A stretch of DNA of 64,000 nt from a virus. The first letter of the stretch is position 1; each line of letters starts with the position of its first letter. Shown piece after piece: positions 1-64,000 of the stretch. Both the position numbers and the translations under genes were made by a program. The notes under the pieces were generated by a model that was not told where the DNA came from, made no database searches, and saw nothing but the letters and a program-made list of their open reading frames with translations. Location: positions 1-64,000 of the IMG/VR virus record IMGVR_UViG_3300033997_000220. One strand, given 5' to 3'.

Positions 1-1419
1 AGGGTTAACTTTCAAACTTCCTATCCACGTTTGCGACCCATCTACAACGGGATAACGTGGAGCTATAGTCTCTGTGGGTTGCCATTCTTCGTTGAGTTGG
101 ACTAAACGTAAAGACTCGCTGGTGGTTCTCACGCGTACAAAGGAAGGATATACCGAACCATCGTCGGTGATCGGATATCGCGTGATTGAACACGTTAATG
201 TATCGATCTTCGGTAGTAAAGAAACGTACAGTAGTTCCCCTAACGTAATGGGGTATACGTGTTCTTTAGAGAACCCTTCTGGTAACTCACGAATATCAGC
301 AAAGAACTTAAAGACCCGATCTGTGCGATACACTAACCCTAAGTAGTAGTTCTCTACATACACGGGACGGTTGCGCAGCCGATGGATTTCAAACCGGTTG
401 ATGAGTTTCTCTAACCCAGGACGAGTCGTGAAGTCTTCGATGGTTTTAGAGTCGAGTTGCACGAGTTCTTTCTGTAGTGTTTTCTTGTTGGTTAACCAAA
501 CATCCGTTTCCCCACCAAAGATTCTACCCAGCCACCCTGTTTGTAAACAGTGGAGCGTATGTAGTACCGCACCACGGGAGAACTGCCACAACCCCATCTC
601 TGTGTCATTCACACGAGGGGCATCGGGACTGCCCAATAAAGCAGACGTCAGTGTCATTGGCGTAATGACGTTCCGTGTGCCATGGAAGGTTTTGCGCGCA
701 CCCCACTTCCCTTGCAACCAGCCTCGTTTTCCAGATACCATCCGTTTGATGTACAAATAAATAGCCACAGCAGTTTTCTGGATGGCAATCCGTGCGTTGT
801 CGTATAAAGGAGAGGTAGACGACTCTTTCGTGTCTTGTAAAGACAGTGTAGCGGCTAAGAGTTTCCGGTAGAGGTCATTGATTTCATCTTCGGTGGTTTT
901 ACCGGGTTTCTCTTCGTGGATGTCTCGTAAGCCAGCGGGAATCACCAAGTGATACCGCATCAACGATTTCGCTTTGTAACGCTCTAACACAGCAATACGT
1001 TCTTTACGGATGTCAGAACCTTCCGTGTTCCACTGGATTTTCTGCCAGTGTTCCATAAAGAACTGATAGCCTGTTTGTCCGTTTAAGGGGTCAGAGGCTA
1101 CAAAGTCTTTACTAGCGTCGTCCCATAAAGCGTAGGCTTTGCCTGCCATCACTTGGGCATAAAACGCACGAAGCTTGATAAGCTCCATGTAGATCTCTGG
1201 GTGGAACACTGTGGTTTTGAGGTCGATGTAACTTTCTTTTAAGTCTCTCTCCTCAGAGCCTTGGCGTCCAAAGGTGACCAGTGAGAATAAGCCATCGGGA
1301 TGGTACTCAGTCCCCGCAGCGTTGTGGGTATCTAACACACGCACAGGACGCATGTATTTCACCGACTCTGGGGTGAGTTGTTCTATCCCTATATTAAAGG
1401 GAAGGGTTTCAAGCCTCAT
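1..1419 (-). CDS. Multisubunit RNA polymerase beta'-like subunit, N-terminal portion (cut by window edge)
   Basis: Open on the minus strand for 473 codons from an ATG at 1419 to the window edge with no stop. Around residues 230-250 there is a G-K-R-G-W-L-Q-G-K-W-G-A-R-K-T-F-H-G-T-R stretch followed by N-V-I-T. This matches the cellular beta' motif K-G-x-x-G-R-x-x-x-N-L-L-G-K-R-V-D-Y-S-G-R-S-V-I. Further on, R-Y-P-I-T-D-D-G-S-V-Y-P-S occurs, and the expected NADFDGD catalytic loop would lie beyond the edge. phiKZ-type phages carry split beta and beta' genes for a virion and a non-virion polymerase. In phiKZ the virion beta' gene lies beside a giant SLT-domain virion protein, which is also the arrangement here, so a virion (injected, early-transcribing) polymerase is the likely role. 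The start has GAGG upstream, 10 bases away. It is divergent from the next gene. Confidence 0.72.
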   Translation of the reverse strand, partial: MRLETLPFNIGIEQLTPESVKYMRPVRVLDTHNAAGTEYHPDGLFSLVTFGRQGSEERDLKESYIDLKTTVFHPEIYMELIKLRAFYAQVMAGKAYALWDDASKDFVASDPLNGQTGYQFFMEHWQKIQWNTEGSDIRKERIAVLERYKAKSLMRYHLVIPAGLRDIHEEKPGKTTEDEINDLYRKLLAATLSLQDTKESSTSPLYDNARIAIQKTAVAIYLYIKRMVSGKRGWLQGKWGARKTFHGTRNVITPMTLTSALLGSPDAPRVNDTEMGLWQFSRGAVLHTLHCLQTGWLGRIFGGETDVWLTNKKTLQKELVQLDSKTIEDFTTRPGLEKLINRFEIHRLRNRPVYVENYYLGLVYRTDRVFKFFADIRELPEGFSKEHVYPITLGELLYVSLLPKIDTLTCSITRYPITDDGSVYPSFVRVRTTSESLRLVQLNEEWQPTETIAPRYPVVDGSQTWIGSLKVNP

Positions 1420-1460
1420 TCTGTGTTAATCCTCTATAAAAGAAAGAGATGGAGACTGTG

Positions 1461-4400
1461 ATGGTAAAGAAACTGGATAACGTCGATGACTTTGACATTG
1501 ACGACTTTGGGTTTGACGGAGACATGGATGATCCGTTTCGACCCAAGAGTGACCGAGAGATCGTAGCTGCTTTACCGAAAGATTTCTTAAGTGGTGTGAA
1601 GTCGTCTGTCACCGACCCAAGTTTTATGCGTCAGGTGTTACGCAAAGCGTTACCAAGTGGGTACAGTGACGCACTCGACGTGGCAGACGACGTGGCGTAC
1701 GCCGCCCAAGGGACGTACGATCACTTAGACCGTGAGCTTCGTCCAGCGGTCAAAGGATTGAAAGGGGCGCTTAAGCGAGTAAAAGCGTTAGCGACCCCCG
1801 TCCTACCCAAAGGGATAAGTGAGAAACTTGATAAATTACTCGAGTCAGAAGAAGAGTATAAAAGGCAGCAAACGGACTTTCGTGAAGAAGGAATTACGAA
1901 AGGGTTAGCGGAAATCTTTGCAGCGCAGACGAAGATTCAAAACGTCAAAGACCAAGACTCAGCAGACCGTGAAACCGTACGGGACTTAGCAGAAGAGCAG
2001 CGTGCCAATACACAGCGTCAGCTACTCGCCAAAACAGCAGAAGGGATAGGCCACTTAGTTGGGTATCAAAACTCGATTGGTGTAAAGTTCCAACAAAAGT
2101 CATTAGAGCTACAGTACAGAACGTACTACGCCATCAAAGACTTGTTTGAATTAAACAAAGGCGCCGTCCCAGAGAACGTCAGTTTACTCCGTGGGATTTT
2201 AAAGAACACAGGTTTACCAGAAATCCAAAAGATCACCACCTCTGAGCAGATCAAACAAACCTTACAGGAAGGGTTGTTAGGCAAAGCGTACGAAGGGTTT
2301 GACGAGCACCGTCGGAAGTTCTTTGGTCGGTTCTTACAAAACGTCAGTGGGAAGATCAAAGAGTCAGGCAGCGCATTTGCGGAAGGGTTACGGGGTGGCA
2401 GCGATGCGTTAGAGTCGATCACCGATGGCGCTGAGATGCAAAAGGAGATGGGCGGGAGCTCAGCCAGCACTGCTGCTCAGATGGGCGGTATGTTTGTCGG
2501 TAGTATGTTAGGTAATAAAACCGCCAAAGCAATCAAGAAGATCACGTCTAAGATTCCTGGTGCGGATGAGAAACTGGACAAGTACGGAGCGAAGTTAAGT
2601 TACTTGGTGTCCAACCGCGAAGGGTTGATGGAGAAGTTTGCACGGAACGACGAACAGCTTACGGAACGCGAGGGGATGCTCGGTAGCTTTGTGAACTGGG
2701 TAGGAGATCTGTTTAAAGACAGTATCCCACGGTATGGTTCTTACCAAGCCTTAGCCAAGACGGACACAGCGCAACTGAACCAACCTGCAGTGTTTGATAA
2801 CTTAGTCCGTAGCAGTATCGTCGAAGTTATCCCGACTTACTTAGCGAAGATCCTGCAATCGTTAGAAACATTCCGTACCGGACAGCCAGTGGATGAATTG
2901 CGTTACAATCACCAAACTGCAGAGTTTGTCTCGCGTCGTGACTTAACCGCAAAGATCCGTGAGCGTGCAATTACTGAGACACAGTTAGGGACGTTGGATC
3001 GCCGTACCAACTCTCTGCTGGATGCTCTAGACCCAGAGAAACAACTGACAGAGAAAGAGCGGAAGAAAGTCCAAGCAGAACTCGTGCGTCAAGCGCAGAG
3101 TAACAAACTGTTTGATCCAGAGACTTTAAGTGACTCGTGGAGACTGGAAGGCTCTTTAGGGAAAAAGACTGCAGAGAAATTTAGTGGGTTGGTGGAGTCT
3201 AAGTTCAAACGGACGATCGATGGGAAGATTGATTACGACGACAAAGCCACACGGGATCTGTTAGTCAGTGCAAGTCGTTTGTACAACGAGTTATTGCAGT
3301 CTCTACCTGGGGATTTCAAGAACACTCAGATCTACGCAAACACCGGACTTAGAGACTTAGTGCGTGACACTGGGTTGATTAAACGCAACGGAGACGATGA
3401 GTCTTACGACTTAAATGCGGTGACTGATCAATTCACTCAGTTTATCTCCGGGTCTCCTCGTGCGGTACCTCCCACTAGCGCTCCAATTACACCCAGTGTC
3501 GCTGCTGTACGTCAAGCACAGCAAGCGCAAACTCAACCGTTCTTTACACGCAACCCAGAGCCTATCTACGGCGCTACTACACCCACCCAACCCTACCAGA
3601 ACGCTTTTAGCGATAACGCTGTACAGCAGATCGTAGACGCGATAGAAGAGTCTTCTACTCGCGACTTACAAGTCTCTCAAACAGAGTCGTTAAAACAGAT
3701 CGTGGAGTTGATCCAAGGCTTACCAGAACGCATGACGGTACTGACCGGAAATGTAACGGGTGGAGAGTCTGGTCCACAGATGTCGAATCTGGAAAGAAAC
3801 ATCCGTGGTGGTTTGAAAGGTACTGCGAAAGGGTTATGGGGAGCCACTAAAGGGCTGTATAACTTTGGTGCTGGACTTCGGAACAAACTCTTTAAAGGAG
3901 CATGGTTCACTGGAAAATTTGGATGGAATCTCTTAACCAAAAAGGATAAAGAGAAAGACCAGCCGGATGACGTGTACGTACCGGGGATGAAAGAGCCGAT
4001 CTTACAGAAATGGAAGATGGCGCTAGGTTGGTACAAGGATGCCGAGACAGGAGAACCAATCTATTCGTTAAAAGACATCAAAGGTGTTGTACTCGATCGG
4101 TTTGATAAAGTAGTGTTATCTGCCGAAGACGCGAAGAACGCGTTCACGTCCGAAGGGAAGAGTTTACTGGATCGTGCAGTAAATCTTGCCAGAGGTCTGA
4201 TTACAGGTCCTGGAGCTACGTTTGTAAAAACGATGTTCAAAAGCGTCACTAAACCTACTGAGTGGTTAAAGAACGGTCTGAAGTCAGCGTGGGCGTTTTA
4301 CCACGCACACCAAGACATCTGTGTCAAAGGGGAAGAACCTACCGTGCGTCTTTACGCGAACTTAATGCGTAAAGGGTACTACCACGACCAGCAGACACTG

Positions 4401-7400
4401 AAAACTATTTACTCCTTTAAAGACATCACAGGACCTGTGGTGGATAACTTTGGGAAAGTGGTGCTTTCCGTAGAGGACTTCCAAGCGGGCTTAGTCACGA
4501 CTGACGGTAAACCACTGCGTACACCCGCGGAGCGTTTATACGCCATCGGGAAAAAAGGCGTAGGCTTAGCGGTTTCCGCTGGTAAGAAAGTATGGGAGCT
4601 TACGAAGAAAGCGCACGTCAAAACGTGGGGTTTACTCAAGAAAGGGTTAGGGTGGGTAGGTTCTGGCGTCAAAGGAAACATCGGTGTCTCGTTTGGGAGT
4701 CAGTCTGGCGACTCTGAAACGTTAGATCTGCAGTCCAAACAACTGGACGTCTTACTGCGTATCCATGACTTACTGATCCGTGGGTTTAAGTTTGAAGACG
4801 CTCCTTTAGGTGGGTATGGTGCAGCGGGTATCTTCGCAAAAGCCAAAGCCGCAGGAAAGAAAGCAGCAAGTAAACTCTCTGACGTAGAGATCTCCACCTT
4901 AGTCGATGACACCATGGATAAACTCAAGAAAATCGGTGTACCTGATGGGTATATCGAAAAACTGGAGAGTATCAAACAGGACATCGACTCTGCTGGCGGT
5001 TACAAAGAGTACCTGAAGGCTCAAAAGAAAAGCTTCTCTGAGAAACTCAAAGAACGCATTGCTGGAGAGGACAAACGGGAAAACTCGTGGGTGGACATTA
5101 TCCGTGACCGTAAAGAAGCAGCGAAAGGGAAAATGACAGGGTGGAAAGATCGTGTCTTAGGAGACAAAGACAATCCATCGTGGTTAGGGAAGATTCTCTT
5201 TGCGATTGCTGGGTTAGGGACGTTGTTCACAACTGCCGTAGGAAAAGTCGTGAGTACACTAACGACGATGTGGGGAGGAGTGAAAGCGATTCGCGACACT
5301 GTACTCGCCACACAAGCTGCAGCTGGAGCAGCAGACTTACTGACTCCTGATGGGTTACCAGAAGGCGCGGACAAAAAAGGAAAGCTTCGTGCGAAAACGA
5401 AGCTAGGTCGTTTAGGTCAAGCGGCGTGGGGTGGGACCAAAGCTTTAGGACGCGGTGCGCTTAGTGTAGCGAAGTGGACAGTAGGCATGCCTGCATTACT
5501 ACTAGCACGGGGAGCACTCGGCTTAGGCGCGTTAGGTTTAGGCGCAGCAGCATCGATCCTAACGTCTCCTGTGGTTCTAGGCAGCCTTGCTGTTGGAGCT
5601 GTAGGGTATGGCGCTTATAAAGGCTATCGTGCGTTACGTGGCGAACTGAAGCCATTAGAGCGCTTACGCGCGGCAGAGTACGGACGAGACCCTAACTCCA
5701 TTGGTGACTTTGAAGACATCCGTGCGTTAGAAGAGAAACTCAGACCTCACTTGATCCTTTCTTCTAAGGGTCCTGCGTCGTTAGACAAAGAACTTCCATG
5801 GAAAGAACTCGTGGATATCTTTGGGATCGACACGAAAGACAAGACAGAAACGATGACGTGGGCCAACTGGTTCCAGTACCGTTTTGCTCCTGTGTACTTA
5901 CGGTGGGTGACGTTAGTACCTCAGTTCCAACCTGGGGTGACGTTAAGTGACCTCGACGGAAAACTCAAAGATTCCTTCAAGGTTCCTTACGCGGAGAAAG
6001 TCACGTGGCGTAAAGACGAAGCAGGGTATCCATACACGGTCGCTGCGGGTCCTTATGGTGAGAGTGACTCAGAGATGGGCGACTCTGTCGTTAAAGAGGA
6101 ACTTACAGCACTCACTGCACTCTTTGGAGACGATGCTTTACGTGAGAAAGCCAAAGAGCGTTTAGCTGCTCAAGGCTCTGGCTCTGGGTCTTTAGGGTTT
6201 GTCGCTGGAATGAAAGACGGGATGCCTACAGCAGGCAGTGCGAAACTGGCTGAGTTCAGTGCACCACAACCGGGAAGACAGAGTAACCTCAAAACGTACA
6301 AAGCGGGAGCTCTGGAGTACGTCACACCATCTACCCTACCGAACTCTGTGAACACCAAATTCACAGACACACTCACGAATGAATTCGGACAGCGCAACAA
6401 CAACATCGATGACTTTGCGGCAGTGCGTCTGAAAACGTACGGGTTGGTGACGTTAGAGGTAGAGAAAGTCAACAGCGTGTTAGCGCTAGAGTCTGACGTC
6501 TTACAGCAAGTGGTGTACAACGCAGCAGGTAGAGCAGAGTTGGTCAAAGACCCCATGCATTACCTGATGCTGTACGCGTCTCACTTTGGGGTAAACACGG
6601 AGAACCCAGACCAACGTACCGAGTGGTTGTACTGGTTCCAGTACCGGTTTACTCCGGTGTTACTGAACTTTATCGCCGCAGTGAAGCGAATTGACAAAAA
6701 CGCAGAACCACGTAGTGCGTCTACGAAGTTTAGTAAAGGACGGTTACACGAGATCGCCAAAGCGATTGCGTCCTCTACGACTGTGGTGGAGAAGAAACCT
6801 ACGTCTGTGTGGTCAGTGTACGCTGTAGCGTTCCCAGGTTACGCGATGAACGAACACGCAGCGTCAGTGGATGTCCACTTAGCAGCACTGAAGAAAGATG
6901 CTGAAGAAGTCGTGTATCAAACACCAGGAAGCTTACGTGCGAGTAACCTGAAGGGAGACCGTGAGGTTAAACTCAAGACAACCTACACAGCGACCGGTGG
7001 GGTTCCTGATGTCTTTAAACCGGGGAATACCGCAGGGTTAGGACAAAGTGGGATCTTCCCAAGCAGTGGGAAGTCAGGTCAACCGATAGCTCCGTTTATG
7101 GCAGGTAGTGGTGCTGGGTATCTGGAGTTACCGAACCCCAAAGGAGACGGTACGCCAGAAGCCTACGCTGCTTTACTCAAAGCCGCAGCAGAAGCCGCTG
7201 GGATTGAACCGGGAATCCTAGAGACGTTTGCAAAGATTGAATCGTCGTTTAGAACCAAGGTGAGAAATCCAGAAAGCTCTGCAACGGGTTTATTCCAGTT
7301 CACTAACCAGACGTGGAAGGAACAGCTGGGGAAGCATGCTGCTACGTACGGGATTCCAAAAGACGCAAGTCCCACAGACCCGAAAGCTTCAGCGCTGCTT

Positions 7401-8240
7401 GCAGCAGAATACATCAAAGCGAACCGTGCTCAATTAGAGTCGAAGATAGGACGTAAAGCATCTTTGAACGATATCTACTTAGCGCATCACTTTGGTGTGG
7501 GCGGAGCGAGTAAGTTACTCAATAGCTCTCCGATGGAAGATGGTGTAAAAGTTCTACCTGCAGCTGCGGGTGCGAATCCTTCTGTGTTCTTGGAAGGGAA
7601 TCGTCATCGTAGTGTGGCTGAGGTACTGGCGTATATCGACAAGAAAGTCAAAGGAAACGTTCCTGCGTTCTTTGACGACTCTGCGGTAGGACAACCTACA
7701 CTCATAGCAACAGCGCAGCAAAGCTTTGCAGCGGATGCACCAGCGACTCCTGCAGAAGTCAAACGGTTGCAAAGCTTGGGGATCTACGATCAAGCTGCGA
7801 AACAACTCGTCACGCCACGCACAGCAGAATTGGTGCAAGTCCAACCCTCTGCAGCCAGTGGCGGGTTTAACGCTGTCCCTCGTGGAATCGCAGCAGCACC
7901 AGCCACTACAGTAGCCGCAGGAGAGCAACTGAGCGCAGTACAACGCATGGCTCAGGAGAAACGGACGCAAGCTGCACAAACCCAGCAGCAAGCCAGACAC
8001 GTCCAACAACTCCAACACACAACCATGGCACAAACGGTAGACTACGCGAAACGGACAACGGAAGCGACCGAGCTTACAGCGTCCACACTTCAGCGTATAG
8101 AAAAACTACTCTCGGTATTCCAACCCAAGGAGCCCGTACAAACCAAACCAGATGAGCCCAGTAGCAACACCAACTTAGCTCAGCAACGGTTTGCAAGTAA
8201 AGCACCACAACCGGTTGTGAAGACCACACGGGACGTTTAG
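1461..8240 (+). CDS. Giant virion protein with soluble lytic transglycosylase (SLT) domain
   Basis: About 2259 residues. Residues roughly 1890-2055 form an SLT-type lytic transglycosylase domain: F-A-K-I-E-S-S-F with the probable catalytic Glu1927, then A-T-G-L-F-Q-F-T and later A-H-H-F-G-V-G-G. It probably sits in the tail or at the injection tip and cuts peptidoglycan during DNA entry. The rest is Lys/Glu/Ala-rich helical sequence with glycine-rich hydrophobic stretches near 1330-1390 and a Gln/Ala-rich C-terminus. Two internal duplications are visible (Y-S-x-K-D-I-x-G at about 868 and 984, W-F-Q-Y-R-F at about 1470 and 1725). An upstream ATG at 1449 exists, but GGAGA at 1451-1455 best serves the ATG at 1461. 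Length and order resemble phiKZ gp181. Alternative: a tape-measure-like protein, though the SLT domain and neighbours fit either. Confidence 0.85.
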   Translation: MVKKLDNVDDFDIDDFGFDGDMDDPFRPKSDREIVAALPKDFLSGVKSSVTDPSFMRQVLRKALPSGYSDALDVADDVAYAAQGTYDHLDRELRPAVKGLKGALKRVKALATPVLPKGISEKLDKLLESEEEYKRQQTDFREEGITKGLAEIFAAQTKIQNVKDQDSADRETVRDLAEEQRANTQRQLLAKTAEGIGHLVGYQNSIGVKFQQKSLELQYRTYYAIKDLFELNKGAVPENVSLLRGILKNTGLPEIQKITTSEQIKQTLQEGLLGKAYEGFDEHRRKFFGRFLQNVSGKIKESGSAFAEGLRGGSDALESITDGAEMQKEMGGSSASTAAQMGGMFVGSMLGNKTAKAIKKITSKIPGADEKLDKYGAKLSYLVSNREGLMEKFARNDEQLTEREGMLGSFVNWVGDLFKDSIPRYGSYQALAKTDTAQLNQPAVFDNLVRSSIVEVIPTYLAKILQSLETFRTGQPVDELRYNHQTAEFVSRRDLTAKIRERAITETQLGTLDRRTNSLLDALDPEKQLTEKERKKVQAELVRQAQSNKLFDPETLSDSWRLEGSLGKKTAEKFSGLVESKFKRTIDGKIDYDDKATRDLLVSASRLYNELLQSLPGDFKNTQIYANTGLRDLVRDTGLIKRNGDDESYDLNAVTDQFTQFISGSPRAVPPTSAPITPSVAAVRQAQQAQTQPFFTRNPEPIYGATTPTQPYQNAFSDNAVQQIVDAIEESSTRDLQVSQTESLKQIVELIQGLPERMTVLTGNVTGGESGPQMSNLERNIRGGLKGTAKGLWGATKGLYNFGAGLRNKLFKGAWFTGKFGWNLLTKKDKEKDQPDDVYVPGMKEPILQKWKMALGWYKDAETGEPIYSLKDIKGVVLDRFDKVVLSAEDAKNAFTSEGKSLLDRAVNLARGLITGPGATFVKTMFKSVTKPTEWLKNGLKSAWAFYHAHQDICVKGEEPTVRLYANLMRKGYYHDQQTLKTIYSFKDITGPVVDNFGKVVLSVEDFQAGLVTTDGKPLRTPAERLYAIGKKGVGLAVSAGKKVWELTKKAHVKTWGLLKKGLGWVGSGVKGNIGVSFGSQSGDSETLDLQSKQLDVLLRIHDLLIRGFKFEDAPLGGYGAAGIFAKAKAAGKKAASKLSDVEISTLVDDTMDKLKKIGVPDGYIEKLESIKQDIDSAGGYKEYLKAQKKSFSEKLKERIAGEDKRENSWVDIIRDRKEAAKGKMTGWKDRVLGDKDNPSWLGKILFAIAGLGTLFTTAVGKVVSTLTTMWGGVKAIRDTVLATQAAAGAADLLTPDGLPEGADKKGKLRAKTKLGRLGQAAWGGTKALGRGALSVAKWTVGMPALLLARGALGLGALGLGAAASILTSPVVLGSLAVGAVGYGAYKGYRALRGELKPLERLRAAEYGRDPNSIGDFEDIRALEEKLRPHLILSSKGPASLDKELPWKELVDIFGIDTKDKTETMTWANWFQYRFAPVYLRWVTLVPQFQPGVTLSDLDGKLKDSFKVPYAEKVTWRKDEAGYPYTVAAGPYGESDSEMGDSVVKEELTALTALFGDDALREKAKERLAAQGSGSGSLGFVAGMKDGMPTAGSAKLAEFSAPQPGRQSNLKTYKAGALEYVTPSTLPNSVNTKFTDTLTNEFGQRNNNIDDFAAVRLKTYGLVTLEVEKVNSVLALESDVLQQVVYNAAGRAELVKDPMHYLMLYASHFGVNTENPDQRTEWLYWFQYRFTPVLLNFIAAVKRIDKNAEPRSASTKFSKGRLHEIAKAIASSTTVVEKKPTSVWSVYAVAFPGYAMNEHAASVDVHLAALKKDAEEVVYQTPGSLRASNLKGDREVKLKTTYTATGGVPDVFKPGNTAGLGQSGIFPSSGKSGQPIAPFMAGSGAGYLELPNPKGDGTPEAYAALLKAAAEAAGIEPGILETFAKIESSFRTKVRNPESSATGLFQFTNQTWKEQLGKHAATYGIPKDASPTDPKASALLAAEYIKANRAQLESKIGRKASLNDIYLAHHFGVGGASKLLNSSPMEDGVKVLPAAAGANPSVFLEGNRHRSVAEVLAYIDKKVKGNVPAFFDDSAVGQPTLIATAQQSFAADAPATPAEVKRLQSLGIYDQAAKQLVTPRTAELVQVQPSAASGGFNAVPRGIAAAPATTVAAGEQLSAVQRMAQEKRTQAAQTQQQARHVQQLQHTTMAQTVDYAKRTTEATELTASTLQRIEKLLSVFQPKEPVQTKPDEPSSNTNLAQQRFASKAPQPVVKTTRDV

Positions 8241-8242
8241 CA

Positions 8243-8262
8243 GGGAGGGCTTCGGCCCTCCC
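8243..8262 (+). terminator. Terminator after the SLT gene
   Basis: Perfect 8-bp stem GGGAGGGC/GCCCTCCC closed by a TTCG tetraloop, directly after the stop codon, followed by a moderately T-rich tail. Confidence 0.8.
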
Positions 8263-8299
8263 TCTATTCTGTGTAATTTAAACCACAGGGGTTTCCAGC

Positions 8300-10279
8300 A
8301 TGGAATTCAAACGCGACGCGAATTGGGTGCGTCAATCTTTTCTTTTGCCTCGTCGGGGGATAGATGCGGTAGACGCAGTACGTCGTACGTATTCAAACGG
8401 CTATCGGAAGTTCACAGACACGACACTCGGTGGGAACTTTGCGATTAACTCCCCGTATCAATTTACACCTTTTGCTGACATTCCAGAGAAACGAATCCAC
8501 ACGAACCTTTCTTTACCAATGGGCCGGTGGTACTCAGAGGTTATTGACGATAACAGTATTCACGTCCATTTACGGTTTGGTGTAGCCCAGTACAACAGCT
8601 GGACGAGTTTCTTTGGAAACTTCTACTCTCCTGAACTGTCACGCTTGGCGCGTACAGGACGAGGGACTGGGTTGTTCTACACGTTAGGTAAACTAGCAGG
8701 CTACGTGGTAGCCTTACCTTTTATAGCGCCGATTCTGATTGGTCAGGTCATTAAGTTCTTAGTGAACAAACCCAGTACGAAGTTTTATTACTTAAAACCC
8801 ACCATGCCTTTGTACTGGAACGCAGTGACGATGATCACGAACTACATGGCTGCAAATATGGGGTTTATCCAAGGCCAAGGCTTTGAGGATTACCAGAAAG
8901 ACTCTATAGGACTTACCGCCCAGGACATCGCTGATCGTAACTTTCTATTACCGGATACGTTCCGCGCGGACGGTGGAATCGATATCTACCGGATTGCGAC
9001 TAAAGCACAACGTTTAGCGGATCAACAAAACAAAGCACTCGCGAAGATGCGCGAAGAAGCGGGGAGCGTACAAGACTTACGTGATCGTTTTGTGAAATAC
9101 CAAAACACAGAACGAACGGACGTTCCTGAAGGAAACCGTCTGGCGGATTATCTGGATAAATACCTTGGAATGTCAAGTACCGCACCCGAGGGGGATAAAG
9201 TCGTTGAGGTTCCCAACGACGCAGGTAAAGCAACTGAGGGGGTTCCCACCAAAGTCTTCACAGAACCCAGCGAAGATGTAAGCTCGTATTACGGAGACTT
9301 TGATCCAACCGGACAGAAAGGAAAAGAAGACCCAGGGCTTGTAGACTTCTTGATCGCAGAAGCGCGGGATGGTGCTCAGTTTATCACCTTCCGGGTTGCA
9401 GACCCTGGTGAAGTCGGTGAGAGTTTCTCCAGTACGGTGAAAGACTCCGATATCTCCGGTACGATCAACAGTATTTCTCAAGGTGCACGTAACTCACGCT
9501 TTACGTTTGCGAACGGTAACTTAGACGATGGCATTATCGCCACTACCGTCAAAGGGATTGTGGGAGCAGTTACTGACGTCGTGGCTGGCTTGGCAGACTC
9601 GTTAAGTATTTCCGGGTTAGCGTCATTGGCCGGTAATGCCATGGTAGACATTCCTAAACACTGGGATCAATCTACAGCAAACTTACCTAAAGCAACGTAC
9701 ACCATCGAGCTACGTACACCGTATGGAAACGACCTTTCACGATACCAAGACTTGTTAGTACCGTTAGCGTTCTTACTAGCAGGAGCACTACCGTTATCCG
9801 CAGGTCCAAGTTCGTTCACTTCTCCTTTCTTGTGTGAGCTGTTCTGTAAAGGCAGACATCAATTCAGATTAGGAATGATTGACTCATTGGACATCCGTCG
9901 GGGGACGGGCAACTTAGGGTGGACACAAGACTCTAAACCGTTAGGGATTGACATTACGGTAAGTTTTGTGGATATGTCAAGTATCATCCACATGCCACTG
10001 ACCACGATGTTTAAACCATGGGAGCCGTTCACACCAGGTGGTATACAGCGGATGTTTACTGCGGATGAATCTGCATTCTCGAACTACATGGCTGTACTGT
10101 GTAGCTTGGGCCTATCAGAACAAATCTACGCGTGGTCTGGTCGGTTAAAACGTAACTACTACCGTCAAGTACTGAACTACAACAGTTGGTTCAACAAAGC
10201 GCACTTTGCGAACTGGGCCTTTGGAACCTTCCCAGGACAACTGATGTCACTCTTTGCTGAGAACACCAACCGTCCGTAA
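8300..10279 (+). CDS. Probable virion structural protein, 659 aa
   Basis: Unrecognised by family, but its position directly after the giant SLT gene, its size and its composition suggest a virion or baseplate component. A strongly hydrophobic stretch near residues 130-156 (around V-A-L-P-F-I-A-P-I-L-I-G) could be a membrane or buried segment. A second lies near 490-505. The part around residues 535-560, with L-G-W-T-Q-D-S-K-P-L-G-I-D-I-T-V-S-F, recalls the 'P-x-x-I-x-V-S-x-x-F' ending of tail-tube or baseplate-hub proteins; this is a weak inference. The middle (about 240-380) is charged and low in complexity. The start is ATG at 8300, with ACAGGGG 10 bases upstream. A bidirectional terminator follows. 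Confidence 0.75.
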   Translation: MEFKRDANWVRQSFLLPRRGIDAVDAVRRTYSNGYRKFTDTTLGGNFAINSPYQFTPFADIPEKRIHTNLSLPMGRWYSEVIDDNSIHVHLRFGVAQYNSWTSFFGNFYSPELSRLARTGRGTGLFYTLGKLAGYVVALPFIAPILIGQVIKFLVNKPSTKFYYLKPTMPLYWNAVTMITNYMAANMGFIQGQGFEDYQKDSIGLTAQDIADRNFLLPDTFRADGGIDIYRIATKAQRLADQQNKALAKMREEAGSVQDLRDRFVKYQNTERTDVPEGNRLADYLDKYLGMSSTAPEGDKVVEVPNDAGKATEGVPTKVFTEPSEDVSSYYGDFDPTGQKGKEDPGLVDFLIAEARDGAQFITFRVADPGEVGESFSSTVKDSDISGTINSISQGARNSRFTFANGNLDDGIIATTVKGIVGAVTDVVAGLADSLSISGLASLAGNAMVDIPKHWDQSTANLPKATYTIELRTPYGNDLSRYQDLLVPLAFLLAGALPLSAGPSSFTSPFLCELFCKGRHQFRLGMIDSLDIRRGTGNLGWTQDSKPLGIDITVSFVDMSSIIHMPLTTMFKPWEPFTPGGIQRMFTADESAFSNYMAVLCSLGLSEQIYAWSGRLKRNYYRQVLNYNSWFNKAHFANWAFGTFPGQLMSLFAENTNRP

Positions 10280-10290
10280 ACCAAAAAAAG

Positions 10291-10315
10291 AGAGAGAGGG
10301 GACTCCCCTCTCTCT
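10291..10315. terminator. Bidirectional terminator between convergent genes
   Basis: An 11-bp perfect stem AGAGAGAGGGG/CCCCTCTCTCT with loop ACT, preceded by an A7 run that becomes a T7 run for minus-strand transcripts. The stop codon of the minus-strand gene overlaps its right arm. Confidence 0.85.
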
Positions 10316-10718
10316 ATGCTCGCTGACGCACCACAGCAATGTACTGACGGTTGTCGAGCAAACACCCTACTGGGTTTTGATTACACAAAAGAGAGTACCC
10401 TTCTGAGAAAGGCTGCCACGGGTAGTCGTCTACCGTAATAGGACGGAAGTCGAAATGCCCAATCAGTGCGGTAGTCAGTGTCTCCACGTACCCTCTATAC
10501 CACAATAAGAATTTCTTACGATCGAACTCTGCGGAGTGCGGTAGTAAACGCCAGTACTCTTGGTAGTCGTACGGGTATCTCAGAATCACCAAGTAACCAC
10601 CGGGGGTTTTGAGTGCCGCGTTGGTAATGTATTCAAATGTCGCTACGTGTAGCTCACCACACGAGATCTTTAGGCTCTGTGTGGGCGTTGATAGCTTTTC
10701 TATGCTAAAATCGCTCAT
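10314..10718 (-). CDS. Hypothetical protein, 134 aa
   Basis: No recognised family. A soluble, aromatic-rich protein (many Tyr, Trp and Phe, e.g. Y-P-Y-D-Y-Q-E-Y-W) with no signal peptide or membrane segment. Its start has AGGAGA five bases upstream. It is the last gene of a minus-strand block of four and is separated from the upstream gene by that gene's own terminator, so it may have its own promoter in the short gap at 10719-10745. Confidence 0.75.
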   Translation of the reverse strand: MSDFSIEKLSTPTQSLKISCGELHVATFEYITNAALKTPGGYLVILRYPYDYQEYWRLLPHSAEFDRKKFLLWYRGYVETLTTALIGHFDFRPITVDDYPWQPFSEGYSLLCNQNPVGCLLDNRQYIAVVRQRA

Positions 10719-10745
10719 AGGCTCTCCTGTTGCGTTTAAACGGCA

Positions 10746-10769
10746 TACAGGGAGCCGAAGCCCCCTGTG
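10746..10769 (-). terminator. Terminator (minus strand)
   Basis: Hairpin GTGTCC-type stem with one internal mismatch around a TTCG loop (minus-strand sense), flanked by GCATA. It lies immediately after the stop codon of the 370-aa-class gene upstream. Confidence 0.7.
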
Positions 10770-11846
10770 CTACCGTGTCAACCCCCATTGGACTAACTGA
10801 GGGTAGAATTTCTTTCCTAAAATTTGAATGTCTTGCAGGGTGTAGCTCTTTGCACAAAGGACTGGGACTAAGTACTCAGGGTCTAACCCGTTGAGCGCAG
10901 GTGTGGTGTGTGACAACAACACAATACTGGCGTCACGAGAGATCCTAGAGAAAGGAGCTAACGCAGGAACGTCCACACCGTTTCGTTTAGTCAGCGTCCA
11001 CGTGGGTTGCACCAACCCTAACGTCTCCACCAAGTACGCTTTGAGTGCAGCGTAGTCGGCAGGTTTCGTACGAGGAGGAAACCGATACCCAGCCAGTAGA
11101 AACATCACCGCGTCAGGCATTTTAGCGATGACTGCTTCTGCGCCAATGTACTCTATTACTTTTCGTAAAGATGCTAAGTCGCAGCGAAGAACAATCGATT
11201 GCAGAGAAGCAATCAAACGTTGCTTTGCGAGCTCTTTGTCTTTGACTTGGTTCATGATCTCATCGATGGCGTCTGGTACGCCCAGCTCTAACGCTTCGGT
11301 CAGTAATGCACCGAAGGCAGAGTCTTTTGCGATGTCACTGACCACACCACCTAAGGCGTCATTCCCAGTCAATCGCGCTAAGGCTTTAAACACCCCCATG
11401 GCATTGTCGGTACGTGCAGTATCCCACACGCTGTACGTCTGCCCTGCTTTGTTAACAAGTTCCCCTACGCCAGGAAACCCAGCCAACTTTAACGCGCTAC
11501 TGATCGCGTCTGACTTGACTTTTGCACTGACCGATTCAATCCCACCGATACTCGTACCTAGACTCCGGTCAAAGACGCGTAACGCTTCAGAGGTGTTTAA
11601 CCCCACACCGTTCTCGCCAATCTTCACCATCCGACTTAAGTCTTTAAGGTTCAGATCACTCGTAGAGAATCCCGCTTTGGCTTTATCCAGTAAACTACTA
11701 CTGGCATCCCCCGTCGTGGTTTTGATCTTCGAGAGCGTCTCCTGTGGGGTGACGCCAGAGGGGTCTACTGTCAGTAATGAGTCGTCTGGTCCACTTTGGA
11801 AAAAACCACCCAACACTCCTTGGATGGCTGTACTTAGATCTGCCAT
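10770..11846 (-). CDS. Hypothetical, probable virion protein, 358 aa
   Basis: No recognised family. The protein starts M-A-D-L-S-T-A-I-Q-G-V-L-G-G and is largely helical with Gly/Ser/Ala-rich turns. Residues 190-240 contain a helical region with several Leu/Ala heptads. A TTG start 36 bases further upstream is possible and would overlap the preceding gene, but its GGGAG is only three bases away. The ATG at 11846, with AAAGGT upstream, is preferred. It follows the 227-aa gene with almost no gap, so both are probably co-transcribed. The neighbourhood of large virion genes suggests a structural or internal-virion role; that is inference only. Confidence 0.7.
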   Translation of the reverse strand: MADLSTAIQGVLGGFFQSGPDDSLLTVDPSGVTPQETLSKIKTTTGDASSSLLDKAKAGFSTSDLNLKDLSRMVKIGENGVGLNTSEALRVFDRSLGTSIGGIESVSAKVKSDAISSALKLAGFPGVGELVNKAGQTYSVWDTARTDNAMGVFKALARLTGNDALGGVVSDIAKDSAFGALLTEALELGVPDAIDEIMNQVKDKELAKQRLIASLQSIVLRCDLASLRKVIEYIGAEAVIAKMPDAVMFLLAGYRFPPRTKPADYAALKAYLVETLGLVQPTWTLTKRNGVDVPALAPFSRISRDASIVLLSHTTPALNGLDPEYLVPVLCAKSYTLQDIQILGKKFYPQLVQWGLTR

Positions 11847-11874
11847 ACGTACCGTACCTTTGTGGCTAAATTGT

Positions 11875-12558
11875 CTATACAATCACTCCCGTGGCTTGTC
11901 CTAGCTGTTCCAGCTGCTCTTGCCATTGTTGACTTTGCTGTAAAGACGCTAACCCTTCAATCCGTACTGAGTACAACCCTTTGGTGTAGGGTTTGTTCTC
12001 TTGTCCTGCTCCTAAGAGCGCATCGACTTCCGTGGCATTTAACCGAAGTCTCGACACCACGTCATCCAAGTCTTGGGTGATATACGTATCTTTAGTAGAC
12101 AGTGACGTAACGTAGTAGTCAATCACAGGCCCTCTGTGTTTTGGAACGTACGCAGGTTCTTCTCGCACAGTTTCTGTTCCATACCCTCCGCCGAAGTCTT
12201 TAAACTCCAACGAGTGACTGGTCCACTTTTTCTCCCCGTGTCTGCGGATCTCTAACGTAATCCGCATATCCACTACTTTGTGTAAGAGCAAGATCTTCTC
12301 TAACGTCTTCCACGTCATGTCGTTTCTTGCAATCGCTTTCGTGAGGTTTCCCTGTGCGCTGGAGCGATCCTTAGTGGTTTGGTTAATCCCGACGACAGGA
12401 TTGCTTAAGTAGTCTCTCATGTAGTTGAAATACACGGAGGGAGTTGTCCCTAAGTCTAACATAAGCTTACGAGCTAATTTTGCAAGTACTCCTTTTGCAG
12501 CACGCATGCCTTTATCGGAGCTTTGTAAGAGCGGGTTGATATTCGAGTCTTTTGACAT
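11875..12558 (-). CDS. Hypothetical protein, 227 aa
   Basis: No recognised family. The N-terminal third is basic (K-G-M-R-A-A-K-G-V-L-A-K-L-A-R-K), and the centre has alternating beta-type sequence with a Gly-rich loop (F-G-G-G-Y-G). The C-terminal 25 residues are Gln-rich and helical. The start ATG has AAGGAAGG five bases upstream. It is placed between two unknown genes in a minus-strand block and is likely co-transcribed with the 358-aa gene downstream. A structural role is possible from context. Confidence 0.75.
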   Translation of the reverse strand: MSKDSNINPLLQSSDKGMRAAKGVLAKLARKLMLDLGTTPSVYFNYMRDYLSNPVVGINQTTKDRSSAQGNLTKAIARNDMTWKTLEKILLLHKVVDMRITLEIRRHGEKKWTSHSLEFKDFGGGYGTETVREEPAYVPKHRGPVIDYYVTSLSTKDTYITQDLDDVVSRLRLNATEVDALLGAGQENKPYTKGLYSVRIEGLASLQQSQQWQEQLEQLGQATGVIV

Positions 12559-12585
12559 TGTACCTTCCTTCTTCAGATTCTTATT

Positions 12586-13059
12586 TTAAGTGCGGTACAC
12601 GATGCAATCGATGTACTGTTTTAAGTCTTGCCAGAGTACAGCGCCTGCACGGAACGTGTACTCGTCTTCGTTCGGTAAGTGACGGAAGATCTCTTCGAGT
12701 AACACACAGAGTGTCCGGTGTGCGTCAGTTCGATTCAGTAAGACGCGTCCTGCACAGAAATATTGATACATACTTTTCTCTGTTAAAGCGCTGTCTAACG
12801 TGAGCATTGGAACGAATCGTTCTGGGTTACGTTCTAACCACAGACGGTATCGATCGAGTTCTTCCAAGAGTTGTGTAATATCTAACGTGCGTGTAATGAG
12901 CATAATACCACGACACGCGTCGTGGTTCTCATTGACAGGGAAGTCTTTGTATAGAGCAAGCCATTGACGCATCCCTTGAAGAGAGTAGCGTTTGTACGGC
13001 TCGTTGAGAAACTCGGTAAGCTTGCGCTTGTACCACCAGCGTTTAGCGGCCTGAATCAT
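12586..13059 (-). CDS. Hypothetical protein, 157 aa
   Basis: No recognised family. The N-terminus is basic and aromatic (K-R-W-W-Y-K-R-K), and the rest is predicted helical and rich in Leu, Arg and Tyr. Longer readings start upstream at 13161, but TAGGAAACTAT just before the ATG at 13059 is the convincing ribosome-binding site, and the longer form would run through the divergent promoter region. It is the first gene of the minus-strand block that ends at 10314. It faces a plus-strand gene across a 78-base AT-rich gap. Confidence 0.72.
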   Translation of the reverse strand: MIQAAKRWWYKRKLTEFLNEPYKRYSLQGMRQWLALYKDFPVNENHDACRGIMLITRTLDITQLLEELDRYRLWLERNPERFVPMLTLDSALTEKSMYQYFCAGRVLLNRTDAHRTLCVLLEEIFRHLPNEDEYTFRAGAVLWQDLKQYIDCIVYRT

Positions 13060-13137
13060 ATAGTTTCCTATACTGTCGTTGTTATTGTCAAAACAATAAT
13101 ATATGTCTGTTTTTATTTCTGTTCGTGAGGTGTGGTT
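13060..13137. promoter_or_regulatory. Divergent intergenic region, likely promoters both ways
   Basis: A 78-base gap between divergent genes, AT-rich, with an inverted pair ATTGT(CAAA)ACAAT at about 13084-13097 and a TATATG just after it. phiKZ late promoters are described as having a short TATG core, so this could be a late promoter for the rightward gene. The assignment is tentative. Confidence 0.35.
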
Positions 13138-13584
13138 ATGAGTTCCACGATGATTCCACAAGACCCAGCTGCACTGCTGAAGTGGACCCGTGAGATGCGG
13201 GTGAAAGCGGTCAATAATATCGTTCCTGAAGGTCAGTTCCCTGACGACCCGAAAATGCTTCGAGTGATGGCGGGCTTTTTAGACGGAATCGACAAACAAG
13301 TCCAAACCACACAACGGATGGAGCAGGATAACCAGAACGCTCAAGCCGACCGTGAGATCGCTGCACAGTCCGCACGGATCGTCGATCAGATTCGCCGTGA
13401 AGCCAAAGGGAACCCATTTGCTGCTGGCTCCGATTACGTCCCTGCTGGGGTGCGTTCAAAAGCTGAAGCCGATGAGTCACAACTCCCAGAGATCGAGGTG
13501 GTGCCAGGGCAGATGGACATCACACCAGCGGCAATGACTCACGACGAGTTTATGGACCAGATGGAAGCGCAAAGAGAAGGGTGA
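13138..13584 (+). CDS. Small acidic helical protein, 148 aa
   Basis: No recognised family. Mostly charged and helical: a Gln/Glu/Asp-rich middle (residues 55-90, possible short coiled coil) and an acidic C-terminus ending D-Q-M-E-A-Q-R-E-G. GTG at 13132 could also start it, but GAGG at 13127-13130 is well spaced for the ATG at 13138. It is a single-gene rightward unit between two leftward blocks, with its own terminator overlapping the stop. The shape resembles small scaffold or chaperone-type phage proteins, but nothing in the sequence proves this. Confidence 0.75.
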   Translation: MSSTMIPQDPAALLKWTREMRVKAVNNIVPEGQFPDDPKMLRVMAGFLDGIDKQVQTTQRMEQDNQNAQADREIAAQSARIVDQIRREAKGNPFAAGSDYVPAGVRSKAEADESQLPEIEVVPGQMDITPAAMTHDEFMDQMEAQREG

Positions 13585-13598
13585 CCCCCCTTCTCTTT
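13571..13598. terminator. Bidirectional terminator overlapping two gene ends
   Basis: An 11-bp stem AAAGAGAAGGG/CCCTTCTCTTT with a six-base loop. The stop codons of both converging genes lie within or beside it. Confidence 0.8.
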
Positions 13599-14340
13599 AT
13601 GCCGTCTGAGAAGCCATCAGCAGTGAGAAGTGTTTTACGTCTTCAAACCGCCATGCTGCGTGCTCACAGAGCATCAACTCAAAACACCCCCAGATCTTGA
13701 TTGACTCTCCGTACAGTTGCTCGTCTTCGTTGTTTGGATCTAACTGCACCGCTTGGGTGTTGTCACGTATCTTTGGAACGATAAACGTCACGTGCTGTAG
13801 TTTCGTTGCATCCAACGCTTTGGGGTAGTGGAGTTTCAACCACTCTGCGTAGTCGTACAACACCACCACGTTGTAGTGCTGTAAAGCAATACAGACTGGA
13901 TCGAGTTTCTGTGGGCTGTAGTTCACCACAGTGACTTTACGTACGTTTGGAAACAACACCTGAAGGATCTTCACGTACTCGTCTTTCTCGTCTTCTTGAA
14001 GCCGGTAAGGCCAGACGTTTAAGTCGATGTCGTAGATATACTCCCCAGCAGTTTGCTCACGTTTAGACGTTTCTAAACAGATCTCCTCAAACAAGAAATC
14101 TGCAAACGCTGTAGGACCACTTGCTTGTAAAGTTTGGACGTTTCGTGCTTGGTACGCCGCACGGTAGTCTTCTTTACGAAACGTACGACTTTGAAACTCG
14201 TCATTGTCACGAATGAAATACGTCGTACGCAGTAGCCGCCCTGCGGTTTCAGGACAGAGTAAAGACACCGTAGCGATGCGTGTGTCTAAAAGCGCATCGA
14301 TCGGAATCAAGTACCGACTTTCTGAGGTAGGGTTTAACAT
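13597..14340 (-). CDS. Hypothetical protein, 247 aa
   Basis: No recognised family. An alpha/beta-type soluble protein with a hydrophobic strand pattern (V-R-K-V-T-V-V-N-Y, Y-N-V-V-V-L-Y-D-Y), suggesting a Rossmann-like core in the second half. There is no signal peptide or membrane segment. It is translationally coupled to the gene before it: the stop and start are arranged TGATATG, with GGAG seven bases before the start. It is the last member of a six-gene minus-strand series that begins after the RecA-like gene. Confidence 0.78.
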   Translation of the reverse strand: MLNPTSESRYLIPIDALLDTRIATVSLLCPETAGRLLRTTYFIRDNDEFQSRTFRKEDYRAAYQARNVQTLQASGPTAFADFLFEEICLETSKREQTAGEYIYDIDLNVWPYRLQEDEKDEYVKILQVLFPNVRKVTVVNYSPQKLDPVCIALQHYNVVVLYDYAEWLKLHYPKALDATKLQHVTFIVPKIRDNTQAVQLDPNNEDEQLYGESIKIWGCFELMLCEHAAWRFEDVKHFSLLMASQTA

Positions 14341-14341
14341 A

Positions 14342-14866
14342 TCACGTCTCCATCAAGTCATCGGTAAAGACCACACGTGGACCTAACGACAAAGCACACA
14401 ACGTCAACGCCCATGGGTTTTGTGCAAAGAGCTCAGTCAAGTACTCCCGTGACGGTAAGGAGCTTAACGTCCCTTGATCCAACACGCCACCTGTAGGTTC
14501 ACCTGCACTGCGGCTATGTGGAGCTAAGCCTGCAACAAAGTGGGCTTGTAGTGTATTCCACTGAACATCAGAGATCTCTAACTGGATACGCGATTGTGCG
14601 TGGAGTTTAAACACCCAGTCCCACGCGTCTTGGTCGTTGATCTTCCTTACGACCAACTGGAAGTGGTCTTTGTGTAACACCGTAGGAAGACTCCACACGC
14701 CTTGTATCCACTCGATACGTAACACGACGTCAGAGTCAACAGACTTACGTATCTCTGTTGGGCGAGTAGACCCTTCTGGTGGAGGCACAACGTCTAAGGT
14801 CTGCGCAGAGAGACTGGCGTTTCGTGCCACGGCTTTTAAGTATTCTGAAGCTAAACGTTCTGACAC
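14342..14866 (-). CDS. Hypothetical protein, 174 aa
   Basis: No recognised family. It uses a GTG start with AGGAG six bases upstream. The N-terminal half is polar; the C-terminal half ends in a hydrophobic stretch (W-A-L-T-L-C-A-L-S-L-G) that is too short and polar for a clear membrane segment. Coupled by near-overlap to the downstream 247-aa gene and ten bases after the upstream gene, so it belongs to the same transcript. Confidence 0.78.
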   Translation of the reverse strand: MSERLASEYLKAVARNASLSAQTLDVVPPPEGSTRPTEIRKSVDSDVVLRIEWIQGVWSLPTVLHKDHFQLVVRKINDQDAWDWVFKLHAQSRIQLEISDVQWNTLQAHFVAGLAPHSRSAGEPTGGVLDQGTLSSLPSREYLTELFAQNPWALTLCALSLGPRVVFTDDLMET

Positions 14867-14875
14867 TGGAGACTC

Positions 14876-15589
14876 CTACGAGTGAGGTAAGTTTGAACTT
14901 AAGTGCATACCTCGTAAGTACGCATTCAAACTTAAAGTGGATTTCACGTGCGTGTTTGCATCGAGGATAGGTTGCAAGCTTGCACCTCCACGTTCGATGA
15001 TCTCACGCTCAAATGCGTTGAGTGCCTTCTGGTCACCCCCACGGACTTTGATCGCTTCGATGATTGTGTTCTCTAACCCTTGAGCGTAGAACACCTGGAG
15101 CTCTGTGTAGGTCATGGCTGAGCCTTTGGAGTCCCCAGTAGGCTGTCCAGTCAAGTCATCGATCACCGAGGTATCCGTTGGGATACTTTGCTTTCCATCT
15201 AACGTCTGTGCTTGACGACGTACCGCTAGTGGGAGTACAGGGTACTTGATGGGTGTTAAGTATCGCTGTCCAGTGGACTCATCAGTCGTCCACACACGTT
15301 GGTAGATAGGAACGTTAAGCTCATCAGCGAGTTTCAGTAAACCGTCCATGCGGATCTTCGAGTCTTTGAGGTTCGGTACGAAGAATGGAAGGATAAACTC
15401 AGAGAGCACCGCAGTGGGGGTGTCTCTACCTCGTTCTATACTCGCTACCATGGCTTCAAATTTCTCTTCAGGAAGTTTACGAAGCTCTTGAAGGTACGCG
15501 TTTAAGTTTTGCTCCCCTTGTTCGATCTTTGGGAAGTACTCTGCAAGGACCGCAATGAATTTCTCTCTACGCGCTTCGAAGTCTGTCAT
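14876..15589 (-). CDS. Hypothetical, probable virion-associated protein, 237 aa
   Basis: No recognised family. Helical N-terminus (residues 1-60), a beta-rich centre, and a Gly-containing helical C-terminus (R-G-G-D-Q-K-A-L then L-S-L-N-A-Y-L-R-G-M-H-L). The start overlaps the preceding SLOG-family gene by 23 bases, with GAGAGG upstream, which indicates coupled translation. The C-terminal pattern hints at a structural or polymerase-associated role in these phages, but I could not confirm either. Confidence 0.72.
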   Translation of the reverse strand: MTDFEARREKFIAVLAEYFPKIEQGEQNLNAYLQELRKLPEEKFEAMVASIERGRDTPTAVLSEFILPFFVPNLKDSKIRMDGLLKLADELNVPIYQRVWTTDESTGQRYLTPIKYPVLPLAVRRQAQTLDGKQSIPTDTSVIDDLTGQPTGDSKGSAMTYTELQVFYAQGLENTIIEAIKVRGGDQKALNAFEREIIERGGASLQPILDANTHVKSTLSLNAYLRGMHLSSNLPHS

Positions 15590-16088
15590 GGGAGCCTCTC
15601 TCTTTAAAGCCAGCTTTTAAACGTCTGGAATAGTACCGTTTTGGAGTCGTTTCGATCCGTACCGTCCGTACACGACGACGCAGTTCAAAACAACGATCAC
15701 GCATGTCTTTCGTGCCAGTGGATTGACCGTCCCAGAACACCAACACCACACCTACACGTTCTGCGAGTTGTTGGTTACGGATAAAGCCTGCCGCTTTACC
15801 GTGTTTGTCCCAGTCGGCGTCAATGGCTGTAAAGGTGTAGCCGTGATCTGCACAGTAGTCTTCGATCATGCTATCGATTCCAGGAGCACCGCCTGAGTAG
15901 AACTCAAAAGGACGTCCTGGGTAGAGCTCTTTGAGTTCGTTGACGTAATGGACGAATCGTTCACTGAAGAAATCGTAGTTGTCGTACTGACGACAGCCTA
16001 CAACTGCAATACGTAGTGGGTCAATCCCTACGTCACTTAATGCGTGCAGACGTTCGGCGGCATCGAAATTGACTTCATCGTCTCTCAT
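15567..16088 (-). CDS. SLOG-fold (DUF2493/YspA-like) nucleotide-binding protein
   Basis: After a short N-terminal extension, the protein has R-I-A-V-V-G-C-R-Q-Y, then E-F-Y-S-G-G-A-P-G-I-D-S-M, A-D-W-D-K-H-G-K-A-A-G-F-I-R-N and a following V-F-W-D-G-Q-S-T-G-T-K-D-M. These are the hallmark motifs of DUF2493 within the SLOG superfamily (relatives of DprA and LOG), which bind nucleotides or nucleotide-derived signals. In phages and bacteria the family occurs as accessory or defence-related sensors; the ligand here is unknown. An ATGA overlap with the upstream gene and GGAG eight bases before favour the ATG at 16088 over one 33 bases earlier. The basic C-terminus (R-R-R-V-R-T-V-R and onward) could bind nucleic acid. 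Confidence 0.85.
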   Translation of the reverse strand: MRDDEVNFDAAERLHALSDVGIDPLRIAVVGCRQYDNYDFFSERFVHYVNELKELYPGRPFEFYSGGAPGIDSMIEDYCADHGYTFTAIDADWDKHGKAAGFIRNQQLAERVGVVLVFWDGQSTGTKDMRDRCFELRRRVRTVRIETTPKRYYSRRLKAGFKERGSHDRLRSA

Positions 16089-16378
16089 ACGCCGTCTCCG
16101 TAACTGCGTGCTATGATCCATAACACGTTTTCGGAGAACCGATCAAACCATTGTTCGAAGGTCACGTTGTGGATCAGTTCGATGCGGTAGACTAAAGAAT
16201 CAGTGTCGCCAAACAACCGACACAGCTCAGAGGACAGCCACTGGTTGAGTTCACGGAGTTCTTTGTGGGGATCGCCCAGCGCGTGATCGCTGTGGTGGAA
16301 ATTCTGCAGTAAAGCCGCTGAAAACTTCGGAGTCTTGGCTCCGAGTGCGGCAATGGTTTTATGCTTCATTGTTGCCAT
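16085..16378 (-). CDS. Hypothetical protein, 97 aa
   Basis: No recognised family. A small helical protein with His-rich residues (H-H-S-D-H) and a tryptophan-rich C-terminus. Its end overlaps the SLOG gene by ATGA, indicating coupled translation. The start at 16378 has AGGA 11 bases upstream; a second ATG nine bases later is less well served. Confidence 0.7.
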   Translation of the reverse strand: MATMKHKTIAALGAKTPKFSAALLQNFHHSDHALGDPHKELRELNQWLSSELCRLFGDTDSLVYRIELIHNVTFEQWFDRFSENVLWIIARSYGDGV

Positions 16379-16412
16379 GTTATTATTATTCCTAAAAAAG
16401 ACGTACAGGAAG

Positions 16413-16430
16413 GAGGGAGCGCACTCCCTC
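16413..16430 (-). terminator. Hairpin downstream of the RecA-like gene
   Basis: A 7-bp stem GAGGGAG/CTCCCTC with a four-base loop, 12 bases after the stop of the RecA-like gene, with a T6 run further along in minus-strand sense. Possibly a partial terminator that lets transcription reach the next genes. Confidence 0.55.
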
Positions 16431-16441
16431 GTTCACTGTCG

Positions 16442-17857
16442 TTACATCCAGTACGGTTTGTACTTACCTGCTCTGACACGCAGTAAGTCTAACGTCGATA
16501 AAAAGTGCTGTGGATGATTCTGTTCTTCAAACGTCCAGAATCCACGGGTCTGTAGTAAGTCTTCCCACTTGTAGCCCATTTTCAGTAAATCAGCGTACAG
16601 TGTTTCTGGAGGACACCACAGGTCTTGGTATTGATCAAACGCCACGTAACGCATCTGCGCAAGCTCAGAGGTGATCTGAAGTGCACGACGTAACTCAGGG
16701 GTTTCATCGATCTTTCCGCGTACCGTAGTCCGTTGGAGTTTCACGTCAGGCAGAAAGACCACACTATAACTCTTGTCGTGTCCCGACAAACCAAAGCGGA
16801 ACGTGTCGCTGGTGGCTGCGTCGTGGTTCTTGATATAGTAGAACTCTGACAGACCGATCAGGATACCTTCTGACTGAGAGGCCAGTAAATGAAACGGTGA
16901 ACCCGTAGGACCGTACTTCCCACGTAAATTCTGGATCGTCATTTCCTGTAAGTCAGTCGAATCGGGGTTATCGTCGTACTTGTCCCGTGGGAACTCAGGT
17001 GCTTTGGTGGTTTTGTTTTTCAGCGGTGACGTACCGTACACGTACCAGAGGTTGTTCGTTAGAAAGAAAAAGTTGTTCGGTACTTTCTTAAACTTCAAAC
17101 TGGACTTTAAGAACGCAAGCTTCTGCTGTACAGGAGCATATGGGTCTAACTGAATGTTGTCATCTACGTGAGCCGTCAGGATCATGTTAATCCCGCTAGA
17201 GGCGGTGAGTACAGGCAGCTCGTTCAGCATCTGCCATTTGTTCATCGCCCCCCGCATCGACTCCATATTTCGACCTGACGTACCGATGGTGTTTTTCTCT
17301 TGGATTTCTTCCATCTGAGAAGTCGTGAACTGTGACAGGGAGTCGATCTCTACGTTGGATGGGAAGTACGTTTTAAACGGAACGCCTTTGGAGTCCACAA
17401 ACGGCGTCGTGTACTTGACTTCTTTCGCAGGAGCGTTTTGTTTGTCTTCTCCGTACTTCCGGATCTCTTCGTACCACTTGTCACCAATCATCACGTCCCC
17501 TGCAGTCAGTAAGAAACGATCTTCTGCTTGCAGGTCGTGTCCTTGTAAGTTTTCAAACCGTCGAGCGAGCTGGTGAGTACGGTTCATACTGGCAGAGATC
17601 TCGGTGTCGTACAGCATCGCTTCTGAAGGGCTATACCGATCGATCACAGTGAGGTTCATTGACCGTGCCAGTAATGACTTACCGACGTTGCCACGACCAC
17701 CGACTCCAGTAACCGGTGCCAAACCACCGTTGAGTACCATCTCTCCTTTCGAGCCGAGTTGGTACGAGCCTGTAGGGATGTCGAGCAAACACCCTAAGTT
17801 AGGCATAGGACGAATATCAGGAGCAGGTTGAAATCTGTTTTTAAATGCTAAAGCCAT
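16442..17857 (-). CDS. RecA/UvsX-like ATPase
   Basis: 471 residues. A Walker A motif G-R-G-N-V-G-K-S lies at residues 54-61, after a glycine-rich lead-in. An acidic D-T-E (84-86) fits the position of the RecA catalytic glutamate, and V-E-I-D-S (169-173) fits Walker B. A later hydrophobic strand N-M-I-L-T-A-H resembles a sensor or DNA-binding-loop region. The order matches RecA/RadA/UvsX recombinase-type ATPases, which coat single-stranded DNA and promote strand exchange in phage recombination and repair. The C-terminal 200 residues are unlike textbook RecA. A related hexameric helicase-type ATPase cannot be excluded. It is first in a minus-strand unit; AAGGAAG is 12 bases before the start. 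Confidence 0.75.
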   Translation of the reverse strand: MALAFKNRFQPAPDIRPMPNLGCLLDIPTGSYQLGSKGEMVLNGGLAPVTGVGGRGNVGKSLLARSMNLTVIDRYSPSEAMLYDTEISASMNRTHQLARRFENLQGHDLQAEDRFLLTAGDVMIGDKWYEEIRKYGEDKQNAPAKEVKYTTPFVDSKGVPFKTYFPSNVEIDSLSQFTTSQMEEIQEKNTIGTSGRNMESMRGAMNKWQMLNELPVLTASSGINMILTAHVDDNIQLDPYAPVQQKLAFLKSSLKFKKVPNNFFFLTNNLWYVYGTSPLKNKTTKAPEFPRDKYDDNPDSTDLQEMTIQNLRGKYGPTGSPFHLLASQSEGILIGLSEFYYIKNHDAATSDTFRFGLSGHDKSYSVVFLPDVKLQRTTVRGKIDETPELRRALQITSELAQMRYVAFDQYQDLWCPPETLYADLLKMGYKWEDLLQTRGFWTFEEQNHPQHFLSTLDLLRVRAGKYKPYWM

Positions 17858-17963
17858 CGCAGTGTGCTTCCTTTGAGAATTGAGTACATTAAATGAGTGG
17901 GTATGGAATTTTTAATTCTATGTTAATTCATAAAAACCAGCAGACCAAAAGGCGGTGTGTACC
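17858..17963. promoter_or_regulatory. Divergent intergenic region with TATG motifs and an inverted repeat
   Basis: A 106-base AT-rich gap between the RecA-like gene and a rightward gene. It contains TATGGAATTTTTAATTCTATG at about 17900-17920: an inverted GAATT/AATTC pair bounded by two TATG sequences. TATG is the core reported for phiKZ late promoters. It could be a late promoter, an operator, or both. Confidence 0.4.
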
Positions 17964-18773
17964 ATGTTTGCAAACTTAAACGATTTACAATTTCAGCATG
18001 AGGTGTTAGCCCTCGAAGCGTTAGCGGTTCACCGACCGAACATTGGGATGGTGGAAAAACTGGGTACGATGGTCGATTCTGTCAGTAATCAGATCGCTGA
18101 CTCGTTACGTGGTTTGATACTACCGGTTGGCGCGATCGACTTCGTACCGGCTTTACGTGAAGTGCAGAAACACAAGTACGTGGACTTATCTCCAGTGCAA
18201 TTACCGATCCCTGCAGGGTTGTCTGCTCCTTTAGTCCCTTACGGTCAGTTGCTCCTGCGTGCTCAAGAGCTATCCATGAGTATCTTGGATGACACCTTAG
18301 AGCCATTCCAGAAGTTTGTAGGGGAGGCATTGAACAATCCTGAGAAATTAGGCAGTAGTGTTTTACGTGCACAAAACCATCCAAAAGAAATAAAGGACTT
18401 GCAGAACAAACTGAAAGACGTATTTCGTAATGGCACGAAAGCCACACGTCCTTACAGTGAAGTCATTCGTAACAACAACGACTGGGTAGAACTCAAAGAC
18501 ATCTGCACGACGTTAAAACGCAACGCAGACCGTCAGAGTCCAAAAGACTTTGCTGACACCGTCACTGAGTTAGACCAACAACTGCGTACGTTGATCAAAC
18601 GGATTCGAGACACCAACGAGCAGTACCGCCCTTCTCCTGAAGTGGTGAAACAACTGGCAGATCTCTCCTACACATTAGCAGAGCAAGTCAGTTTCTACAG
18701 TGTGGTGAACACGCTGATCGCTTCGTACCTGAAAGCTGTAGAAGACGCTGTGGATGTGATCAAAAAACTGTAA
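17964..18773 (+). CDS. Hypothetical helical, probable virion protein, 269 aa
   Basis: No recognised family. Almost entirely helical with heptad-like leucines (residues 20-60 and 130-265), no signal peptide, and a moderately hydrophobic end. AAAGG precedes the ATG at 17964; an in-frame earlier start would add three residues. It is a single-gene rightward unit with its own terminator, like other isolated genes in this half of the window that look like virion components. Confidence 0.75.
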   Translation: MFANLNDLQFQHEVLALEALAVHRPNIGMVEKLGTMVDSVSNQIADSLRGLILPVGAIDFVPALREVQKHKYVDLSPVQLPIPAGLSAPLVPYGQLLLRAQELSMSILDDTLEPFQKFVGEALNNPEKLGSSVLRAQNHPKEIKDLQNKLKDVFRNGTKATRPYSEVIRNNNDWVELKDICTTLKRNADRQSPKDFADTVTELDQQLRTLIKRIRDTNEQYRPSPEVVKQLADLSYTLAEQVSFYSVVNTLIASYLKAVEDAVDVIKKL

Positions 18774-18778
18774 ACAAA

Positions 18779-18809
18779 CATACGAGGGAGGCCGAAGCCT
18801 CCCTGTATG
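18779..18809 (+). terminator. Terminator with GCATA-type flanks
   Basis: Stem GGGAGGC/GCCTCCC with CGAA loop inside an outer CATAC/GTATG pair. Confidence 0.8.
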
Positions 18810-18895
18810 CTGTAAATTCGTTTGTTACGAATGCAACTCACGAACATGTTCCCTTTCTGACGTCCTATCACTTTTAACCACAGCCTGTGTATACA

Positions 18896-19306
18896 CTACC
18901 TGCCTAAAAAGTTTAACACGGCACCGATATCAGCACGTAAGTCAGATTCTCTTCCATACCGCAAATGACTGGAGGTATGGTTAAGAATCTCTTGGATCAA
19001 TGCATCTCTTTCGAGGTGCTGGATGTCCAATGCCCCACGCGGCCATAAACGGTCCGTGAAAGCTAGGGCCGGGAAGACTAAAGCTGTAGTACGATCAGCG
19101 AGTCCAAAAGTCCGGTTTAGCTGCTCAAGCTCCTCGTTGTCTACTCCGATTCGCTTGGTTAACTCGTCAGTGGTGGGTGCCCCGTAGTCCTTCAGGTATC
19201 GGTAGAGCGTTACGACAAATAACAGACGTTTACTAGCCGTGCTTGCAATTAACTCCCACAGGAAGCCGATCACGGCTCGTACACATTTCCGAATTGCTGT
19301 AAACAT
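18896..19306 (-). CDS. Hypothetical protein with hydrophobic N-terminus, 136 aa
   Basis: No recognised family. Residues 8-35 are hydrophobic with a few charges (one possible membrane helix), followed by a helical, Asp/Glu/Arg-rich region that has some helix-turn-helix-like spacing (D-E-L-T-K-R-I-G-V-D-N-E-E-L). The start lies two bases after the stop of the RNase H gene, with AAAGG inside that gene's end, so the two are translated from one message. The 122 bases downstream contain only the neighbouring gene's terminator. Confidence 0.72.
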   Translation of the reverse strand: MFTAIRKCVRAVIGFLWELIASTASKRLLFVVTLYRYLKDYGAPTTDELTKRIGVDNEELEQLNRTFGLADRTTALVFPALAFTDRLWPRGALDIQHLERDALIQEILNHTSSHLRYGRESDLRADIGAVLNFLGR

Positions 19307-19308
19307 AA

Positions 19309-20844
19309 CTAAGACCTTTCAACATAGAGGTTACTGACCATCGAGGCGTAGATACCTACATCCTCTCCCGCACTCAGTACAAGGTAATACCTGAACCCCA
19401 CGCTAGACTCACGACGGGTGACTAACGTCAGCGTAGGAGACTCTGCAGTTAAAGCAGACAGTGCGTTACGAGACGGGGTGTCTAACCCAAGGGTGAGGAT
19501 CACGTTGGCTTCTTTCTTACCTGCACCTAAGTCATACCCTACAGGTAGGGTAAGTGACTTCAGAGTTTGAGCAATCGTCTTGCGTAAAACGCAGACTGAC
19601 TTGCCTTTTTTCTCTTCGTGCTCATAGAAATAACTCGTTACATCGGTATACACCGTGTACGGGTCTTGGATGGACTCCTTAGACAAAAACGTATCTAAGA
19701 CGCCCTGTAGGTGCGCTAGATTAGAGATCGCGTCAAATACCTTTCTAGGCGGTCTAGCGTGCCACGTCAGTTGTTTCTGATCGATGGTGTACAGGTCATT
19801 AAAGTGATCTGCTTTGACCACGTAATCCATCTGGTGGTCTTTTAAGTCTTGGTAGACTGAAGCGGTGAACACATTCGCTAAGTAGACTTTCACTACGTCA
19901 AGTTGTGTGGTACGGGAGATTTTCGTTTGGTATTCCCGCAGTTGTTCTAAGACAGGTTCTGGTTCTTTTAAGTACACCACAGCGTATGCTTGGTCTGACA
20001 TCCGTTTGCCGTCGTACTCGTTGTCTGCAGTAGACTGTCCTAAGTGATACACGTGACGGCCGTCGGTGCTTTTCGCCACGTCGGTGTTCATCACAAAGTA
20101 CCAACGGTTTAACGAGAATAAACGATTGTACTCTGCTTTAGGAGCCCAGTAGCCAGCAGGAGGAGAGACTTCTTCATGTACCTCACCCGCTCTGTCTTTT
20201 TGACTGAGGATCACCGCGCGGGTCGCGTTACGGTCAGCGAGTTTATTCCCTACAGACGTTGCGTGTCCTTTCACCCAGTTCCACGTGACTTTCGTACCAC
20301 TACTTTCTAACGTCGACGTAGAGGCTAAAAGCTGACGCCACGCATCGGCATTTGGCATCGGCTCGCCGTCTCGTTTAAAGTCGGCAGCAATCCATTTCTT
20401 TGACCACTCCCGCATCCCTTCTACGACGTACTTGGAATCGGTGTACACCGTTAAGCTTTCTACGTGGTCGACTTTACAGGTGTAGTTGATCGCATTTAAA
20501 GCAGCGTGGACTTCTGCTGCGTTGTTGGAAGCCACACCTAGTGCCCCCCATGAATCGACGTACGTCGTAGCGAGGACTTGAGTACCCCGTCCTCCTTCTT
20601 GTTTAGAGAGCGTAGAGTACCCTTTGTCGGTCACGACACCTTCTCGTTCTGGAGCGAGTTCTTTGTTCGCTAAACGCGTGGTGTACTGAGTGTTGTTTAA
20701 GTCAAAGTGGTAGCCATGAAACCCCCAGCCACACGGACCAGGGTTTGGACGCGCACCACCATCGGTGTATAACACCACACCACACCGAGGGGTGGTTTCT
20801 ACTACTGCTGCAGCTGCGTCTGGAGTCTTTTTCTTTTTAGCCAT
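19309..20844 (-). CDS. Ribonuclease HI domain protein with long C-terminal extension
   Basis: 511 residues. The first 215 form an RNase HI domain: L-Y-T-D-G-G-A (Asp28), S-N-N-A-A-E-V-H (Glu111), Y-T-D-S-K-Y-V-V-E-G (Asp136) and W-V-K-G-H-A-T-S-V-G-N-K-L-A-D-R-N-A with the conserved His and fourth acid. All catalytic positions are present. It would cleave RNA in RNA-DNA hybrids during phage replication or primer removal. A roughly 20-residue insertion between strands (about 60-90) is longer than in E. coli RNase HI. The remaining 300 residues match nothing I recognise and might direct the enzyme to a partner. A minus-strand terminator lies just upstream at 20871. Confidence 0.88.
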   Translation of the reverse strand: MAKKKKTPDAAAAVVETTPRCGVVLYTDGGARPNPGPCGWGFHGYHFDLNNTQYTTRLANKELAPEREGVVTDKGYSTLSKQEGGRGTQVLATTYVDSWGALGVASNNAAEVHAALNAINYTCKVDHVESLTVYTDSKYVVEGMREWSKKWIAADFKRDGEPMPNADAWRQLLASTSTLESSGTKVTWNWVKGHATSVGNKLADRNATRAVILSQKDRAGEVHEEVSPPAGYWAPKAEYNRLFSLNRWYFVMNTDVAKSTDGRHVYHLGQSTADNEYDGKRMSDQAYAVVYLKEPEPVLEQLREYQTKISRTTQLDVVKVYLANVFTASVYQDLKDHQMDYVVKADHFNDLYTIDQKQLTWHARPPRKVFDAISNLAHLQGVLDTFLSKESIQDPYTVYTDVTSYFYEHEEKKGKSVCVLRKTIAQTLKSLTLPVGYDLGAGKKEANVILTLGLDTPSRNALSALTAESPTLTLVTRRESSVGFRYYLVLSAGEDVGIYASMVSNLYVERS

Positions 20845-20870
20845 TTTAGGGAAACCTTAGTTACGTGCAA

Positions 20871-20904
20871 AAGTACGACTACACCATTACGCGTAGTCGT
20901 ACTT
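20871..20904 (-). terminator. Intrinsic terminator
   Basis: A 12-bp perfect stem AAGTACGACTAC/GTAGTCGTACTT with a 10-base loop, followed in minus-strand sense by TTTTG, directly after the lipoprotein gene. Confidence 0.8.
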
Positions 20905-20906
20905 TT

Positions 20907-21362
20907 TTAGGGGGTGCAATCCACAGGGTCTTGTTGTAACGCAGTGACCATTCGGTTGTAAGAGTCTACTTGCGTTTGAATCGATTCGATGTGTTTAAAC
21001 AACACGTCTTGGATTTCAGTCTCAGTCATGTCGTCAGTGATCTCATCGTCAGGTAACACCAGTGTAAGTTCTGGGACTTTAGGACGAGGAGGACACTTAG
21101 GGAGTTCGTTTGACTCTAGCTTGAAGGTCACGTTTAAGTAGTTGATATACCCAGTTAAGTACTGCTGGTAACCCACAAGGTCGTCTCTCCAGTGAGTGAC
21201 GTTCGTAAGAAACGCAGCTGGGTCTTTGGACCGGTATTGATTGTAGTCGTGAGGGATCGAAAACGGAATCAACGACGTGTTGAGTTCAGGAGATGAAACG
21301 CCGGGTGACACACACCCAGCGAGCAGTAGTAAAACGATAGCGAGGTTAGATCGCTTTTTCAT
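20907..21362 (-). CDS. Lipoprotein, outer-membrane spanin-like (second pair)
   Basis: 151 residues. Signal peptide M-K-K-R-S-N then a hydrophobic core and a textbook lipobox L-L-A-G-C (Cys17). The mature part is acidic with a short Pro-rich stretch (C-P-P-R-P-K-V-P) and helical ends. It overlaps the preceding membrane protein gene by ATGA and is strongly coupled (GGAG seven bases before). A membrane-anchored coiled-coil protein followed by a lipoprotein is the layout of separated i-spanin/o-spanin genes that fuse inner and outer membranes at lysis. The size is larger than usual for an o-spanin. Alternatives are a virion lipoprotein or a superinfection-exclusion lipoprotein. Confidence 0.65.
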   Translation of the reverse strand: MKKRSNLAIVLLLLAGCVSPGVSSPELNTSLIPFSIPHDYNQYRSKDPAAFLTNVTHWRDDLVGYQQYLTGYINYLNVTFKLESNELPKCPPRPKVPELTLVLPDDEITDDMTETEIQDVLFKHIESIQTQVDSYNRMVTALQQDPVDCTP

Positions 21363-21847
21363 TCTGTGTCTCCTTTATCACGGATCGTTTCTAACCGATC
21401 TTTCACACGTTCGTTGGTGGGTTTCTTGGCTGGAGGATCAGACTTAGGTGTGGGAGCACGGCACGTCTGTGTTAATGTATCGAGTTGTTTTTTGGTTTCA
21501 GCGTGACGTTCTTTTTCGTTAAAGTAATTCAGCTGGGAGATCTCATAGTCTTTGCGCAGCGCCTGCAGTTGGGACTCAACCAGCAAGCGTTGTAAGTAGT
21601 CTTCAGAGTGGTACCGTCCTACAGGCTGCCCTTTGTCTTTTTCTTCAGGCTTAGTCAGCTGGGACTGATCGTAGAAATACGTAGCTGCATAGGACGAGAC
21701 GACGATTAAAAGAATCAACACCCACGACAGAAAAGAAGGACGTCGTCCTTCGGGGTGTTGGATGATCTCTTCGATCTTTTTCTTGAGTATATCAAGTGTA
21801 TAAGGACCGAGAGACTTCAGTAGAGCGATAAGCATTTGTCCAAACAC
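21359..21847 (-). CDS. Inner-membrane coiled-coil protein, i-spanin-like (second pair)
   Basis: 162 residues. One clear transmembrane segment at about residues 39-60 (W-V-L-I-L-L-I-V-V-S-S-Y-A-A), preceded by a basic cytoplasmic part. A long charged helical region follows (80-125), with a Pro/Lys-rich stretch and a charged C-terminus. A GTG start at 21847 has GGAGG eight bases upstream; the ATG 12 bases later is too far from it. Coupled with the lipoprotein gene by ATGA. Topology and pairing fit an i-spanin, but a classical Rz/Rz1 set also lies at 60.7-61.3 kb, so this pair may have a different job. Confidence 0.62.
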   Translation of the reverse strand: MFGQMLIALLKSLGPYTLDILKKKIEEIIQHPEGRRPSFLSWVLILLIVVSSYAATYFYDQSQLTKPEEKDKGQPVGRYHSEDYLQRLLVESQLQALRKDYEISQLNYFNEKERHAETKKQLDTLTQTCRAPTPKSDPPAKKPTNERVKDRLETIRDKGDTE

Positions 21848-21911
21848 AGGAATGACCTCCGTAACATATGAACGAAACTAAAGCATGCTATACCTAAGAA
21901 GGAGAGCAGTC

Positions 21912-23213
21912 ATGTACATTTTAAGAGGTTTTGTAACAATGCCGGCGTTGATGAACAACGCGGTAGGACAGAACTCCCCGATTGGTGAACTCGAACCCCA
22001 GCAAGAAACCTACTCCAGAGAGCGTGGGGTTTATGCGAATAACACCTACCCAGACGTCCGTTTAGTGTCGTTTCGTTCTGAGGATACCACAGGGTTGATC
22101 CCCGTGAACACACTCCACCAGAACAAAGCGTTGATGATGTCGCAGTGGCTGTACGCGAGATCGCTTGCGGGGCAGATCTCAGAGGATAAAACGGATACGC
22201 TTTTAGCAATGCGTAGTTACTTCGTTTTAGAAGCAGAAGAGATCGACCTAGGAGACACCGTCACCAATGGTCAGTACTGGTTTCCTTCATGGGTATCGTA
22301 CAAAGCGTTAGGGGCTCCTGACAACGAAGTGCGGTTGTGGTACCACAACGCAAGCTTCGCTGCGCAATATGACTACTACGACATTATCGTGGTTCCACCG
22401 ATTGTAGACCCAGAAGCATTCCACACTGGAGTAGCGGCTGTAGATCAGTTACTGGACGAGTACTTACAGTCTGAACACATGGCGCGTGCACAATTAGCGC
22501 GTGCGGGTACGCCACCAACGTACCAACCGTCGTATGAATTCGATTGGGTGAATCCAAACGACGCTACGTACCGTCGTCGTACAAACTGGGTGGTGTTGGT
22601 GTACGGAATTCGTGGGAATAACGATGACCTGATCAAAGAGAAGATTGCTGATCACCTGCTAGACGCTTCAGCGTACGACCGCGATGCATGGGAGACTATT
22701 TTCCCTGAGATCTTTATCCCTACGGAATACTACATCGTTCCTGCATGGAACCGCTACGCGTTACCAGAGCTTACACTGACGGCTGGGATTTACTCTCCAA
22801 GTATTCCACAAGCGGAATTACCACAGTACCAAGCGTTGTTTGTGGACTACGCAACACCACACATTCTAGCACAGAACGAGATCATCGGCTCAAGCTGGAA
22901 AGGGTTGTCGTTTGTGTCCGTAGGACATCACCGTAACCGAAATGGGCTGTATCGTTTAACGGATCAATGGCCTGATTACGTCAACATCCCGGTGAATTCT
23001 TTGGATTACAACCGAATCTCTCCTGCTACACGCAGCTGGATTAACCAACTCTTTACTGCGTTTATCTACGCAGAACAAAACGCAGGGACTCTGCAACTCC
23101 CAGAAGGGTATACGTTGATTGACCGAAACGGAGTGTTCTACGTGAGTTTCAACCGCGATCAGATCAAGTACCTGATTGCACGCAAAGATAGCTTACCAGA
23201 CCCAGTGGTGTAA
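21912..23213 (+). CDS. Probable virion structural protein, 433 aa
   Basis: No recognised family. A long Tyr/Asn/Pro-rich protein of mixed alpha/beta type, typical in composition of phage structural proteins, with W-V-V-L-V-Y-G-I-R-G-N-N-D-D-L in the middle. The ATG at 21912 has AAGGAG seven bases upstream; a start 27 bases earlier has none. Followed after three bases by a 209-aa gene, with which it forms a two-gene rightward unit that ends in a terminator. Confidence 0.75.
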   Translation: MYILRGFVTMPALMNNAVGQNSPIGELEPQQETYSRERGVYANNTYPDVRLVSFRSEDTTGLIPVNTLHQNKALMMSQWLYARSLAGQISEDKTDTLLAMRSYFVLEAEEIDLGDTVTNGQYWFPSWVSYKALGAPDNEVRLWYHNASFAAQYDYYDIIVVPPIVDPEAFHTGVAAVDQLLDEYLQSEHMARAQLARAGTPPTYQPSYEFDWVNPNDATYRRRTNWVVLVYGIRGNNDDLIKEKIADHLLDASAYDRDAWETIFPEIFIPTEYYIVPAWNRYALPELTLTAGIYSPSIPQAELPQYQALFVDYATPHILAQNEIIGSSWKGLSFVSVGHHRNRNGLYRLTDQWPDYVNIPVNSLDYNRISPATRSWINQLFTAFIYAEQNAGTLQLPEGYTLIDRNGVFYVSFNRDQIKYLIARKDSLPDPVV

Positions 23214-23216
23214 AGA

Positions 23217-23846
23217 ATGGCGTTAACTCCCACCATAGGACTTAAGGGGCGGTACACACTCGCCGCCCCTTACGACACGTTAGTGTTACCTACCGGACTG
23301 TATGAGTGTATAGCAGTACGGAAGTTTGAAGACTTACTGGTACTGACCGTAGACGTCTTCGCGGACTACTACGAACCGTATGGGTTACTCCAAAGTGACT
23401 ACCAAGCCGATAATCGAAACGGTGCAAGTATCGTCACTTTTGTGGATGTGAATGACAACTACGTGTATGTACCGGATACGTATATCCTCTCGATTCCGTC
23501 GATGGATAACGTCGCGTATCAACACGTGGTGATCTCTTTAAGTTTAGGTCCTTTCCCTGAATACGTAGGGCTTACAGACTTAAGTACAAAACTTAAAGAA
23601 CTCACAGAAACGACCATCGGTGTAGACACCACGCCTTTAGTGCACGTCGCTCCTACCCGAAACGTGATGCCTAGTGCACTCCACGAAGGGATGGAAGTCG
23701 CTCGTACTAACCGAATCGTCGGGAGCCAAACTGAACGTGCCAAACGGATTGCGTTAGAAGCACAGTTGGTGGCAGCACGCGCAGAGATCGCGGCACTACA
23801 GCAGATCTTAGTCGATAATGGCTTAGTGGTAGACGTTCCGGATTAA
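23217..23846 (+). CDS. Probable virion structural protein with C-terminal coiled coil, 209 aa
   Basis: No recognised family. Residues 1-110 are beta-rich (repeated V/L/Y-rich strands), then a linker, then a helical Ala/Arg/Glu-rich C-terminus (about 160-200, heptads of L-E-A-Q-L-V-A-A-R-A-E-I-A-A-L) that could trimerise or bind a partner. It follows the 433-aa gene with a three-base gap. Probably a tail or head accessory protein. Confidence 0.75.
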   Translation: MALTPTIGLKGRYTLAAPYDTLVLPTGLYECIAVRKFEDLLVLTVDVFADYYEPYGLLQSDYQADNRNGASIVTFVDVNDNYVYVPDTYILSIPSMDNVAYQHVVISLSLGPFPEYVGLTDLSTKLKELTETTIGVDTTPLVHVAPTRNVMPSALHEGMEVARTNRIVGSQTERAKRIALEAQLVAARAEIAALQQILVDNGLVVDVPD

Positions 23847-23852
23847 CCACCG

Positions 23853-23882
23853 CATAAAGGGAGCTTCGCGCTCCCTTTTATG
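23853..23882 (+). terminator. Terminator of the two-gene rightward unit
   Basis: Stem CATAAAGGGAGC/GCTCCCTTTTATG with one bulge and a TTCGC loop. Confidence 0.8.
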
Positions 23883-23891
23883 TCGTCTTAG

Positions 23892-23920
23892 AAAAAAAGG
23901 TGGGAGGGATAACTCCCACC
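23892..23920 (-). terminator. Canonical intrinsic terminator of the SbcC-like gene
   Basis: In minus-strand sense: GGTGGGAG stem, six-base loop, CTCCCACC, then seven Ts. Confidence 0.85.
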
Positions 23921-23961
23921 AAGGCTAACACTCTAAGGAAGATGACGTGTTGCTCATTACG

Positions 23962-26415
23962 TCATACTATTTTAAAGTTGAGGTTCTCACCGGGCTTCAC
24001 TAACGCACCACTCGTGTCCAGTACGTTGACTTCCGCATTCGTAAGCGCTCCATGACTAGAGGCGAAGTGAGACACTAAAAACACCTGAGGGATTCGTTTG
24101 AGTTCTAAAAGCGTACGGATGTACGCAAACAAACGATCTCGGTGTGTTTGGTGGAAACTGTGTCCTACCTCGTCTAAGAACCACGGGACGTTTTTCCCTC
24201 CTAACGCAATCGACATAAACGCAAAGTTAATGACTTCCCGTTGGCCTCGTGAGCCATACGCGATGTCCGGTACGATGTGATCAAGTTGAGAACTCACCAT
24301 AGGGAACAAATAGTCAAGCTCCGTGTCGTTCACAGAAGGTAAGGAGAGTTTCAGCGGTACCGTCCAGATCTGGTGGATGATCTGGTTGAGTGAATTCACG
24401 AATACCCCTAAGTACCCTAAAAGCTGCTCAGCAATAATCCCTTCGGTAGGAGAGAGTTGTTTGAGTAAACACTGTCCTGCTTCTAGGTCGGACTGGTACT
24501 GCGCAATAGACGCTTCTAGGTGATGCACGACACTGTCTTTGGCATCACTGCGTGCAAGTTCTTGACGAATCTCTGTCACCAAACTCTGTAAGCGATCTAC
24601 GTCATGCGACAATGCTTCGTTGTACGCCGCATCACTTAAGTGTGACATACACTGCTTCAGTTCGGTCAGTGTGCCCTGTAACTCTTTCTGTAAACGTAAC
24701 GCATGACTGTACACCCGGTACTCGTCTTCCGCAGCACGGAGTTCCTGCGTTAAACGCTCTAGGAGCACTTTAGAGCTCGTGTGCTCGTGTTCCAGCTCTA
24801 CCATACGCCGTTTGAGCGTTTCTAAGCCTCCTTGGCCCACAGAGCGTTTAGCGTGGATCGTCTCTGTAAGGATTGCGTGATTCTGACTGGTACGAAACAC
24901 GTACTCGTCTTGGTCTAACGTCCTTAGGTACAATGAGAGTTTCCCTACTAAAGACTTAGGCGATTCCGCCAGCTGGATATCGTCTGGGTCAATGTCGTGA
25001 AACACACGAGCAAGCTTTGGGTGTTGACGTCGTGTAGAGAGAACTTCCACGTAGAGGTCTCGGTAGGTGGCGTACTCGGTTAAGTACGTGGTTACGCGTT
25101 CGTGTTGAAGTTGTAACCGTTCGAGTTCTGTCAACGTAGTGGTGAGTTGTTGTTCCAGTACGGCTTGTTCTGTAGGGGCTACACCGGGAATAAACACGTG
25201 CTTACACTCAGGGCACTCTACAGTAGAATGATTCTGAATGTGCCGTAGTTGTAGCCTAAGCTGTTGCTCCAACGCCGTAAGGCGGTTGATCTCACTTTGC
25301 AAAGCCTGTGCGGTTTCTCTGGCTTGCTGTACACGCGCATTGTTGTACGTGGTCTTGTTTGGGTTTTGTGGGAGTCGTAGGTATAACTCATCCAAACTTT
25401 GCTGAGCTTTGAAAAGCTCCGCTTTCACTAACGCGTACTCTTGCAGCGACGTAAGGTCTGCAAAAAACCCAGACGGACTGAATGTTTCTAGTTCCACTTC
25501 AAGTTGTTTGAGTTCTTTTTCCAGTAGCTCCAGGGGTCGCTCATCCGCGTGACTAAACGGAGTCAGTAAAGAGTCCAGTCGTTCGAATTCTCGTCGTTGT
25601 TCTCCTAGAACGTACTCACAATGCCGGAGTTGACTTTTCAGCTCAGCAATCACGGTGTCGTGGTGTCGCCCTTCGGTGTAAAGACGAGGGACGGATTGCA
25701 GCTCACGGTTTAACCGTTGGATCGTTTCGTTGTGGCGTTTAACGTCACGCACTAAAAGACTGTACTCTGGTGTAGTAGGATTCTTCGCAGAGAGTAACTC
25801 ATGAATCTTTTTGGTCAAGGTACTCAGTTCCAGTTTACGTTCTTCTACTACAGCTGCAGAGAGTCGCGTAGAGAGTTCTTCTGTGAGTTTGACTTCAGCG
25901 AGCTTTAATGCTCCTTGTAAATTCCTGACCCGTGTAGCGAGTTCTTTATGGATGCGTAACCCATAGGTGACGTCAACGTCAGAAAGTTTAGTGAGCCACT
26001 CTCGACGCTTCTGAGCAGGGAGGTCAGTAAAAAGGATTAACCCCATGGCGATGTTGTGGGTTTCTGGGGTGTAATCTAAAAGCTCTATCAACCGCGTACG
26101 GATCACGGTTGCGTTTCCTATAATCGGTTCGTCGTCGTTGATCTGTAGAGAGTGGGTCTGCCCTTTTCGAAAGTCACTTCGAATGGTGTAAAACGTCCCT
26201 TCTTTCTCATAGACTTTTTCTTCAAATCCTTTACCTTTGACGTAGTCTCCAGGAGAAGCAGGGAACGGAGCTAATGCATACAACAACGTGGTTTTCCCAG
26301 AACCGTTATTTCCTAACAGTAACTGTAAAGGAGACTCTGGCGTATAGTGGACTTCTGTCGTCCCACCGCCTAATAAACGTGCATTGTGCACAAACGTAGC
26401 TTTGACTAAACGCAT
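23962..26415 (-). CDS. sbcC: SbcC/Rad50-like ATPase (recombination nuclease subunit)
   Basis: 817 residues. The N-terminal M-R-L-V-K-A-T-F is followed by Walker A G-N-N-G-S-G-K-T at 35-42. Two long coiled-coil arms flank a zinc hook C-P-E-C at 401-404. Near the C-terminus come an ABC-signature-like G-S-R-G-Q-R-E, Walker B W-F-L-D-E-V-G and an H-loop F-L-V-S-H-F. This is the full layout of SbcC, Rad50 and T4 gp46, the ATPase that with an SbcD/Mre11/gp47 nuclease resects DNA ends. A longer reading starts 42 bases upstream but lacks a Shine-Dalgarno site, and the family's N-terminus begins at this Met. No SbcD-like nuclease is seen nearby. Length is slightly below T4-type hook arms plus heads in E. 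coli SbcC (about 1050). Confidence 0.88.
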   Translation of the reverse strand: MRLVKATFVHNARLLGGGTTEVHYTPESPLQLLLGNNGSGKTTLLYALAPFPASPGDYVKGKGFEEKVYEKEGTFYTIRSDFRKGQTHSLQINDDEPIIGNATVIRTRLIELLDYTPETHNIAMGLILFTDLPAQKRREWLTKLSDVDVTYGLRIHKELATRVRNLQGALKLAEVKLTEELSTRLSAAVVEERKLELSTLTKKIHELLSAKNPTTPEYSLLVRDVKRHNETIQRLNRELQSVPRLYTEGRHHDTVIAELKSQLRHCEYVLGEQRREFERLDSLLTPFSHADERPLELLEKELKQLEVELETFSPSGFFADLTSLQEYALVKAELFKAQQSLDELYLRLPQNPNKTTYNNARVQQARETAQALQSEINRLTALEQQLRLQLRHIQNHSTVECPECKHVFIPGVAPTEQAVLEQQLTTTLTELERLQLQHERVTTYLTEYATYRDLYVEVLSTRRQHPKLARVFHDIDPDDIQLAESPKSLVGKLSLYLRTLDQDEYVFRTSQNHAILTETIHAKRSVGQGGLETLKRRMVELEHEHTSSKVLLERLTQELRAAEDEYRVYSHALRLQKELQGTLTELKQCMSHLSDAAYNEALSHDVDRLQSLVTEIRQELARSDAKDSVVHHLEASIAQYQSDLEAGQCLLKQLSPTEGIIAEQLLGYLGVFVNSLNQIIHQIWTVPLKLSLPSVNDTELDYLFPMVSSQLDHIVPDIAYGSRGQREVINFAFMSIALGGKNVPWFLDEVGHSFHQTHRDRLFAYIRTLLELKRIPQVFLVSHFASSHGALTNAEVNVLDTSGALVKPGENLNFKIV

Positions 26416-26500
26416 GAAAACAGTGTCCCTGTGTGGTTGACGTTTTATGGGTACCATTGTATAGGTAGGTATTGTATTTTAAAACCCAAGGTGGGACGGT

Positions 26501-27568
26501 ATGTCTGAAAAAGACTTTAGTAAATACGACTTTGACTCCTTTGCGTTCTTTGACGTTGGGATAGTCCACGACAACAAACCTCGAAGCACAAACAACATTT
26601 TTGCAACACCGATCTCGGTGTTTCCATTTGCGTCGAGTAAACTGACACGTGAGTCTGCGAAGGTAGAAGCTAAAGGGGTGGATGCGTTAGGAACCGCGTA
26701 CAGCACGAGTGCAGAAACCGTGAACGCCCAAGAGTACAGATGGCTCCCTACGGGATTCCAAACCACAGCGCCTGACGTACGTAAAGGGGAGCGGGTGTTT
26801 CTGTATCGGTACGCCGACACCGATGAATACTTTTGGGTGTCCAGTCAGTTAGACCGCAGCTACCGTCGTTTAGAAACGGGTGCGTTTATGTTCCAAGCCG
26901 ATCCCAACGCGGATGACAAAGACGAGTGGAGTGAGGAGAACTGTTACACCTTTACCGTCTCTACGCACGATGGACACATTACGCTTACCACCAGTCAGAA
27001 GAACAAAGAACCGTTTGGGTACGTGATGCAACTGAACACCAAAGACGGGATCTTTACACTGACGGATAACGAGCAGAATCTCATCCAGTTAGTCAGCGCA
27101 GAACAGTTGATTGTGTTGAAGAACAAAAACGGAACGTACTTCGCAGTCGATAAAGACGACTTAAAAGGGTATGCTCCGCAGAATATCTACTTTAAAGCAG
27201 AAACCCTCGTGGAGTTTCTGTGTAAGAACTTCGTGCTTAAAGCGTCTGAGGACATCACCTTTGAAACGAAAGTATGGACGGTGAACGCCAGTGAGAGTAT
27301 CTCGTTTGATACACAGACGTTTAACTGGAAAGCACAGACGACGAATATTGACTCCCCAACGATTAATATCAAAGGGAATATCTTCCACGAAGGGAATCAA
27401 ACCACAAGTGGCACCATGGGAGTCGGTGGGGCTACTACGTTGGGCGGTGGGGTCTCCGTCTCTGGCAGCATGACCAATAACGGAAAAGACGTGGGGTCCG
27501 GACACAAACACACAGGGTCCGCTACCGCACCGAGTGGTCCGGTTTCACCGACAGGTACACCGGTTTAA
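26501..27568 (+). CDS. Central tail spike / membrane-piercing tip protein
   Basis: 355 residues. The C-terminal half (about 190-330) has repeating short strands of the T-x-I-x-x-D-S/T-x-x type, a typical three-stranded beta-helix. The end carries G-H-K-H-T-G (His335 and His337) and a P-x-G-P-V-S-P-T-G tail. P2 gpV-like and phi92 spikes end in an HxH motif that binds iron at the needle tip, and this fits that family. The N-terminus is acidic and could bind the hub. It would form a trimer under the baseplate and pierce the outer membrane. AAGGTGGGACGG precedes the ATG. It is a rightward single gene ending in a strong bidirectional terminator. Confidence in 'spike' is good; the exact class is inferred. 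Confidence 0.8.
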   Translation: MSEKDFSKYDFDSFAFFDVGIVHDNKPRSTNNIFATPISVFPFASSKLTRESAKVEAKGVDALGTAYSTSAETVNAQEYRWLPTGFQTTAPDVRKGERVFLYRYADTDEYFWVSSQLDRSYRRLETGAFMFQADPNADDKDEWSEENCYTFTVSTHDGHITLTTSQKNKEPFGYVMQLNTKDGIFTLTDNEQNLIQLVSAEQLIVLKNKNGTYFAVDKDDLKGYAPQNIYFKAETLVEFLCKNFVLKASEDITFETKVWTVNASESISFDTQTFNWKAQTTNIDSPTINIKGNIFHEGNQTTSGTMGVGGATTLGGGVSVSGSMTNNGKDVGSGHKHTGSATAPSGPVSPTGTPV

Positions 27569-27590
27569 CCAAAAAAAAAGAGAGGGCATA

Positions 27591-27620
27591 CAGAGGAGAG
27601 AGCGTTTGCTCTCTCCTCTG
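27591..27620. terminator. Strong bidirectional terminator
   Basis: Perfect 13-bp stem CAGAGGAGAGAGC/GCTCTCTCCTCTG with GTTT loop, GCATA to the left, TATGC to the right, and an A9 run that serves as a T-run for minus-strand transcripts. Confidence 0.88.
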
Positions 27621-27624
27621 TGCT

Positions 27625-28083
27625 TTATGCCTTTCCTACTTGCTCACGCAAACGCTTTTCGATTTCTTCCAGCGTATGGGGGAGTTTGTAGTGGTCTTTT
27701 AGAATCCTCGCCCAGGTGGGTAGGTGTTCAATTTCGGGGGTGGCTTTGAACTGTTCTCCGTAGCAGTCGCATTCAATCCAAAGCGCTAACTTTTTGTTCT
27801 GTAGCGCTAAAGAGTAAACGATAAAGCTTAGGAAGATCCCTACCCACATCAACTCAGTAGGGAAGTCAACAACCACCTGTAAACCCACAGACCACAGACA
27901 GCCTAAGAGTACAGTTAAGTACCAATGCAAGACGTGTCTGTACTCGTGTGCGTGGACTCCAGGATCGTTTTGATACTTGGGGTCTATACGCACGACGAAG
28001 CCGTTGGCTTTACCACCCGCGTTTTCTAACTCAGTGTATCGGAGCACCGTCGGGAACGGTGTCCACTTCAGTTGTAGGCTCAT
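27625..28083 (-). CDS. Membrane protein with HExxH metallopeptidase-like motif
   Basis: 152 residues. The motif V-H-A-H-E-Y-R-H (His46, Glu47, His50) fits the zinc-binding HExxH signature. It is followed by two hydrophobic segments (about 54-72 and 77-95) and then W-I-E-C-D-C-Y-G-E-Q, where Glu104 could be the third ligand, as in M48-type membrane proteases. I infer an integral-membrane metalloprotease-like fold, unusual in a phage. Small size and a lone motif leave room for a non-catalytic protein. It overlaps the preceding gene by 53 bases and is the last gene of its unit; GAGG is nine bases before the start. Confidence 0.7.
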   Translation of the reverse strand: MSLQLKWTPFPTVLRYTELENAGGKANGFVVRIDPKYQNDPGVHAHEYRHVLHWYLTVLLGCLWSVGLQVVVDFPTELMWVGIFLSFIVYSLALQNKKLALWIECDCYGEQFKATPEIEHLPTWARILKDHYKLPHTLEEIEKRLREQVGKA

Positions 28084-29140
28084 CAGCAGTAACCTCTTCG
28101 GTAGGGGCGGTAGCAGCAGCTAAACGCGTTTTGTAGTCATGGAGTAAACCAGAGACGTCAAAACGTCCTAAGTGCTGGTTTAACACCGCGGTTAACCAGA
28201 ATTGCAATTGTGCATACGATTCGTTTGGCGTACCGTCTACCGTGGAGACTTTGAGTTGTGGTGACTCTTCGTCAGAGATAAACACGTTCAGCAACGCAAG
28301 TACCGTCGCGCCTGTGTCGTTGCGTTGTAAGCTCACTTGCATACCGATGTGGACTAAACCAGAGTCATCCGCACTGCAGGCAGGACGGCTGATCTGTACG
28401 CGATCGCCTACGAACAGTACTTTGGTTTTTTCGATACCACAGCACCACAAACCTAAGTTCACCAACGCTTCGATGTTCGTGGCTTGTGAGTGGTACGCAG
28501 ACACACTGATAAAGTAGCGTTGCTCGCCGGCTTGGACTAACACAAAACGGTTGGCTTCTGGATTGTACACACCAAGCTCCGCTGTTAAGATCTCTTCTGC
28601 AACGTCCAGTGTTGGGTAGTCACGTGCGAAGATCTTAAACCCCGCTACACCTTTTTTGGTGTTGCCTTGCTCGTCTGCGGTTTCACCAGGTAAGTCCACC
28701 AAAGTTGGTTGAGCCTTCACGGTGTCTGGTAGTAACAGAGGGGTACCCCCATACAGACCTGTGAAGTTTACGTCGTTATGGACGTAACCTAACACTTTAC
28801 GTGCGACGTACACCGCGTAATGTGGTAAGTAACCCAACGCGTGACCGTTGACGTCTACGTCTTGGTTTAGATACGTTGCGTAGCAAGGTTCCTGACCGAA
28901 TTCGAAGAAAGCCCCGACCGTGACCTTACAACCGAAACGGGGTTCTAGTTCTTTTTCTAAGTCGGCCGATACAACCGTACCCACTTCGGTTTCGTCGTTG
29001 AAGTTAAAGGCGGCTGGGATGCTACGTTCGTCGATTACGGTCTCACCGTCTTTTTCTGTCTGCACAGAGGTGGTTAGATGTACAACCACAAATGGTTTAG
29101 CAGGTTCAAACGTAGTGTAGTTTAAAAATAAAGATTCCAT
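28031..29140 (-). CDS. Hypothetical protein, 369 aa
   Basis: No recognised family. Two similar-looking beta-rich halves are possible: both contain long V/L/Y/F-rich strands, with a Lys/Glu-poor linker around 145-165. The C-terminal 35 residues are low in complexity (Ala/Thr/Glu/Pro/Asp) and probably disordered. GGAG is eight bases before the ATG. It is the third gene of unit D (30369-27625) and overlaps the HExxH gene; the two are likely co-translated. Confidence 0.75.
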   Translation of the reverse strand: MESLFLNYTTFEPAKPFVVVHLTTSVQTEKDGETVIDERSIPAAFNFNDETEVGTVVSADLEKELEPRFGCKVTVGAFFEFGQEPCYATYLNQDVDVNGHALGYLPHYAVYVARKVLGYVHNDVNFTGLYGGTPLLLPDTVKAQPTLVDLPGETADEQGNTKKGVAGFKIFARDYPTLDVAEEILTAELGVYNPEANRFVLVQAGEQRYFISVSAYHSQATNIEALVNLGLWCCGIEKTKVLFVGDRVQISRPACSADDSGLVHIGMQVSLQRNDTGATVLALLNVFISDEESPQLKVSTVDGTPNESYAQLQFWLTAVLNQHLGRFDVSGLLHDYKTRLAAATAPTEEVTADEPTTEVDTVPDGAPIH

Positions 29141-29186
29141 TAAAAAAGCTCCAATGCCTGGGGTTAGTTGAACAAAGTATTACGCT

Positions 29187-29876
29187 TTATTTGTTTTTTC
29201 TTACTCGGGTCATGTACGTGCTCACGCCTTCGTTAGCCGCGTGTAGAAAAAGTTCCCTGTTGGTGCGGTGAGTAAAGTGTCGGTAGTGGATCACTAATTC
29301 ACCGATCCCAGAAATCGCCCTTAAACGATTAATCAACATTTCGGATGGTTTATAACCCACGGCTCTCAACCTACGCTCTATTCGTTTTTTACACGACTGA
29401 GCATCCACCAGACACAATTCGACCGGTTCGTGTTGCGTCACGTCGCCGTCCAGAGTCTGTGTTTTTACCCCCAGATGCAGGCGCTGCATCGCCACCCATG
29501 GAACCAGAGAAACGATGAGTTCCTCGTTCGGTTTCAACTGAGCAATCAATAGGTTGATTTTTGCCACAAAATCACCATACGCTTTGGTCGGTTTGTTTTC
29601 CGGGAGACCTTTAAACACGGCGGTTAGATACGTGGCTAGTCGTTTTGTGTTAGCGAGCGCTTTCTCTGTAGGTTGAGTTTCTTCCACCGATAAAATACAT
29701 ACGAGGGTGGCAGGATGGTAGTGTTTAAGGTTTCCTCCCACACGCAACCACACGTGGTGTGTCCAATCGGTTAACTCGGGTGTATTCACTCGAACCCCTA
29801 CGTCACCAGAACGTAAAATTTGTACTCTGGAACCTCTAGGGACGAGTGCTAGGGTGGTCTGTTCTACAGTAGTCAT
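29187..29876 (-). CDS. Hypothetical protein, 229 aa
   Basis: No recognised family. Begins M-T-T-V-E-Q-T-T-L-A-L-V-P and ends in a very basic tail (R-V-R-K-N-K). The middle contains helices and a short His/Tyr cluster (K-H-Y-H-P). The ATG at 29876 lies one base after the upstream gene's stop, with AGGAGGAG just before it, so it is preferred to a start 33 bases earlier. The basic C-terminus would suit nucleic-acid binding, but there is no known motif. Confidence 0.75.
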   Translation of the reverse strand: MTTVEQTTLALVPRGSRVQILRSGDVGVRVNTPELTDWTHHVWLRVGGNLKHYHPATLVCILSVEETQPTEKALANTKRLATYLTAVFKGLPENKPTKAYGDFVAKINLLIAQLKPNEELIVSLVPWVAMQRLHLGVKTQTLDGDVTQHEPVELCLVDAQSCKKRIERRLRAVGYKPSEMLINRLRAISGIGELVIHYRHFTHRTNRELFLHAANEGVSTYMTRVRKNK

Positions 29877-29877
29877 C

Positions 29878-30369
29878 TCAAACTCCTCCTTTGGTTTTAG
29901 GACGAGCAACCTCTAACAAAAAGCGAAGGTACGACTCGTACTTAAACTTAACGCCTGCGAACTCTTTGGACCAGAACTGCGTGGGGCCTTCGAAATTCGC
30001 TGGGGTTTTCTCCCAGTGTAATAATTCCACATCGGAGTACGAACGTTCGTTTTTCACACGACACATTAAAGAGAGGAGTTTTGTGGTATTACCGGGACGG
30101 TTACGTCGATAGTACACACGTGGCGTTAAAGCGCCTCCAATAACGTAGGAGCACGTATCTGCAGCTAACCAATACTTAGGTAGCTCTTTTTTAAAGAACG
30201 ACTCTAATTGCGTTACAGAGCTTTCTACGTCAAGTTTAGGACTGTACAGAAAGAGCAGTGCTCCATCTGCGTCTGTGAACAGGATGGCTCCGTGCGGACA
30301 ATCCCATAGGACGTGGTCAGAAACCACTGTACCGTCTGGGTAGTCGGTACGATTTGGATTTAAAGGCAT
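29878..30369 (-). CDS. Hypothetical protein, 163 aa
   Basis: No recognised family. Mixed alpha/beta with W-D-C-P-H-G-A-I-L-F near the N-terminus and Y-V-I-G-G-A-L-T-P-R in the centre, ending in a Lys/Gly-rich tail. First gene of unit D, preceded by AAGGA 11 bases before the start and by the terminator of unit C. Confidence 0.75.
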   Translation of the reverse strand: MPLNPNRTDYPDGTVVSDHVLWDCPHGAILFTDADGALLFLYSPKLDVESSVTQLESFFKKELPKYWLAADTCSYVIGGALTPRVYYRRNRPGNTTKLLSLMCRVKNERSYSDVELLHWEKTPANFEGPTQFWSKEFAGVKFKYESYLRFLLEVARPKTKGGV

Positions 30370-30391
30370 GATTAGTAGTTCCTTTTGTTAG

Positions 30392-30416
30392 CCTAGGGAG
30401 GGGAAACCTCCCTAGG
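30392..30416 (-). terminator. Terminator between units C and D
   Basis: Perfect 10-bp stem CCTAGGGAGG/CCTCCCTAGG with GGAAA loop. Confidence 0.8.
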
Positions 30417-30432
30417 GAACTGGAGTAATGGG

Positions 30433-31416
30433 TTAAGCGATCAGTTGTTGGATGATCGAGTCTAACAATTCATCTGGGAAGCGCTGTTCTGGAGCGGTAG
30501 CTTGGTAATACAGCGTCTCGTAATTAGCTCGAACAACCTCCGGAACGACACCCAAAGGCAGTAACCGTAAATAAACATAACCGCAGTCATCAGCGGTCCC
30601 ACCACCAACTATTAGAGTGACATTTACTTTATCGGCCTGGAGCTGGTAAATCACCTTACCTTCTTGCTGACGGAGGGTCTCGTTAAACAGACTAAGACGT
30701 CTGTTTAAACCTTCTACGAGTTTGGCAACTACTTCGAACTCACTGGAACTAGGGACAGAAATCCACAACGGTCTGATCCCTAGTAAGACCACGCGGTTTT
30801 TTACTTCAGTCTCGGGTTTTGAATTTGAGGGTGTAGGACCGACATAGCAGTAATGTGGAGTGGGGTCGCGTACTACCCAATACCGACTACCCGCAACGTC
30901 TACGTATTTCGTTCCAGTACCACACAGAAATTCCTGAGTCGGAGCTACGTCAAACAACCTCCAATGTACCAAGCTAGACCTTGTATCAAAGACGTTGGAT
31001 GTTGCAGTGTTTTGTATTACGGTGTCTAACGTTGGACGTAGATCTCGCTGCTCACCGAAAATACTCTCACTGATCGGAGTATACACTAAGTGCACACCTT
31101 TCTCTAAAAGTTCTTGGTCTCCTTCGTACATACGGTCTGGAGTATGTAGAAAGTGATGTTCCACCGTCCAATCGAACTGAATTACCGCAATGTAGTTTAA
31201 CGGCGCATCAGCTTTGTTGATGTACTGGACTTTGAAGTGTTGTAAGTCCTTTGAGAGCAGATCTTCCCGTAGTTCGGGGGGTGTGTTACGTAACAGATCC
31301 ATGAACGTCGTAAACATTCCGTTGTCAGTTTTCTTCTCGATTCGTTCGAAGAACTCTAATGCCGTTGGGTAGCCGACGTTGTTTACAAATTGACTTAGTT
31401 GGATGTCTTGGCGCAT
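30433..31416 (-). CDS. Hypothetical protein, 327 aa
   Basis: No recognised family. Helical N-terminal 75 residues, then a beta-rich region, then a region with V-V-A-K-L-V-E-G-L-N and a glycine-rich turn I-V-G-G-G-T-A-D-D-C-G. The C-terminus is helical. The start overlaps the upstream TM-protein gene by 22 bases and has GGGGG just before it, so it is translationally coupled. Last gene of unit C. Confidence 0.75.
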   Translation of the reverse strand: MRQDIQLSQFVNNVGYPTALEFFERIEKKTDNGMFTTFMDLLRNTPPELREDLLSKDLQHFKVQYINKADAPLNYIAVIQFDWTVEHHFLHTPDRMYEGDQELLEKGVHLVYTPISESIFGEQRDLRPTLDTVIQNTATSNVFDTRSSLVHWRLFDVAPTQEFLCGTGTKYVDVAGSRYWVVRDPTPHYCYVGPTPSNSKPETEVKNRVVLLGIRPLWISVPSSSEFEVVAKLVEGLNRRLSLFNETLRQQEGKVIYQLQADKVNVTLIVGGGTADDCGYVYLRLLPLGVVPEVVRANYETLYYQATAPEQRFPDELLDSIIQQLIA

Positions 31417-32042
31417 AAAGCCCCCATTTGTTCGGTGCTTAAAAAGATGGTCGACTTACCTCTAGTTAATTGCCGGATTCTTTCGTTGTTGAGAATCACA
31501 CCTGGCCACTCCGTCGTGTGCAGATCGTGATAAAAGTTACCTGCGTTAATCGCGCTTTGGTAATCAAACAACAACAAAGACAACCTAGCGTGATCTAGAG
31601 TAGTCCACGTCTTCTCGAATTCCTGGATGTCTTTGATCAGTATTGACATACGGTACTGGTATTGACTGACCGCGGATAACGTAGCCTGCTGGTCTAACAA
31701 AACCGTCAGTACCGTTTTTAAGTACTTCTGTGGGTTGGTTTCGTTTGACAACAACACATTAAGGAGTGAAGTCGCGTAAGGATCACGCATCAACCGACCG
31801 GTGTATGCGTTGTAATAGTACTCTAACGGGACTGGGTGTTTAGCTGGCTCCTGAACCACCTCGCTTTCGCAAACCTCTGAAGTAGGTGGTGTTCCTGCTA
31901 AGGTCTTGTAATCGTCAAACGAGAGACTCCCGGATTCTTTCTTCGCGTCCTCTAAACTCTTACGAGCGCGGATGGCCATGAACAGACATACGAGTAGGAA
32001 GACCGTTCCTGCAATAAAACCCAACCAATCTAAGTAACGCAT
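31395..32042 (-). CDS. Single-pass membrane protein, 215 aa
   Basis: No recognised family. One N-terminal membrane helix (residues 6-27, around G-T-V-F-L-L-V-C-L-F-M-A-I) followed by a basic R-A-R-K and a 185-residue helical domain, expected in the cytoplasm or periplasm depending on orientation. Positive residues after the helix predict N-out/C-in. GGAGG is seven bases before the ATG. It sits between a DUF4262-like gene and the 327-aa gene and overlaps the latter. Confidence 0.75.
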   Translation of the reverse strand: MRYLDWLGFIAGTVFLLVCLFMAIRARKSLEDAKKESGSLSFDDYKTLAGTPPTSEVCESEVVQEPAKHPVPLEYYYNAYTGRLMRDPYATSLLNVLLSNETNPQKYLKTVLTVLLDQQATLSAVSQYQYRMSILIKDIQEFEKTWTTLDHARLSLLLFDYQSAINAGNFYHDLHTTEWPGVILNNERIRQLTRGKSTIFLSTEQMGALCAKTSN

Positions 32043-32043
32043 C

Positions 32044-32493
32044 TTACACCTCCAAAAAGTCTGTACTCTGTGGAGTGAACCGTTCTGGCTCGTCGCTAAA
32101 CACCACTTGGTACAACCAGGTGTTCATCCACTGTTGTGTGTTTAAGTGCGGTAATACACTCACGCACTCTGGATCTAAAGGAACCAACGACACCGTGGTG
32201 TCAAAGTCCCCTTCACTCCAGAACTCGTGTAACGACGCTGGGATCTCTAACACACCCCCTTTATCCAGGATTAAGTGTTGATCTCTCAGTAACTCTACAA
32301 TCCGTTCTAACACCAACCCAGGGTGGTTAAATTCACCGTCTTCATTACGGGGGGTAAGGATCACTAAGTCAGGTAGCTCGTAGTCTTTCAGTCCTACGGT
32401 ATAACCGCCAATCGCTTCATACACGGCTACAGCGTAGCCGTTCTCCTGCACACAGCGTTCTAACTCTAACGCTTCTTTTTCACTGACAGTCAT
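32044..32493 (-). CDS. DUF4262-like protein, 149 aa
   Basis: The pattern G-Y-A-V-A-V-Y-E-A-I-G-G-Y-T-V-G-L then L-P-D-L-V-I-L and a following G-L-V-L-E-R-I-V-E-L-L matches the core of DUF4262, a small family of unknown function seen in bacteria and phages. The ATG at 32493 overlaps the preceding gene as ATGA, with AAGGAG eight bases upstream; a start 33 bases earlier has no support. Function unknown. Confidence 0.65.
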   Translation of the reverse strand: MTVSEKEALELERCVQENGYAVAVYEAIGGYTVGLKDYELPDLVILTPRNEDGEFNHPGLVLERIVELLRDQHLILDKGGVLEIPASLHEFWSEGDFDTTVSLVPLDPECVSVLPHLNTQQWMNTWLYQVVFSDEPERFTPQSTDFLEV

Positions 32494-32699
32494 TTTACCA
32501 CTCCTTTTTGTTCGGTACACGACCACACGACTTTTTTATCTCTCAGCCCGTACAACGGCGTGGCATCTACTGCATGTCGGTGTTCTTTAGCAATCGCGTT
32601 GCACTCAGTAAGCGAGCTGGTGTGAATTACTACAGTGCTACTGGAATTGCCATCTGTGTTGACTAGGAAAATAGTTAATATTAAAATCCACGTACTCAT
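32490..32699 (-). CDS. Small secreted or membrane-anchored protein, 69 aa
   Basis: Residues 3-14 (W-I-L-I-L-T-I-F-L-V) form a signal-peptide or anchor-like segment without strong basic residues before it. The remainder is polar with two Cys and a basic Arg/Lys end. GGAG precedes the start. The small size and location among early genes suggest a host-envelope modifier, but this is speculation. Coupled to the DUF4262-like gene by ATGA. Confidence 0.65.
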   Translation of the reverse strand: MSTWILILTIFLVNTDGNSSSTVVIHTSSLTECNAIAKEHRHAVDATPLYGLRDKKVVWSCTEQKGVVK

Positions 32700-32730
32700 G
32701 GGTACTCTCCTTTTTTTTGTTTAGTTGTTA

Positions 32731-33117
32731 CTAACGAGGTACGAACACGTCGTCTAATGACAATCCTGTTTCCGCTAGTATGCCTGCTTTGGTTTTCACT
32801 TCGAAAATCCATTCATCGGGAATGGGTAGTGTTAGGGGGTGGACAAACCGACGACCGAACGTCATCAAACAGTACGTATCGAATTGAAACTCAGCGGAGT
32901 TCCAGACCCCCTCGCGTTCTAAGGTTTTCTCCCCTTCAAGGATCTTCTTCACGATCCCTTTTGCAAAAGGCGTGCAGCGAGGAAGCATTTTCTTTAAATA
33001 CCGACACAACCACGTAGGACGGTCAAACGAAAGCTTAGCTTGCTTGGTGTTTTCATACGCGATGTGTTGTGCTAACAGAGTCGTGGTTAACAACTCTTTG
33101 GTGTTCAGTTTGCTCAC
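32731..33117 (-). CDS. Hypothetical protein, 128 aa
   Basis: No recognised family. Helical, basic in the middle (R-Y-L-K-K-M-L-P-R-C), with a W-I-F-E-V-K-T-K strand near the end. Uses a GTG start overlapping the upstream stop (GTGA), with AAGGA nine bases before it, so it is coupled to the 133-aa gene. Confidence 0.72.
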   Translation of the reverse strand: MSKLNTKELLTTTLLAQHIAYENTKQAKLSFDRPTWLCRYLKKMLPRCTPFAKGIVKKILEGEKTLEREGVWNSAEFQFDTYCLMTFGRRFVHPLTLPIPDEWIFEVKTKAGILAETGLSLDDVFVPR

Positions 33118-33515
33118 GTCGTAAAGTCCTTTAAAGGTAAACGTGTTCCGGTGTGGGACAAGTTATCACGAAACACCAACACCTCCACACTCCACTCCAA
33201 CTGAATCAGTGAGTGTTTGGTGATTGTCGGTACGTAATACGCCACACCGTAACGTTTTGCTAAAAATGCTGCGGAGTCTGGTAATGGGTAGTTAGGGTCT
33301 TCCATCAACACAAACCCATTTGGGAGGGGTCCTAAAAGCACACCTCCTAATTCAAGGTTGATTTTGGAATAGAGGACTTCAGAAGAAACCACTGGCAATT
33401 CCGTTTGTTTTCGTAGGTTCTCCGAGCTCACGTTTGGGTTGTGTGCCAGTAAATAGACCGGCACTTTCAACTGGCGTAGGAAGTTGTCTACTATAGCTAA
33501 TTCACGTACTGTCAT
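33114..33515 (-). CDS. Hypothetical protein, 133 aa
   Basis: No recognised family. Mixed alpha/beta, moderately hydrophobic, with P-L-P-N-G-F-V-L-M in the centre. The ATG at 33515 has AGGA eight bases upstream, inside the end of the preceding gene; a start 63 bases earlier is unsupported. Part of unit C of small unknown genes. Confidence 0.72.
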   Translation of the reverse strand: MTVRELAIVDNFLRQLKVPVYLLAHNPNVSSENLRKQTELPVVSSEVLYSKINLELGGVLLGPLPNGFVLMEDPNYPLPDSAAFLAKRYGVAYYVPTITKHSLIQLEWSVEVLVFRDNLSHTGTRLPLKDFTT

Positions 33516-33519
33516 TCGG

Positions 33520-33987
33520 TTATCCTTTTTGTGGGGAATCGTCAAACAACTCAGCGATCCACTTGGGTTGGTTTTCAAGTGGTGGGGTTACAAATTCTAC
33601 CGGTAGGTTTAAGAACGCAGCAAACTGTTCGGAGTCCGACTTCACGATCCCTAAAGCCACTAACGTCTCACCTAACATTACACGCACCTCTTGTGGGTCG
33701 GTGGTATATAAAACCTTAGCGATGTGGTATTGTTCTTCGGTGGCGTCGTTCGTACGTACGTCAGATGCGAGGTCGTACGCAAACTCGAAGTAACGGTCAG
33801 CGACAGTCTGTTCGAGCGTCTTCAATGCCGACAGGATGTAACGCCTCATTCTGAACAGATATTGGCTCTGCAATTCTTTTAGTCGAGCTTCTTCACGAGA
33901 CTTCTTTGTGAACAACCCACTGCCGAATAACCCTAAGGTACGGGTCGCTGTATTGTTTACTCTTTGGTGGTTAGGTTTGCGTTTCAT
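33520..33987 (-). CDS. Hypothetical protein, 155 aa
   Basis: No recognised family. The first 45 residues are basic (M-K-R-K-P-N-H-Q-R), followed by a helical region with Arg/Leu repeats. The start overlaps the previous gene by ATGA with AAGGA before it. The basic N-terminus could contact nucleic acid; no other evidence. Confidence 0.74.
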   Translation of the reverse strand: MKRKPNHQRVNNTATRTLGLFGSGLFTKKSREEARLKELQSQYLFRMRRYILSALKTLEQTVADRYFEFAYDLASDVRTNDATEEQYHIAKVLYTTDPQEVRVMLGETLVALGIVKSDSEQFAAFLNLPVEFVTPPLENQPKWIAELFDDSPQKG

Positions 33988-34715
33988 TCGAACAATTTCC
34001 TTATTGGTAGTTTGTGGAAGTGTAAGAGGTGTTTCATTTCCTCTTCGGTGTATTCTTTCTCACACAACACGACTAAACTGAGGTTCTGTGTGTTGATGCG
34101 GTACAGACGGGACTTATCCACGCGTTCACTTACTCGCGTTTGGTACACGTGGTCAGGTGTGTTTAATACTCCAACTTCAATAATTTGGAATTCCAAACTA
34201 CGTATCGCTCGTCTGAGGTACGCGTGATCTTCTTCTGCAATCACGTAAGGTACTAGATCTTCTTCTACTGTTATGTAGGGAAAAGCGTTCCGCGATACTT
34301 GTTCGTACAACTCGTTCTCTAACTCTTTGAGAGGACGATACATTTCACAAAGGTTCTCTCCGTATTCAAATTCATACCAACGGTGTGCGGTTCTGTAATG
34401 GCTACCGTCGTCCTTCTCGACAGGTTTGGTTGCTGAGAAAATAGACAGCGCCATACGACGACTATTCACACCAGAGACGTACTCGGCGGTAGAGAGTTTC
34501 TGACACTCAGGACAAAGCATACAACCGATGTCCTCTCCTAATGACTTCAGTTGTCTTTGCTCGGACTGTCGTTCTTGATGGCTTTCTAAAATGAATGCTT
34601 TAATGCAGCATGAAGGGTAACCGTAATAGATACCACGGTAGACCCAATTTATCAAACGCCAAGCGCCTAATTGTGAAGCATTTACTTTTAATTGGTTTAA
34701 TTCGATTTCATTCAT
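33984..34715 (-). CDS. Cysteine-rich hypothetical protein with GYPSCC motif, 243 aa
   Basis: Contains Y-Y-G-Y-P-S-C-C-I-K-A-F near residue 35 and C-M-L-C-P-E-C near 65-71, i.e. adjacent cysteine pairs and CxxC-type motifs likely to bind zinc or another metal. G-Y-P-x-C-C is seen in several small uncharacterised families, but I cannot name this one. The rest is charged and helical. It is the first gene of unit C, downstream of a candidate promoter; GAGG lies five bases before the start. Confidence 0.72.
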   Translation of the reverse strand: MNEIELNQLKVNASQLGAWRLINWVYRGIYYGYPSCCIKAFILESHQERQSEQRQLKSLGEDIGCMLCPECQKLSTAEYVSGVNSRRMALSIFSATKPVEKDDGSHYRTAHRWYEFEYGENLCEMYRPLKELENELYEQVSRNAFPYITVEEDLVPYVIAEEDHAYLRRAIRSLEFQIIEVGVLNTPDHVYQTRVSERVDKSRLYRINTQNLSLVVLCEKEYTEEEMKHLLHFHKLPIRKLFE

Positions 34716-34824
34716 GGGAACCTCGATGTCTTAGAGTTGACTTGTCCCAACGATGATATATACCTGTATTTAATTCCATAGGGACAAAAAAAAGAGGAGA
34801 CCGAAGTCTCCTCTACGCACATCA
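34716..34824 (-). promoter_or_regulatory. Intergenic region with candidate early promoter (ATACAGGTA motif)
   Basis: A 109-base AT-rich gap. In minus-strand sense it contains AATTAAATACAGGTATATATCATC; the core ATACAGGTA is at 34761-34769. A near-copy occurs twice upstream of unit A (43094-43116). The terminator for the gene upstream lies at 34793-34814. This is the best candidate for a shared early promoter or operator; not experimentally supported. Confidence 0.5.
34793..34814 (-). terminator. Terminator of unit B
   Basis: 9-bp stem AGAGGAGAC/GTCTCCTCT, CGAA loop, and an A8 run beside it that acts as a T-run in minus-strand sense. Confidence 0.82.
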
Positions 34825-35169
34825 CTAAAAGAACACATCCGTCGTGTAGTCAATACGAATCGATAAACGTACCGGAGACACTCCCTCGGCTGTCTGCGCG
34901 TACATCACTGGCTCTCCTTCTAACGTGAGGGAGATTGTGTTGTGTTCTCTTTTCAACTTCACCCAAACAACCAGAGTATGTACGCCATCGCCACTCTTTG
35001 CCACGATTTTCAAACCGATCGGTTTATACCCTACGACCAACCCGTTGTACGTATCGCATTGAACGACGTTGGGTTGGCCTAACGGAGTATTTATTAGTTC
35101 GGTCGATACAACCGTCAGTAGGTTAACGTCTTCTGCCAAAGCAGAGACTGAATTGAAAGTGATGTTCAT
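34825..35169 (-). CDS. Small beta-rich hypothetical protein, 114 aa
   Basis: No recognised family. Begins M-N-I-T-F-N-S-V and is composed of alternating hydrophobic strands, probably a beta-sandwich. Similar length, start and strand pattern occur in other genes of unit B (at 35123, 36042 and 37726), which suggests a duplicated family. AGGAG is five bases before the ATG. Last gene of unit B. Confidence 0.72.
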   Translation of the reverse strand: MNITFNSVSALAEDVNLLTVVSTELINTPLGQPNVVQCDTYNGLVVGYKPIGLKIVAKSGDGVHTLVVWVKLKREHNTISLTLEGEPVMYAQTAEGVSPVRLSIRIDYTTDVFF

Positions 35170-35500
35170 TCTGGTCTCCTAGTTTTGTGGTACGAACACC
35201 CAATCCGTCGTTAGTCGTAAAAAACATCTCTGGGACCGGCGTGCCAACAACAGGACGACAAAGTATTTGTACTCTGCTCACTTCCTGTCGCTTGCTATTC
35301 ACAGTGAGTTCAAAGTCGGCTGTGTGAGTTTCACCGCGATAGTCCACCATAGCACGAATCTGCAACACGTCACCATCGTTAGCAACCAAAGGAAGCGGCG
35401 TTTGGATTCTGAGCACAGGTATGTTCGATACTTCTGTGCTAGGATTTCTGGGAGTCAGTAACTCCATAGAAAAACGTTTTAAATCTACTTTTACATTCAT
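35123..35500 (-). CDS. Small beta-rich hypothetical protein, 125 aa
   Basis: No recognised family. Starts M-N-V-K-V-D-L and is beta-rich with a basic Arg end. It overlaps the downstream gene by 47 bases in another frame, unusually long for this genome, which implies both are real or one is mis-started. AAGGG is 11 bases before the ATG. Possibly related to its neighbours with the same start pattern. Confidence 0.7.
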   Translation of the reverse strand: MNVKVDLKRFSMELLTPRNPSTEVSNIPVLRIQTPLPLVANDGDVLQIRAMVDYRGETHTADFELTVNSKRQEVSRVQILCRPVVGTPVPEMFFTTNDGLGVRTTKLGDQNEHHFQFSLCFGRRR

Positions 35501-35503
35501 AGT

Positions 35504-36037
35504 TTAGTTACCCTTCTGCTGTGCTAGAATCTCGGATTCCTTGGTAAACCAATTTAGGGTGTTTGTTTTCTCTATGACTTCAGAGATCGGGCGTGACGGT
35601 AGGTCATTAAACATCTCTTTGCATAACAACACAGTACCGCGAAAGACACGATCCACACTGACAAACACCAACGGCCCTTCTCGGTGATGGAACCGGATCT
35701 CTTTCTGCTCCCACCCGTGTAGGTGAAATAAACCGACTGGACTTAACTGGAAAAGTTCCACGTCTGTCAGTAAGGCTCTCGGTAGAGGGAGATATGCCGG
35801 GTATTGCAAGATCGGACGCATTGTCTGTTTGTGTTTACGGTCCTTCGCTCTGTCTTTTACCAGCTGAGCGTAACGTTCTTTGCGAAGGTTTGTGTTAAAC
35901 TTACGAGCGTGCCGTTTCACACGTCTGAGGAGTAACTCCCTTTGACTTTCGTGGTAGTTCTCCTCTACTAAAGAGAGTAGTTCTTTATACCGTTCTATAG
36001 ATAGGACTACTAGCTGAGGATTTGGATTTACGTTCAT
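35504..36037 (-). CDS. Hypothetical basic protein, 177 aa
   Basis: No recognised family. A very basic central region (R-R-V-K-R-H-A-R-K-F-N, then R-A-K-D-R-K-H-K-Q-T) suggests nucleic-acid binding, followed by a beta-rich C-terminus with W-E-Q-K-E-I-R-F-H-H-R. GGAG is present 11 bases before the start, in the end of the preceding gene. Confidence 0.73.
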   Translation of the reverse strand: MNVNPNPQLVVLSIERYKELLSLVEENYHESQRELLLRRVKRHARKFNTNLRKERYAQLVKDRAKDRKHKQTMRPILQYPAYLPLPRALLTDVELFQLSPVGLFHLHGWEQKEIRFHHREGPLVFVSVDRVFRGTVLLCKEMFNDLPSRPISEVIEKTNTLNWFTKESEILAQQKGN

Positions 36038-36041
36038 TCGT

Positions 36042-36395
36042 TTATTGCTCCTTAATTACAGCAGCTTTGAGTACCGGTTCAACTGTTAGCTTCACATCGG
36101 CCTGCGAGGCATTCTGGCCAGCCGATAGAAAAGAAGCAGCACCGCCAGCGACAATGAAGTTAGTTACGTCACTGGGTACTGGAATCACGCTAAATGTGTA
36201 CACGAAAGGAGTTTTCTTTCCTTGGTGCTCTAATTCACCGTGAAGATAGCCTAACTCAAAAACTGGTATTACCAGCGGGAGTTGAGTTTGATAGTGCACC
36301 ACTAATGATTCTTCGGGAATCCTGCGGGCGCCTATCTTTTCGTCAACCATTACGACCGCAAAACTATCAACGGTTATTTCTACCTTCTGGTTCAT
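36042..36395 (-). CDS. Small beta-rich hypothetical protein, 117 aa
   Basis: No recognised family. Begins M-N-Q-K-V-E-I-T-V; beta-strand pattern, with an Ala/Gly/Ser-rich loop (V-A-G-G-A-A-S-F-L). Start overlaps the exonuclease gene stop by ATGA, so it is coupled to it. Shares its start pattern and length class with the genes at 34825, 35123 and 37726. Confidence 0.72.
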   Translation of the reverse strand: MNQKVEITVDSFAVVMVDEKIGARRIPEESLVVHYQTQLPLVIPVFELGYLHGELEHQGKKTPFVYTFSVIPVPSDVTNFIVAGGAASFLSAGQNASQADVKLTVEPVLKAAVIKEQ

Positions 36396-37252
36396 TCTGG
36401 ATTCCCATTAGGACGCAACGCCCTTGCAAAGCCGTACACGTATGGGTTTAAGTCTTCCTGTCCGTCGGGTTGAGGTTTTAACTTAAAGCCATTGCGGAGT
36501 GCTAACTCGCGGATTTGGTCATTCGTCCACTGGAACGCCACACCAGCCGCTTTGAGTTGTCTCAAGATAAAACTCACGTACTTGATCTGGTGGAAACAAT
36601 CGTGCAGGGAGTCGTGAGGCTCTCCTTCGAAAGTTAAAGTTTTCTTCGGGTTGATTCCAAAGAGATACCCTACTTCTACGACAGTACGGACGTCGAGTTC
36701 TTTAAAGAACTTCCATGGCAGTGGTACACCAGAGACTTCAAACGCATTCGCGAGTATCCCTAAATCAAACCGAGCGCCGTTCCCCCAGAGGACGGCGTCT
36801 TTGCCGATTTCATTCAGGAACACCGCAACGAGGTGAAGCGCATCTTCTAACTCTAACCCGTTCTCTAACGTACGAGATAACGGAAGACGTGTAGTATCGG
36901 GTTGTCTTAACCACCACGCTACAGTACCACCGTTTATTTTTAAACCCGCTTTGAGTAAGCTGTCTAAACGAATCGGCACTTTTAAGAACAGACCAGACTC
37001 TCCTGTAAAGCGATTAAACTGCACTAAGGAGATCTCTACAAACGCAGCTTGTGAGCTCAGTCCTAACGTCTCGATGTCCACCATGACGTCTTTCCAGTCG
37101 AACTGTGCGACTTCTCCTTTAAGGAGCATGTGTAGCCCTTCAAAGAAGTTTTCGTGGTACCACTTGTCTGTCTTGAGTTGGATACAGACTTCGTCCTTTT
37201 GGAAGTTCCGTGTCTGTAGGTTCAAACGGGGGTGTTGGGTTGCTTCACTCAC
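36392..37252 (-). CDS. DEDDh 3'-5' exonuclease (Rv2179c-like)
   Basis: 286 residues. After a 50-residue lead, M-V-D-I-E-T-L-G gives Exo I with Asp59 and Glu61. The stretch V-A-W-W-L-R-Q follows, a hallmark of the Rv2179c-like DnaQ subfamily (DUF5051). Exo II is G-N-G-A-R-F-D-L-G, and Exo III is H-D-S-L-H-D, giving a DEDDh active site. It should remove nucleotides from the 3' end of DNA or RNA; the subfamily is thought to act on RNA. Residues 255-286 are an extra tail. GTG start with AGGAG eight bases upstream, overlapping the upstream gene's stop. Confidence 0.85.
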   Translation of the reverse strand: MSEATQHPRLNLQTRNFQKDEVCIQLKTDKWYHENFFEGLHMLLKGEVAQFDWKDVMVDIETLGLSSQAAFVEISLVQFNRFTGESGLFLKVPIRLDSLLKAGLKINGGTVAWWLRQPDTTRLPLSRTLENGLELEDALHLVAVFLNEIGKDAVLWGNGARFDLGILANAFEVSGVPLPWKFFKELDVRTVVEVGYLFGINPKKTLTFEGEPHDSLHDCFHQIKYVSFILRQLKAAGVAFQWTNDQIRELALRNGFKLKPQPDGQEDLNPYVYGFARALRPNGNPE

Positions 37253-37724
37253 GGGTGGTCTCCTGTATAGGTTTTAACACTACTGGGCTGAATTTAATCA
37301 GTCGAGTAGCTTTATTTTCATAGAGCTCCGTGTCAAGTAACAACACGAACGAACCATCGGTTTGTTTTGCAAGTACCGCCTGAAAAGGAGAGAAGGACTC
37401 CCCTTTCAAGATCTTACTTTTCGAATAACCGATAAGTGCTCCCATGGCGGTAGCGGACAAAGTGAAACACGTGTGGTTGAATGGAGTGAGGCCAAACCGA
37501 GGAATAGCAGCTTGAACAAACTCTTTGACTAAACCATCGGCTGTGTCGGTCTCTTCGTACTCTAAAGCAACGGTTTCTTTCAGCTGAATATCGTGGTCTC
37601 CTACTAAAGGGGTAACGAACACCCCTTGATACACGAAGGGTTGGTCTTCTTCAAGTAACCGACGACGAAGCATATCCGCTTCGCTAAAGTCTTTGTTCTT
37701 AGTGATGGATACGACGTTGTCCAT
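37245..37724 (-). CDS. Hypothetical protein, 159 aa
   Basis: No recognised family. Starts M-D-N-V-V-S-I-T-K; mixed alpha/beta with an acidic loop (E-Y-E-E-T-D-T-A-D). The ATG at 37724 is preferred because GGAGG lies nine bases before it and directly follows the previous gene's stop; an upstream start adds 12 residues. Coupled with the exonuclease gene. Confidence 0.74.
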   Translation of the reverse strand: MDNVVSITKNKDFSEADMLRRRLLEEDQPFVYQGVFVTPLVGDHDIQLKETVALEYEETDTADGLVKEFVQAAIPRFGLTPFNHTCFTLSATAMGALIGYSKSKILKGESFSPFQAVLAKQTDGSFVLLLDTELYENKATRLIKFSPVVLKPIQETTRE

Positions 37725-37725
37725 T

Positions 37726-38079
37726 CTACTCGCCTCCGCGATAAGTGTACTCAACAGCAAGTTTGAACTTGACCTCTACGGGCACAAATTCCAACCCATC
37801 GGGCGTAGCGATTGTAAATCCAAGTGGGTCGCCTACCCATTCTAAAAATAAACTACCTGTCCATTTATTGGCTTTGATCATCAACGTGGGATCACAAAAA
37901 CACAACTGGACGTTGTAAAGTCCAGTGACTCGTAAACTTACGGCTTGGTGATCCGACCACCCTTGAGTGAATAACTCTAGAGAAAGATCTAGAGGAGTCC
38001 CATCGAGCATACAGACAGCGAGGTCAGTGATTTGTGCATGTGCTGCGGTTACTTTCAGATCGGTAATTTTGATGTTCAT
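37726..38079 (-). CDS. Small beta-rich hypothetical protein, 117 aa
   Basis: No recognised family. Starts M-N-I-K-I-T-D-L; alternating strands with Y-N-V-Q-L-C-F-C-D in the centre. Its ribosome-binding site is a run of nine Gs (AAAGGGGGGGGGTTTAA), an unusual, slippage-prone sequence. Shares its start pattern with other genes of unit B. Confidence 0.72.
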   Translation of the reverse strand: MNIKITDLKVTAAHAQITDLAVCMLDGTPLDLSLELFTQGWSDHQAVSLRVTGLYNVQLCFCDPTLMIKANKWTGSLFLEWVGDPLGFTIATPDGLEFVPVEVKFKLAVEYTYRGGE

Positions 38080-38099
38080 TTAAACCCCCCCCCTTTGGA

Positions 38100-38627
38100 T
38101 CACCAACGATCGGCTATGCTTTTGACCATGACTAACCACTGTTTACGGTACGTTTGTGAAACGATTTGATACGCCAAACGTTCATAATACTTCGGTTTAT
38201 CTGTAGAAAGAAACACGGTATCAAAGTGGTGTCTACAGTGGTCTTCTAAAGTCCTCACTAGCAATTTCCCTACTCCAGAACGCTGCCACTGCCACGCTAC
38301 GCAAAGTTGGTTCAACGAAACGCACTCTGCATCAAACGCACAAGGACTGGCGTTAAGAAAGCCGATCAATACCCCATTGTCAACGTACACCCCAAGCGTT
38401 ACACTTTTAGGACGAGTTAGGTCTTCTAGAAAGCGATCAAAGTACTCATTAGCTACAGCACGATTAGTGAGTGTCGTTTGGTGTGCGCCTAGAAAGATTT
38501 CTACAACGCGTTGATGGTCTGTTCCTTCTATGACAGCCACGTAACAGGACGTTGTGTCCGTATCCCGTAAGACGTGCTGAGTTTGGTGCGCGTCGCTCAT
38601 TAGGTCCTTCAGTTCAGGTGTGCTCAT
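38100..38627 (-). CDS. GNAT-family N-acetyltransferase
   Basis: 175 residues. The acetyl-CoA-binding motif A is Q-R-S-G-V-G-K-L-L-V at about 115-124, after strand L-N-Q-L-C-V-A-W. A Tyr (K-Y-Y-E-R-L-A-Y) near the C-terminus fits the usual general acid. It would transfer an acetyl group to a host or phage protein or small molecule; phage GNATs may modify host RNA polymerase or defence targets, but the substrate cannot be read from the sequence. Coupled to the AlpA-like gene by ATGA. Confidence 0.82.
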   Translation of the reverse strand: MSTPELKDLMSDAHQTQHVLRDTDTTSCYVAVIEGTDHQRVVEIFLGAHQTTLTNRAVANEYFDRFLEDLTRPKSVTLGVYVDNGVLIGFLNASPCAFDAECVSLNQLCVAWQWQRSGVGKLLVRTLEDHCRHHFDTVFLSTDKPKYYERLAYQIVSQTYRKQWLVMVKSIADRW

Positions 38628-38896
38628 GTTGGTTCCTTTTCTGGTTCAGAAAGTGACTTTAGCCAGTTGATGAATTTCTCACGCTCCCATCTCGGACTTC
38701 CTCCCAATTTAAAATCTGGGAGAGGCACTGCCGTAATATTCCCGCGAGAGTCCCTAAGTGGCACGTAGTCAGGGTGTTCCGGAGAGTACCGCATCCTCTC
38801 CAGAGTACGACGACTAACGCTTAGAAGACGGTATATGTCAGACAGTGTTAAGTACCTCGGTATTTCCCAAGATACACCACCGGAAATAATCATCAT
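38624..38896 (-). CDS. AlpA/MerR-like helix-turn-helix protein, 90 aa
   Basis: R-Y-L-T-L-S-D-I-Y-R-L-L-S-V-S-R-R-T-L-E-R is a helix-turn-helix of the excisionase/AlpA type. It is followed by a small wing and P-R-W-E-R-E-K-F-I-N-W-L, the typical 'R-W-x-x-x-x-I-x-x-W-L' ending of the family. It probably binds DNA and regulates transcription of neighbouring early genes or a replication step. The start overlaps the previous gene by ATGA; two adjacent Met codons are possible. Confidence 0.78.
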   Translation of the reverse strand: MMIISGGVSWEIPRYLTLSDIYRLLSVSRRTLERMRYSPEHPDYVPLRDSRGNITAVPLPDFKLGGSPRWEREKFINWLKSLSEPEKEPT

Positions 38897-39198
38897 TCTA
38901 CCACCGCCTCGTATAGGTTAAAGGTAATGACCGGCTCTACGCTCCGGTCGGTTAAACGCTCGCTGATGTAACAGAACGGTCCGTTGTCTGGGTGGTCTAA
39001 CCACACCACGAGGTTGTTGTTCTCAAAGAAACTCAGCGCTTCGTAATAGTTTCCACGGCTAGGCCAGACGTGGGAGATGGGTAGTTGTGTGGACAACTGC
39101 TTCACTAACGGGTTCAGCGTTTTAAAGTGCGCTCGAAGTACCGCGTCTGTCGTAGGAGAGACGGTGGTACCGATTTTGATGTCGACGTATTCGTACAT
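38893..39198 (-). CDS. Hypothetical protein, 101 aa
   Basis: No recognised family. Contains V-V-W-L-D-H-P-D-N-G-P-F-C-Y-I-S-E-R; the same pattern recurs in the 77-residue gene at 39635 as V-V-W-V-S-T-P-N-K-P-G-H-F-C-K-Y-L-E-R, so the two appear paralogous. GAGG is nine bases before the start, between the stop of the upstream gene and the ATG. Confidence 0.72.
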   Translation of the reverse strand: MYEYVDIKIGTTVSPTTDAVLRAHFKTLNPLVKQLSTQLPISHVWPSRGNYYEALSFFENNNLVVWLDHPDNGPFCYISERLTDRSVEPVITFNLYEAVVE

Positions 39199-39201
39199 GG
39201 T

Positions 39202-39624
39202 TCAATCCTCTTCTTCCCAATCGATGCAAGCGGTCGCTACACGAACCGATTCATCGCCACTGTATGGGGTGACCAATGAACACTGCAACCACACCCGGTC
39301 TTTAGGGGCGCAATAAGGACTATCAAAACAGACGTACGTTTGTCTCCAGGTCAACAAAGGAGCATGGCAGTTGTTCTTCACATCCATTGCTTGGGTTATT
39401 TTCCACTCAACGCGATGCTGGTGTTTGTGTTGTGGGTTGCGTGTTTCCCAAACGTTACAGACCGCAAAGAAAGTTTCTGTACCGGAATTCATTCCAATTT
39501 CAGACAATTCAACTGAGATGTGTGACGGTACCAAATACACCAGGTTCTGCGCAGCACAGGTGACTCCACAAACGGTAGTGTGCATGAGTTCCGATGGCGG
39601 TAAATCAATTTCGATTCGTTTCAT
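39202..39624 (-). CDS. Hypothetical beta-rich protein, 140 aa
   Basis: No recognised family. Several cysteines (C-G-V-T-C, N-N-C-H, S-P-Y-C), a His-rich loop (H-K-H-Q-H) and many strands. A start of GAGGAG spaced seven bases upstream is clear. Distantly resembles the small beta proteins at 34-38 kb. Confidence 0.72.
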   Translation of the reverse strand: MKRIEIDLPPSELMHTTVCGVTCAAQNLVYLVPSHISVELSEIGMNSGTETFFAVCNVWETRNPQHKHQHRVEWKITQAMDVKNNCHAPLLTWRQTYVCFDSPYCAPKDRVWLQCSLVTPYSGDESVRVATACIDWEEED

Positions 39625-39634
39625 AGTCTACTCC

Positions 39635-39868
39635 TCAGTCCCGTTCCAGGTACTTACAGAAATGTCCCGGTTTGTTCGGCGTGGATACCCATACGACCAC
39701 ACATTCCTCTTTAGGTTGTACGACGATGGGATTGTTTTTAGCGTACTCAGAATCACTCAGATCGACGTGAATACAAGCAGGTTGATCGAGCATGCTCTTT
39801 TCACCAAAAGCGCTTAGAATCAATTCTACGGCTCTTTGTGGGCAATCTTGATTTAGTACTTGGTACAT
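39635..39868 (-). CDS. Hypothetical protein, 77 aa
   Basis: No recognised family. The ATG at 39868 lies six bases after the stop of the preceding gene and has AAGGA upstream, so it is preferred to a longer reading that overlaps that gene by 70 bases. The C-terminal V-V-V-W-V-S-T-P-N-K-P-G-H-F-C-K-Y-L-E-R is shared with the gene at 38893. Confidence 0.68.
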   Translation of the reverse strand: MYQVLNQDCPQRAVELILSAFGEKSMLDQPACIHVDLSDSEYAKNNPIVVQPKEECVVVWVSTPNKPGHFCKYLERD

Positions 39869-39873
39869 ACCGT

Positions 39874-40902
39874 TTATTCCTTCTCTTTTAATCCGAATGA
39901 GTTTATAACAGGAGTGGTTTTTAACAGCTCTTGTAAACGTTCCCACTCGCCCTCTACTGTCAACGCGATGAAGTCTATCCCACCAACAGTTCTTGGTGGG
40001 GTACCCAGGAACCCAAGGAAGACAGGTTCTCTTTTAACTGGTGGTTCATCAGGAACTTTAACCTCACACGCCAATCCACCGCGATACACATAAGCGTACG
40101 TTAAGCGATCGTCAAAGTCGTCGTCTTCGTGCGCCCATACCGCTAACAGTTGTCCTTCTTCAGCTACAAGAAACGGAGAGACTAATGTAAAGAACGCTTG
40201 TAAGCAATCCGGATACACCTTCCCTTCTCTGTGTAACTCCAGTTTCTTCCGATCGACTTCCGTGGTCAGTAACTCGTAGAACCATTCTTCGTCCTTAAAG
40301 TCTTCTGAGAAAAAGAAATGTGGACGTTGGATTTGTTCTAAGTGAGTATAAGGCCAACCTAGAGACAAATCAAAAGGAACGTCCTTCTCGTAGTGGTGTT
40401 CGATTGCTTCCAGGAACTCAGGTATCCGAGGGAAGAATTTTCCCTCAGGGTCTTTGAGTTTTATCTGAACGTGTACTTTATGGCGATCGCTCATGCTGTT
40501 ATTCTCTTCGTCCTCAGACCACTCGACCTCGGCTATAATCACACGTCCCATACCCCTTGGGTAATCGACGGTAAAGTCCGATACCTGCGCGTGCACTCTA
40601 TCGCTAGGTGGCGTGTATTTATCCGACATATTCGCGTACGTCTGTTTGGACTCCACGGTCACCTCTTCCAGATTGGAAGAACGTTCACACGTAAAACGAA
40701 CCCAAAACTCATGAGGCTCGTTTACGCGGTAGGTGTTAAAGGCACCTTCGAGACAATACGTGCATGAGTCCACAGCGGTAAGTTTTGTGGGGGTGTACGT
40801 ACCTCCTTCTGGCAATAACACCGACAGTGTGCTTATGGAGAATTCTCCATGCTGTATAGTGAAATTCTTAGGTAAACGTACGTCGTATTCTTTTAGTTCC
40901 AT
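39874..40902 (-). CDS. Hypothetical protein, 342 aa
   Basis: No recognised family. The N-terminal half is beta-rich with many V/T/E residues and a C-T-Y-C pair. The C-terminal half is charged and has F-L-G-F-L-G near its end. GGAG is eight bases before the ATG. First gene of unit B, preceded by a 139-base gap that should hold its promoter. Confidence 0.74.
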   Translation of the reverse strand: MELKEYDVRLPKNFTIQHGEFSISTLSVLLPEGGTYTPTKLTAVDSCTYCLEGAFNTYRVNEPHEFWVRFTCERSSNLEEVTVESKQTYANMSDKYTPPSDRVHAQVSDFTVDYPRGMGRVIIAEVEWSEDEENNSMSDRHKVHVQIKLKDPEGKFFPRIPEFLEAIEHHYEKDVPFDLSLGWPYTHLEQIQRPHFFFSEDFKDEEWFYELLTTEVDRKKLELHREGKVYPDCLQAFFTLVSPFLVAEEGQLLAVWAHEDDDFDDRLTYAYVYRGGLACEVKVPDEPPVKREPVFLGFLGTPPRTVGGIDFIALTVEGEWERLQELLKTTPVINSFGLKEKE

Positions 40903-41041
40903 GGTACTCTCCGATGGTTCTTTAGTTTAGTTCCTAAAGATAATGTAGGTCTATAAACACTTCGATTAGTCTATGCTGTGAATTATGACACAAAAAAAGA
41001 AACGGCATACGGGGAGGGTGTGAAACCCTCCCCGCTTTGCG
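40903..41041 (-). promoter_or_regulatory. Intergenic region upstream of unit B
   Basis: A 139-base gap. It contains the terminator of unit A (41011-41033) and an AT-rich stretch with, in minus-strand sense, TTTATAGACCTACATTATC. This resembles only weakly the ATACAGGTA motif of the other units. A promoter is expected here, but its exact position is not visible. Confidence 0.35.
41011..41033 (-). terminator. Terminator of unit A
   Basis: Perfect 9-bp stem GGGGAGGGT/ACCCTCCCC with GTGAA loop and a following A7/T7 run; GCATA on the left. Confidence 0.85.
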
Positions 41042-41500
41042 TTAATGGAGCACTCTGACTTTTACTTTTTCTATCTTAAACAGAATACACGCAGTTTCGG
41101 TATCTTCGTCCACGGTTTCGATCGCCATGTAGAGTACGTCGTCTGTAGGCACGAATAACGTACAACGGACTGCTATATCTGCTTTGGCTTCACTGCAAAT
41201 ATAAAACAACGTCAGGACGCACTCTAGAACTCGATCAGGAAACGCGTTCAGCTCAAGCTCGACAAGCGCTGAGTCAATAAACTCACTTGCGATGTCTCCA
41301 AACGCATCTCCTGCGCCTCTCACGCACTCTAGACACAGCACTTCTTCCAGTGACCCTTCTGCTTCTTCTGGTGTTGTGAACACATACCCTTCTACGATGT
41401 ACTGTGTAAGCTCCCCGTTAATTAACCGCACTAAGTGTTCTTGCGTATCCCGTTGCTGTTGTGTGAGGTGTTCGGTCTCTACAGTCTCTACTATCGGCAT
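41042..41500 (-). CDS. Hypothetical acidic protein, 152 aa
   Basis: No recognised family. Highly acidic (many Glu/Asp, e.g. E-E-A-E-G-S-L-E-E-V), with five Cys and an alpha/beta pattern. Acidic small early phage proteins often mimic DNA or block host enzymes, but there is no motif to show this. GGAG is seven bases before the start. Last gene of unit A. Confidence 0.74.
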   Translation of the reverse strand: MPIVETVETEHLTQQQRDTQEHLVRLINGELTQYIVEGYVFTTPEEAEGSLEEVLCLECVRGAGDAFGDIASEFIDSALVELELNAFPDRVLECVLTLFYICSEAKADIAVRCTLFVPTDDVLYMAIETVDEDTETACILFKIEKVKVRVLH

Positions 41501-41524
41501 AGCGTACTCCTTTTTTCTTCAGAT

Positions 41525-41938
41525 TCACTGGATTACTTTGAATCCACGATCGAATATTGCTAATCTCACTAACTCTTCAATGAGCTCTGGGTCTTTCGCA
41601 CACGTGTATTTAACGACTTCTCCATCCTTTACCATGATACTTAATACCTCACGGTCTCCCATTAAGACCCTCGCGTAATGCGGAAACATCACGACTTCTA
41701 GATCCTCACGCGTACGTACACACATGGTGGATTTCCCCATACCAGGAACATCGACGATTTCATCGGAGACTTCCTTAAAACCCGCCAAATGGTTTTGTAA
41801 GTCATAGAAAAGCGGGAGCAAACGCTGTCGTTGCTCCCGCTTCATCGCTTTGTGTTTTAACCACAGATACCTTACCAAGTGTAACAGTAACACCGAACAC
41901 GCCCCTACGACAATTCCTAACAGCAAAGTTTCTGACAT
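41525..41938 (-). CDS. Single-pass membrane protein, 137 aa
   Basis: No recognised family. Membrane helix at residues 3-26 (L-L-L-G-I-V-V-G-A-C-S-V-L-L-L-H-L-V) followed by a very basic stretch (K-H-K-A-M-K-R-E-Q-R-Q-R), predicting a short outside N-terminus and a cytoplasmic C-domain. AGGAG is six bases before the ATG. Same layout as the next gene, perhaps a pair. Confidence 0.76.
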   Translation of the reverse strand: MSETLLLGIVVGACSVLLLHLVRYLWLKHKAMKREQRQRLLPLFYDLQNHLAGFKEVSDEIVDVPGMGKSTMCVRTREDLEVVMFPHYARVLMGDREVLSIMVKDGEVVKYTCAKDPELIEELVRLAIFDRGFKVIQ

Positions 41939-41948
41939 GTCTCACTCC

Positions 41949-42350
41949 TTACGCAAATGCTTTGTTGATTAATTGTTTTGCTTCTTCTACGTCACCAGTA
42001 AACACAAAGTGTGTTACTTCCGTGGTTCCGTCCTTTCCCGTGTGGTGATGGATTCTTACTAACTGTCCTCCCTGGTACGACAGTTGCACGTAGTTCTCAC
42101 ACACGTACACGGTGTAGCTTCCTTTCCCGTAGCTTGAGACTTCAAACGTACGTCCTGTCTCTCCACTGGTGACGTCTCGGGCGTACTCGTAATGAAACCC
42201 CCAATCCGCTGGAGTGCTCAATTTGTATAAAACCTCTTCTACGTAAGGCTTGTGGCGATTTTGTTCTCTTTGTTCTAGATCTGCCAACCAGCCTATTAAC
42301 AGCAGGCCAGCGAACACCGTCAACACAACGTAGATCGTATTCTCATTCAT
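41949..42350 (-). CDS. Single-pass membrane protein, 133 aa
   Basis: No recognised family. N-terminal membrane helix (residues 5-23, Y-V-V-L-T-V-F-A-G-L-L-L-I-G-W) then a charged linker and a beta-rich domain containing H-H-H-T-G. Same N-anchor/C-domain layout as the preceding gene. GAGGAG precedes the ATG. Confidence 0.76.
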   Translation of the reverse strand: MNENTIYVVLTVFAGLLLIGWLADLEQREQNRHKPYVEEVLYKLSTPADWGFHYEYARDVTSGETGRTFEVSSYGKGSYTVYVCENYVQLSYQGGQLVRIHHHTGKDGTTEVTHFVFTGDVEEAKQLINKAFA

Positions 42351-42360
42351 TTCTCTCTCC

Positions 42361-43065
42361 TCAGTTTTTTGTTTGTACGTAACGGTCTAACAGTTCCCAA
42401 TTCAATGGCGTATACAAAGGTTCTATTTGTAACCCTTCTTTACTGAACGTGAGTACCTGCCCTTTGTGTTTCTCTATCAGCCCTAATTCGGCTTTCCCTA
42501 GTATCCGGTGTTCCTTTTTATACACCGAGTATTTCTTCCATCGAGCTTGCATTTTCTTTTTATCTCTGGTGTCCTTAAAGTCTCCAGCAAAGAAGCTCTG
42601 GAATAAACCCAACTTTGCTGTAGGTAAACCACACACCCGCACCACGGCTTCTGACTGTTGGACAAAGACTTGATCTACAGCCTGTTCTTTTAACGCCTCG
42701 AGGTGTTCTACTAATTGTCCTTCTGCGTCTTTAAAAACCTTCAGTACTTTCCCTACCGTAACACGCTCCCCTACGGTTTCTGTTAAACGTTTCGCTAGAC
42801 TCCCCATGCGTTTATACAACAATGAAACGTCCTCCACCAACAAGTGTTCAAAGAACGCAACCTGCGAGCAGCTAGACGTATTCCCAAACGACTGCGTGTA
42901 CGTAAGGTCTGGGTGATACAACACTTGTAGACAGGCAGATATTTCTTTTGGGGAGATTCCTAATTCTACTTTCATGTATTTACGGATCTGTTTGTTCAGT
43001 AACTTATCGAATACCACGACTGGTTCTTTATGACTGTAGTCTCCGTATTTCATCACTCTACGCAT
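42361..43065 (-). CDS. Hypothetical basic protein, 234 aa
   Basis: No recognised family. Basic and helical throughout (e.g. R-D-K-K-K-M-Q-A-R-W-K-K-Y-S), likely to bind nucleic acid or a nucleoprotein. AAAGG is present 11 bases before the ATG; a second in-frame Met follows four residues later. First gene of unit A, transcribed away from the structured region at 43.1-43.6 kb, with candidate promoter motifs at 43094-43116. Confidence 0.74.
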   Translation of the reverse strand: MRRVMKYGDYSHKEPVVVFDKLLNKQIRKYMKVELGISPKEISACLQVLYHPDLTYTQSFGNTSSCSQVAFFEHLLVEDVSLLYKRMGSLAKRLTETVGERVTVGKVLKVFKDAEGQLVEHLEALKEQAVDQVFVQQSEAVVRVCGLPTAKLGLFQSFFAGDFKDTRDKKKMQARWKKYSVYKKEHRILGKAELGLIEKHKGQVLTFSKEGLQIEPLYTPLNWELLDRYVQTKN

Positions 43066-43138
43066 GGTACGTATACCTTTGATTGATTGTCTCTACCTGT
43101 ATATTAAATACCTGTAATTCTTTCCAGACCGCATAGAC
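43066..43138 (-). promoter_or_regulatory. Candidate early promoter of unit A (two ACAGGTA copies)
   Basis: In minus-strand sense the sequence is ATTACAGGTATTTAATATACAGGTAGAGACAATC: two ACAGGTA copies 15 bases apart, at 43109-43116 and 43094-43102. The second is shared with the gap upstream of unit C, including flanking A/T and a downstream ATC. It may be an early promoter or repressor site; phiKZ early promoters are AT-rich with TATATTAC, so the motif would be a relative, not identical. Confidence 0.5.
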
Positions 43139-43159
43139 GGGAGGGGTGTGTCCCCTCCC
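43139..43159 (-). terminator. Hairpin, first in structured array
   Basis: Perfect 8-bp stem GGGAGGGG/CCCCTCCC with TGTGT loop; same style as the genome's terminators and flanked on the left by GCATA. With no gene between it and 43585 to terminate, it may stop transcripts that enter from the right or left. Confidence 0.6.
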
Positions 43160-43584
43160 TCTTAGCTACTGGACTCTCGTCTTAGGAGAAGGGTAGTGGG
43201 TGTAAGCACCCACGCTACTCCTGTCTGTCTAGAGAGAGTACTACCTCTCTCTAGGGATAGGGATGGTGAGTGTCTGGACACTCACACTACTGAAGGATAC
43301 TGTCTGTATTATGACAGACAGTTCTCTCTCCTGTATCTGTAGATACAGGGAATAAGGATATCGTTCATAGAGAGGATAAGGAAGTCATTCACTACGTTCA
43401 TTCCTCTATACCTTATCTCTCTATTCTCTCTACTATATTAACTAATAGTTACACACACAAAAAGCCCCACCCCAACCCCTCCCATTGCTGGAAAGAGGCA
43501 GTAGTCAGTGACTACATAGTATACGTAGACTCAGTGTAAAAAATAACTATTCTTTGATACAAAGAGTAGTGAGCGAGGTGTGTG
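43160..43584. other. Hairpin array and G-quadruplex motif in a gene-free region
   Basis: 425 bases without a credible gene. Stems seen: 43191-43202/43207-43220 (12 bp with a two-base bulge), 43229-43238/43245-43254 (10 bp, CTAGAGAGAG), 43266-43273/43278-43285 (8 bp), 43299-43307/43314-43322 (9 bp), 43330-43337/43342-43349 (8 bp), 43367-43381/43411-43424 (14 bp, one bulge), 43501-43505/43511-43515, and 43546-43556/43560-43570 (11 bp with one G-U). A G4 motif lies at 43465-43483 on the minus strand. This could be a structured noncoding RNA, a replication or packaging site, or a leader. No known RNA family is recognised. Confidence 0.6.
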
Positions 43585-43845
43585 ATGCAACAATCTGTAA
43601 CCATTCCTGCGAATGGGTATATAAAGGTTTTAGTGAACGTACGTCCTGGTGCTGTGTTCTCTGTAGTGCCTGGTGTAGGAGGACACATGCACGTCGAGTT
43701 CACGGTAGTCGACGGAGGACATCGATATCTGTGGGATAAAGCGAGTGTAAACAGTCCTACGTGGCATGTGGTAGACTGTCCTATGGCTGAAGTGTATGTA
43801 AAGGCAGACGTAGCTGCTGGTGTATTTGAATGGAGAAACCCATGA
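43585..43845 (+). CDS. Small beta-rich protein, 86 aa
   Basis: No recognised family. Starts M-Q-Q-S-V-T-I-P-A-N-G-Y-I-K-V and is built of short strands with G-G-H and W-H-V loops, likely a small beta-barrel or jelly-roll such as a head decoration or tail-tip protein. GAGG at 43575-43578 serves the ATG at 43585; GTG three bases earlier is less well spaced. It overlaps the GH108 gene by ATGA, suggesting coupled expression with lysis or virion assembly. No membrane segment, so not a holin. Confidence 0.75.
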   Translation: MQQSVTIPANGYIKVLVNVRPGAVFSVVPGVGGHMHVEFTVVDGGHRYLWDKASVNSPTWHVVDCPMAEVYVKADVAAGVFEWRNP

Positions 43846-44453
43846 AACAACCGTTAACGAAGAATGAATGTATCCACGAAGTCGTGGTGGTAGAAGGTGG
43901 GTACGTGGATGACCCGAATGACTTAGGGGGAGAGACCAACTATGGGATCACCAAAGAGACAGCAATGAAGTACAAACACTGGTGGGCTCACTACAAGTGG
44001 GACGGAAACATGCGGACAATGCCAGTGGATTTTGTGTATGCGGTGTATGACGTGGAGTATTGGCAACGTTTGAACTTAGACACCATCGCAAAACGCTCTG
44101 TAACGCTCGCTAGTCGATTATTTGACTTTGGTGTGAATGCTGGTATAGCTAACGCAGCACAAGCGCTACAACGCAGTTTAAACGTGTTAAATAAGCAGGG
44201 TACTTTGTATCCTGATATTGAGTTAGGGACGATCATTGGTCCTGTGACTCTAAAAGCGTTTGAAGGGTATGCGAATACCGTGACGAAAGACTCAGCTGGG
44301 TTTGAGAAACTGACGTTGATGATCTACGGTTTACAGATCGCACACTACGTGAAGATCTCGGAAGAGCGTCAGAAGAACGAAGACTTTACACGGGGGTGGG
44401 TGAACCGTGTATGGAAAGCATTCTGGAATTACGCGGAGTGGTTGACACCTTAG
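43842..44453 (+). CDS. GH108 endolysin
   Basis: 203 residues. E-G-G-Y-V-D-D-P-N-D-x-G-G-E-T-N-Y-G-I-T contains the GH108 signature with the catalytic Glu18 at its first position. The C-terminal half (V-N-A-G-I-A-N-A-A-Q-A-L-Q-R-S-L) matches the peptidoglycan-binding PG_binding_3-type helices typical of this family. It would hydrolyse peptidoglycan at lysis. The ATG at 43842 has GGAGA six bases upstream and shares ATGA with the previous gene; an upstream Met adds four residues. No signal peptide, so it needs a holin for export; none is visible next to it. Confidence 0.88.
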   Translation: MKQPLTKNECIHEVVVVEGGYVDDPNDLGGETNYGITKETAMKYKHWWAHYKWDGNMRTMPVDFVYAVYDVEYWQRLNLDTIAKRSVTLASRLFDFGVNAGIANAAQALQRSLNVLNKQGTLYPDIELGTIIGPVTLKAFEGYANTVTKDSAGFEKLTLMIYGLQIAHYVKISEERQKNEDFTRGWVNRVWKAFWNYAEWLTP

Positions 44454-44458
44454 GTGTA

Positions 44459-44491
44459 GCATAGAGGGAGGCGTAAAGCCTCCCTCTATGC
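44459..44491. terminator. Terminator with full GCATA/TATGC arms
   Basis: Perfect 14-bp stem GCATAGAGGGAGGC/GCCTCCCTCTATGC with GTAAA loop, between the converging endolysin and tail-fibre operons. Confidence 0.88.
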
Positions 44492-44518
44492 TGGGTTTGT
44501 AACCAAGATACGAACTCG

Positions 44519-45736
44519 TTATTTTGCTCTTACGTAATCAACGAAGCTACCGGAAGATGTCGCGCTTGGTGTTCCCGCCAGAAAACCTCCAATTGTATTT
44601 CCCACAAACACTCTCTGTGACGTCAATACCGTCGGCATCGAATGATCGACTTCCACGTAGTTCACAAAATCCGTTGTCGTGTAAAAACGCCCCTCCTCGC
44701 CGTTGGTCCAGTGTTTGTTGTCGAAGAAACCTGCGTAAGACAAGAAATACGTTTTGTTGGCCCCGAGCGGAAAATCGGTCATAGTAGCACCAGAGTTATT
44801 ACTATAATAAAATCCTCTATTGCCAGCCGCATCGGAGTAAGGCACTATATTTCTAAAAGACCCACCACCAGGAAGTAGATGAAACGAGAAAGTCCTAGGT
44901 AAACTCAACCCACTCGTGTCCACAACCGCACCTAACGTAAAACTAAACGTAGAGTCGTTGGCATAAAGCAAACGGAACGCGGTACCTCCACTAAAACGCG
45001 CCATAACGACGTAGTTGGTACCGTCCCAAACAATTCCGTAGGGCCACCAGTTAGACGAGGTGTTCACGTCTACGGTGACTCTAGTCGGACTTGTGTTGGT
45101 CAGGTTGTTGGCTTTCTCGATGGCGAATCTGGAATGTGTGCCCGTGTCCGATCTACTTTTGCGGAGCACCGCAAAGTTATTAGGGCTGGCAGCATACCAA
45201 TCAGGCCAACCGTGCGTCCCATCCGCCACAGACGACGACGCGATGGTCCACGCGACACCGTCCGTGCTATGCCCAAAAATCCAGGTATGGTCGTTTTGGG
45301 AAGCTAAATAAATCACTCTGTTGAATCCGGGATGCCAAAACCCTACGTTTAAAGAGCCGTTGGTGATTATAGTTCCAATGTTATTCAAAAAGAAAGACCA
45401 CCCCACCCCACCATCGTCACTGACCACGGTACCTTTAGGACCACCACTCGCGCTCTGAACTGGAATTACAATCCTGCCAGTGGATGGTATCTGACACGGA
45501 GTTGCGATTCCCAAAACGTTACCATAAAGAGTAGGTAATACAGAACTCGTACTTAAGTTTAGTCTTCCAAAACGCCAGAACGTCGTATCGATCAGATTTT
45601 GGTCCGATAGTACAGTACCCGTACGCACATACACTTTTGTACCGTCGATGTGCACGTGAGGCGTTCGTTCATAGAAGGTCGTCTTGGCCCCAACAGCTAC
45701 ATCACCACCACCGAAAAATCTCGCTAAATTACCCAT
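44519..45736 (-). CDS. Tail-associated Asp-box beta-propeller protein, 405 aa
   Basis: Asp-box-like motifs repeat along the chain (S-D-D-G-G-V-G-W-S-F, S-T-D-G-V-A-W, Y-S-N-N-S-G-A-T-M), typical of sialidase-type beta-propellers. The N-terminus is M-G-N-L-A-R-F-F and the C-terminus ends Y-V-R-A-K; the 424-aa protein at 56687 has the same layout and ends Y-V-R-I-K. The location at the end of the fibre operon suggests receptor binding. No catalytic Arg triad of sialidase could be identified with confidence, so binding may be its only role. Confidence 0.78.
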   Translation of the reverse strand: MGNLARFFGGGDVAVGAKTTFYERTPHVHIDGTKVYVRTGTVLSDQNLIDTTFWRFGRLNLSTSSVLPTLYGNVLGIATPCQIPSTGRIVIPVQSASGGPKGTVVSDDGGVGWSFFLNNIGTIITNGSLNVGFWHPGFNRVIYLASQNDHTWIFGHSTDGVAWTIASSSVADGTHGWPDWYAASPNNFAVLRKSRSDTGTHSRFAIEKANNLTNTSPTRVTVDVNTSSNWWPYGIVWDGTNYVVMARFSGGTAFRLLYANDSTFSFTLGAVVDTSGLSLPRTFSFHLLPGGGSFRNIVPYSDAAGNRGFYYSNNSGATMTDFPLGANKTYFLSYAGFFDNKHWTNGEEGRFYTTTDFVNYVEVDHSMPTVLTSQRVFVGNTIGGFLAGTPSATSSGSFVDYVRAK

Positions 45737-45751
45737 TGGGGTAGTCTCCTT

Positions 45752-46087
45752 TTATTTACGGAATGTAAAGGTTGTGGTATCGAGCGAGTATTTACTCAAC
45801 TCTACTTTTAATGCGTCTTCCCAGCCAGTCCCTGGCGTAGGCTCTTTGACCCCAAAATACGCCTGAAGAAACTCCGTAGCTTCTGGAATAACCTTTTCAG
45901 CCACATACCTTGCTGCACTCCCACCGTAGTTATTCGTAATGGCAGCTTGCGCGTCGTTACTAACCGCGATTGCTTCCTCGTTCTGTCCCGACTGCGGGTT
46001 GTATAACGCGACCCAAAAGTCATTATCCATTCCTAATTGAAACTGGATAATGAAGCGATCATACGTCGCTACGTCTATTTTAAACAT
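45752..46087 (-). CDS. Small fibre-operon protein, 111 aa
   Basis: No recognised family. Helical and acidic, starting M-F-K-I-D-V-A-T-Y-D-R-F. AAGGGG precedes the ATG. Location between fibre genes and size suggest a tail-fibre assembly chaperone, but there is no motif to prove it. Confidence 0.7.
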   Translation of the reverse strand: MFKIDVATYDRFIIQFQLGMDNDFWVALYNPQSGQNEEAIAVSNDAQAAITNNYGGSAARYVAEKVIPEATEFLQAYFGVKEPTPGTGWEDALKVELSKYSLDTTTFTFRK

Positions 46088-46097
46088 ACCCTACCCC

Positions 46098-46484
46098 TTA
46101 CGGAAGTAATTTAAAACCTTGTGCAGCATCGTCTGAAAAGCCGTAACGAAAAAGCCACAGTAACTGTTCCAATACCCCCGTTGGGTACTCTGGAAGCGTT
46201 CCACCTGTTGCTTTTAAAAGCTTCTCATTCCCTACACGGATGAAGTCGTCTAAGAACGCTTTGGTATTCCCGTCATAACGCTGAGTGATTTCAGCTTCCA
46301 CGTAGTCTATCGCGTGTACTAGCTCAAAGTCACTTGACGCACTGCTAGGACCACCAGCAGTGATTTGTTTTACCATCACCACCCCCGCAGGGATGTCAGG
46401 CGAGCCTGCATTCACACCCACAGCACACACGTACCCATTGACGACACGTATCGTGTCTTCTGGGGTAGGTAAATACCCTTTCAT
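46098..46484 (-). CDS. Small fibre-operon protein, 128 aa
   Basis: No recognised family. N-terminal beta-rich 60 residues with G-Y-V-C-A-V-G-V-N-A-G, then helical to the end. The ATG at 46484 has AAGGAG five bases before it; GTG six bases earlier is possible. Probably a fibre-associated or chaperone protein, inferred from context only. Confidence 0.7.
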   Translation of the reverse strand: MKGYLPTPEDTIRVVNGYVCAVGVNAGSPDIPAGVVMVKQITAGGPSSASSDFELVHAIDYVEAEITQRYDGNTKAFLDDFIRVGNEKLLKATGGTLPEYPTGVLEQLLWLFRYGFSDDAAQGFKLLP

Positions 46485-46510
46485 ACACACTCCTTAAGAA
46501 TCAGTAAGTC

Positions 46511-46532
46511 GAGTGGGAGTCTCCCCCCACTC
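46511..46532 (-). terminator. Hairpin between fibre and chaperone-type genes
   Basis: A 7-bp stem GAGTGGG/CCCACTC with an eight-base loop after the giant fibre gene. Weaker than the other terminators, so partial read-through to the next genes is likely. Confidence 0.55.
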
Positions 46533-46536
46533 TAGG

Positions 46537-49500
46537 TTATAACTGCACCACCCAATCCGTACCATCACGAATCACACGCAGCTCCCCGTTCACACTTTCG
46601 AACCATGGGTTGCTATCGGTGGTTCCATCTGGTAAGTAGAAGGTTCCACTGGTGGTTGTAAAAGTCACACGATTGGCGGTAAACGGTTTATACACCACGA
46701 CATGGTCTTGGTCGATGAACGTGTTGTCCAACACGATCGACACGTTCCCTAACCGCGTATCTGCGTAGAGTTTTCCTTCTCCAGCGACCCGAGTGAGGTT
46801 GCGTGTACCGGCTGTTGCTTTCGTGTACGTAGCGACTGTCGGCGTAGACGCTTCTGACGGTTGTAATACCCCGCCTACAAACATCCATCCCGTGGTCCCT
46901 CCCACAAACACCAACCGACTGGTAGTCCCACTTTGGTTGACGTCGACGTCTTCCACTAACCCCATGATCGACTGTCCGTTTCTCTTCAGTACGAGTTTGT
47001 TTAAACCAAACTTACTCGCAGCGTCGTAGAAACTGACGGTGTCATTTACAGCTGGTGTGGCGGGTAACGTTAACTCCACGATGCCCGCAGTGGTGTCTAC
47101 GCCGTACACCGTCTTACTGACAGCTGTCGTATTCGCAGAGATCAACTGGAACGTTTCCCCCCCAGCGGCGTCTCCTCCCAACGCAGCAAGAGAAATCTCT
47201 TGTTCTACGGTGAGATACCCGGAGCCCAAGGCAGCGGCAGTTGCGATACCTACCGACGCTACGTTGTTGTAATCGACAATCTCAACAAAAAGCGACATGT
47301 TTGTCATCGCTTCGGTGGCGTGTACGTCGATGTACGCGAAGTTACCTGTGTAGCTTGGATGGTAGACGATTCGGATTTTATCAAACACAGCCCCGGAATA
47401 GTTACCGTAGTCCAACAACTTCACTTGTGGGTTTTGTCCGAAATAACACGAGTATTGTACACGTACAACGCCATGATCTCCCGATACACTCCAACGTAAG
47501 TTTAGTATGCCGTCAAATCGGTTAATCCCAGAACTGGAAGAAACAAGCCGGTACCACCCATTGACTACCGTATTAACCGTAGCGCTGCTGGTTCTAAGTG
47601 CCCTTGAACTTAAGTCATACGCTTGTTTGACGGCTGTAGCAGATGCCGACAACGTAGAGCTGGTTGTAGAAACACTGTCCGATAACTGGGAGATACCCGC
47701 GACACTGGTGGTGGCGACGGGTAGTCTCGCTACCGGTACCGTACCAGTATTTAAGTTACTGGCGTTGGTGTAATACGAGCCTTCTTGGTCGTCCAGTAGG
47801 TCGACGTTTAAGTTGGCTACTTTGGTCGTAGACGCAACGATCAACGGCGCGGTGCCTGTAGCGATTTCGGAGATCAACACATTCGCACTGATACGCTCAA
47901 AGAACTCACGTGCAGACCCACGCACTGCAGTGTAGATCGTGCCTGTAGACGTGCCTACAGCAAGCCCCGTCCCGTAGGTGATGGTGTGACTTCCATTAGA
48001 AGCAATCATCTCCGATTCAACATGGTAAACACGATGCCAAGCGTCATTCCAGACCTGGATTTCGTGTTGACCTTGTCCGGTTTGTACTACTCGTATTTGA
48101 CTTCCGGGACCAAACACATTTGCGTTGTCTGGTACGTTCAGCGTTGTTCCGCTCGCGCGTACTAAACTTACAGTGTAATAGCTGGTCTTCAGAAATTCCG
48201 ATGCTGTCTGTGAACCAAAATTGTTTTGCGGGTCGACTAACTTAAATCGCCACGCGACAGCACTATAAGCACTATTGGCTAGAGTAACTGTAACCAGAGT
48301 TCTCCATGTTTGTTCCGCACCCCACGCTGGCGACCATGCATATTTGGCAAAAGATAAATTCCCGTAACGCAACCCAGCCGCCAGCACTTTCATCCCAGTT
48401 AAGGTTTGAGTACTAGTGATGTCTACCGCATCCGTCAGTCCGTAGCCCACCACCGTAGTGGGATTCGTACCTGCTGTAACCCGCCCTTTCGCGTCCACTG
48501 TGACACTGCGATACGTACCCGCAGTCACTCCACTGTTTGCAAGCGTAAGCGCACCTGTGGCGTTCGCAGACCCGTTAAACGACGCCGACCACGTACCATC
48601 TCCTGTAATAGCGATGGTTCGTGTGTTTGTCAACGTTAACGCACTGTTTACATTCAAAGCGATGGCGTCATTGTCTAATAACCGAACTCGTTTATCAACA
48701 ATAACCAGTCCGGTTAAATCACCGGCGGCGAAGTTAGGTTGGTCGCTGTATAACGTGTAACTAGCAACGCCTGCAGAGTCGGTGTGTATGACAACAGCAG
48801 TCAGTTGGGCGTACGTGGTATCCCAACGCATGTAGAAATCCACAACAGTAGGGCCTGCATTAGAAACAACCACATACCCTAACGTAAAGTGAGGGCTTTC
48901 ATCCCCCACGATTTGTGCGGTAACAAATGGGTTAGAACCAAAAGCGGCCTGTTGTTTCACCCGTAACGTAATTTCACACGCCCGTAAAATACCATCCCCA
49001 GATCCGACAGAGGTCCCTTCCAACAAAACAATCATTTCGCTGTATAGGTTCGTTATCGTCATCGTGGAGATTTTCGTCCAACGTCCGCTGAGCGTACCAC
49101 CGGAATTCGTTGTACTGATACGGCGTTGTAACTGACTCGCTGTGGCTGCGTTCCCTGTGGTATTTTGGTTGAGTGTAGGAATGTCTGCCGCTACTAACGT
49201 CGTACCACCTGTCACACGTCCTTTCGCGTCTACAGTCACTTTCGTGTACGTACCCGCGGTGACTCCTGAGTTCGCCAAGGTTGCAGTGCCAGACACGTTT
49301 GCAGAACCATCGAAGTTCACCGTCCAGCTGACGTCACCCGTGGAGGTGATGCTTCTGACGGTTTGTAGCTTCACTGCAGTATCTGCGGTACCCGCTGCGG
49401 GGTTGACCCACACGTACGCACTACCCGACCATCTGTACAGCCGGCCTGTGTCTATCGCGAGATACAGTTTACTGGTTTCTCCAGTGACTGGGAAGGACGC

Positions 49501-52500
49501 GAGTGTAGCGTACTCCAACACGTCGTCCACGTAACTCGGTAATTGCGCTGCAGGTACTTTACCATCCGCACCTAACGTCGCTACGCCGTTCACGGCTCCT
49601 TTTTCACTCAATGGTATTTTTGTCAGTGAGGAATCGTAGGCCGCTTTGACAGCCGAAGCTGTTGCAGCCTCAGTGGTACTGGTGGAGGTCACGGTGTTGT
49701 TTAATTGCACCACACCCGTCTGTGCTGTCGACGCGCTACGAATGGTTTGGGTGCTTGCTGAGGTAATCCGACCTTTTGCGTCTACTACAATGACCGGTAC
49801 GCCAATCGTACTACCATACGTCGCTGCTGTTACACCGGAGTTACTGAGCGTAAGTGCGCTAGTCACGTTACCGCTACCATCAAACAACACACTCCACGTA
49901 CCGTCACCAGTAATAGAGATCGTCCGTGCTGTGGCCAGTTTAGTCGCTGTGCCGGTATTGATGGAGTCGAGCGTGGTATTCACCCAGCCGGTTCCGCTGC
50001 GTGTCAGCACTTGCCCGTCTATCGGAGACGTCACCGTCACGTTCGACAGTGAGTCCAACGTGTGGTTGTGCGTAGACGACGCAGCATCGGTAATCCCGTA
50101 TCCCGCTAAGGTGGTGGGCTTGCCTGTGGTGATCTTCGACCAGTCTAATGCAGGAATGTCTGCCGCTACTAACGTCGTACCACCTGTCACACGACCGTAG
50201 TTATCTACAGTGACTTTCGGGTACGTACCGGAGGTTATCTTTAAGTAGAAGTTGGCTTGGTAGGTGCTGTAACCAGCTGGGATAGACCCTAACGTTCCGA
50301 CTGGAGTCAACGACCATCCTAACATACTACTGGACTGGACGTCCATTTGAATTGCAGTATGCGTACCCGACGCTCGTAGTTCTACAAACGCATAGTTTCC
50401 AGCATAGGTCGTGTGGTACACAACACGTACTGCATCAAATCCACCTGAACCAAAACGACTGAAATCCTTCTGGATCGCTGTGGGTTCTAGCCCATAGTAG
50501 ATCGATGAGTCAAAACGCACAGAACCGTGATGGGAACTGATAGACCACCGCACCCAGAACTCTCCCGTGCAGCGATCCACACCCACCGGCGATGAAGCGA
50601 CACGATACCACGTACCCGACGTTGTGTTTAACGTCCCACTAGTTCTTGCTGCGTGAGGAGTGGTGTCACGCAACACTTTCCCTTGGTTTGCAGTTAATGC
50701 TAAGGTGGTGCTGGTGCTGGTTAAGTTGTCATTGAGTTGTACTAAACCCGTTTGCGATGTAGTTCCAAGACGGACTGAGTTGTGAGCGATGGATGTCACC
50801 CGCCCTTTGGCATCTACGGTGACAGTAGGTATAGTTACGTTGTTACCAAACGTACCCGCCGTCACGCCACTGTTCGCTAACGTAAACGCCGCACTGACGT
50901 TTGCAGAGCCGTTAAAGTCCACAGTCCACGTACCGTCACCGGTCGTGGAGATCGTTCTTGAAGTCTGTAACGTCGTTGCAGTCCCAGCATTCCCTGTAAC
51001 AGAGATACCCCAGGTTCCTACAGCGTTGCTCCCATCCAGTAACGCACCATCAGAAATTCCGTATCCAGCAAGTGTCGATGGTTTACCTGTGGTAATCTTC
51101 GACCAATCTAAACTAGGAATATCCGCTGCTACTAAAGACGACCCGTTGGTGACTCGTCCTTTCGCATCTACGGTGACCTTCGGATAGGTGCCTGCAACCA
51201 CACCAGAGTTACTGAGTGTAAGTGCTCCTGTGGAGTTCGCAGAACCGTCGTACGTCGTGGACCACGTCGCATCGCCTGTAATACTCAACGTACGCGCAGT
51301 CGCGAGTTTAGTCGCTGTGGATGCATTACCAGTCAGCGCACCTATAAAGGTAGGTGCTGTAATATTCCCCACAAACAGCACATCTGGTCCAGTAACGAAG
51401 TACGAAAACACAACGTGTGCGACTCCATCGGCTCTACGGAAGAAACTCACCCGATCGGCAGCTTCCCCCGTCGCGAACGCTGGAGAAGCGTCACCGTTGT
51501 AGAACATACCACCACCGAACGTGGTCGATTGCCCGACGTAGACATATCCAGTTCCCTGGACGTCCCCGTGGGCCTCAAAGCCAGCTCGATGTGCATCGCC
51601 CGCTAAAGCGCGTACGACCGTATTTGCTGCACGGTTCGTTGCACCCACGTCGACATTTCCGTCGATTGTCCCGCCGGCTTTAGGAAAAGCTCCGATATCT
51701 GCTAAAGTAAACTCCACATCCGCAGAACCGTTGACTGATCTGGTTAGTAAACCAATGGTGATGTTTCTTGCGGTACCCCACGTCAGTGTGGTGATATTCG
51801 CTGTACCATCAAACGACGTCCCGTTGATCGTCCGTGCGGTTTGTAACTTGACAGCGGCATCGGCTGTACCTGAGTTTTCATTGATCCAGATATACACACT
51901 ACCTGACCAACGATACTGCCGGTTGTCATCCAAAGCGACGTAGATCTTTCCAGTCTCACCTGTAGCTGGAAATGCGGCTAAGTTCGGATACTCAAGAATG
52001 TCATCCACGTAACTCGGCAATTGAGACGACGGCACCAACCCCTGGGCATCCAACGTGGCTACGCCGTTTGCTACCCCACGTTGTGCGAGAGGAATCATCG
52101 TCGCAGCGTAGTCGTAAGTCACTTTCACTGCGTTGGTAGTTGCTGCCTCAGTGGTACTGGTAGAGGTCACGGTGTTGTTTAATTGCACCACACCCGTTTG
52201 ACTCGTCGTCGCGCTACGGATTGTCGTGTTAGAAACAGCGGTGATTCTACCTTTCGCATCAACAGTCACTGTAGGAACAGCAATGCTGGTGCCGTAACTC
52301 CCTGCGGTAGCGCCAGAATTAGCCAAAGTGAACGCTAACCCTAAGTTGGCAGAACCGTTGAAACTTCCAGAGGCTGTGCCATCACCAGTAATAGAGATGG
52401 TCCGGGCTGTAGTCAGTGTTGCTGCACTACCAGAGATACTAATCGCCCACGTACCGGTAGCACTCGTACCGTCGTTCTTAGGCACGTCGGTAATTCCGTA

Positions 52501-53472
52501 CCCGTCACGCGTCGTAGGTTTACCTGTAGTAATTTTACTCCAGTCTAGGTTAGGGATGTCCGTCGCACTTAACGTCGTGGCAGTAGTCACACGACCTTTC
52601 GCGTCTACTGTGACTTTCGTGTACGTCCCAGTGACTACGCCAGTGTTCACTAACGTGACAGGAATCGTGACGTTTGTCGTACCATTGAAAGAGATTCCAC
52701 CGGTGGCGTCACCACCCACGGATAACGTCCGTGCGGTTTCTAAGCGGGTGGCTGTAAGTGCGTTACCCGACACAGACATAGGCCATACGGAACCGTACTC
52801 TGTAGAGTTGGTTGCAAGTTCTAAACGCGCACTGGTCGGATTCCACCCAATCTTCACTGCAATCGCCGGACTCTGTCCTGCACCAGTACCTTGCTGTACT
52901 GGAATGAACCCTAAATTAGGTTCTTTAGAATCCAGAGCTGCTTGCAAACCCGTCACTGTAGAGATAGGTTGTTCACCGGTGTGGTTGGTACGGGACAATA
53001 AAAACGCATCCGTTTGGTTTTTCGTCGCTTCGGCGGCTATGCCGTCTAATTTCACGTAGTGTGACGTCGACATAAAACCCGCTTGAGCACCGGAAGCTAA
53101 CGCGTGGGCGCTACCTCCTGCACCAAAGTGGCTATTCAGCTGAGCTTGTAGTTTACGAAACGCCTCAAAAACACTATCGGTGGCTGCAATAGCGGCTACG
53201 GTACCTGGGGTAAAACCAACCAGTACCGTGTCACGCACTCTCGCTTGCGTGAAGTAGAGGTTAGTCGCCCCTTCTGGTACAGCGTCACTACTGACGACAT
53301 CCGCAGAGTCTTCATACCCTACTCCTGGGACGTAGTTATACAACCGTCCGGTATCTATGGTTTTGTAGGTGTATTGCGTACTGCCCGTGACGGGTAAGTC
53401 GGCAAACGTAGCGACCTCGACGATGTCGTTTAAGTACCCTGGTAAATTCGCGGTTATATTAATCGACGTCAT
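46537..53472 (-). CDS. Giant modular tail fibre, 2311 aa
   Basis: Begins M-T-S-I-N-I-T-A-N-L-P and consists of about nine tandem modules of T-I-S-I-T-G-D-G-T-x-x-x-x-F-N-G-S-A-N then V-T-V-D-A-K-G-R-V-T, a repeat common in long phage tail fibres. A second repeated element (Y-R-W-S-G-S-x-Y-x-W after E-Y-x-x-L-A-x-F-P) occurs at least twice more. Four beta-rich globular inserts interrupt the modules; two (near 50.2-50.7 kb and 47.3-47.6 kb) clearly resemble each other. A C-terminal domain ends G-T-D-W-V-V-Q-L. It should be a long trimeric side fibre. An ATG at 53472 with GGAG nine bases upstream overlaps the preceding gene as ATGA. Confidence 0.88.
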   Translation of the reverse strand: MTSINITANLPGYLNDIVEVATFADLPVTGSTQYTYKTIDTGRLYNYVPGVGYEDSADVVSSDAVPEGATNLYFTQARVRDTVLVGFTPGTVAAIAATDSVFEAFRKLQAQLNSHFGAGGSAHALASGAQAGFMSTSHYVKLDGIAAEATKNQTDAFLLSRTNHTGEQPISTVTGLQAALDSKEPNLGFIPVQQGTGAGQSPAIAVKIGWNPTSARLELATNSTEYGSVWPMSVSGNALTATRLETARTLSVGGDATGGISFNGTTNVTIPVTLVNTGVVTGTYTKVTVDAKGRVTTATTLSATDIPNLDWSKITTGKPTTRDGYGITDVPKNDGTSATGTWAISISGSAATLTTARTISITGDGTASGSFNGSANLGLAFTLANSGATAGSYGTSIAVPTVTVDAKGRITAVSNTTIRSATTSQTGVVQLNNTVTSTSTTEAATTNAVKVTYDYAATMIPLAQRGVANGVATLDAQGLVPSSQLPSYVDDILEYPNLAAFPATGETGKIYVALDDNRQYRWSGSVYIWINENSGTADAAVKLQTARTINGTSFDGTANITTLTWGTARNITIGLLTRSVNGSADVEFTLADIGAFPKAGGTIDGNVDVGATNRAANTVVRALAGDAHRAGFEAHGDVQGTGYVYVGQSTTFGGGMFYNGDASPAFATGEAADRVSFFRRADGVAHVVFSYFVTGPDVLFVGNITAPTFIGALTGNASTATKLATARTLSITGDATWSTTYDGSANSTGALTLSNSGVVAGTYPKVTVDAKGRVTNGSSLVAADIPSLDWSKITTGKPSTLAGYGISDGALLDGSNAVGTWGISVTGNAGTATTLQTSRTISTTGDGTWTVDFNGSANVSAAFTLANSGVTAGTFGNNVTIPTVTVDAKGRVTSIAHNSVRLGTTSQTGLVQLNDNLTSTSTTLALTANQGKVLRDTTPHAARTSGTLNTTSGTWYRVASSPVGVDRCTGEFWVRWSISSHHGSVRFDSSIYYGLEPTAIQKDFSRFGSGGFDAVRVVYHTTYAGNYAFVELRASGTHTAIQMDVQSSSMLGWSLTPVGTLGSIPAGYSTYQANFYLKITSGTYPKVTVDNYGRVTGGTTLVAADIPALDWSKITTGKPTTLAGYGITDAASSTHNHTLDSLSNVTVTSPIDGQVLTRSGTGWVNTTLDSINTGTATKLATARTISITGDGTWSVLFDGSGNVTSALTLSNSGVTAATYGSTIGVPVIVVDAKGRITSASTQTIRSASTAQTGVVQLNNTVTSTSTTEAATASAVKAAYDSSLTKIPLSEKGAVNGVATLGADGKVPAAQLPSYVDDVLEYATLASFPVTGETSKLYLAIDTGRLYRWSGSAYVWVNPAAGTADTAVKLQTVRSITSTGDVSWTVNFDGSANVSGTATLANSGVTAGTYTKVTVDAKGRVTGGTTLVAADIPTLNQNTTGNAATASQLQRRISTTNSGGTLSGRWTKISTMTITNLYSEMIVLLEGTSVGSGDGILRACEITLRVKQQAAFGSNPFVTAQIVGDESPHFTLGYVVVSNAGPTVVDFYMRWDTTYAQLTAVVIHTDSAGVASYTLYSDQPNFAAGDLTGLVIVDKRVRLLDNDAIALNVNSALTLTNTRTIAITGDGTWSASFNGSANATGALTLANSGVTAGTYRSVTVDAKGRVTAGTNPTTVVGYGLTDAVDITSTQTLTGMKVLAAGLRYGNLSFAKYAWSPAWGAEQTWRTLVTVTLANSAYSAVAWRFKLVDPQNNFGSQTASEFLKTSYYTVSLVRASGTTLNVPDNANVFGPGSQIRVVQTGQGQHEIQVWNDAWHRVYHVESEMIASNGSHTITYGTGLAVGTSTGTIYTAVRGSAREFFERISANVLISEIATGTAPLIVASTTKVANLNVDLLDDQEGSYYTNASNLNTGTVPVARLPVATTSVAGISQLSDSVSTTSSTLSASATAVKQAYDLSSRALRTSSATVNTVVNGWYRLVSSSSGINRFDGILNLRWSVSGDHGVVRVQYSCYFGQNPQVKLLDYGNYSGAVFDKIRIVYHPSYTGNFAYIDVHATEAMTNMSLFVEIVDYNNVASVGIATAAALGSGYLTVEQEISLAALGGDAAGGETFQLISANTTAVSKTVYGVDTTAGIVELTLPATPAVNDTVSFYDAASKFGLNKLVLKRNGQSIMGLVEDVDVNQSGTTSRLVFVGGTTGWMFVGGVLQPSEASTPTVATYTKATAGTRNLTRVAGEGKLYADTRLGNVSIVLDNTFIDQDHVVVYKPFTANRVTFTTTSGTFYLPDGTTDSNPWFESVNGELRVIRDGTDWVVQL
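49667..52197. repeat. Near-identical 53-base DNA repeats in the fibre gene
   Basis: The sequence at 49667-49719 recurs at 52145-52197 with a single base difference. A second pair, about 40 bases around 49181-49220 and 50154-50195, is identical over most of its length. They reflect the module repeats and are possible recombination points. Confidence 0.8.
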
Positions 53473-54344
53473 AACCGAGCTCTCCATGTAGTGTCATTTA
53501 TTTTTATAAACCGAATGGTCATTACGTTGCTGTAGTTGACAGACGGTGCAGTTTGGTTGTTAAACAAGATCAGTTCGTTCGCTACGTCGTTTACTGTGAT
53601 CACCGCAGTAAAGGTATCATCCGCTGTGTCTACTGTAACGATACTGCCGATAGGGACGGTATTTAGCAAAGGCAAGAACACGTTGACGTTGTTTGCTGTC
53701 ACCATGTAGTTCCGTCCAGGGAGTGCAGAAAACACATCGGTGGAGACGAGAACCACTTTTGCGTTCTCAGTGAGTCGATTGACTTCTTCTGTCAGGTACG
53801 CCACTTGCGCTTGCAATGCAGCAGAGATCTCTATTTTCTCTGCGATATCCAGTAGTGCGTCTCTGACGTCTTCCATGCCATACAGCTCACTCGCGTGGTG
53901 TAGGTGTGGTGCTGGAGGAAACTGCACTGGCGCACCGACTAAGTCCACCCACGCCACAGGACGGTCGTCTAAGTTTAATAACTGTAGGTACGCTGCAACG
54001 GTGTCGGGGTAGGTGACATACGACCCACCAGGCACTTGGTAGTCAAGTTCAACGTCGCCGTAGACGTCAGGATTTAAAAGCTGGATGATAAAGAAAGCAG
54101 CATGCCCTGAGCGTACTGTGATCTCAGAGTTCAGCTCCAAGAATCGATAGTCTTTGTTTCTTTCTAAAGGAGTGGGGTTTCCCACTTGCCGTAATTCAAA
54201 ACCGTGTCCGTAGAACACGCCTTCACGTGGGACGATCGTCCTTTGCACGTACTGGGGGATGGTCCATTGTTCACCTGTAATGCGATTGCTTAACGCCTCA
54301 GCAGTCAGGTCTAATGGGTACTTGTTTAACGCCGGTGTACTCAT
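53469..54344 (-). CDS. Short tail fibre or fibre-attachment protein, 291 aa
   Basis: Starts M-S-T-P-A-L-N-K-Y-P-L-D-L-T-A-E-A-L-S-N-R-I. The N-terminal 160 residues, with H-L-H-H-A-S-E-L-Y-G-M-E and L-L-N-L-D-D-R-P-V, are shared with the proteins at 54773 and 57974. This conserved part probably binds the baseplate. A short coiled coil (about 170-195) and a beta domain follow. The gene's stop overlaps the giant fibre's start by ATGA, so they are made together. Confidence 0.8.
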   Translation of the reverse strand: MSTPALNKYPLDLTAEALSNRITGEQWTIPQYVQRTIVPREGVFYGHGFELRQVGNPTPLERNKDYRFLELNSEITVRSGHAAFFIIQLLNPDVYGDVELDYQVPGGSYVTYPDTVAAYLQLLNLDDRPVAWVDLVGAPVQFPPAPHLHHASELYGMEDVRDALLDIAEKIEISAALQAQVAYLTEEVNRLTENAKVVLVSTDVFSALPGRNYMVTANNVNVFLPLLNTVPIGSIVTVDTADDTFTAVITVNDVANELILFNNQTAPSVNYSNVMTIRFIKINDTTWRARL

Positions 54345-54381
54345 TGCTCACTCCGGTCCTCAAAAAAAGACGTGAATAAAA

Positions 54382-54407
54382 GGCGGAGTGGTATGACCCA
54401 CTCCGCC
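54382..54407 (-). terminator. Hairpin after the 117-aa fibre gene
   Basis: Perfect 10-bp stem GGCGGAGTGG/CCACTCCGCC with a six-base loop, with an A7 run further out. Confidence 0.75.
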
Positions 54408-54422
54408 CACTGCTTTGGTGTT

Positions 54423-54776
54423 TTACAGTTGAATCACCCACTGTGTGGCACTCAACTTAACCAGTGTGATTTCAGCCGGCGTGTTTTCTACGTAAGGGGC
54501 GTTGTCTACGGTTCCATCAGGCATCAGCAGGTCTGCTCCTGGAATACGGTAGTCGACTCGTCCTACGGAGAATGCTTTTTGTAAAGTGACTTGATCTTTG
54601 ATTGCATACGTTGCGTGATCTAACGTCACGGTGACCGAGGTGTCTCTGGTATCCACCACGTACCGTGCCACTCCTGACACACGAGAGAGCGTCAGTGTAG
54701 GAACGTCAATGGTATCGCCTAACAAGATCGTGTTCGTTCCGGAGACCGATGCTTTTCGTTGAGCTAGATTAATCAT
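54423..54776 (-). CDS. Small fibre C-terminal-domain protein, 117 aa
   Basis: A beta-rich protein that ends P-A-E-I-T-L-V-K-L-S-A-T-Q-W-V-I-Q-L after D-G-T-V-D-N-A-P. The giant fibre ends D-G-T-T-D-S-N-P-W then R-D-G-T-D-W-V-V-Q-L, so this stand-alone protein looks like a copy of that tip domain. The ATG at 54776 overlaps the previous gene by ATGA, with GGAG nine bases upstream; an earlier Met five residues upstream is unlikely. Possibly a replaceable fibre tip or a chaperone-like C-terminal domain. Confidence 0.74.
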   Translation of the reverse strand: MINLAQRKASVSGTNTILLGDTIDVPTLTLSRVSGVARYVVDTRDTSVTVTLDHATYAIKDQVTLQKAFSVGRVDYRIPGADLLMPDGTVDNAPYVENTPAEITLVKLSATQWVIQL

Positions 54777-55672
54777 TCTAAAATACTCCATCGATCTGCA
54801 GCAGTTTTCATCACAAAGAACGAGCGATCTAGGTTACAAAGGGCAGAGGTATCGGTTACACCCCACCATTCGAGCAGCTCTGCTCCTCCTGGGGTTTGTA
54901 ACGTCCACGTGTGTCCTGGGGTTTGACTGAAAACGATTTTGTCTCCAAGCGCTACTGAGCCAATCGCTGGAAGTGTTGCAACCAGACCATCTCCGACGTG
55001 GTAGTGCTTTGAGACTTGTACCGTAGAGTCTACAGAGAGAAACGTACCAAAAGCAAACCCTACACTTTTATTGACGTTAGGAAGAATACTGTTGTACGCA
55101 TTCTCTACGTTACCTAGCCGTGTGAGGATTTCTGTGATCTGAGCTTCGTTTCCTTGCCCCATAGCGTTGAGGATTTCTGTCAGCGCATTAACAACGTGCT
55201 CCATTCCGTAGAGTTCACTCGCGTGGTGTAGGTGAGGAGACGGTGGAAACTGGACAGGTAAACCGACGATGTTCTGCCACTGGACAGGACGGTCGTCTAA
55301 GTTCAGCGCATCAAGGATCAACTGGATTGCTGCAAAGTTACTGGAGTACGTCCCACCGATGACTTGGTAGTCACAGGAGAGTGCTCCTTCAATCGCTGGG
55401 TTGATAATGTTCACGATCGCGTACACAGGTTTACTGGAACGGATCGTTGCATCGGAGTACAGATACAGTAACTGGTAGTCGGTGCCTTGAGTCAGTGTTT
55501 CTCCGCCAGGCAAACGAGTGAGGACTAAACTCTCTCCGTAAAACGGTCCTTCGTATAACGCAAACGCACGATTCCGGTTGAGTGGAATCGTTTTCAGCTC
55601 CCCTGTAATACGGTTAGTAAGTGCAGTACCCGTCAAATCCAACGGGTACTTAGCAATTGACGGATATGACAT
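54773..55672 (-). CDS. Short tail fibre, paralogue, 299 aa
   Basis: Begins M-S-Y-P-S-I-A-K-Y-P-L-D-L-T-G-T-A-L-T-N-R-I and shares the N-terminal attachment region (H-L-H-H-A-S-E-L-Y-G-M-E, L-N-L-D-D-R-P-V) with the proteins at 53469 and 57974. A coiled coil (about 165-195) and a different beta tip follow. GGAG is six bases before the ATG. Confidence 0.8.
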   Translation of the reverse strand: MSYPSIAKYPLDLTGTALTNRITGELKTIPLNRNRAFALYEGPFYGESLVLTRLPGGETLTQGTDYQLLYLYSDATIRSSKPVYAIVNIINPAIEGALSCDYQVIGGTYSSNFAAIQLILDALNLDDRPVQWQNIVGLPVQFPPSPHLHHASELYGMEHVVNALTEILNAMGQGNEAQITEILTRLGNVENAYNSILPNVNKSVGFAFGTFLSVDSTVQVSKHYHVGDGLVATLPAIGSVALGDKIVFSQTPGHTWTLQTPGGAELLEWWGVTDTSALCNLDRSFFVMKTAADRWSILE

Positions 55673-55687
55673 CTCTGACTCCAGGGT

Positions 55688-56170
55688 TTACTTAAGATGG
55701 ACGGTCGGTAAGTTTAACAACCATAAGTCCTGTGGAACGATTCGGTTTAAGGACTCATCGGTACGGATCAGTGGGATACCTGCTTCCTCGAATACAAAAG
55801 GTACGTACTCACTACAGATCCACCGATTGGGGTTATGCCAATCCCGTTGGAAGACGATCCCAAAGATGGCTAAGTAGTCGTAGTGTTTTCCAAGCTCTGC
55901 CTCGGCGATTGCTTTGGCGTTGAGGTAAGTGGCAGCATCTACAGTAACCGATACCACAGCAACAGATTTGTAACGGTCTATAAAGTCGTTTAAAGAAGTC
56001 GTGATCACTCCTTTAAACGCAACAGCTTCATAGACTTTCGGTTGACTGAGGTAATGCGGGTGGTCAAACAACAACCCGCAGTGACTCCACTTTGACCACG
56101 TCCATCCACGAATGGCTTTACCGCCTATCTTTGTACTTGAACCAAAAATGATCTTCAGTTCACATTCCAT
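55688..56170 (-). CDS. Papain-like (YiiX/C92-type) hydrolase
   Basis: 160 residues. W-S-K-W-S-H-C-G-L-L-F (His30) near the N-terminus and W-I-C-S-E-Y-V (Cys119) further on, with G-K-H-Y-D-Y in between, follow the permuted His-before-Cys order of YiiX/NlpC-like papain-fold enzymes, which act as amidases or peptidases. AAAGGAG seven bases before the ATG at 56170 decides that start; an ATG 39 bases earlier overlaps the previous gene by ATGA but has no Shine-Dalgarno. It lies among fibre genes, so it may cut peptidoglycan or surface material on the virion, or act in a lysis-side role. Confidence 0.7.
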   Translation of the reverse strand: MECELKIIFGSSTKIGGKAIRGWTWSKWSHCGLLFDHPHYLSQPKVYEAVAFKGVITTSLNDFIDRYKSVAVVSVTVDAATYLNAKAIAEAELGKHYDYLAIFGIVFQRDWHNPNRWICSEYVPFVFEEAGIPLIRTDESLNRIVPQDLWLLNLPTVHLK

Positions 56171-56205
56171 GACTTTTCTCCTTTTACGGGGTGGACGTAG
56201 CGTAC

Positions 56206-56676
56206 TCATGCTAAAAACGTGATGTCGGCAGACACTACTTTAAACGGAGCTCCGATGGCCTTCAACGCCACGTTACAACGGTCAATCAGAATTTTCCAGT
56301 CTCCGCCAACGTCAGGTATTTTACCCCAAATAGTTAACTCGCCGTCTACAATAGTGGCGTTGAGGTATACTTCGTCTGTCGTCGCACGGCCAGCAGCGTG
56401 TCTCACGAACGGTAATTTTAAAACCATGGGTTGTCCTTCCAACGGATGTCCTTCCGGCCACACGTAGCTGATCTCCAGTAACGGCGTGCCGTCTTGAGCT
56501 TTTAAGCCGGCAGATACAGATAACGTATCTGCCGGAGAGCAGTAGTAAAAGCCGTTGGGATACGGCAGTGCCTCAACTCCCGCCACAGTTACGTTTTTAT
56601 TGGGTAAGATCACGTCGAGTCTGAGATCGACCGCGATTGTAGGTTGTTCGCGCGCGTCTATGATGCTATTCGTCAT
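56206..56676 (-). CDS. Fibre-operon protein, 156 aa
   Basis: No recognised family. Beta-rich with V-A-G-V-E-A-L-P-Y-P and W-P-E-G-H-P-L-E-G-Q-P. AGGA is nine bases before the ATG. Between the propeller gene and the papain-like gene; possibly a tip or chaperone protein. Confidence 0.7.
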   Translation of the reverse strand: MTNSIIDAREQPTIAVDLRLDVILPNKNVTVAGVEALPYPNGFYYCSPADTLSVSAGLKAQDGTPLLEISYVWPEGHPLEGQPMVLKLPFVRHAAGRATTDEVYLNATIVDGELTIWGKIPDVGGDWKILIDRCNVALKAIGAPFKVVSADITFLA

Positions 56677-56686
56677 CGATCGTTCC

Positions 56687-57961
56687 TCATTTTATTCTAA
56701 CGTAATCGTACTGACCCGATACACTATCGTACACTGAACCAGCAGCCGGAATACTTATCACACCACCCCCGCTAGTCACGGATGTGAGTGTTTGATTGGG
56801 TAGCGACATGGCTCCTCTCTTTCCCTGTATGAAAACATTGGCAGCACTTTTCACTCCGTACGGACGAATGGTTGTCATCTCCCACGTAATCAGATCCGCT
56901 GTTCTCCACACCTGAGCGAGTGGGTTAGTACTCGGATGCTCGTAAGCGTACCAGTACCCGTCCGCATAAAAGGAGGTATACAACGCAAAACCATTGGGTG
57001 ATACCACATCAACACGCGACCAAGAAACACCGCTGTCGTTGCTGTAATAAAAACCAGAACGTAAACGTACTGGGTCGTAAAAAGGAACACAGAGTTTATG
57101 AGATGCTGGGCCCAAGAAAAAGAACCCGATGGTCGCGTTAGTTCCAAAAACAGCTGGAGCCGGACCATCCGTCGACACGTCCATCGATATCCCAGCAGAC
57201 CAAGTCCCAGTCGCGCCGGTAGCGGAGCGATAGGCTCGAAAAATATAAGAGCCGTTCGACCACAACGCAACTACGTTTGTGCCGTCGTGTATCAAATCGA
57301 TTAAATTTGGTTCTGTGGCTGTGTAGCTCGCGATTGTTGGGGCTCCGGTGGTTGAAATCAGTGCGATGTAAGCTGTGTCGCTAGATTTTGTGTTCGAGTG
57401 AGCGTACATTCGGGAAGAATCGCTCGTCGTGCGCACTGCCGTGCCGGCGGCAAAAGCGATCGCCGATCCTCCATTAGCGGTACTCCACGTTATCGCGTCG
57501 GTCGACGTGTGTATTCTCGACTCAGAATCAACAGCGAAATACCGAGAAATTCCTGGGACGTACGCATTCCCGATCACTCTCTGGTTTTGGGTGATCGTAG
57601 GACTAACAGTACAACGCACCCACGTCAACCCTCCGTCATCGGAATACCATGCCGCACAATCCGCGGCATTACTGCCGGTGTGGATTAAACTCAACCTGTT
57701 AGAAGGCCCCAGAGCATGAAATGCCGCAACGGTGTTCTTGGCGTCGCGTAATAAAACATTGAGTGGTATCCAAAGTTTACCGGGCGTCCAGTAAGTTGTA
57801 TCGTAGTAGTTCTGGTCTCTCTCGAGGAACCCTACTTGTAGGTAGACTCTACCACCAGTTTCGTAACGCACATCGGTGGTACCTCGATACATCCTTATCA
57901 ACTCACCGACTTCAGCGCCAGCGGCGCTGCTGTTGGGAAAAAATTGACTAAAATCAGCCAT
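56687..57961 (-). CDS. Tail-associated Asp-box beta-propeller protein, 424 aa
   Basis: Repeated Asp-box motifs (Y-S-D-D-G-G-L-T-W, S-T-D-A-I-T-W, Y-S-N-D-S-G-V-S-W) mark a sialidase-like propeller. It shares with the 405-aa protein at 44519 its length, the D-Q-N-x-x-D-T-T-x-W stretch near residue 50-60 and the Y-V-R-x-K end. GAGGAG is eight bases before the ATG. Likely a receptor-binding fibre tip or a glycan-binding protein. Confidence 0.78.
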   Translation of the reverse strand: MADFSQFFPNSSAAGAEVGELIRMYRGTTDVRYETGGRVYLQVGFLERDQNYYDTTYWTPGKLWIPLNVLLRDAKNTVAAFHALGPSNRLSLIHTGSNAADCAAWYSDDGGLTWVRCTVSPTITQNQRVIGNAYVPGISRYFAVDSESRIHTSTDAITWSTANGGSAIAFAAGTAVRTTSDSSRMYAHSNTKSSDTAYIALISTTGAPTIASYTATEPNLIDLIHDGTNVVALWSNGSYIFRAYRSATGATGTWSAGISMDVSTDGPAPAVFGTNATIGFFFLGPASHKLCVPFYDPVRLRSGFYYSNDSGVSWSRVDVVSPNGFALYTSFYADGYWYAYEHPSTNPLAQVWRTADLITWEMTTIRPYGVKSAANVFIQGKRGAMSLPNQTLTSVTSGGGVISIPAAGSVYDSVSGQYDYVRIK

Positions 57962-57973
57962 TTATAAAACTCC

Positions 57974-59398
57974 TCACACACCAGCTGTGGTGGTTGCAAA
58001 CAGACGCCATTTATTCAGAGCCGTAGAGTAGATCAACCGACCCCCCACACGAGACTCATTCACGACTAACGTGCCATCTGTCATTATGTTTTTACCATTC
58101 CCATTGAACGTCATTGGGTTTGTTTCGAAATCAGTGTCGCTCGCGACCCATTCCACCGCTTCACCATCACTTGGATTAAACGGCAAAAAGTAGGTACACG
58201 GACCTAACGCGTTGTCTGGATACAATTGAATTCCACTGGCAAGGTAAGAGTTATTCAGCGGCATGACCCATTTCCCACTCTCCTGCTCGAACGTGAATTC
58301 CATCAACGTGTTCACTACTACCCCAGCGTTTAATACCACCACGTTTCCGCTGGTTTGCGTGTAGTTAGCGACATTGACAGCTAAGCCGTCTTTCTTCACC
58401 GTCACAGTACCCGGTACGTACTTAAACCGATACTCTGTTTGACCAGCGGTAGCGACGATCCTCACGTACCGACTTTGATGCCGTGTACTTGGGTTTAACA
58501 AGAACCACTGAGCACTACGATGTACCAACTGGTAACTACAACCCGCTTTGATATCACCTGGCGCTAAAGGACGTGTGTTGTCTTTATACACCGTCAGTGC
58601 AGATAACGCACCAATCTTTGCAGTGACTGGACCTGTGTTGGTGTATGTCGCTACGAAACTGATCAACAACCCTTCTGCGTAGTTAGTAAGGGTGTACGTC
58701 CCCGGTTGGTTGAGTTCCAACACGTTATCCGTCCCACCTGCAAACCCAGTACTCGCACCAGAGAGCTGGGCTTGGAACTGTCCTGTGAGCTCCGATTGTT
58801 TCACGTACTGTGCGTGGGCATCTGGGTCATTTCTGTGCACCAGTATAGCCTGCGTAATCGCTGCGCTGTTGCTCGTGATGTTCTGCGCGATCTCACGTAT
58901 CGCGTCTACGACTTCATTCATCCCCACTAAGTCACTGGAGTGGTGAGTGTGGAGCAATGGGTCATACACGTACGGTTTGGCCGCTACGCTTTCCCACGTG
59001 GTGGTACGGGGGTCTACTAACACATTCGCTAACGTGTTGAGTAACTCGATTTCGTTTAAGGTGTAAGGACCACCTAGCGTTTGGTACGTGAGTTCTAATC
59101 GACCTGTGAACGCCGTGTTCGTTAACAGTAAACTACCATACACCGGCTTAAACGGTTCGGTGTTACTCTGTGCTTCGAACGCATGTGTGAGCACAAAGTC
59201 GATATTCTTCGTTAAGTACAGTCCGCTTGTGACGTCTTTGACTAAAACGCTCTCTCCAAAGTAAGGAGCGCAGCGTGGGATAATAAAATTGTACACACGG
59301 CCAGGATCGGCAGTGATCTCATGCACTTCCCTCTCGATTTTATTCGAGACGGCCTCTCCTCCCGGATCAAGGGGAAAGGTATAGCTCAGTTGTAACAT
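57974..59398 (-). CDS. Tail fibre with conserved attachment domain, 474 aa
   Basis: The N-terminal 165 residues (F-P-L-D-P-G-G-E-A-V-S-N-K-I, H-T-H-H-S-S-D-L-V-G-M-N-E-V-V) are the third and most divergent copy of the attachment domain seen at 53469 and 54773. The longer C-terminal half is beta-rich and unlike theirs, ending A-L-N-K-W-R-L-F-A-T-T. First gene of the fibre operon; only AGAGAG is visible upstream of its ATG, so the start is less certain. Confidence 0.78.
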   Translation of the reverse strand: MLQLSYTFPLDPGGEAVSNKIEREVHEITADPGRVYNFIIPRCAPYFGESVLVKDVTSGLYLTKNIDFVLTHAFEAQSNTEPFKPVYGSLLLTNTAFTGRLELTYQTLGGPYTLNEIELLNTLANVLVDPRTTTWESVAAKPYVYDPLLHTHHSSDLVGMNEVVDAIREIAQNITSNSAAITQAILVHRNDPDAHAQYVKQSELTGQFQAQLSGASTGFAGGTDNVLELNQPGTYTLTNYAEGLLISFVATYTNTGPVTAKIGALSALTVYKDNTRPLAPGDIKAGCSYQLVHRSAQWFLLNPSTRHQSRYVRIVATAGQTEYRFKYVPGTVTVKKDGLAVNVANYTQTSGNVVVLNAGVVVNTLMEFTFEQESGKWVMPLNNSYLASGIQLYPDNALGPCTYFLPFNPSDGEAVEWVASDTDFETNPMTFNGNGKNIMTDGTLVVNESRVGGRLIYSTALNKWRLFATTTAGV

Positions 59399-59470
59399 AT
59401 GAATGATCTCTCTTCGATGTACCGTGGGTTAACATAGAATTACCTCGGTCTTTACCATGGAGTAGCCCCA
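59399..59470. promoter_or_regulatory. Divergent intergenic region of the fibre operon
   Basis: A 72-base gap between the fibre operon and a rightward unit, with GGGTTAACATAG. It must carry promoters in both directions, but no clear shared motif is seen. Confidence 0.3.
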
Positions 59471-60706
59471 GTGTATAGCTATATTACCGCCTTTGTACAG
59501 ACGTCCGTTTACGACGGACAGTACCGTCAGACCGACATCCAACACCTGCAATTGAACCAAATCTTTTTCAGGTATCCACGGGGGTACGTCCTCTTAAACA
59601 ATGACGTCTTCAGTCGTGAGGAGACCTTAAACCTGTACGACTTACCAGAAATCTGGAGAACCTCAGAGTACACACTCAACCAGTTCTTAGTCCAGAATGG
59701 AAACTTGGTGTTACCGACCACCACCAACCCTTTGACGTTTACGTGGCATAGAGCGCAGTACTACAACGTCCACTACGCTACGTTTAAACAAACGCCAGTG
59801 AACCGAGCGTTTCATATCGACTACGAACTCTCGTATGACCAACAGATTGACGTGTTACTCACGAAACCTTCCGTGGATTACTTTGCTATCCAGCAAAACT
59901 GTTTATTCACCGCAGGAGGTTTACTGCACTTTACAGAAGGAGCAGTGCATGGTCTTACAGTCTACGATGCAGCAAGAACCTTACGCAAGAAGAATGATAA
60001 CCAAATGGGGATCATTGACTTCCAACGGGTGTCTACGCTCTCGTGTGTGAACCTGACTCGACACGACGTCTACAAACAAAAAGACACACAGCCTTTGTCT
60101 GACGTGCTGTACGTGAGTTTACCGGAACCGATCAACGGACGAAAAGTCCTCCTTTCTATAGGAGGGTTTTTAGTCGTACCCGATCAACACAACTTTCTGG
60201 TAGGGGACCAGACCTACAAGATTGACTTCAAACGGTTTAACTGGCTAGAGCGATTCTTTATCCTCCAACGGTTAACGGACATGGACTGGGAAATAGAACA
60301 CTTAGGGGAGTACGCATCGAAAGAGCAAGTCTTTGCCGATGAAACTATCCGTAAACTGTTTGACTTGTCTCAGACGTTTGTGATCTACTTAGACCTGGAA
60401 GAAGAACTCTTCATTACCAGACACCCCGTGGAGCAGTCGAAGTTACCTGGACTTTACTACAGCTACGAGAAAATCGGTTTACCATTACTTGGTAGTGAAG
60501 GCAGACTCATCGATTACAAACACAGTAAGTTCGCTGGCGTGTGGAGTTTGCAAACCAACGACTACATGGATCGTACCAACATTTTCCATTCTACGGATTG
60601 GGTAGAAACTCCAGAAGTCGTAGGAGAGTTTCCAGATCCAAACAAACCTGCGAAATACGCTGGTGCGCATTTCTTGGTGTTCTCTAAGTCCTCAACGGAG
60701 ACCTAA
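59471..60706 (+). CDS. Probable structural protein, 411 aa
   Basis: No recognised family. Tyr/Phe/Asn-rich with a Q-Y-R-Q-T-D-I-Q start and several long hydrophobic strands; composition suits a virion component. GTG start with GGAG nine bases upstream. Followed after four bases by the Rz spanin gene, so it may be the last gene of a late rightward unit. Confidence 0.74.
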   Translation: MYSYITAFVQTSVYDGQYRQTDIQHLQLNQIFFRYPRGYVLLNNDVFSREETLNLYDLPEIWRTSEYTLNQFLVQNGNLVLPTTTNPLTFTWHRAQYYNVHYATFKQTPVNRAFHIDYELSYDQQIDVLLTKPSVDYFAIQQNCLFTAGGLLHFTEGAVHGLTVYDAARTLRKKNDNQMGIIDFQRVSTLSCVNLTRHDVYKQKDTQPLSDVLYVSLPEPINGRKVLLSIGGFLVVPDQHNFLVGDQTYKIDFKRFNWLERFFILQRLTDMDWEIEHLGEYASKEQVFADETIRKLFDLSQTFVIYLDLEEELFITRHPVEQSKLPGLYYSYEKIGLPLLGSEGRLIDYKHSKFAGVWSLQTNDYMDRTNIFHSTDWVETPEVVGEFPDPNKPAKYAGAHFLVFSKSSTET

Positions 60707-60710
60707 CTCT

Positions 60711-61301
60711 ATGTTTAATTTATTTAGTATACCGATCTCACCCGAAGGATGGAAAACCATCCGACAGGTGGTGTTGTTTGTTCTGTGTGTGGTGTTCCTT
60801 GTAGGGGGTGGGTATTACCTCGGGAAGAAAGCAGAACAAACCGCACAGGCGGAACGTAAAGTCGTAGCTCTGGAAAAGTATCAAAAAGATACGGAAACCC
60901 TCCGTGAGCAGCGAGATGAGTTACAAAAAAAGTACGCGAACAAAACTGAAACCGTACGTATTGAATACAGAGAGGTAATTAAGTATGTGGACAAAACTGA
61001 AACTGAGCTTGTGGATCAGCTTCGCAATGATAAACTTAGGTTGTCAGTCCGCCTCCGTGACGCAGAGGCCAGTGCCGCCACCGCTAATCTTGCAGCCTCC
61101 GCCATCGGAACTCATGCAGAACGTCGAGCCGAACTTCACGAAGAGACTGCTACAGCTCTTATCCGTCTCACCAGCGACGCTGATAGAACCGCAGTCACCC
61201 TTGGTTCCTGCCAACGATACATCCAACTCCAGTACGACCAAGTAAACGAGTATAACTCAAAGAACGCTGAGTTTTACAAAGAAAACGGGTATACCTTTTA
61301 A
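60711..61301 (+). CDS. Rz: Rz-type i-spanin
   Basis: 196 residues. One membrane helix at about 19-38 (V-V-L-F-V-L-C-V-V-F-L-V-G-G-G-Y), then a long periplasmic helical coiled coil. Near the C-terminus E-R-R-A-E-L-H-E and L-G-S-C-Q-R-Y-I resemble the conserved C-terminal region of Rz (…L…C…Y…). It spans the periplasm and, with Rz1, fuses the two membranes at lysis. GGAG is ten bases before the ATG. The Rz1 gene lies wholly inside it in another frame, as in lambda. Confidence 0.86.
   Translation: MFNLFSIPISPEGWKTIRQVVLFVLCVVFLVGGGYYLGKKAEQTAQAERKVVALEKYQKDTETLREQRDELQKKYANKTETVRIEYREVIKYVDKTETELVDQLRNDKLRLSVRLRDAEASAATANLAASAIGTHAERRAELHEETATALIRLTSDADRTAVTLGSCQRYIQLQYDQVNEYNSKNAEFYKENGYTF
60985..61245 (+). 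CDS. Rz1: Rz1-type o-spanin lipoprotein, nested in Rz
   Basis: 86 residues in the +1 frame relative to Rz. A short hydrophobic signal ends in a non-standard lipobox (M-I-N-L-G-C, Cys20), followed by a proline-rich R-P-V-P-P-P-L and Q-P-P-P, as in known Rz1 proteins. AGAGG nine bases before the ATG gives it its own ribosome-binding site. Mature length 67 residues. It would attach to the outer membrane and bind the Rz C-terminus. Confidence 0.8.
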   Translation: MWTKLKLSLWISFAMINLGCQSASVTQRPVPPPLILQPPPSELMQNVEPNFTKRLLQLLSVSPATLIEPQSPLVPANDTSNSSTTK

Positions 61302-61325
61302 AGCAAAAAAGAAATGAAGCAACAT

Positions 61326-61356
61326 ATAGAGGAGTCCCGTTGTGGGACTCCTCTAT
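61326..61356. terminator. Bidirectional terminator
   Basis: Perfect 13-bp stem ATAGAGGAGTCCC/GGGACTCCTCTAT with GTTGT loop and TATGC on the right, between converging units. Confidence 0.88.
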
Positions 61357-61366
61357 GCGGGTTAGT

Positions 61367-62098
61367 TTACGCGCCTACGCTTTGGTCTACCTTGGATAAG
61401 ATAAAGTCAAATTCGTAGTCTGCTAACTTCAGGTTGATGCGGTTTCCTTCAGCGCCTAAAGTCGACAGGTCTGAGTTTTGTATCAGACTGACTAGACGGT
61501 ACAACAACCAGAAACGTACAGCGCCAGTTTTTACGAAGTTTGGTACGTAGGTTAATACGTATTCAACGGCTGTCAGTAAATCGTCTGGGTCTAAGTTACT
61601 GTTCGGTAACACGGACACAGTACGCTTCCTGTTCACAACCATCGACAATTCAAATCTGTCGCTGTTGGTAGGTTTGTCGGTGTACTTCGTTTTACCATCG
61701 GGAGCCAAACCAATCTCAATGGTGAAACCAGGGGCGATTTCATTTAAGTTCAGTCGGTTCCACTCGCTGTGGGCGTAGAAGTAACCGATGTCACTGAAAT
61801 CCACAGCATCGGTAGCTAACGCTTTTAAGATTTCAAAGTGTTCAGCTATCCGCGTTTTGTAGAAGTCCAGTTGTGGTTCGTACCCGCCGATGTTTTTATA
61901 CGGCACCAGTGCGTCAAACGCTTTTGGTAAGTCACGCATCAGTAAACCAAAGTCCGGATACTCCGTCTGGAAACTCAGTTGATGTGCCCAACCCGCTGGA
62001 GTGTGAATACCGACATCGCCCGTGTCCACATTAACGCTGGCTTGCCAGATGTAGTGAAATGTTGGTAAAAGTGCTTGTGTGGTTGTTGGTGTAGACAT
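61367..62098 (-). CDS. Hypothetical protein, 243 aa
   Basis: No recognised family. Mixed alpha/beta; a helical region at about 165-210 (V-E-Y-V-L-T-Y-V-P-N-F-V). AAAGGAG is eight bases before the ATG. Last gene of a minus-strand block that continues beyond the right edge. Confidence 0.74.
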   Translation of the reverse strand: MSTPTTTQALLPTFHYIWQASVNVDTGDVGIHTPAGWAHQLSFQTEYPDFGLLMRDLPKAFDALVPYKNIGGYEPQLDFYKTRIAEHFEILKALATDAVDFSDIGYFYAHSEWNRLNLNEIAPGFTIEIGLAPDGKTKYTDKPTNSDRFELSMVVNRKRTVSVLPNSNLDPDDLLTAVEYVLTYVPNFVKTGAVRFWLLYRLVSLIQNSDLSTLGAEGNRINLKLADYEFDFILSKVDQSVGA

Positions 62099-62131
62099 TA
62101 AAGTCTCCTTTTGGTTGATTGCGTTGTTGTT

Positions 62132-62614
62132 TTAAACAGAAAACCCAAAGACCATACGGATCTGTCCGTATTCTTCGGTGAGCCGTTTTACTTCATCGAC
62201 CAATGATACAATCGGGGTTTTCAGAACCCCCAAGTTATTCAGAGCATCGATGTTCCGATGGTACCACTGAATCAGCAGTTCACCATAGAGCCAACTGTGG
62301 GTGTGGTCACCAATGAACAACAGACCACTTTGAGTTCTTGTCTTACCCATAAACACAGTTTCAATAGGGTTAGTTAACTGTATATGGTCGCCGTTTACAA
62401 GTTGTAGGTCGTCGGGTAGTCCATTTATCCTCACCACAGAAGTGTCCACGCCGTGACTTTGCAGATAGGTTAAGTGGACGGTTGGCGCGCCTACCAAGGC
62501 CGCAAACAAAACGTAGTTGCGGCCAAAGGTCCAGTTGTGTGATACATCCACCCACCGCGTTTGTTCGCCGACCTGTATTTTCTTCTGAAACGTACCGTGT
62601 ATATCAGTACCCAT
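62132..62614 (-). CDS. MGTDIHG-family hypothetical protein, 160 aa
   Basis: Begins M-G-T-D-I-H-G-T-F-Q and contains R-N-Y-V-L-F-A-A-L-V-G and G-D-H-T-H-S-W-L-Y-G-E-L. These match a small uncharacterised family seen in phages and bacteria, in which the N-terminal M-G-T-D-I-H-G, R-N-Y-x-L-F-A and H-x-H-S-W-L are conserved. The histidines suggest metal binding or catalysis; no known function. GAGG is eight bases before the ATG. Confidence 0.7.
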   Translation of the reverse strand: MGTDIHGTFQKKIQVGEQTRWVDVSHNWTFGRNYVLFAALVGAPTVHLTYLQSHGVDTSVVRINGLPDDLQLVNGDHIQLTNPIETVFMGKTRTQSGLLFIGDHTHSWLYGELLIQWYHRNIDALNNLGVLKTPIVSLVDEVKRLTEEYGQIRMVFGFSV

Positions 62615-62622
62615 TTAAAACC

Positions 62623-63129
62623 TCACTTATGGACGTACACGTCGTAATAGTCAAACTGAATCGCTGCTCTGTGGTACGGGTAGTCCGTATCAAAGTCGCG
62701 GTTTGTCATCAACCCATAAAACACACGAATGTATTCCCATCCTAAACTATCTGAGGGCATGAAGGTTTCCTGCAACCATTTAAAGTCACCAGAAGTCACA
62801 TTCGATAAATCGTTCGGGTTACACCCACGAATTTCTTCGATGCAGTCTGTACCTGCTGGGTTGTACGCATCGAAGTACAAATACATACCAGAGACGTTCA
62901 GGAAGAAGTACGCATGCTCGCCGTTGTCGCAGAAAGTTGGAGTTAACCCGTGAAGTGTTTTCAACACCGCCCCGACAGCAAATGCGGTCACACCACAATC
63001 GCCAGAGTTCATCTTTTCTAACAACACCGCTTCGTGTGGGTGGTTAGAATTAAACGGAATGTTCTTCCGGTGGACTAACCCGTAATACTCACACCACCTT
63101 TCGAAAATGTGTGCGACTAAATGTCTCAT
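62623..63129 (-). CDS. Putative Cys-His-Asp (papain/transglutaminase-like) protein, 168 aa
   Basis: S-G-D-C-G-V-T-A-F (Cys45), N-G-E-H-A-Y-F-F-L (His72) and L-Y-F-D-A-Y-N (Asp87) give a Cys-His-Asp series in the order and spacing used by transglutaminase-like and related thiol enzymes. This is inferred from spacing; the family is not recognised. The ATG at 63129 overlaps the previous gene by ATGA, with GGAG eight bases before it. Confidence 0.62.
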   Translation of the reverse strand: MRHLVAHIFERWCEYYGLVHRKNIPFNSNHPHEAVLLEKMNSGDCGVTAFAVGAVLKTLHGLTPTFCDNGEHAYFFLNVSGMYLYFDAYNPAGTDCIEEIRGCNPNDLSNVTSGDFKWLQETFMPSDSLGWEYIRVFYGLMTNRDFDTDYPYHRAAIQFDYYDVYVHK

Positions 63130-63722
63130 TGTCCAGACTCCCATTTCACGGCTAATGAGTAATGTAACTCATGTAGCCCTTGTTTTAATAACAGTTGGTC
63201 GACGATAGGTTCAGAACCTATTTCAATTCTCTCCAAACGACTGAGTAACGCTTCCCAAATCATCCACTCTGGAAACCAACCTAACACACCCGCGGTAATA
63301 CTCTCATTCAGCGCACCTAAGTCTCGTGTGTAACGAACTTCAGACGTCGCTGACTTGAGTATCAACACAACCTGTAACTCAGAATCCCAATAATAAGGCT
63401 TTAAGTTACTTAGCTTGGTGTAGTACTCTTCGTTATTCCAAATGAGGCGATGCCCAGTCCGCTCTGTTTTAATCGGCTGTACCGCGTAGTCGATATCATC
63501 CAGCAGATTCTCAATCGCTGTCAACGTCTCACCGTCACTGTGGGTGATATCTTTTACTACACTACGTAGTTTCAGTAACTCATTGCGACCAGCCACCGTT
63601 TTTGTGAACTGGAGCGAATCGAGTTCTTGACCAAAACCTACGTATGCTCGTACCGAATTGGGTATTTCCGGTAAACTGACGTCAACTTTCCAACGTCTGG
63701 TGATTAAAGTGTTTTGTGACAT
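63126..63722 (-). CDS. Hypothetical protein, 198 aa
   Basis: No recognised family. Mixed alpha/beta, with R-R-W-K-V-D-V-S-L near the N-terminus and helices at 50-80 and 150-180. AAAGGAGG precedes the ATG. Coupled by ATGA with the downstream Cys-His-Asp gene. Confidence 0.74.
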   Translation of the reverse strand: MSQNTLITRRWKVDVSLPEIPNSVRAYVGFGQELDSLQFTKTVAGRNELLKLRSVVKDITHSDGETLTAIENLLDDIDYAVQPIKTERTGHRLIWNNEEYYTKLSNLKPYYWDSELQVVLILKSATSEVRYTRDLGALNESITAGVLGWFPEWMIWEALLSRLERIEIGSEPIVDQLLLKQGLHELHYSLAVKWESGQ

Positions 63723-63744
63723 ACTCCCTCCTTTGGGGCAAAAA

Positions 63745-63768
63745 GAAAAGGGACCGAAGTCCCTTTTC
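63745..63768 (-). terminator. Terminator with CGAA loop
   Basis: Perfect 10-bp stem GAAAAGGGAC/GTCCCTTTTC with CGAA loop, just after the stop of the gene that runs off the right edge. Confidence 0.8.
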
Positions 63769-63772
63769 CGTA

Positions 63773-64000
63773 TTACGCTTCTAACGCGTAGGTTTCATCA
63801 CCGGCGGACTCCATAGGTTCGGAAGTCTCCACTGGCTCTGCTGTACCGCACGCCACTTTCAGTGAGTCAACCAACGCCGCGTCTAAATCGGTAGGACCGG
63901 AGTCTGTACCCACTTCAGGTTCTGGTTGGGTTTCAACCTCAGGCTTACGGCGTTTCTCACGTTTAGGTTTGGCGATAGGCTCAGCGCTGACTGGAACTAC
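63773..64000 (-). CDS. C-terminal end of a gene cut by the right edge
   Basis: 75 codons before a stop are visible. The sequence starts with basic residues (K-P-K-R-E-K-R-R-K-P) and becomes acidic and low in complexity, with Thr/Glu/Ser/Pro to the end, so it is a disordered tail. The main domain lies outside the window. Confidence 0.65.
   Translation of the reverse strand, partial: VVPVSAEPIAKPKREKRRKPEVETQPEPEVGTDSGPTDLDAALVDSLKVACGTAEPVETSEPMESAGDETYALEA

Follow-up and report, generated by a model that had tools for sequence, protein, structure and literature searches.

Comparison with other phage genomes shows that the hairpin at positions 43367-43424 of the window, the 64,000-base stretch of viral DNA analysed here, belongs to a conserved noncoding element that is present in part of the phiKZ-like jumbo phages and whose features fit one strand only. 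We read it as a gene-independent element that would act as a single strand, probably as a structured segment of an RNA that is transcribed leftward, and we put this reading at roughly one chance in three, with a replication origin close behind. The sequence-only reading of this DNA had pointed to a dense series of unrelated hairpins. These are indeed present, but the conserved unit is one strand-specific hairpin, often accompanied by a G-tract, and it extends past the segment that had been outlined.

The window phage and its hairpin array

The IMG/VR virus record from which the window comes is 67,720 b long. Three more IMG/VR contigs are identical to it across the 12.6-12.7-kb pieces compared, and one of these three, G001, is 233,377 b long with a 127-b terminal repeat (a G001 position minus 86,521 gives the window position). 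G001 codes for RNA polymerase beta subunits and DNA polymerases, for UvsX-, RNase H- and SbcC-like proteins and for phage structural proteins; 53 of its 237 ORFs match PS1 and 48 match AhC3_1 (tblastn, E <= 1e-5; 20-42% amino-acid identity). On account of these genes and protein matches, the window phage is read as a divergent 233-kb phiKZ-like jumbo phage. For AerS_266, a relative of PS1 and AhC3_1, PMC10673249 reports chimallin, PhuZ and two multisubunit RNA polymerases.

The features discussed below are the following, where private marks hairpins with no counterpart found beyond the four identical contigs.

42361-43065, minus strand: ORF of 234 aa, the downstream gene on the element's strand
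43066-43581, no strand assigned: gap without long ORFs, with a leftward gene on one side and a rightward gene on the other
43139-43159, no strand assigned: private hairpin, GGGAGGGG/CCCCTCCC, 8 bp, from the perfect-stem search, to the left of the array as first described
43190-43222, no strand assigned: private hairpin with a bulge, perfect core of 7 bp at 43196-43213, from the sequence and the plus-strand fold
43229-43254, no strand assigned: private hairpin, 10 bp, from the perfect-stem search
43266-43285, no strand assigned: private hairpin, 8 bp, from the perfect-stem search
43299-43322, no strand assigned: private hairpin, 9 bp, from the perfect-stem search
43330-43349, no strand assigned: private hairpin, 8 bp, from the perfect-stem search
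43367-43424, minus strand: conserved hairpin with a lower stem, a 4-nt bulge (TATA), GAG:CTT, two tandem G.A mismatch sets and the tip AC-GTA-GT, from the fold and from relatives
43465-43483, minus strand: G-tract GGGAGGGGTTGGGGTGGGG, starting 74-84 nt before the hairpin core
43511-43549, no strand assigned: AT-rich segment ACTACATAGTATACGTA...AAAAAATAACTA, similar by eye to what AhC3_1 and PS1 have at the element's far end
43830-44453, plus strand: endolysin to the right of the gap, from a PHROG match (phrog_315)

The gap is bordered by the ORFs 42361-43065 (minus) and 43582-43845 (plus) and holds short ORFs alone, such as 43196-43342 (48 aa); the region had been called gene-free, which is right in the sense that it lacks any long ORF. 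Besides the one long imperfect hairpin, it has six perfect stems that are 7 bp or longer, with loops of 3-12. In 1000 dinucleotide shuffles the number of such stems averaged 0.48 and never exceeded 3; the corresponding values are 5 against 0.13 for stems of at least 8 bp, and 5 against 0.34 for stems of at least 7 bp in 43160-43440 alone, each with 0 of 1000 shuffles as high. RNA folding of 43120-43470 gave z values of -6.6 (plus) and -7.4 (minus), with 0 of 100 shuffles as good on each strand. The array is also the densest hairpin site in G001, where the starts of 6 stems of 7 bp or more fall within 300 b, compared with 4 at the runner-up. The density claimed for the array thus holds against all 1000 shuffles; of the six stems counted between 43191 and 43424, five are perfect and the sixth (43367-43424) is imperfect, and a further one lies just outside that array, at 43139-43159. 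That the stems are not copies of one repeat is likewise borne out, with one weak exception, a pair of 24-nt segments (43343-43366 and 43367-43390) that are 75% alike.

The remaining hairpins have no known relatives to compare. A blastn search with 42000-45000 against the phage collection and a search for the locus through its two flanking proteins found no counterpart of the five array hairpins or of 43139-43159 beyond the four identical contigs, so the six-hairpin layout is not established as a conserved family. Two further explanations of the array were rejected: terminators, for which T runs are absent by eye, and copies of one repeat, as the stems differ in sequence. (The window has 35 listed hairpins, several of which, besides the array, resemble ordinary terminators by eye.) It is possible, at roughly one chance in three, that the hairpins of 43139-43349 are a local build-up of palindromes beside one conserved hairpin and have no joint function; their lack of relatives and the weak duplication adjoining the conserved hairpin favour this, whereas a density exceeding every shuffle and the perfection of the private stems, which suggests selection or recent origin, speak against it.

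Recurrence, fold and strand of the hairpin at 43367-43424

The apex of the hairpin, TCATTCACTACGTTCATTCC at 43385-43404, is the sole site of its kind in the window when up to 3 mismatches are allowed. A blastn search with 42000-45000 against 50,697 phage records gave one match, 43376-43446 to AhC3_1, and a search with the hairpin alone gave ten records, eight from six Aeromonas jumbo phages and two that are weak and probably due to chance. Following the matches led to second copies in PS1/PS2, ACP1, AVP1 and pAEv1810 and to further members in CF8, ZPAH34 and AerS_266. A 12-base pattern matched 10 of 12 genomes, compared with one match in total for the reversed pattern, and revealed new true hairpins in AhC3_1 (copy 2), CF8 (copy 2), LAh10 and OBP, along with several other matches that are coding or chance. 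Using OBP as a starting point then gave members in Survivor, pEt-SU and Kc263. In all, the core GAACGWAGTGA was tabulated in 19 gaps from 15 jumbo-phage genomes, including the window phage, with hosts in five named genera; the 19 gaps were selected for holding the core, so their number is not a rate. Second copies in PS2, AVP1 and pAEv1810 and the LAh10-like D3, D6 and D9 stand outside this table, and the tip-bearing IMG/VR contigs L022, L023, L135-L142 and L176-L178 were excluded from the counts. Two annotated coding sequences were treated as doubtful, one of 114 b that overlaps the hairpin in ACP1 copy 1 and one of 222 b that holds the G-tract in PS1 copy 2.

The element is not universal. 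Two of six phiKZ-like genomes tested with the 12-base pattern without a known copy have the hairpin (LAh10 and OBP), and it is absent, as a hairpin, from the other four, phiKZ, Goslar, SPN3US and PCH45. Goslar and SPN3US gave zero matches to the pattern; matches in PCH45, phiKZ, PS1 (134207) and G001 (214249) were dropped by eye as coding or chance with unpaired flanks, and one in CF8 (188756) because it lies within an annotated GroEL gene. The pattern also had a second match in LAh10 (134496), and the one match of the reversed pattern was in AerS_266. A whole-genome scan of five genomes with a structural descriptor gave one or two accepted copies each and missed PS1 copy 2; seven further matches were dropped by eye (G001 three, AhC3_1 two, OBP two), although shuffles of the first three genomes gave just 0.2 per genome. 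In N1M2 the G.A hairpin is missing and a GATTAC-GTA-GTAATC hairpin stands in its place, which was not counted as compensation because it is similar to a separate OBP hairpin.

At E <= 1e-4, blastn of the complete G001 and AhC3_1 genomes gives a single match, the hairpin (72 nt, 83%), although the 48 matching proteins share just 21-41% amino-acid identity. It indicates either strong constraint or a transfer from phage to phage. The same comparison of G001 with PS1, CF8 and OBP gave 3, 2 and 1 matches, none of them at the hairpin.

On the strand of the downstream gene, which is the minus strand in the window, the hairpin has the tip AC-GWA-GT, 5'-GA/GA tandem mismatches outside it and then two to five pairs, below which some members carry a second G.A set; this outer set is replaced by TT:AA in CF8, ZPAH34, AerS_266, AhC3_1 copy 2 and LAh10. 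In the window phage and its closest look-alikes these parts are followed by a bulge of 3-4 nt at the 5' side and then by a longer lower stem. In ten distinct upper hairpins (21-mers), 84.3% of the cells pair, a value reached by none of 500 shuffles and by no slid control (none above 50%), and the covariation score is 0.279 against 0.153, reached by 2 of 500. Double changes occur at three pairs (A-U to C-G, U-A to G-C and U-A to A-U). The count of pairs in which both sides change is ordinary (191 of 500 shuffles) and that of further pair types is under shuffle level (460 of 500), so that two of five measures lie beyond nearly all shuffles and two do not; moreover, the ten 21-mers are related, and kinship can outdo shuffles even without structure. 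With this caveat the upper stem appears to covary as a structured noncoding RNA would. The covariation among related jumbo phages that the sequence-only reading had asked for is therefore found at 43367-43424, while the other hairpins have no known counterparts in which to look for it.

Lower stems pair despite differing sequence in the window phage, AhC3_1, CF8, ZPAH34 and AerS_266. When the flanks were shuffled base by base 300 times and folded as RNA, 4, 1, 1, 0 and 0 shuffles, respectively, folded as well on the minus strand, and the plus-strand fold was about equally significant (6, 4, 3, 0 and 0). Flank pairing is weak in Ferozepurvirus (PS1 copy 2, 41 of 300; ACP1 copy 2, 17 of 300; two of the five copy-1 gaps, 165 and 236 of 300). 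Because both strands fold about equally well, the strand assignment rests on the mismatches alone: they are G.A on the minus strand and C.T on the opposite one, and T-A to T.G changes preserve a wobble on the minus strand only. By eye, the window's conserved hairpin has neither the G+C-rich stem nor the following T run of an intrinsic terminator.

The proposal that this region holds something undescribed, outside the known RNA families, survives a search of Rfam 15, which had no match in the window at or above the gathering score. The best one below it was snoZ30 at 43361-43444 (minus; 19.8 of 50 bits, E 0.32), followed by six others that were weaker, and in AerS_266 there was STnc400 (28.5 of 80 bits, E 0.089). 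A literature search of incomplete coverage, especially for subscription papers, found no description of the element, including in passages of PMC12390700, PMC10673249, PMC10321303 and PMC12571901, and the element is therefore a candidate for one undescribed so far.

Intron-like sequences form a separate group in G001. A group I intron lies at 5377-5767 (minus; L037; Rfam RF00028, 53.8 bits against a gathering score of 50), and GATATAGTC-like cores occur at 18552, 86081, 174541 and 204337, all four in inter-ORF gaps, where an Rfam search did not reach the group I intron gathering score. One of the four lies just ahead of the window, flanked by two RNA polymerase beta-subunit ORFs. The blastn matches of G001 to PS1 and CF8 fall in inter-ORF gaps in 5 of 5 cases and in intron-like gaps in 4 of 5.

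Flanking genes and neighbouring sequence

In all 12 gaps whose flanking genes run in the same direction, the hairpin strand is the strand of the genes (AhC3_1 two, CF8 copy 1, ZPAH34, AerS_266, PS1 copy 2, ACP1 copy 2, LAh10, OBP, Survivor, pEt-SU and Kc263), although by position these count as only some three independent sites: Aeromonas site I, the site of AhC3_1 copy 2 and LAh10, and the OBP group. The 7 divergent gaps (the window, CF8 copy 2 and five Ferozepurvirus copy-1 gaps) are uninformative, because either strand points at a gene. In the 19 gaps the core starts 43-355 nt upstream of a same-strand annotated start or long ORF (in ZPAH34 about 355, across the record start).

The genes themselves are mostly unrelated. 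In the window the product of 42361-43065 has no PHROG match and no tblastn match (E <= 0.01) in the 50,697 phage records, and none of ten downstream proteins tested has a PHROG match. Among 19 downstream proteins (one from N1M2 and 18 from the tabulated gaps, ZPAH34 being left out) there are just four related pairs (blastp E <= 0.01), and we rejected the element as the leader of one conserved gene; the homologous downstream genes of a cis-regulator of one gene family were not found. In five Ferozepurvirus genomes the hairpin stays beside a 3150-b CDS and the leftward genes opposite fall into four unrelated kinds.

In 12 of the 19 gaps the hairpin has a G-tract before it. Such tracts are common elsewhere in the same genomes, for example at the GGGGTAGGGG sites in OBP, and we rejected the G-tract as a specific part of the element; because they are so common, they may be separate from it, for instance the ends of the preceding transcription unit. 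At OBP positions such as 77528, 78863, 141090, 248454, 236479, 229820, 84757 and 11561, short inverted repeats (CTCC../CTTCC..GGAG) are followed by GGGGTAGGGG, often with a T-rich stretch next, possibly a terminator type of these phages. Repeated GGACCC(C)..TTGAC units with an AT-rich end were seen by eye in Chaoshanvirus and Ferozepurvirus, and by eye the repeats were not seen in other members. In 9 of the 19 gaps, early-promoter-like sequence (GATATTAT/GATATTAC/TATATTATT) separates the hairpin from the gene, which would place the hairpin outside that transcript. Upstream of AhC3_1 ORFs, ATATTATT (9:0), AGATATTA (15:3) and TTTTCAAA (9:0) are biased to the sense strand, as is TTTTCAAA in PS1 (11:3), which suggests TTTTCAAA..GATATTATTA as the form of an early promoter in AhC3_1 and PS1. 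Two further candidates were rejected. CTTATATATTG stands upstream of the element in OBP but, with one site in that genome, does not qualify as a general promoter; TTTGAAAATATTTGGAAG was dropped as a part of the element, being an early-promoter-like stretch near copy 1 that is also found in CF8 and OBP, and it does not occur in the window even with up to 3 mismatches.

Candidate functions of the element

Leftward transcription would yield a structured RNA segment, either as the leader of the gene or, where early-promoter-like sequence separates hairpin and gene, as a separate RNA, and the stiff tip could be a site for a phage or host protein. On the minus strand of the window phage the private hairpins come after the conserved hairpin and before the gene start, and would form a leader of hairpins if this strand is transcribed; those at 43139-43349 would lengthen the RNA that holds the conserved hairpin and keep it folded in the part leading up to the gene. 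The recurrence, orientation, structure, strand-specific mismatches, constraint and gene independence of the element, all drawn from sequence comparison, count for the RNA reading, which the orientation with the flanking genes mildly favours, while low copy number and indifference to neighbours fit either RNA or an origin. What counts against it is that no terminator marks out a small RNA, that the element is absent from phiKZ, Goslar, SPN3US and PCH45, that the other six hairpins are without comparative support and that, by analogy, the stable triloop type would fit single-stranded DNA equally. The C-GWA-G triloop is typical of stable DNA mini-hairpins, and the extra-stable mini-hairpins of the d(GCGAAGC) type have a GNA triloop. 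The C-GNA-G triloop is common to both these and the phage hairpin, but the phage tip sits in a longer natural stem with tandem G.A mismatches.

A replication origin, or a primer RNA linked to one, is doubtful as well and only a little behind the RNA reading. The AT-rich segment would open, the G-tract would favour an RNA-DNA hybrid and the hairpin would form on exposed single-stranded DNA; a start site would therefore be present in few copies per genome and be indifferent to the neighbouring gene, which agrees with the one or two accepted copies in each of the five genomes scanned whole and with the gene independence of the element. The R-loop origins of ColE1 RNA II, T4 and mitochondria have a G-tract, an AT-rich segment and hairpins on one strand. 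The element has the same three features, here known from sequence alone, and G001 encodes an RNase H-like protein. The AT-rich end and the GGACCC(C)..TTGAC repeats in Chaoshanvirus and Ferozepurvirus (by eye) point the same way, yet the repeats were not seen in other members, G-tracts are common elsewhere (as at the GGGGTAGGGG sites in OBP), and the 12/12 orientation with flanking genes, though about three independent sites stand behind it, would not be expected. No clear GC-skew turn was seen by eye at the element in G001, PS1 or AhC3_1 (4-kb bins); an origin placed by GC skew was thus rejected in these three genomes, which weakly disfavours an origin. The origins of two Aeromonas giant phages have been predicted with low reliability only, according to PMC12390700. 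A large gap at G001 214001-214720 has an AT-rich segment like the AT-rich end of the element, many GA-rich words and strong G-tracts, and is a second candidate control or origin region.

It is unlikely that the element is a DNA or RNA control element of a downstream early gene cluster (an upstream activator, an insulator or a leader) kept as the cluster head. The position of the core 43-355 nt upstream of a same-strand start in the 19 gaps, the early-promoter-like sequence that intervenes in 9 of them and the sense bias of ATATTATT, AGATATTA and TTTTCAAA in AhC3_1, and of TTTTCAAA in PS1, would suit such a role, but these genomes have many promoters and only one or two copies of the element, and a double-stranded operator has no need of strand-specific mismatches. 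Phage N4 has hairpin promoters for its virion RNA polymerase, small stable hairpins with a 3-nt loop on one strand. The element is alike in being a small one-strand hairpin with a 3-nt loop, but the window phage encodes multisubunit RNA polymerase subunits and the element has one or two copies only.

The tip itself is found outside these phages. Bacterial and archaeal genomes hold the 20-mer TCATTCACTNCGTTCATTCC in 34 stretches, against an expectation of about 2 for uniform random sequence, and two IMG/VR contigs have it in different surroundings; 9 of the 34 are, by eye, in a REP-like GTCATTGCGAG... context, and some single genomes have the 20-mer several times (the hairpin context was judged by eye, and a DNA folding program showed it in few of the 34). 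REP-like bacterial intergenic palindromes with GGAATGAACGNAGTGAATGA have the same tip and tandem G.A pattern as the phage hairpin, but their stems are different and they are repeated in some bacterial genomes, whereas the phage element has one or two copies at fixed sites. The tip is best seen as a recurrent and probably very stable structure, and the phage element as defined by place, strand and stem. Other tip-bearing contigs vary in setting: in L105 (a Taylorbacteria contig) the same tip is the loop of a long perfect stem that folds with 21 bp; in the viral contigs L137, L139 and L142 (183, 56 and 160 kb) a hairpin GTTATGAACGTAGTGAGTAAC comes shortly after GGGGGCAGGGG; and GTTATGAACGTAGTGAATAACTGAGT is common to the four contigs L135, L136, L140 and L141 in similar context. 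A mobile or REP-like hairpin, whose stable tip would spread or arise repeatedly with no function of its own here, is improbable: the bacterial and archaeal occurrences, the two sites per genome in several phages and the sole DNA match between distant genomes, which could mean transfer, are consistent with it, but the same site is retained across Ferozepurvirus as the adjacent gene changes, the upper stem covaries and the phage genomes hold one or two accepted copies rather than the many of a multiplying element.

Giant phages with a nucleus-like shell replicate and transcribe inside that shell. We tentatively suggest that the element is an unnamed noncoding one, widespread but not universal in nucleus-forming (phiKZ-like) phages, that acts as a single strand and independently of its neighbours, as a replication start or a structural RNA in the phage nucleus, and that in the window phage it may have grown into a seven-hairpin array. 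A short noncoding element that outlives its neighbour genes across five host genera and has a defined strand and fold is a direct experimental handle, and it allows similar elements in other jumbo phages to be sought by structure rather than by sequence.
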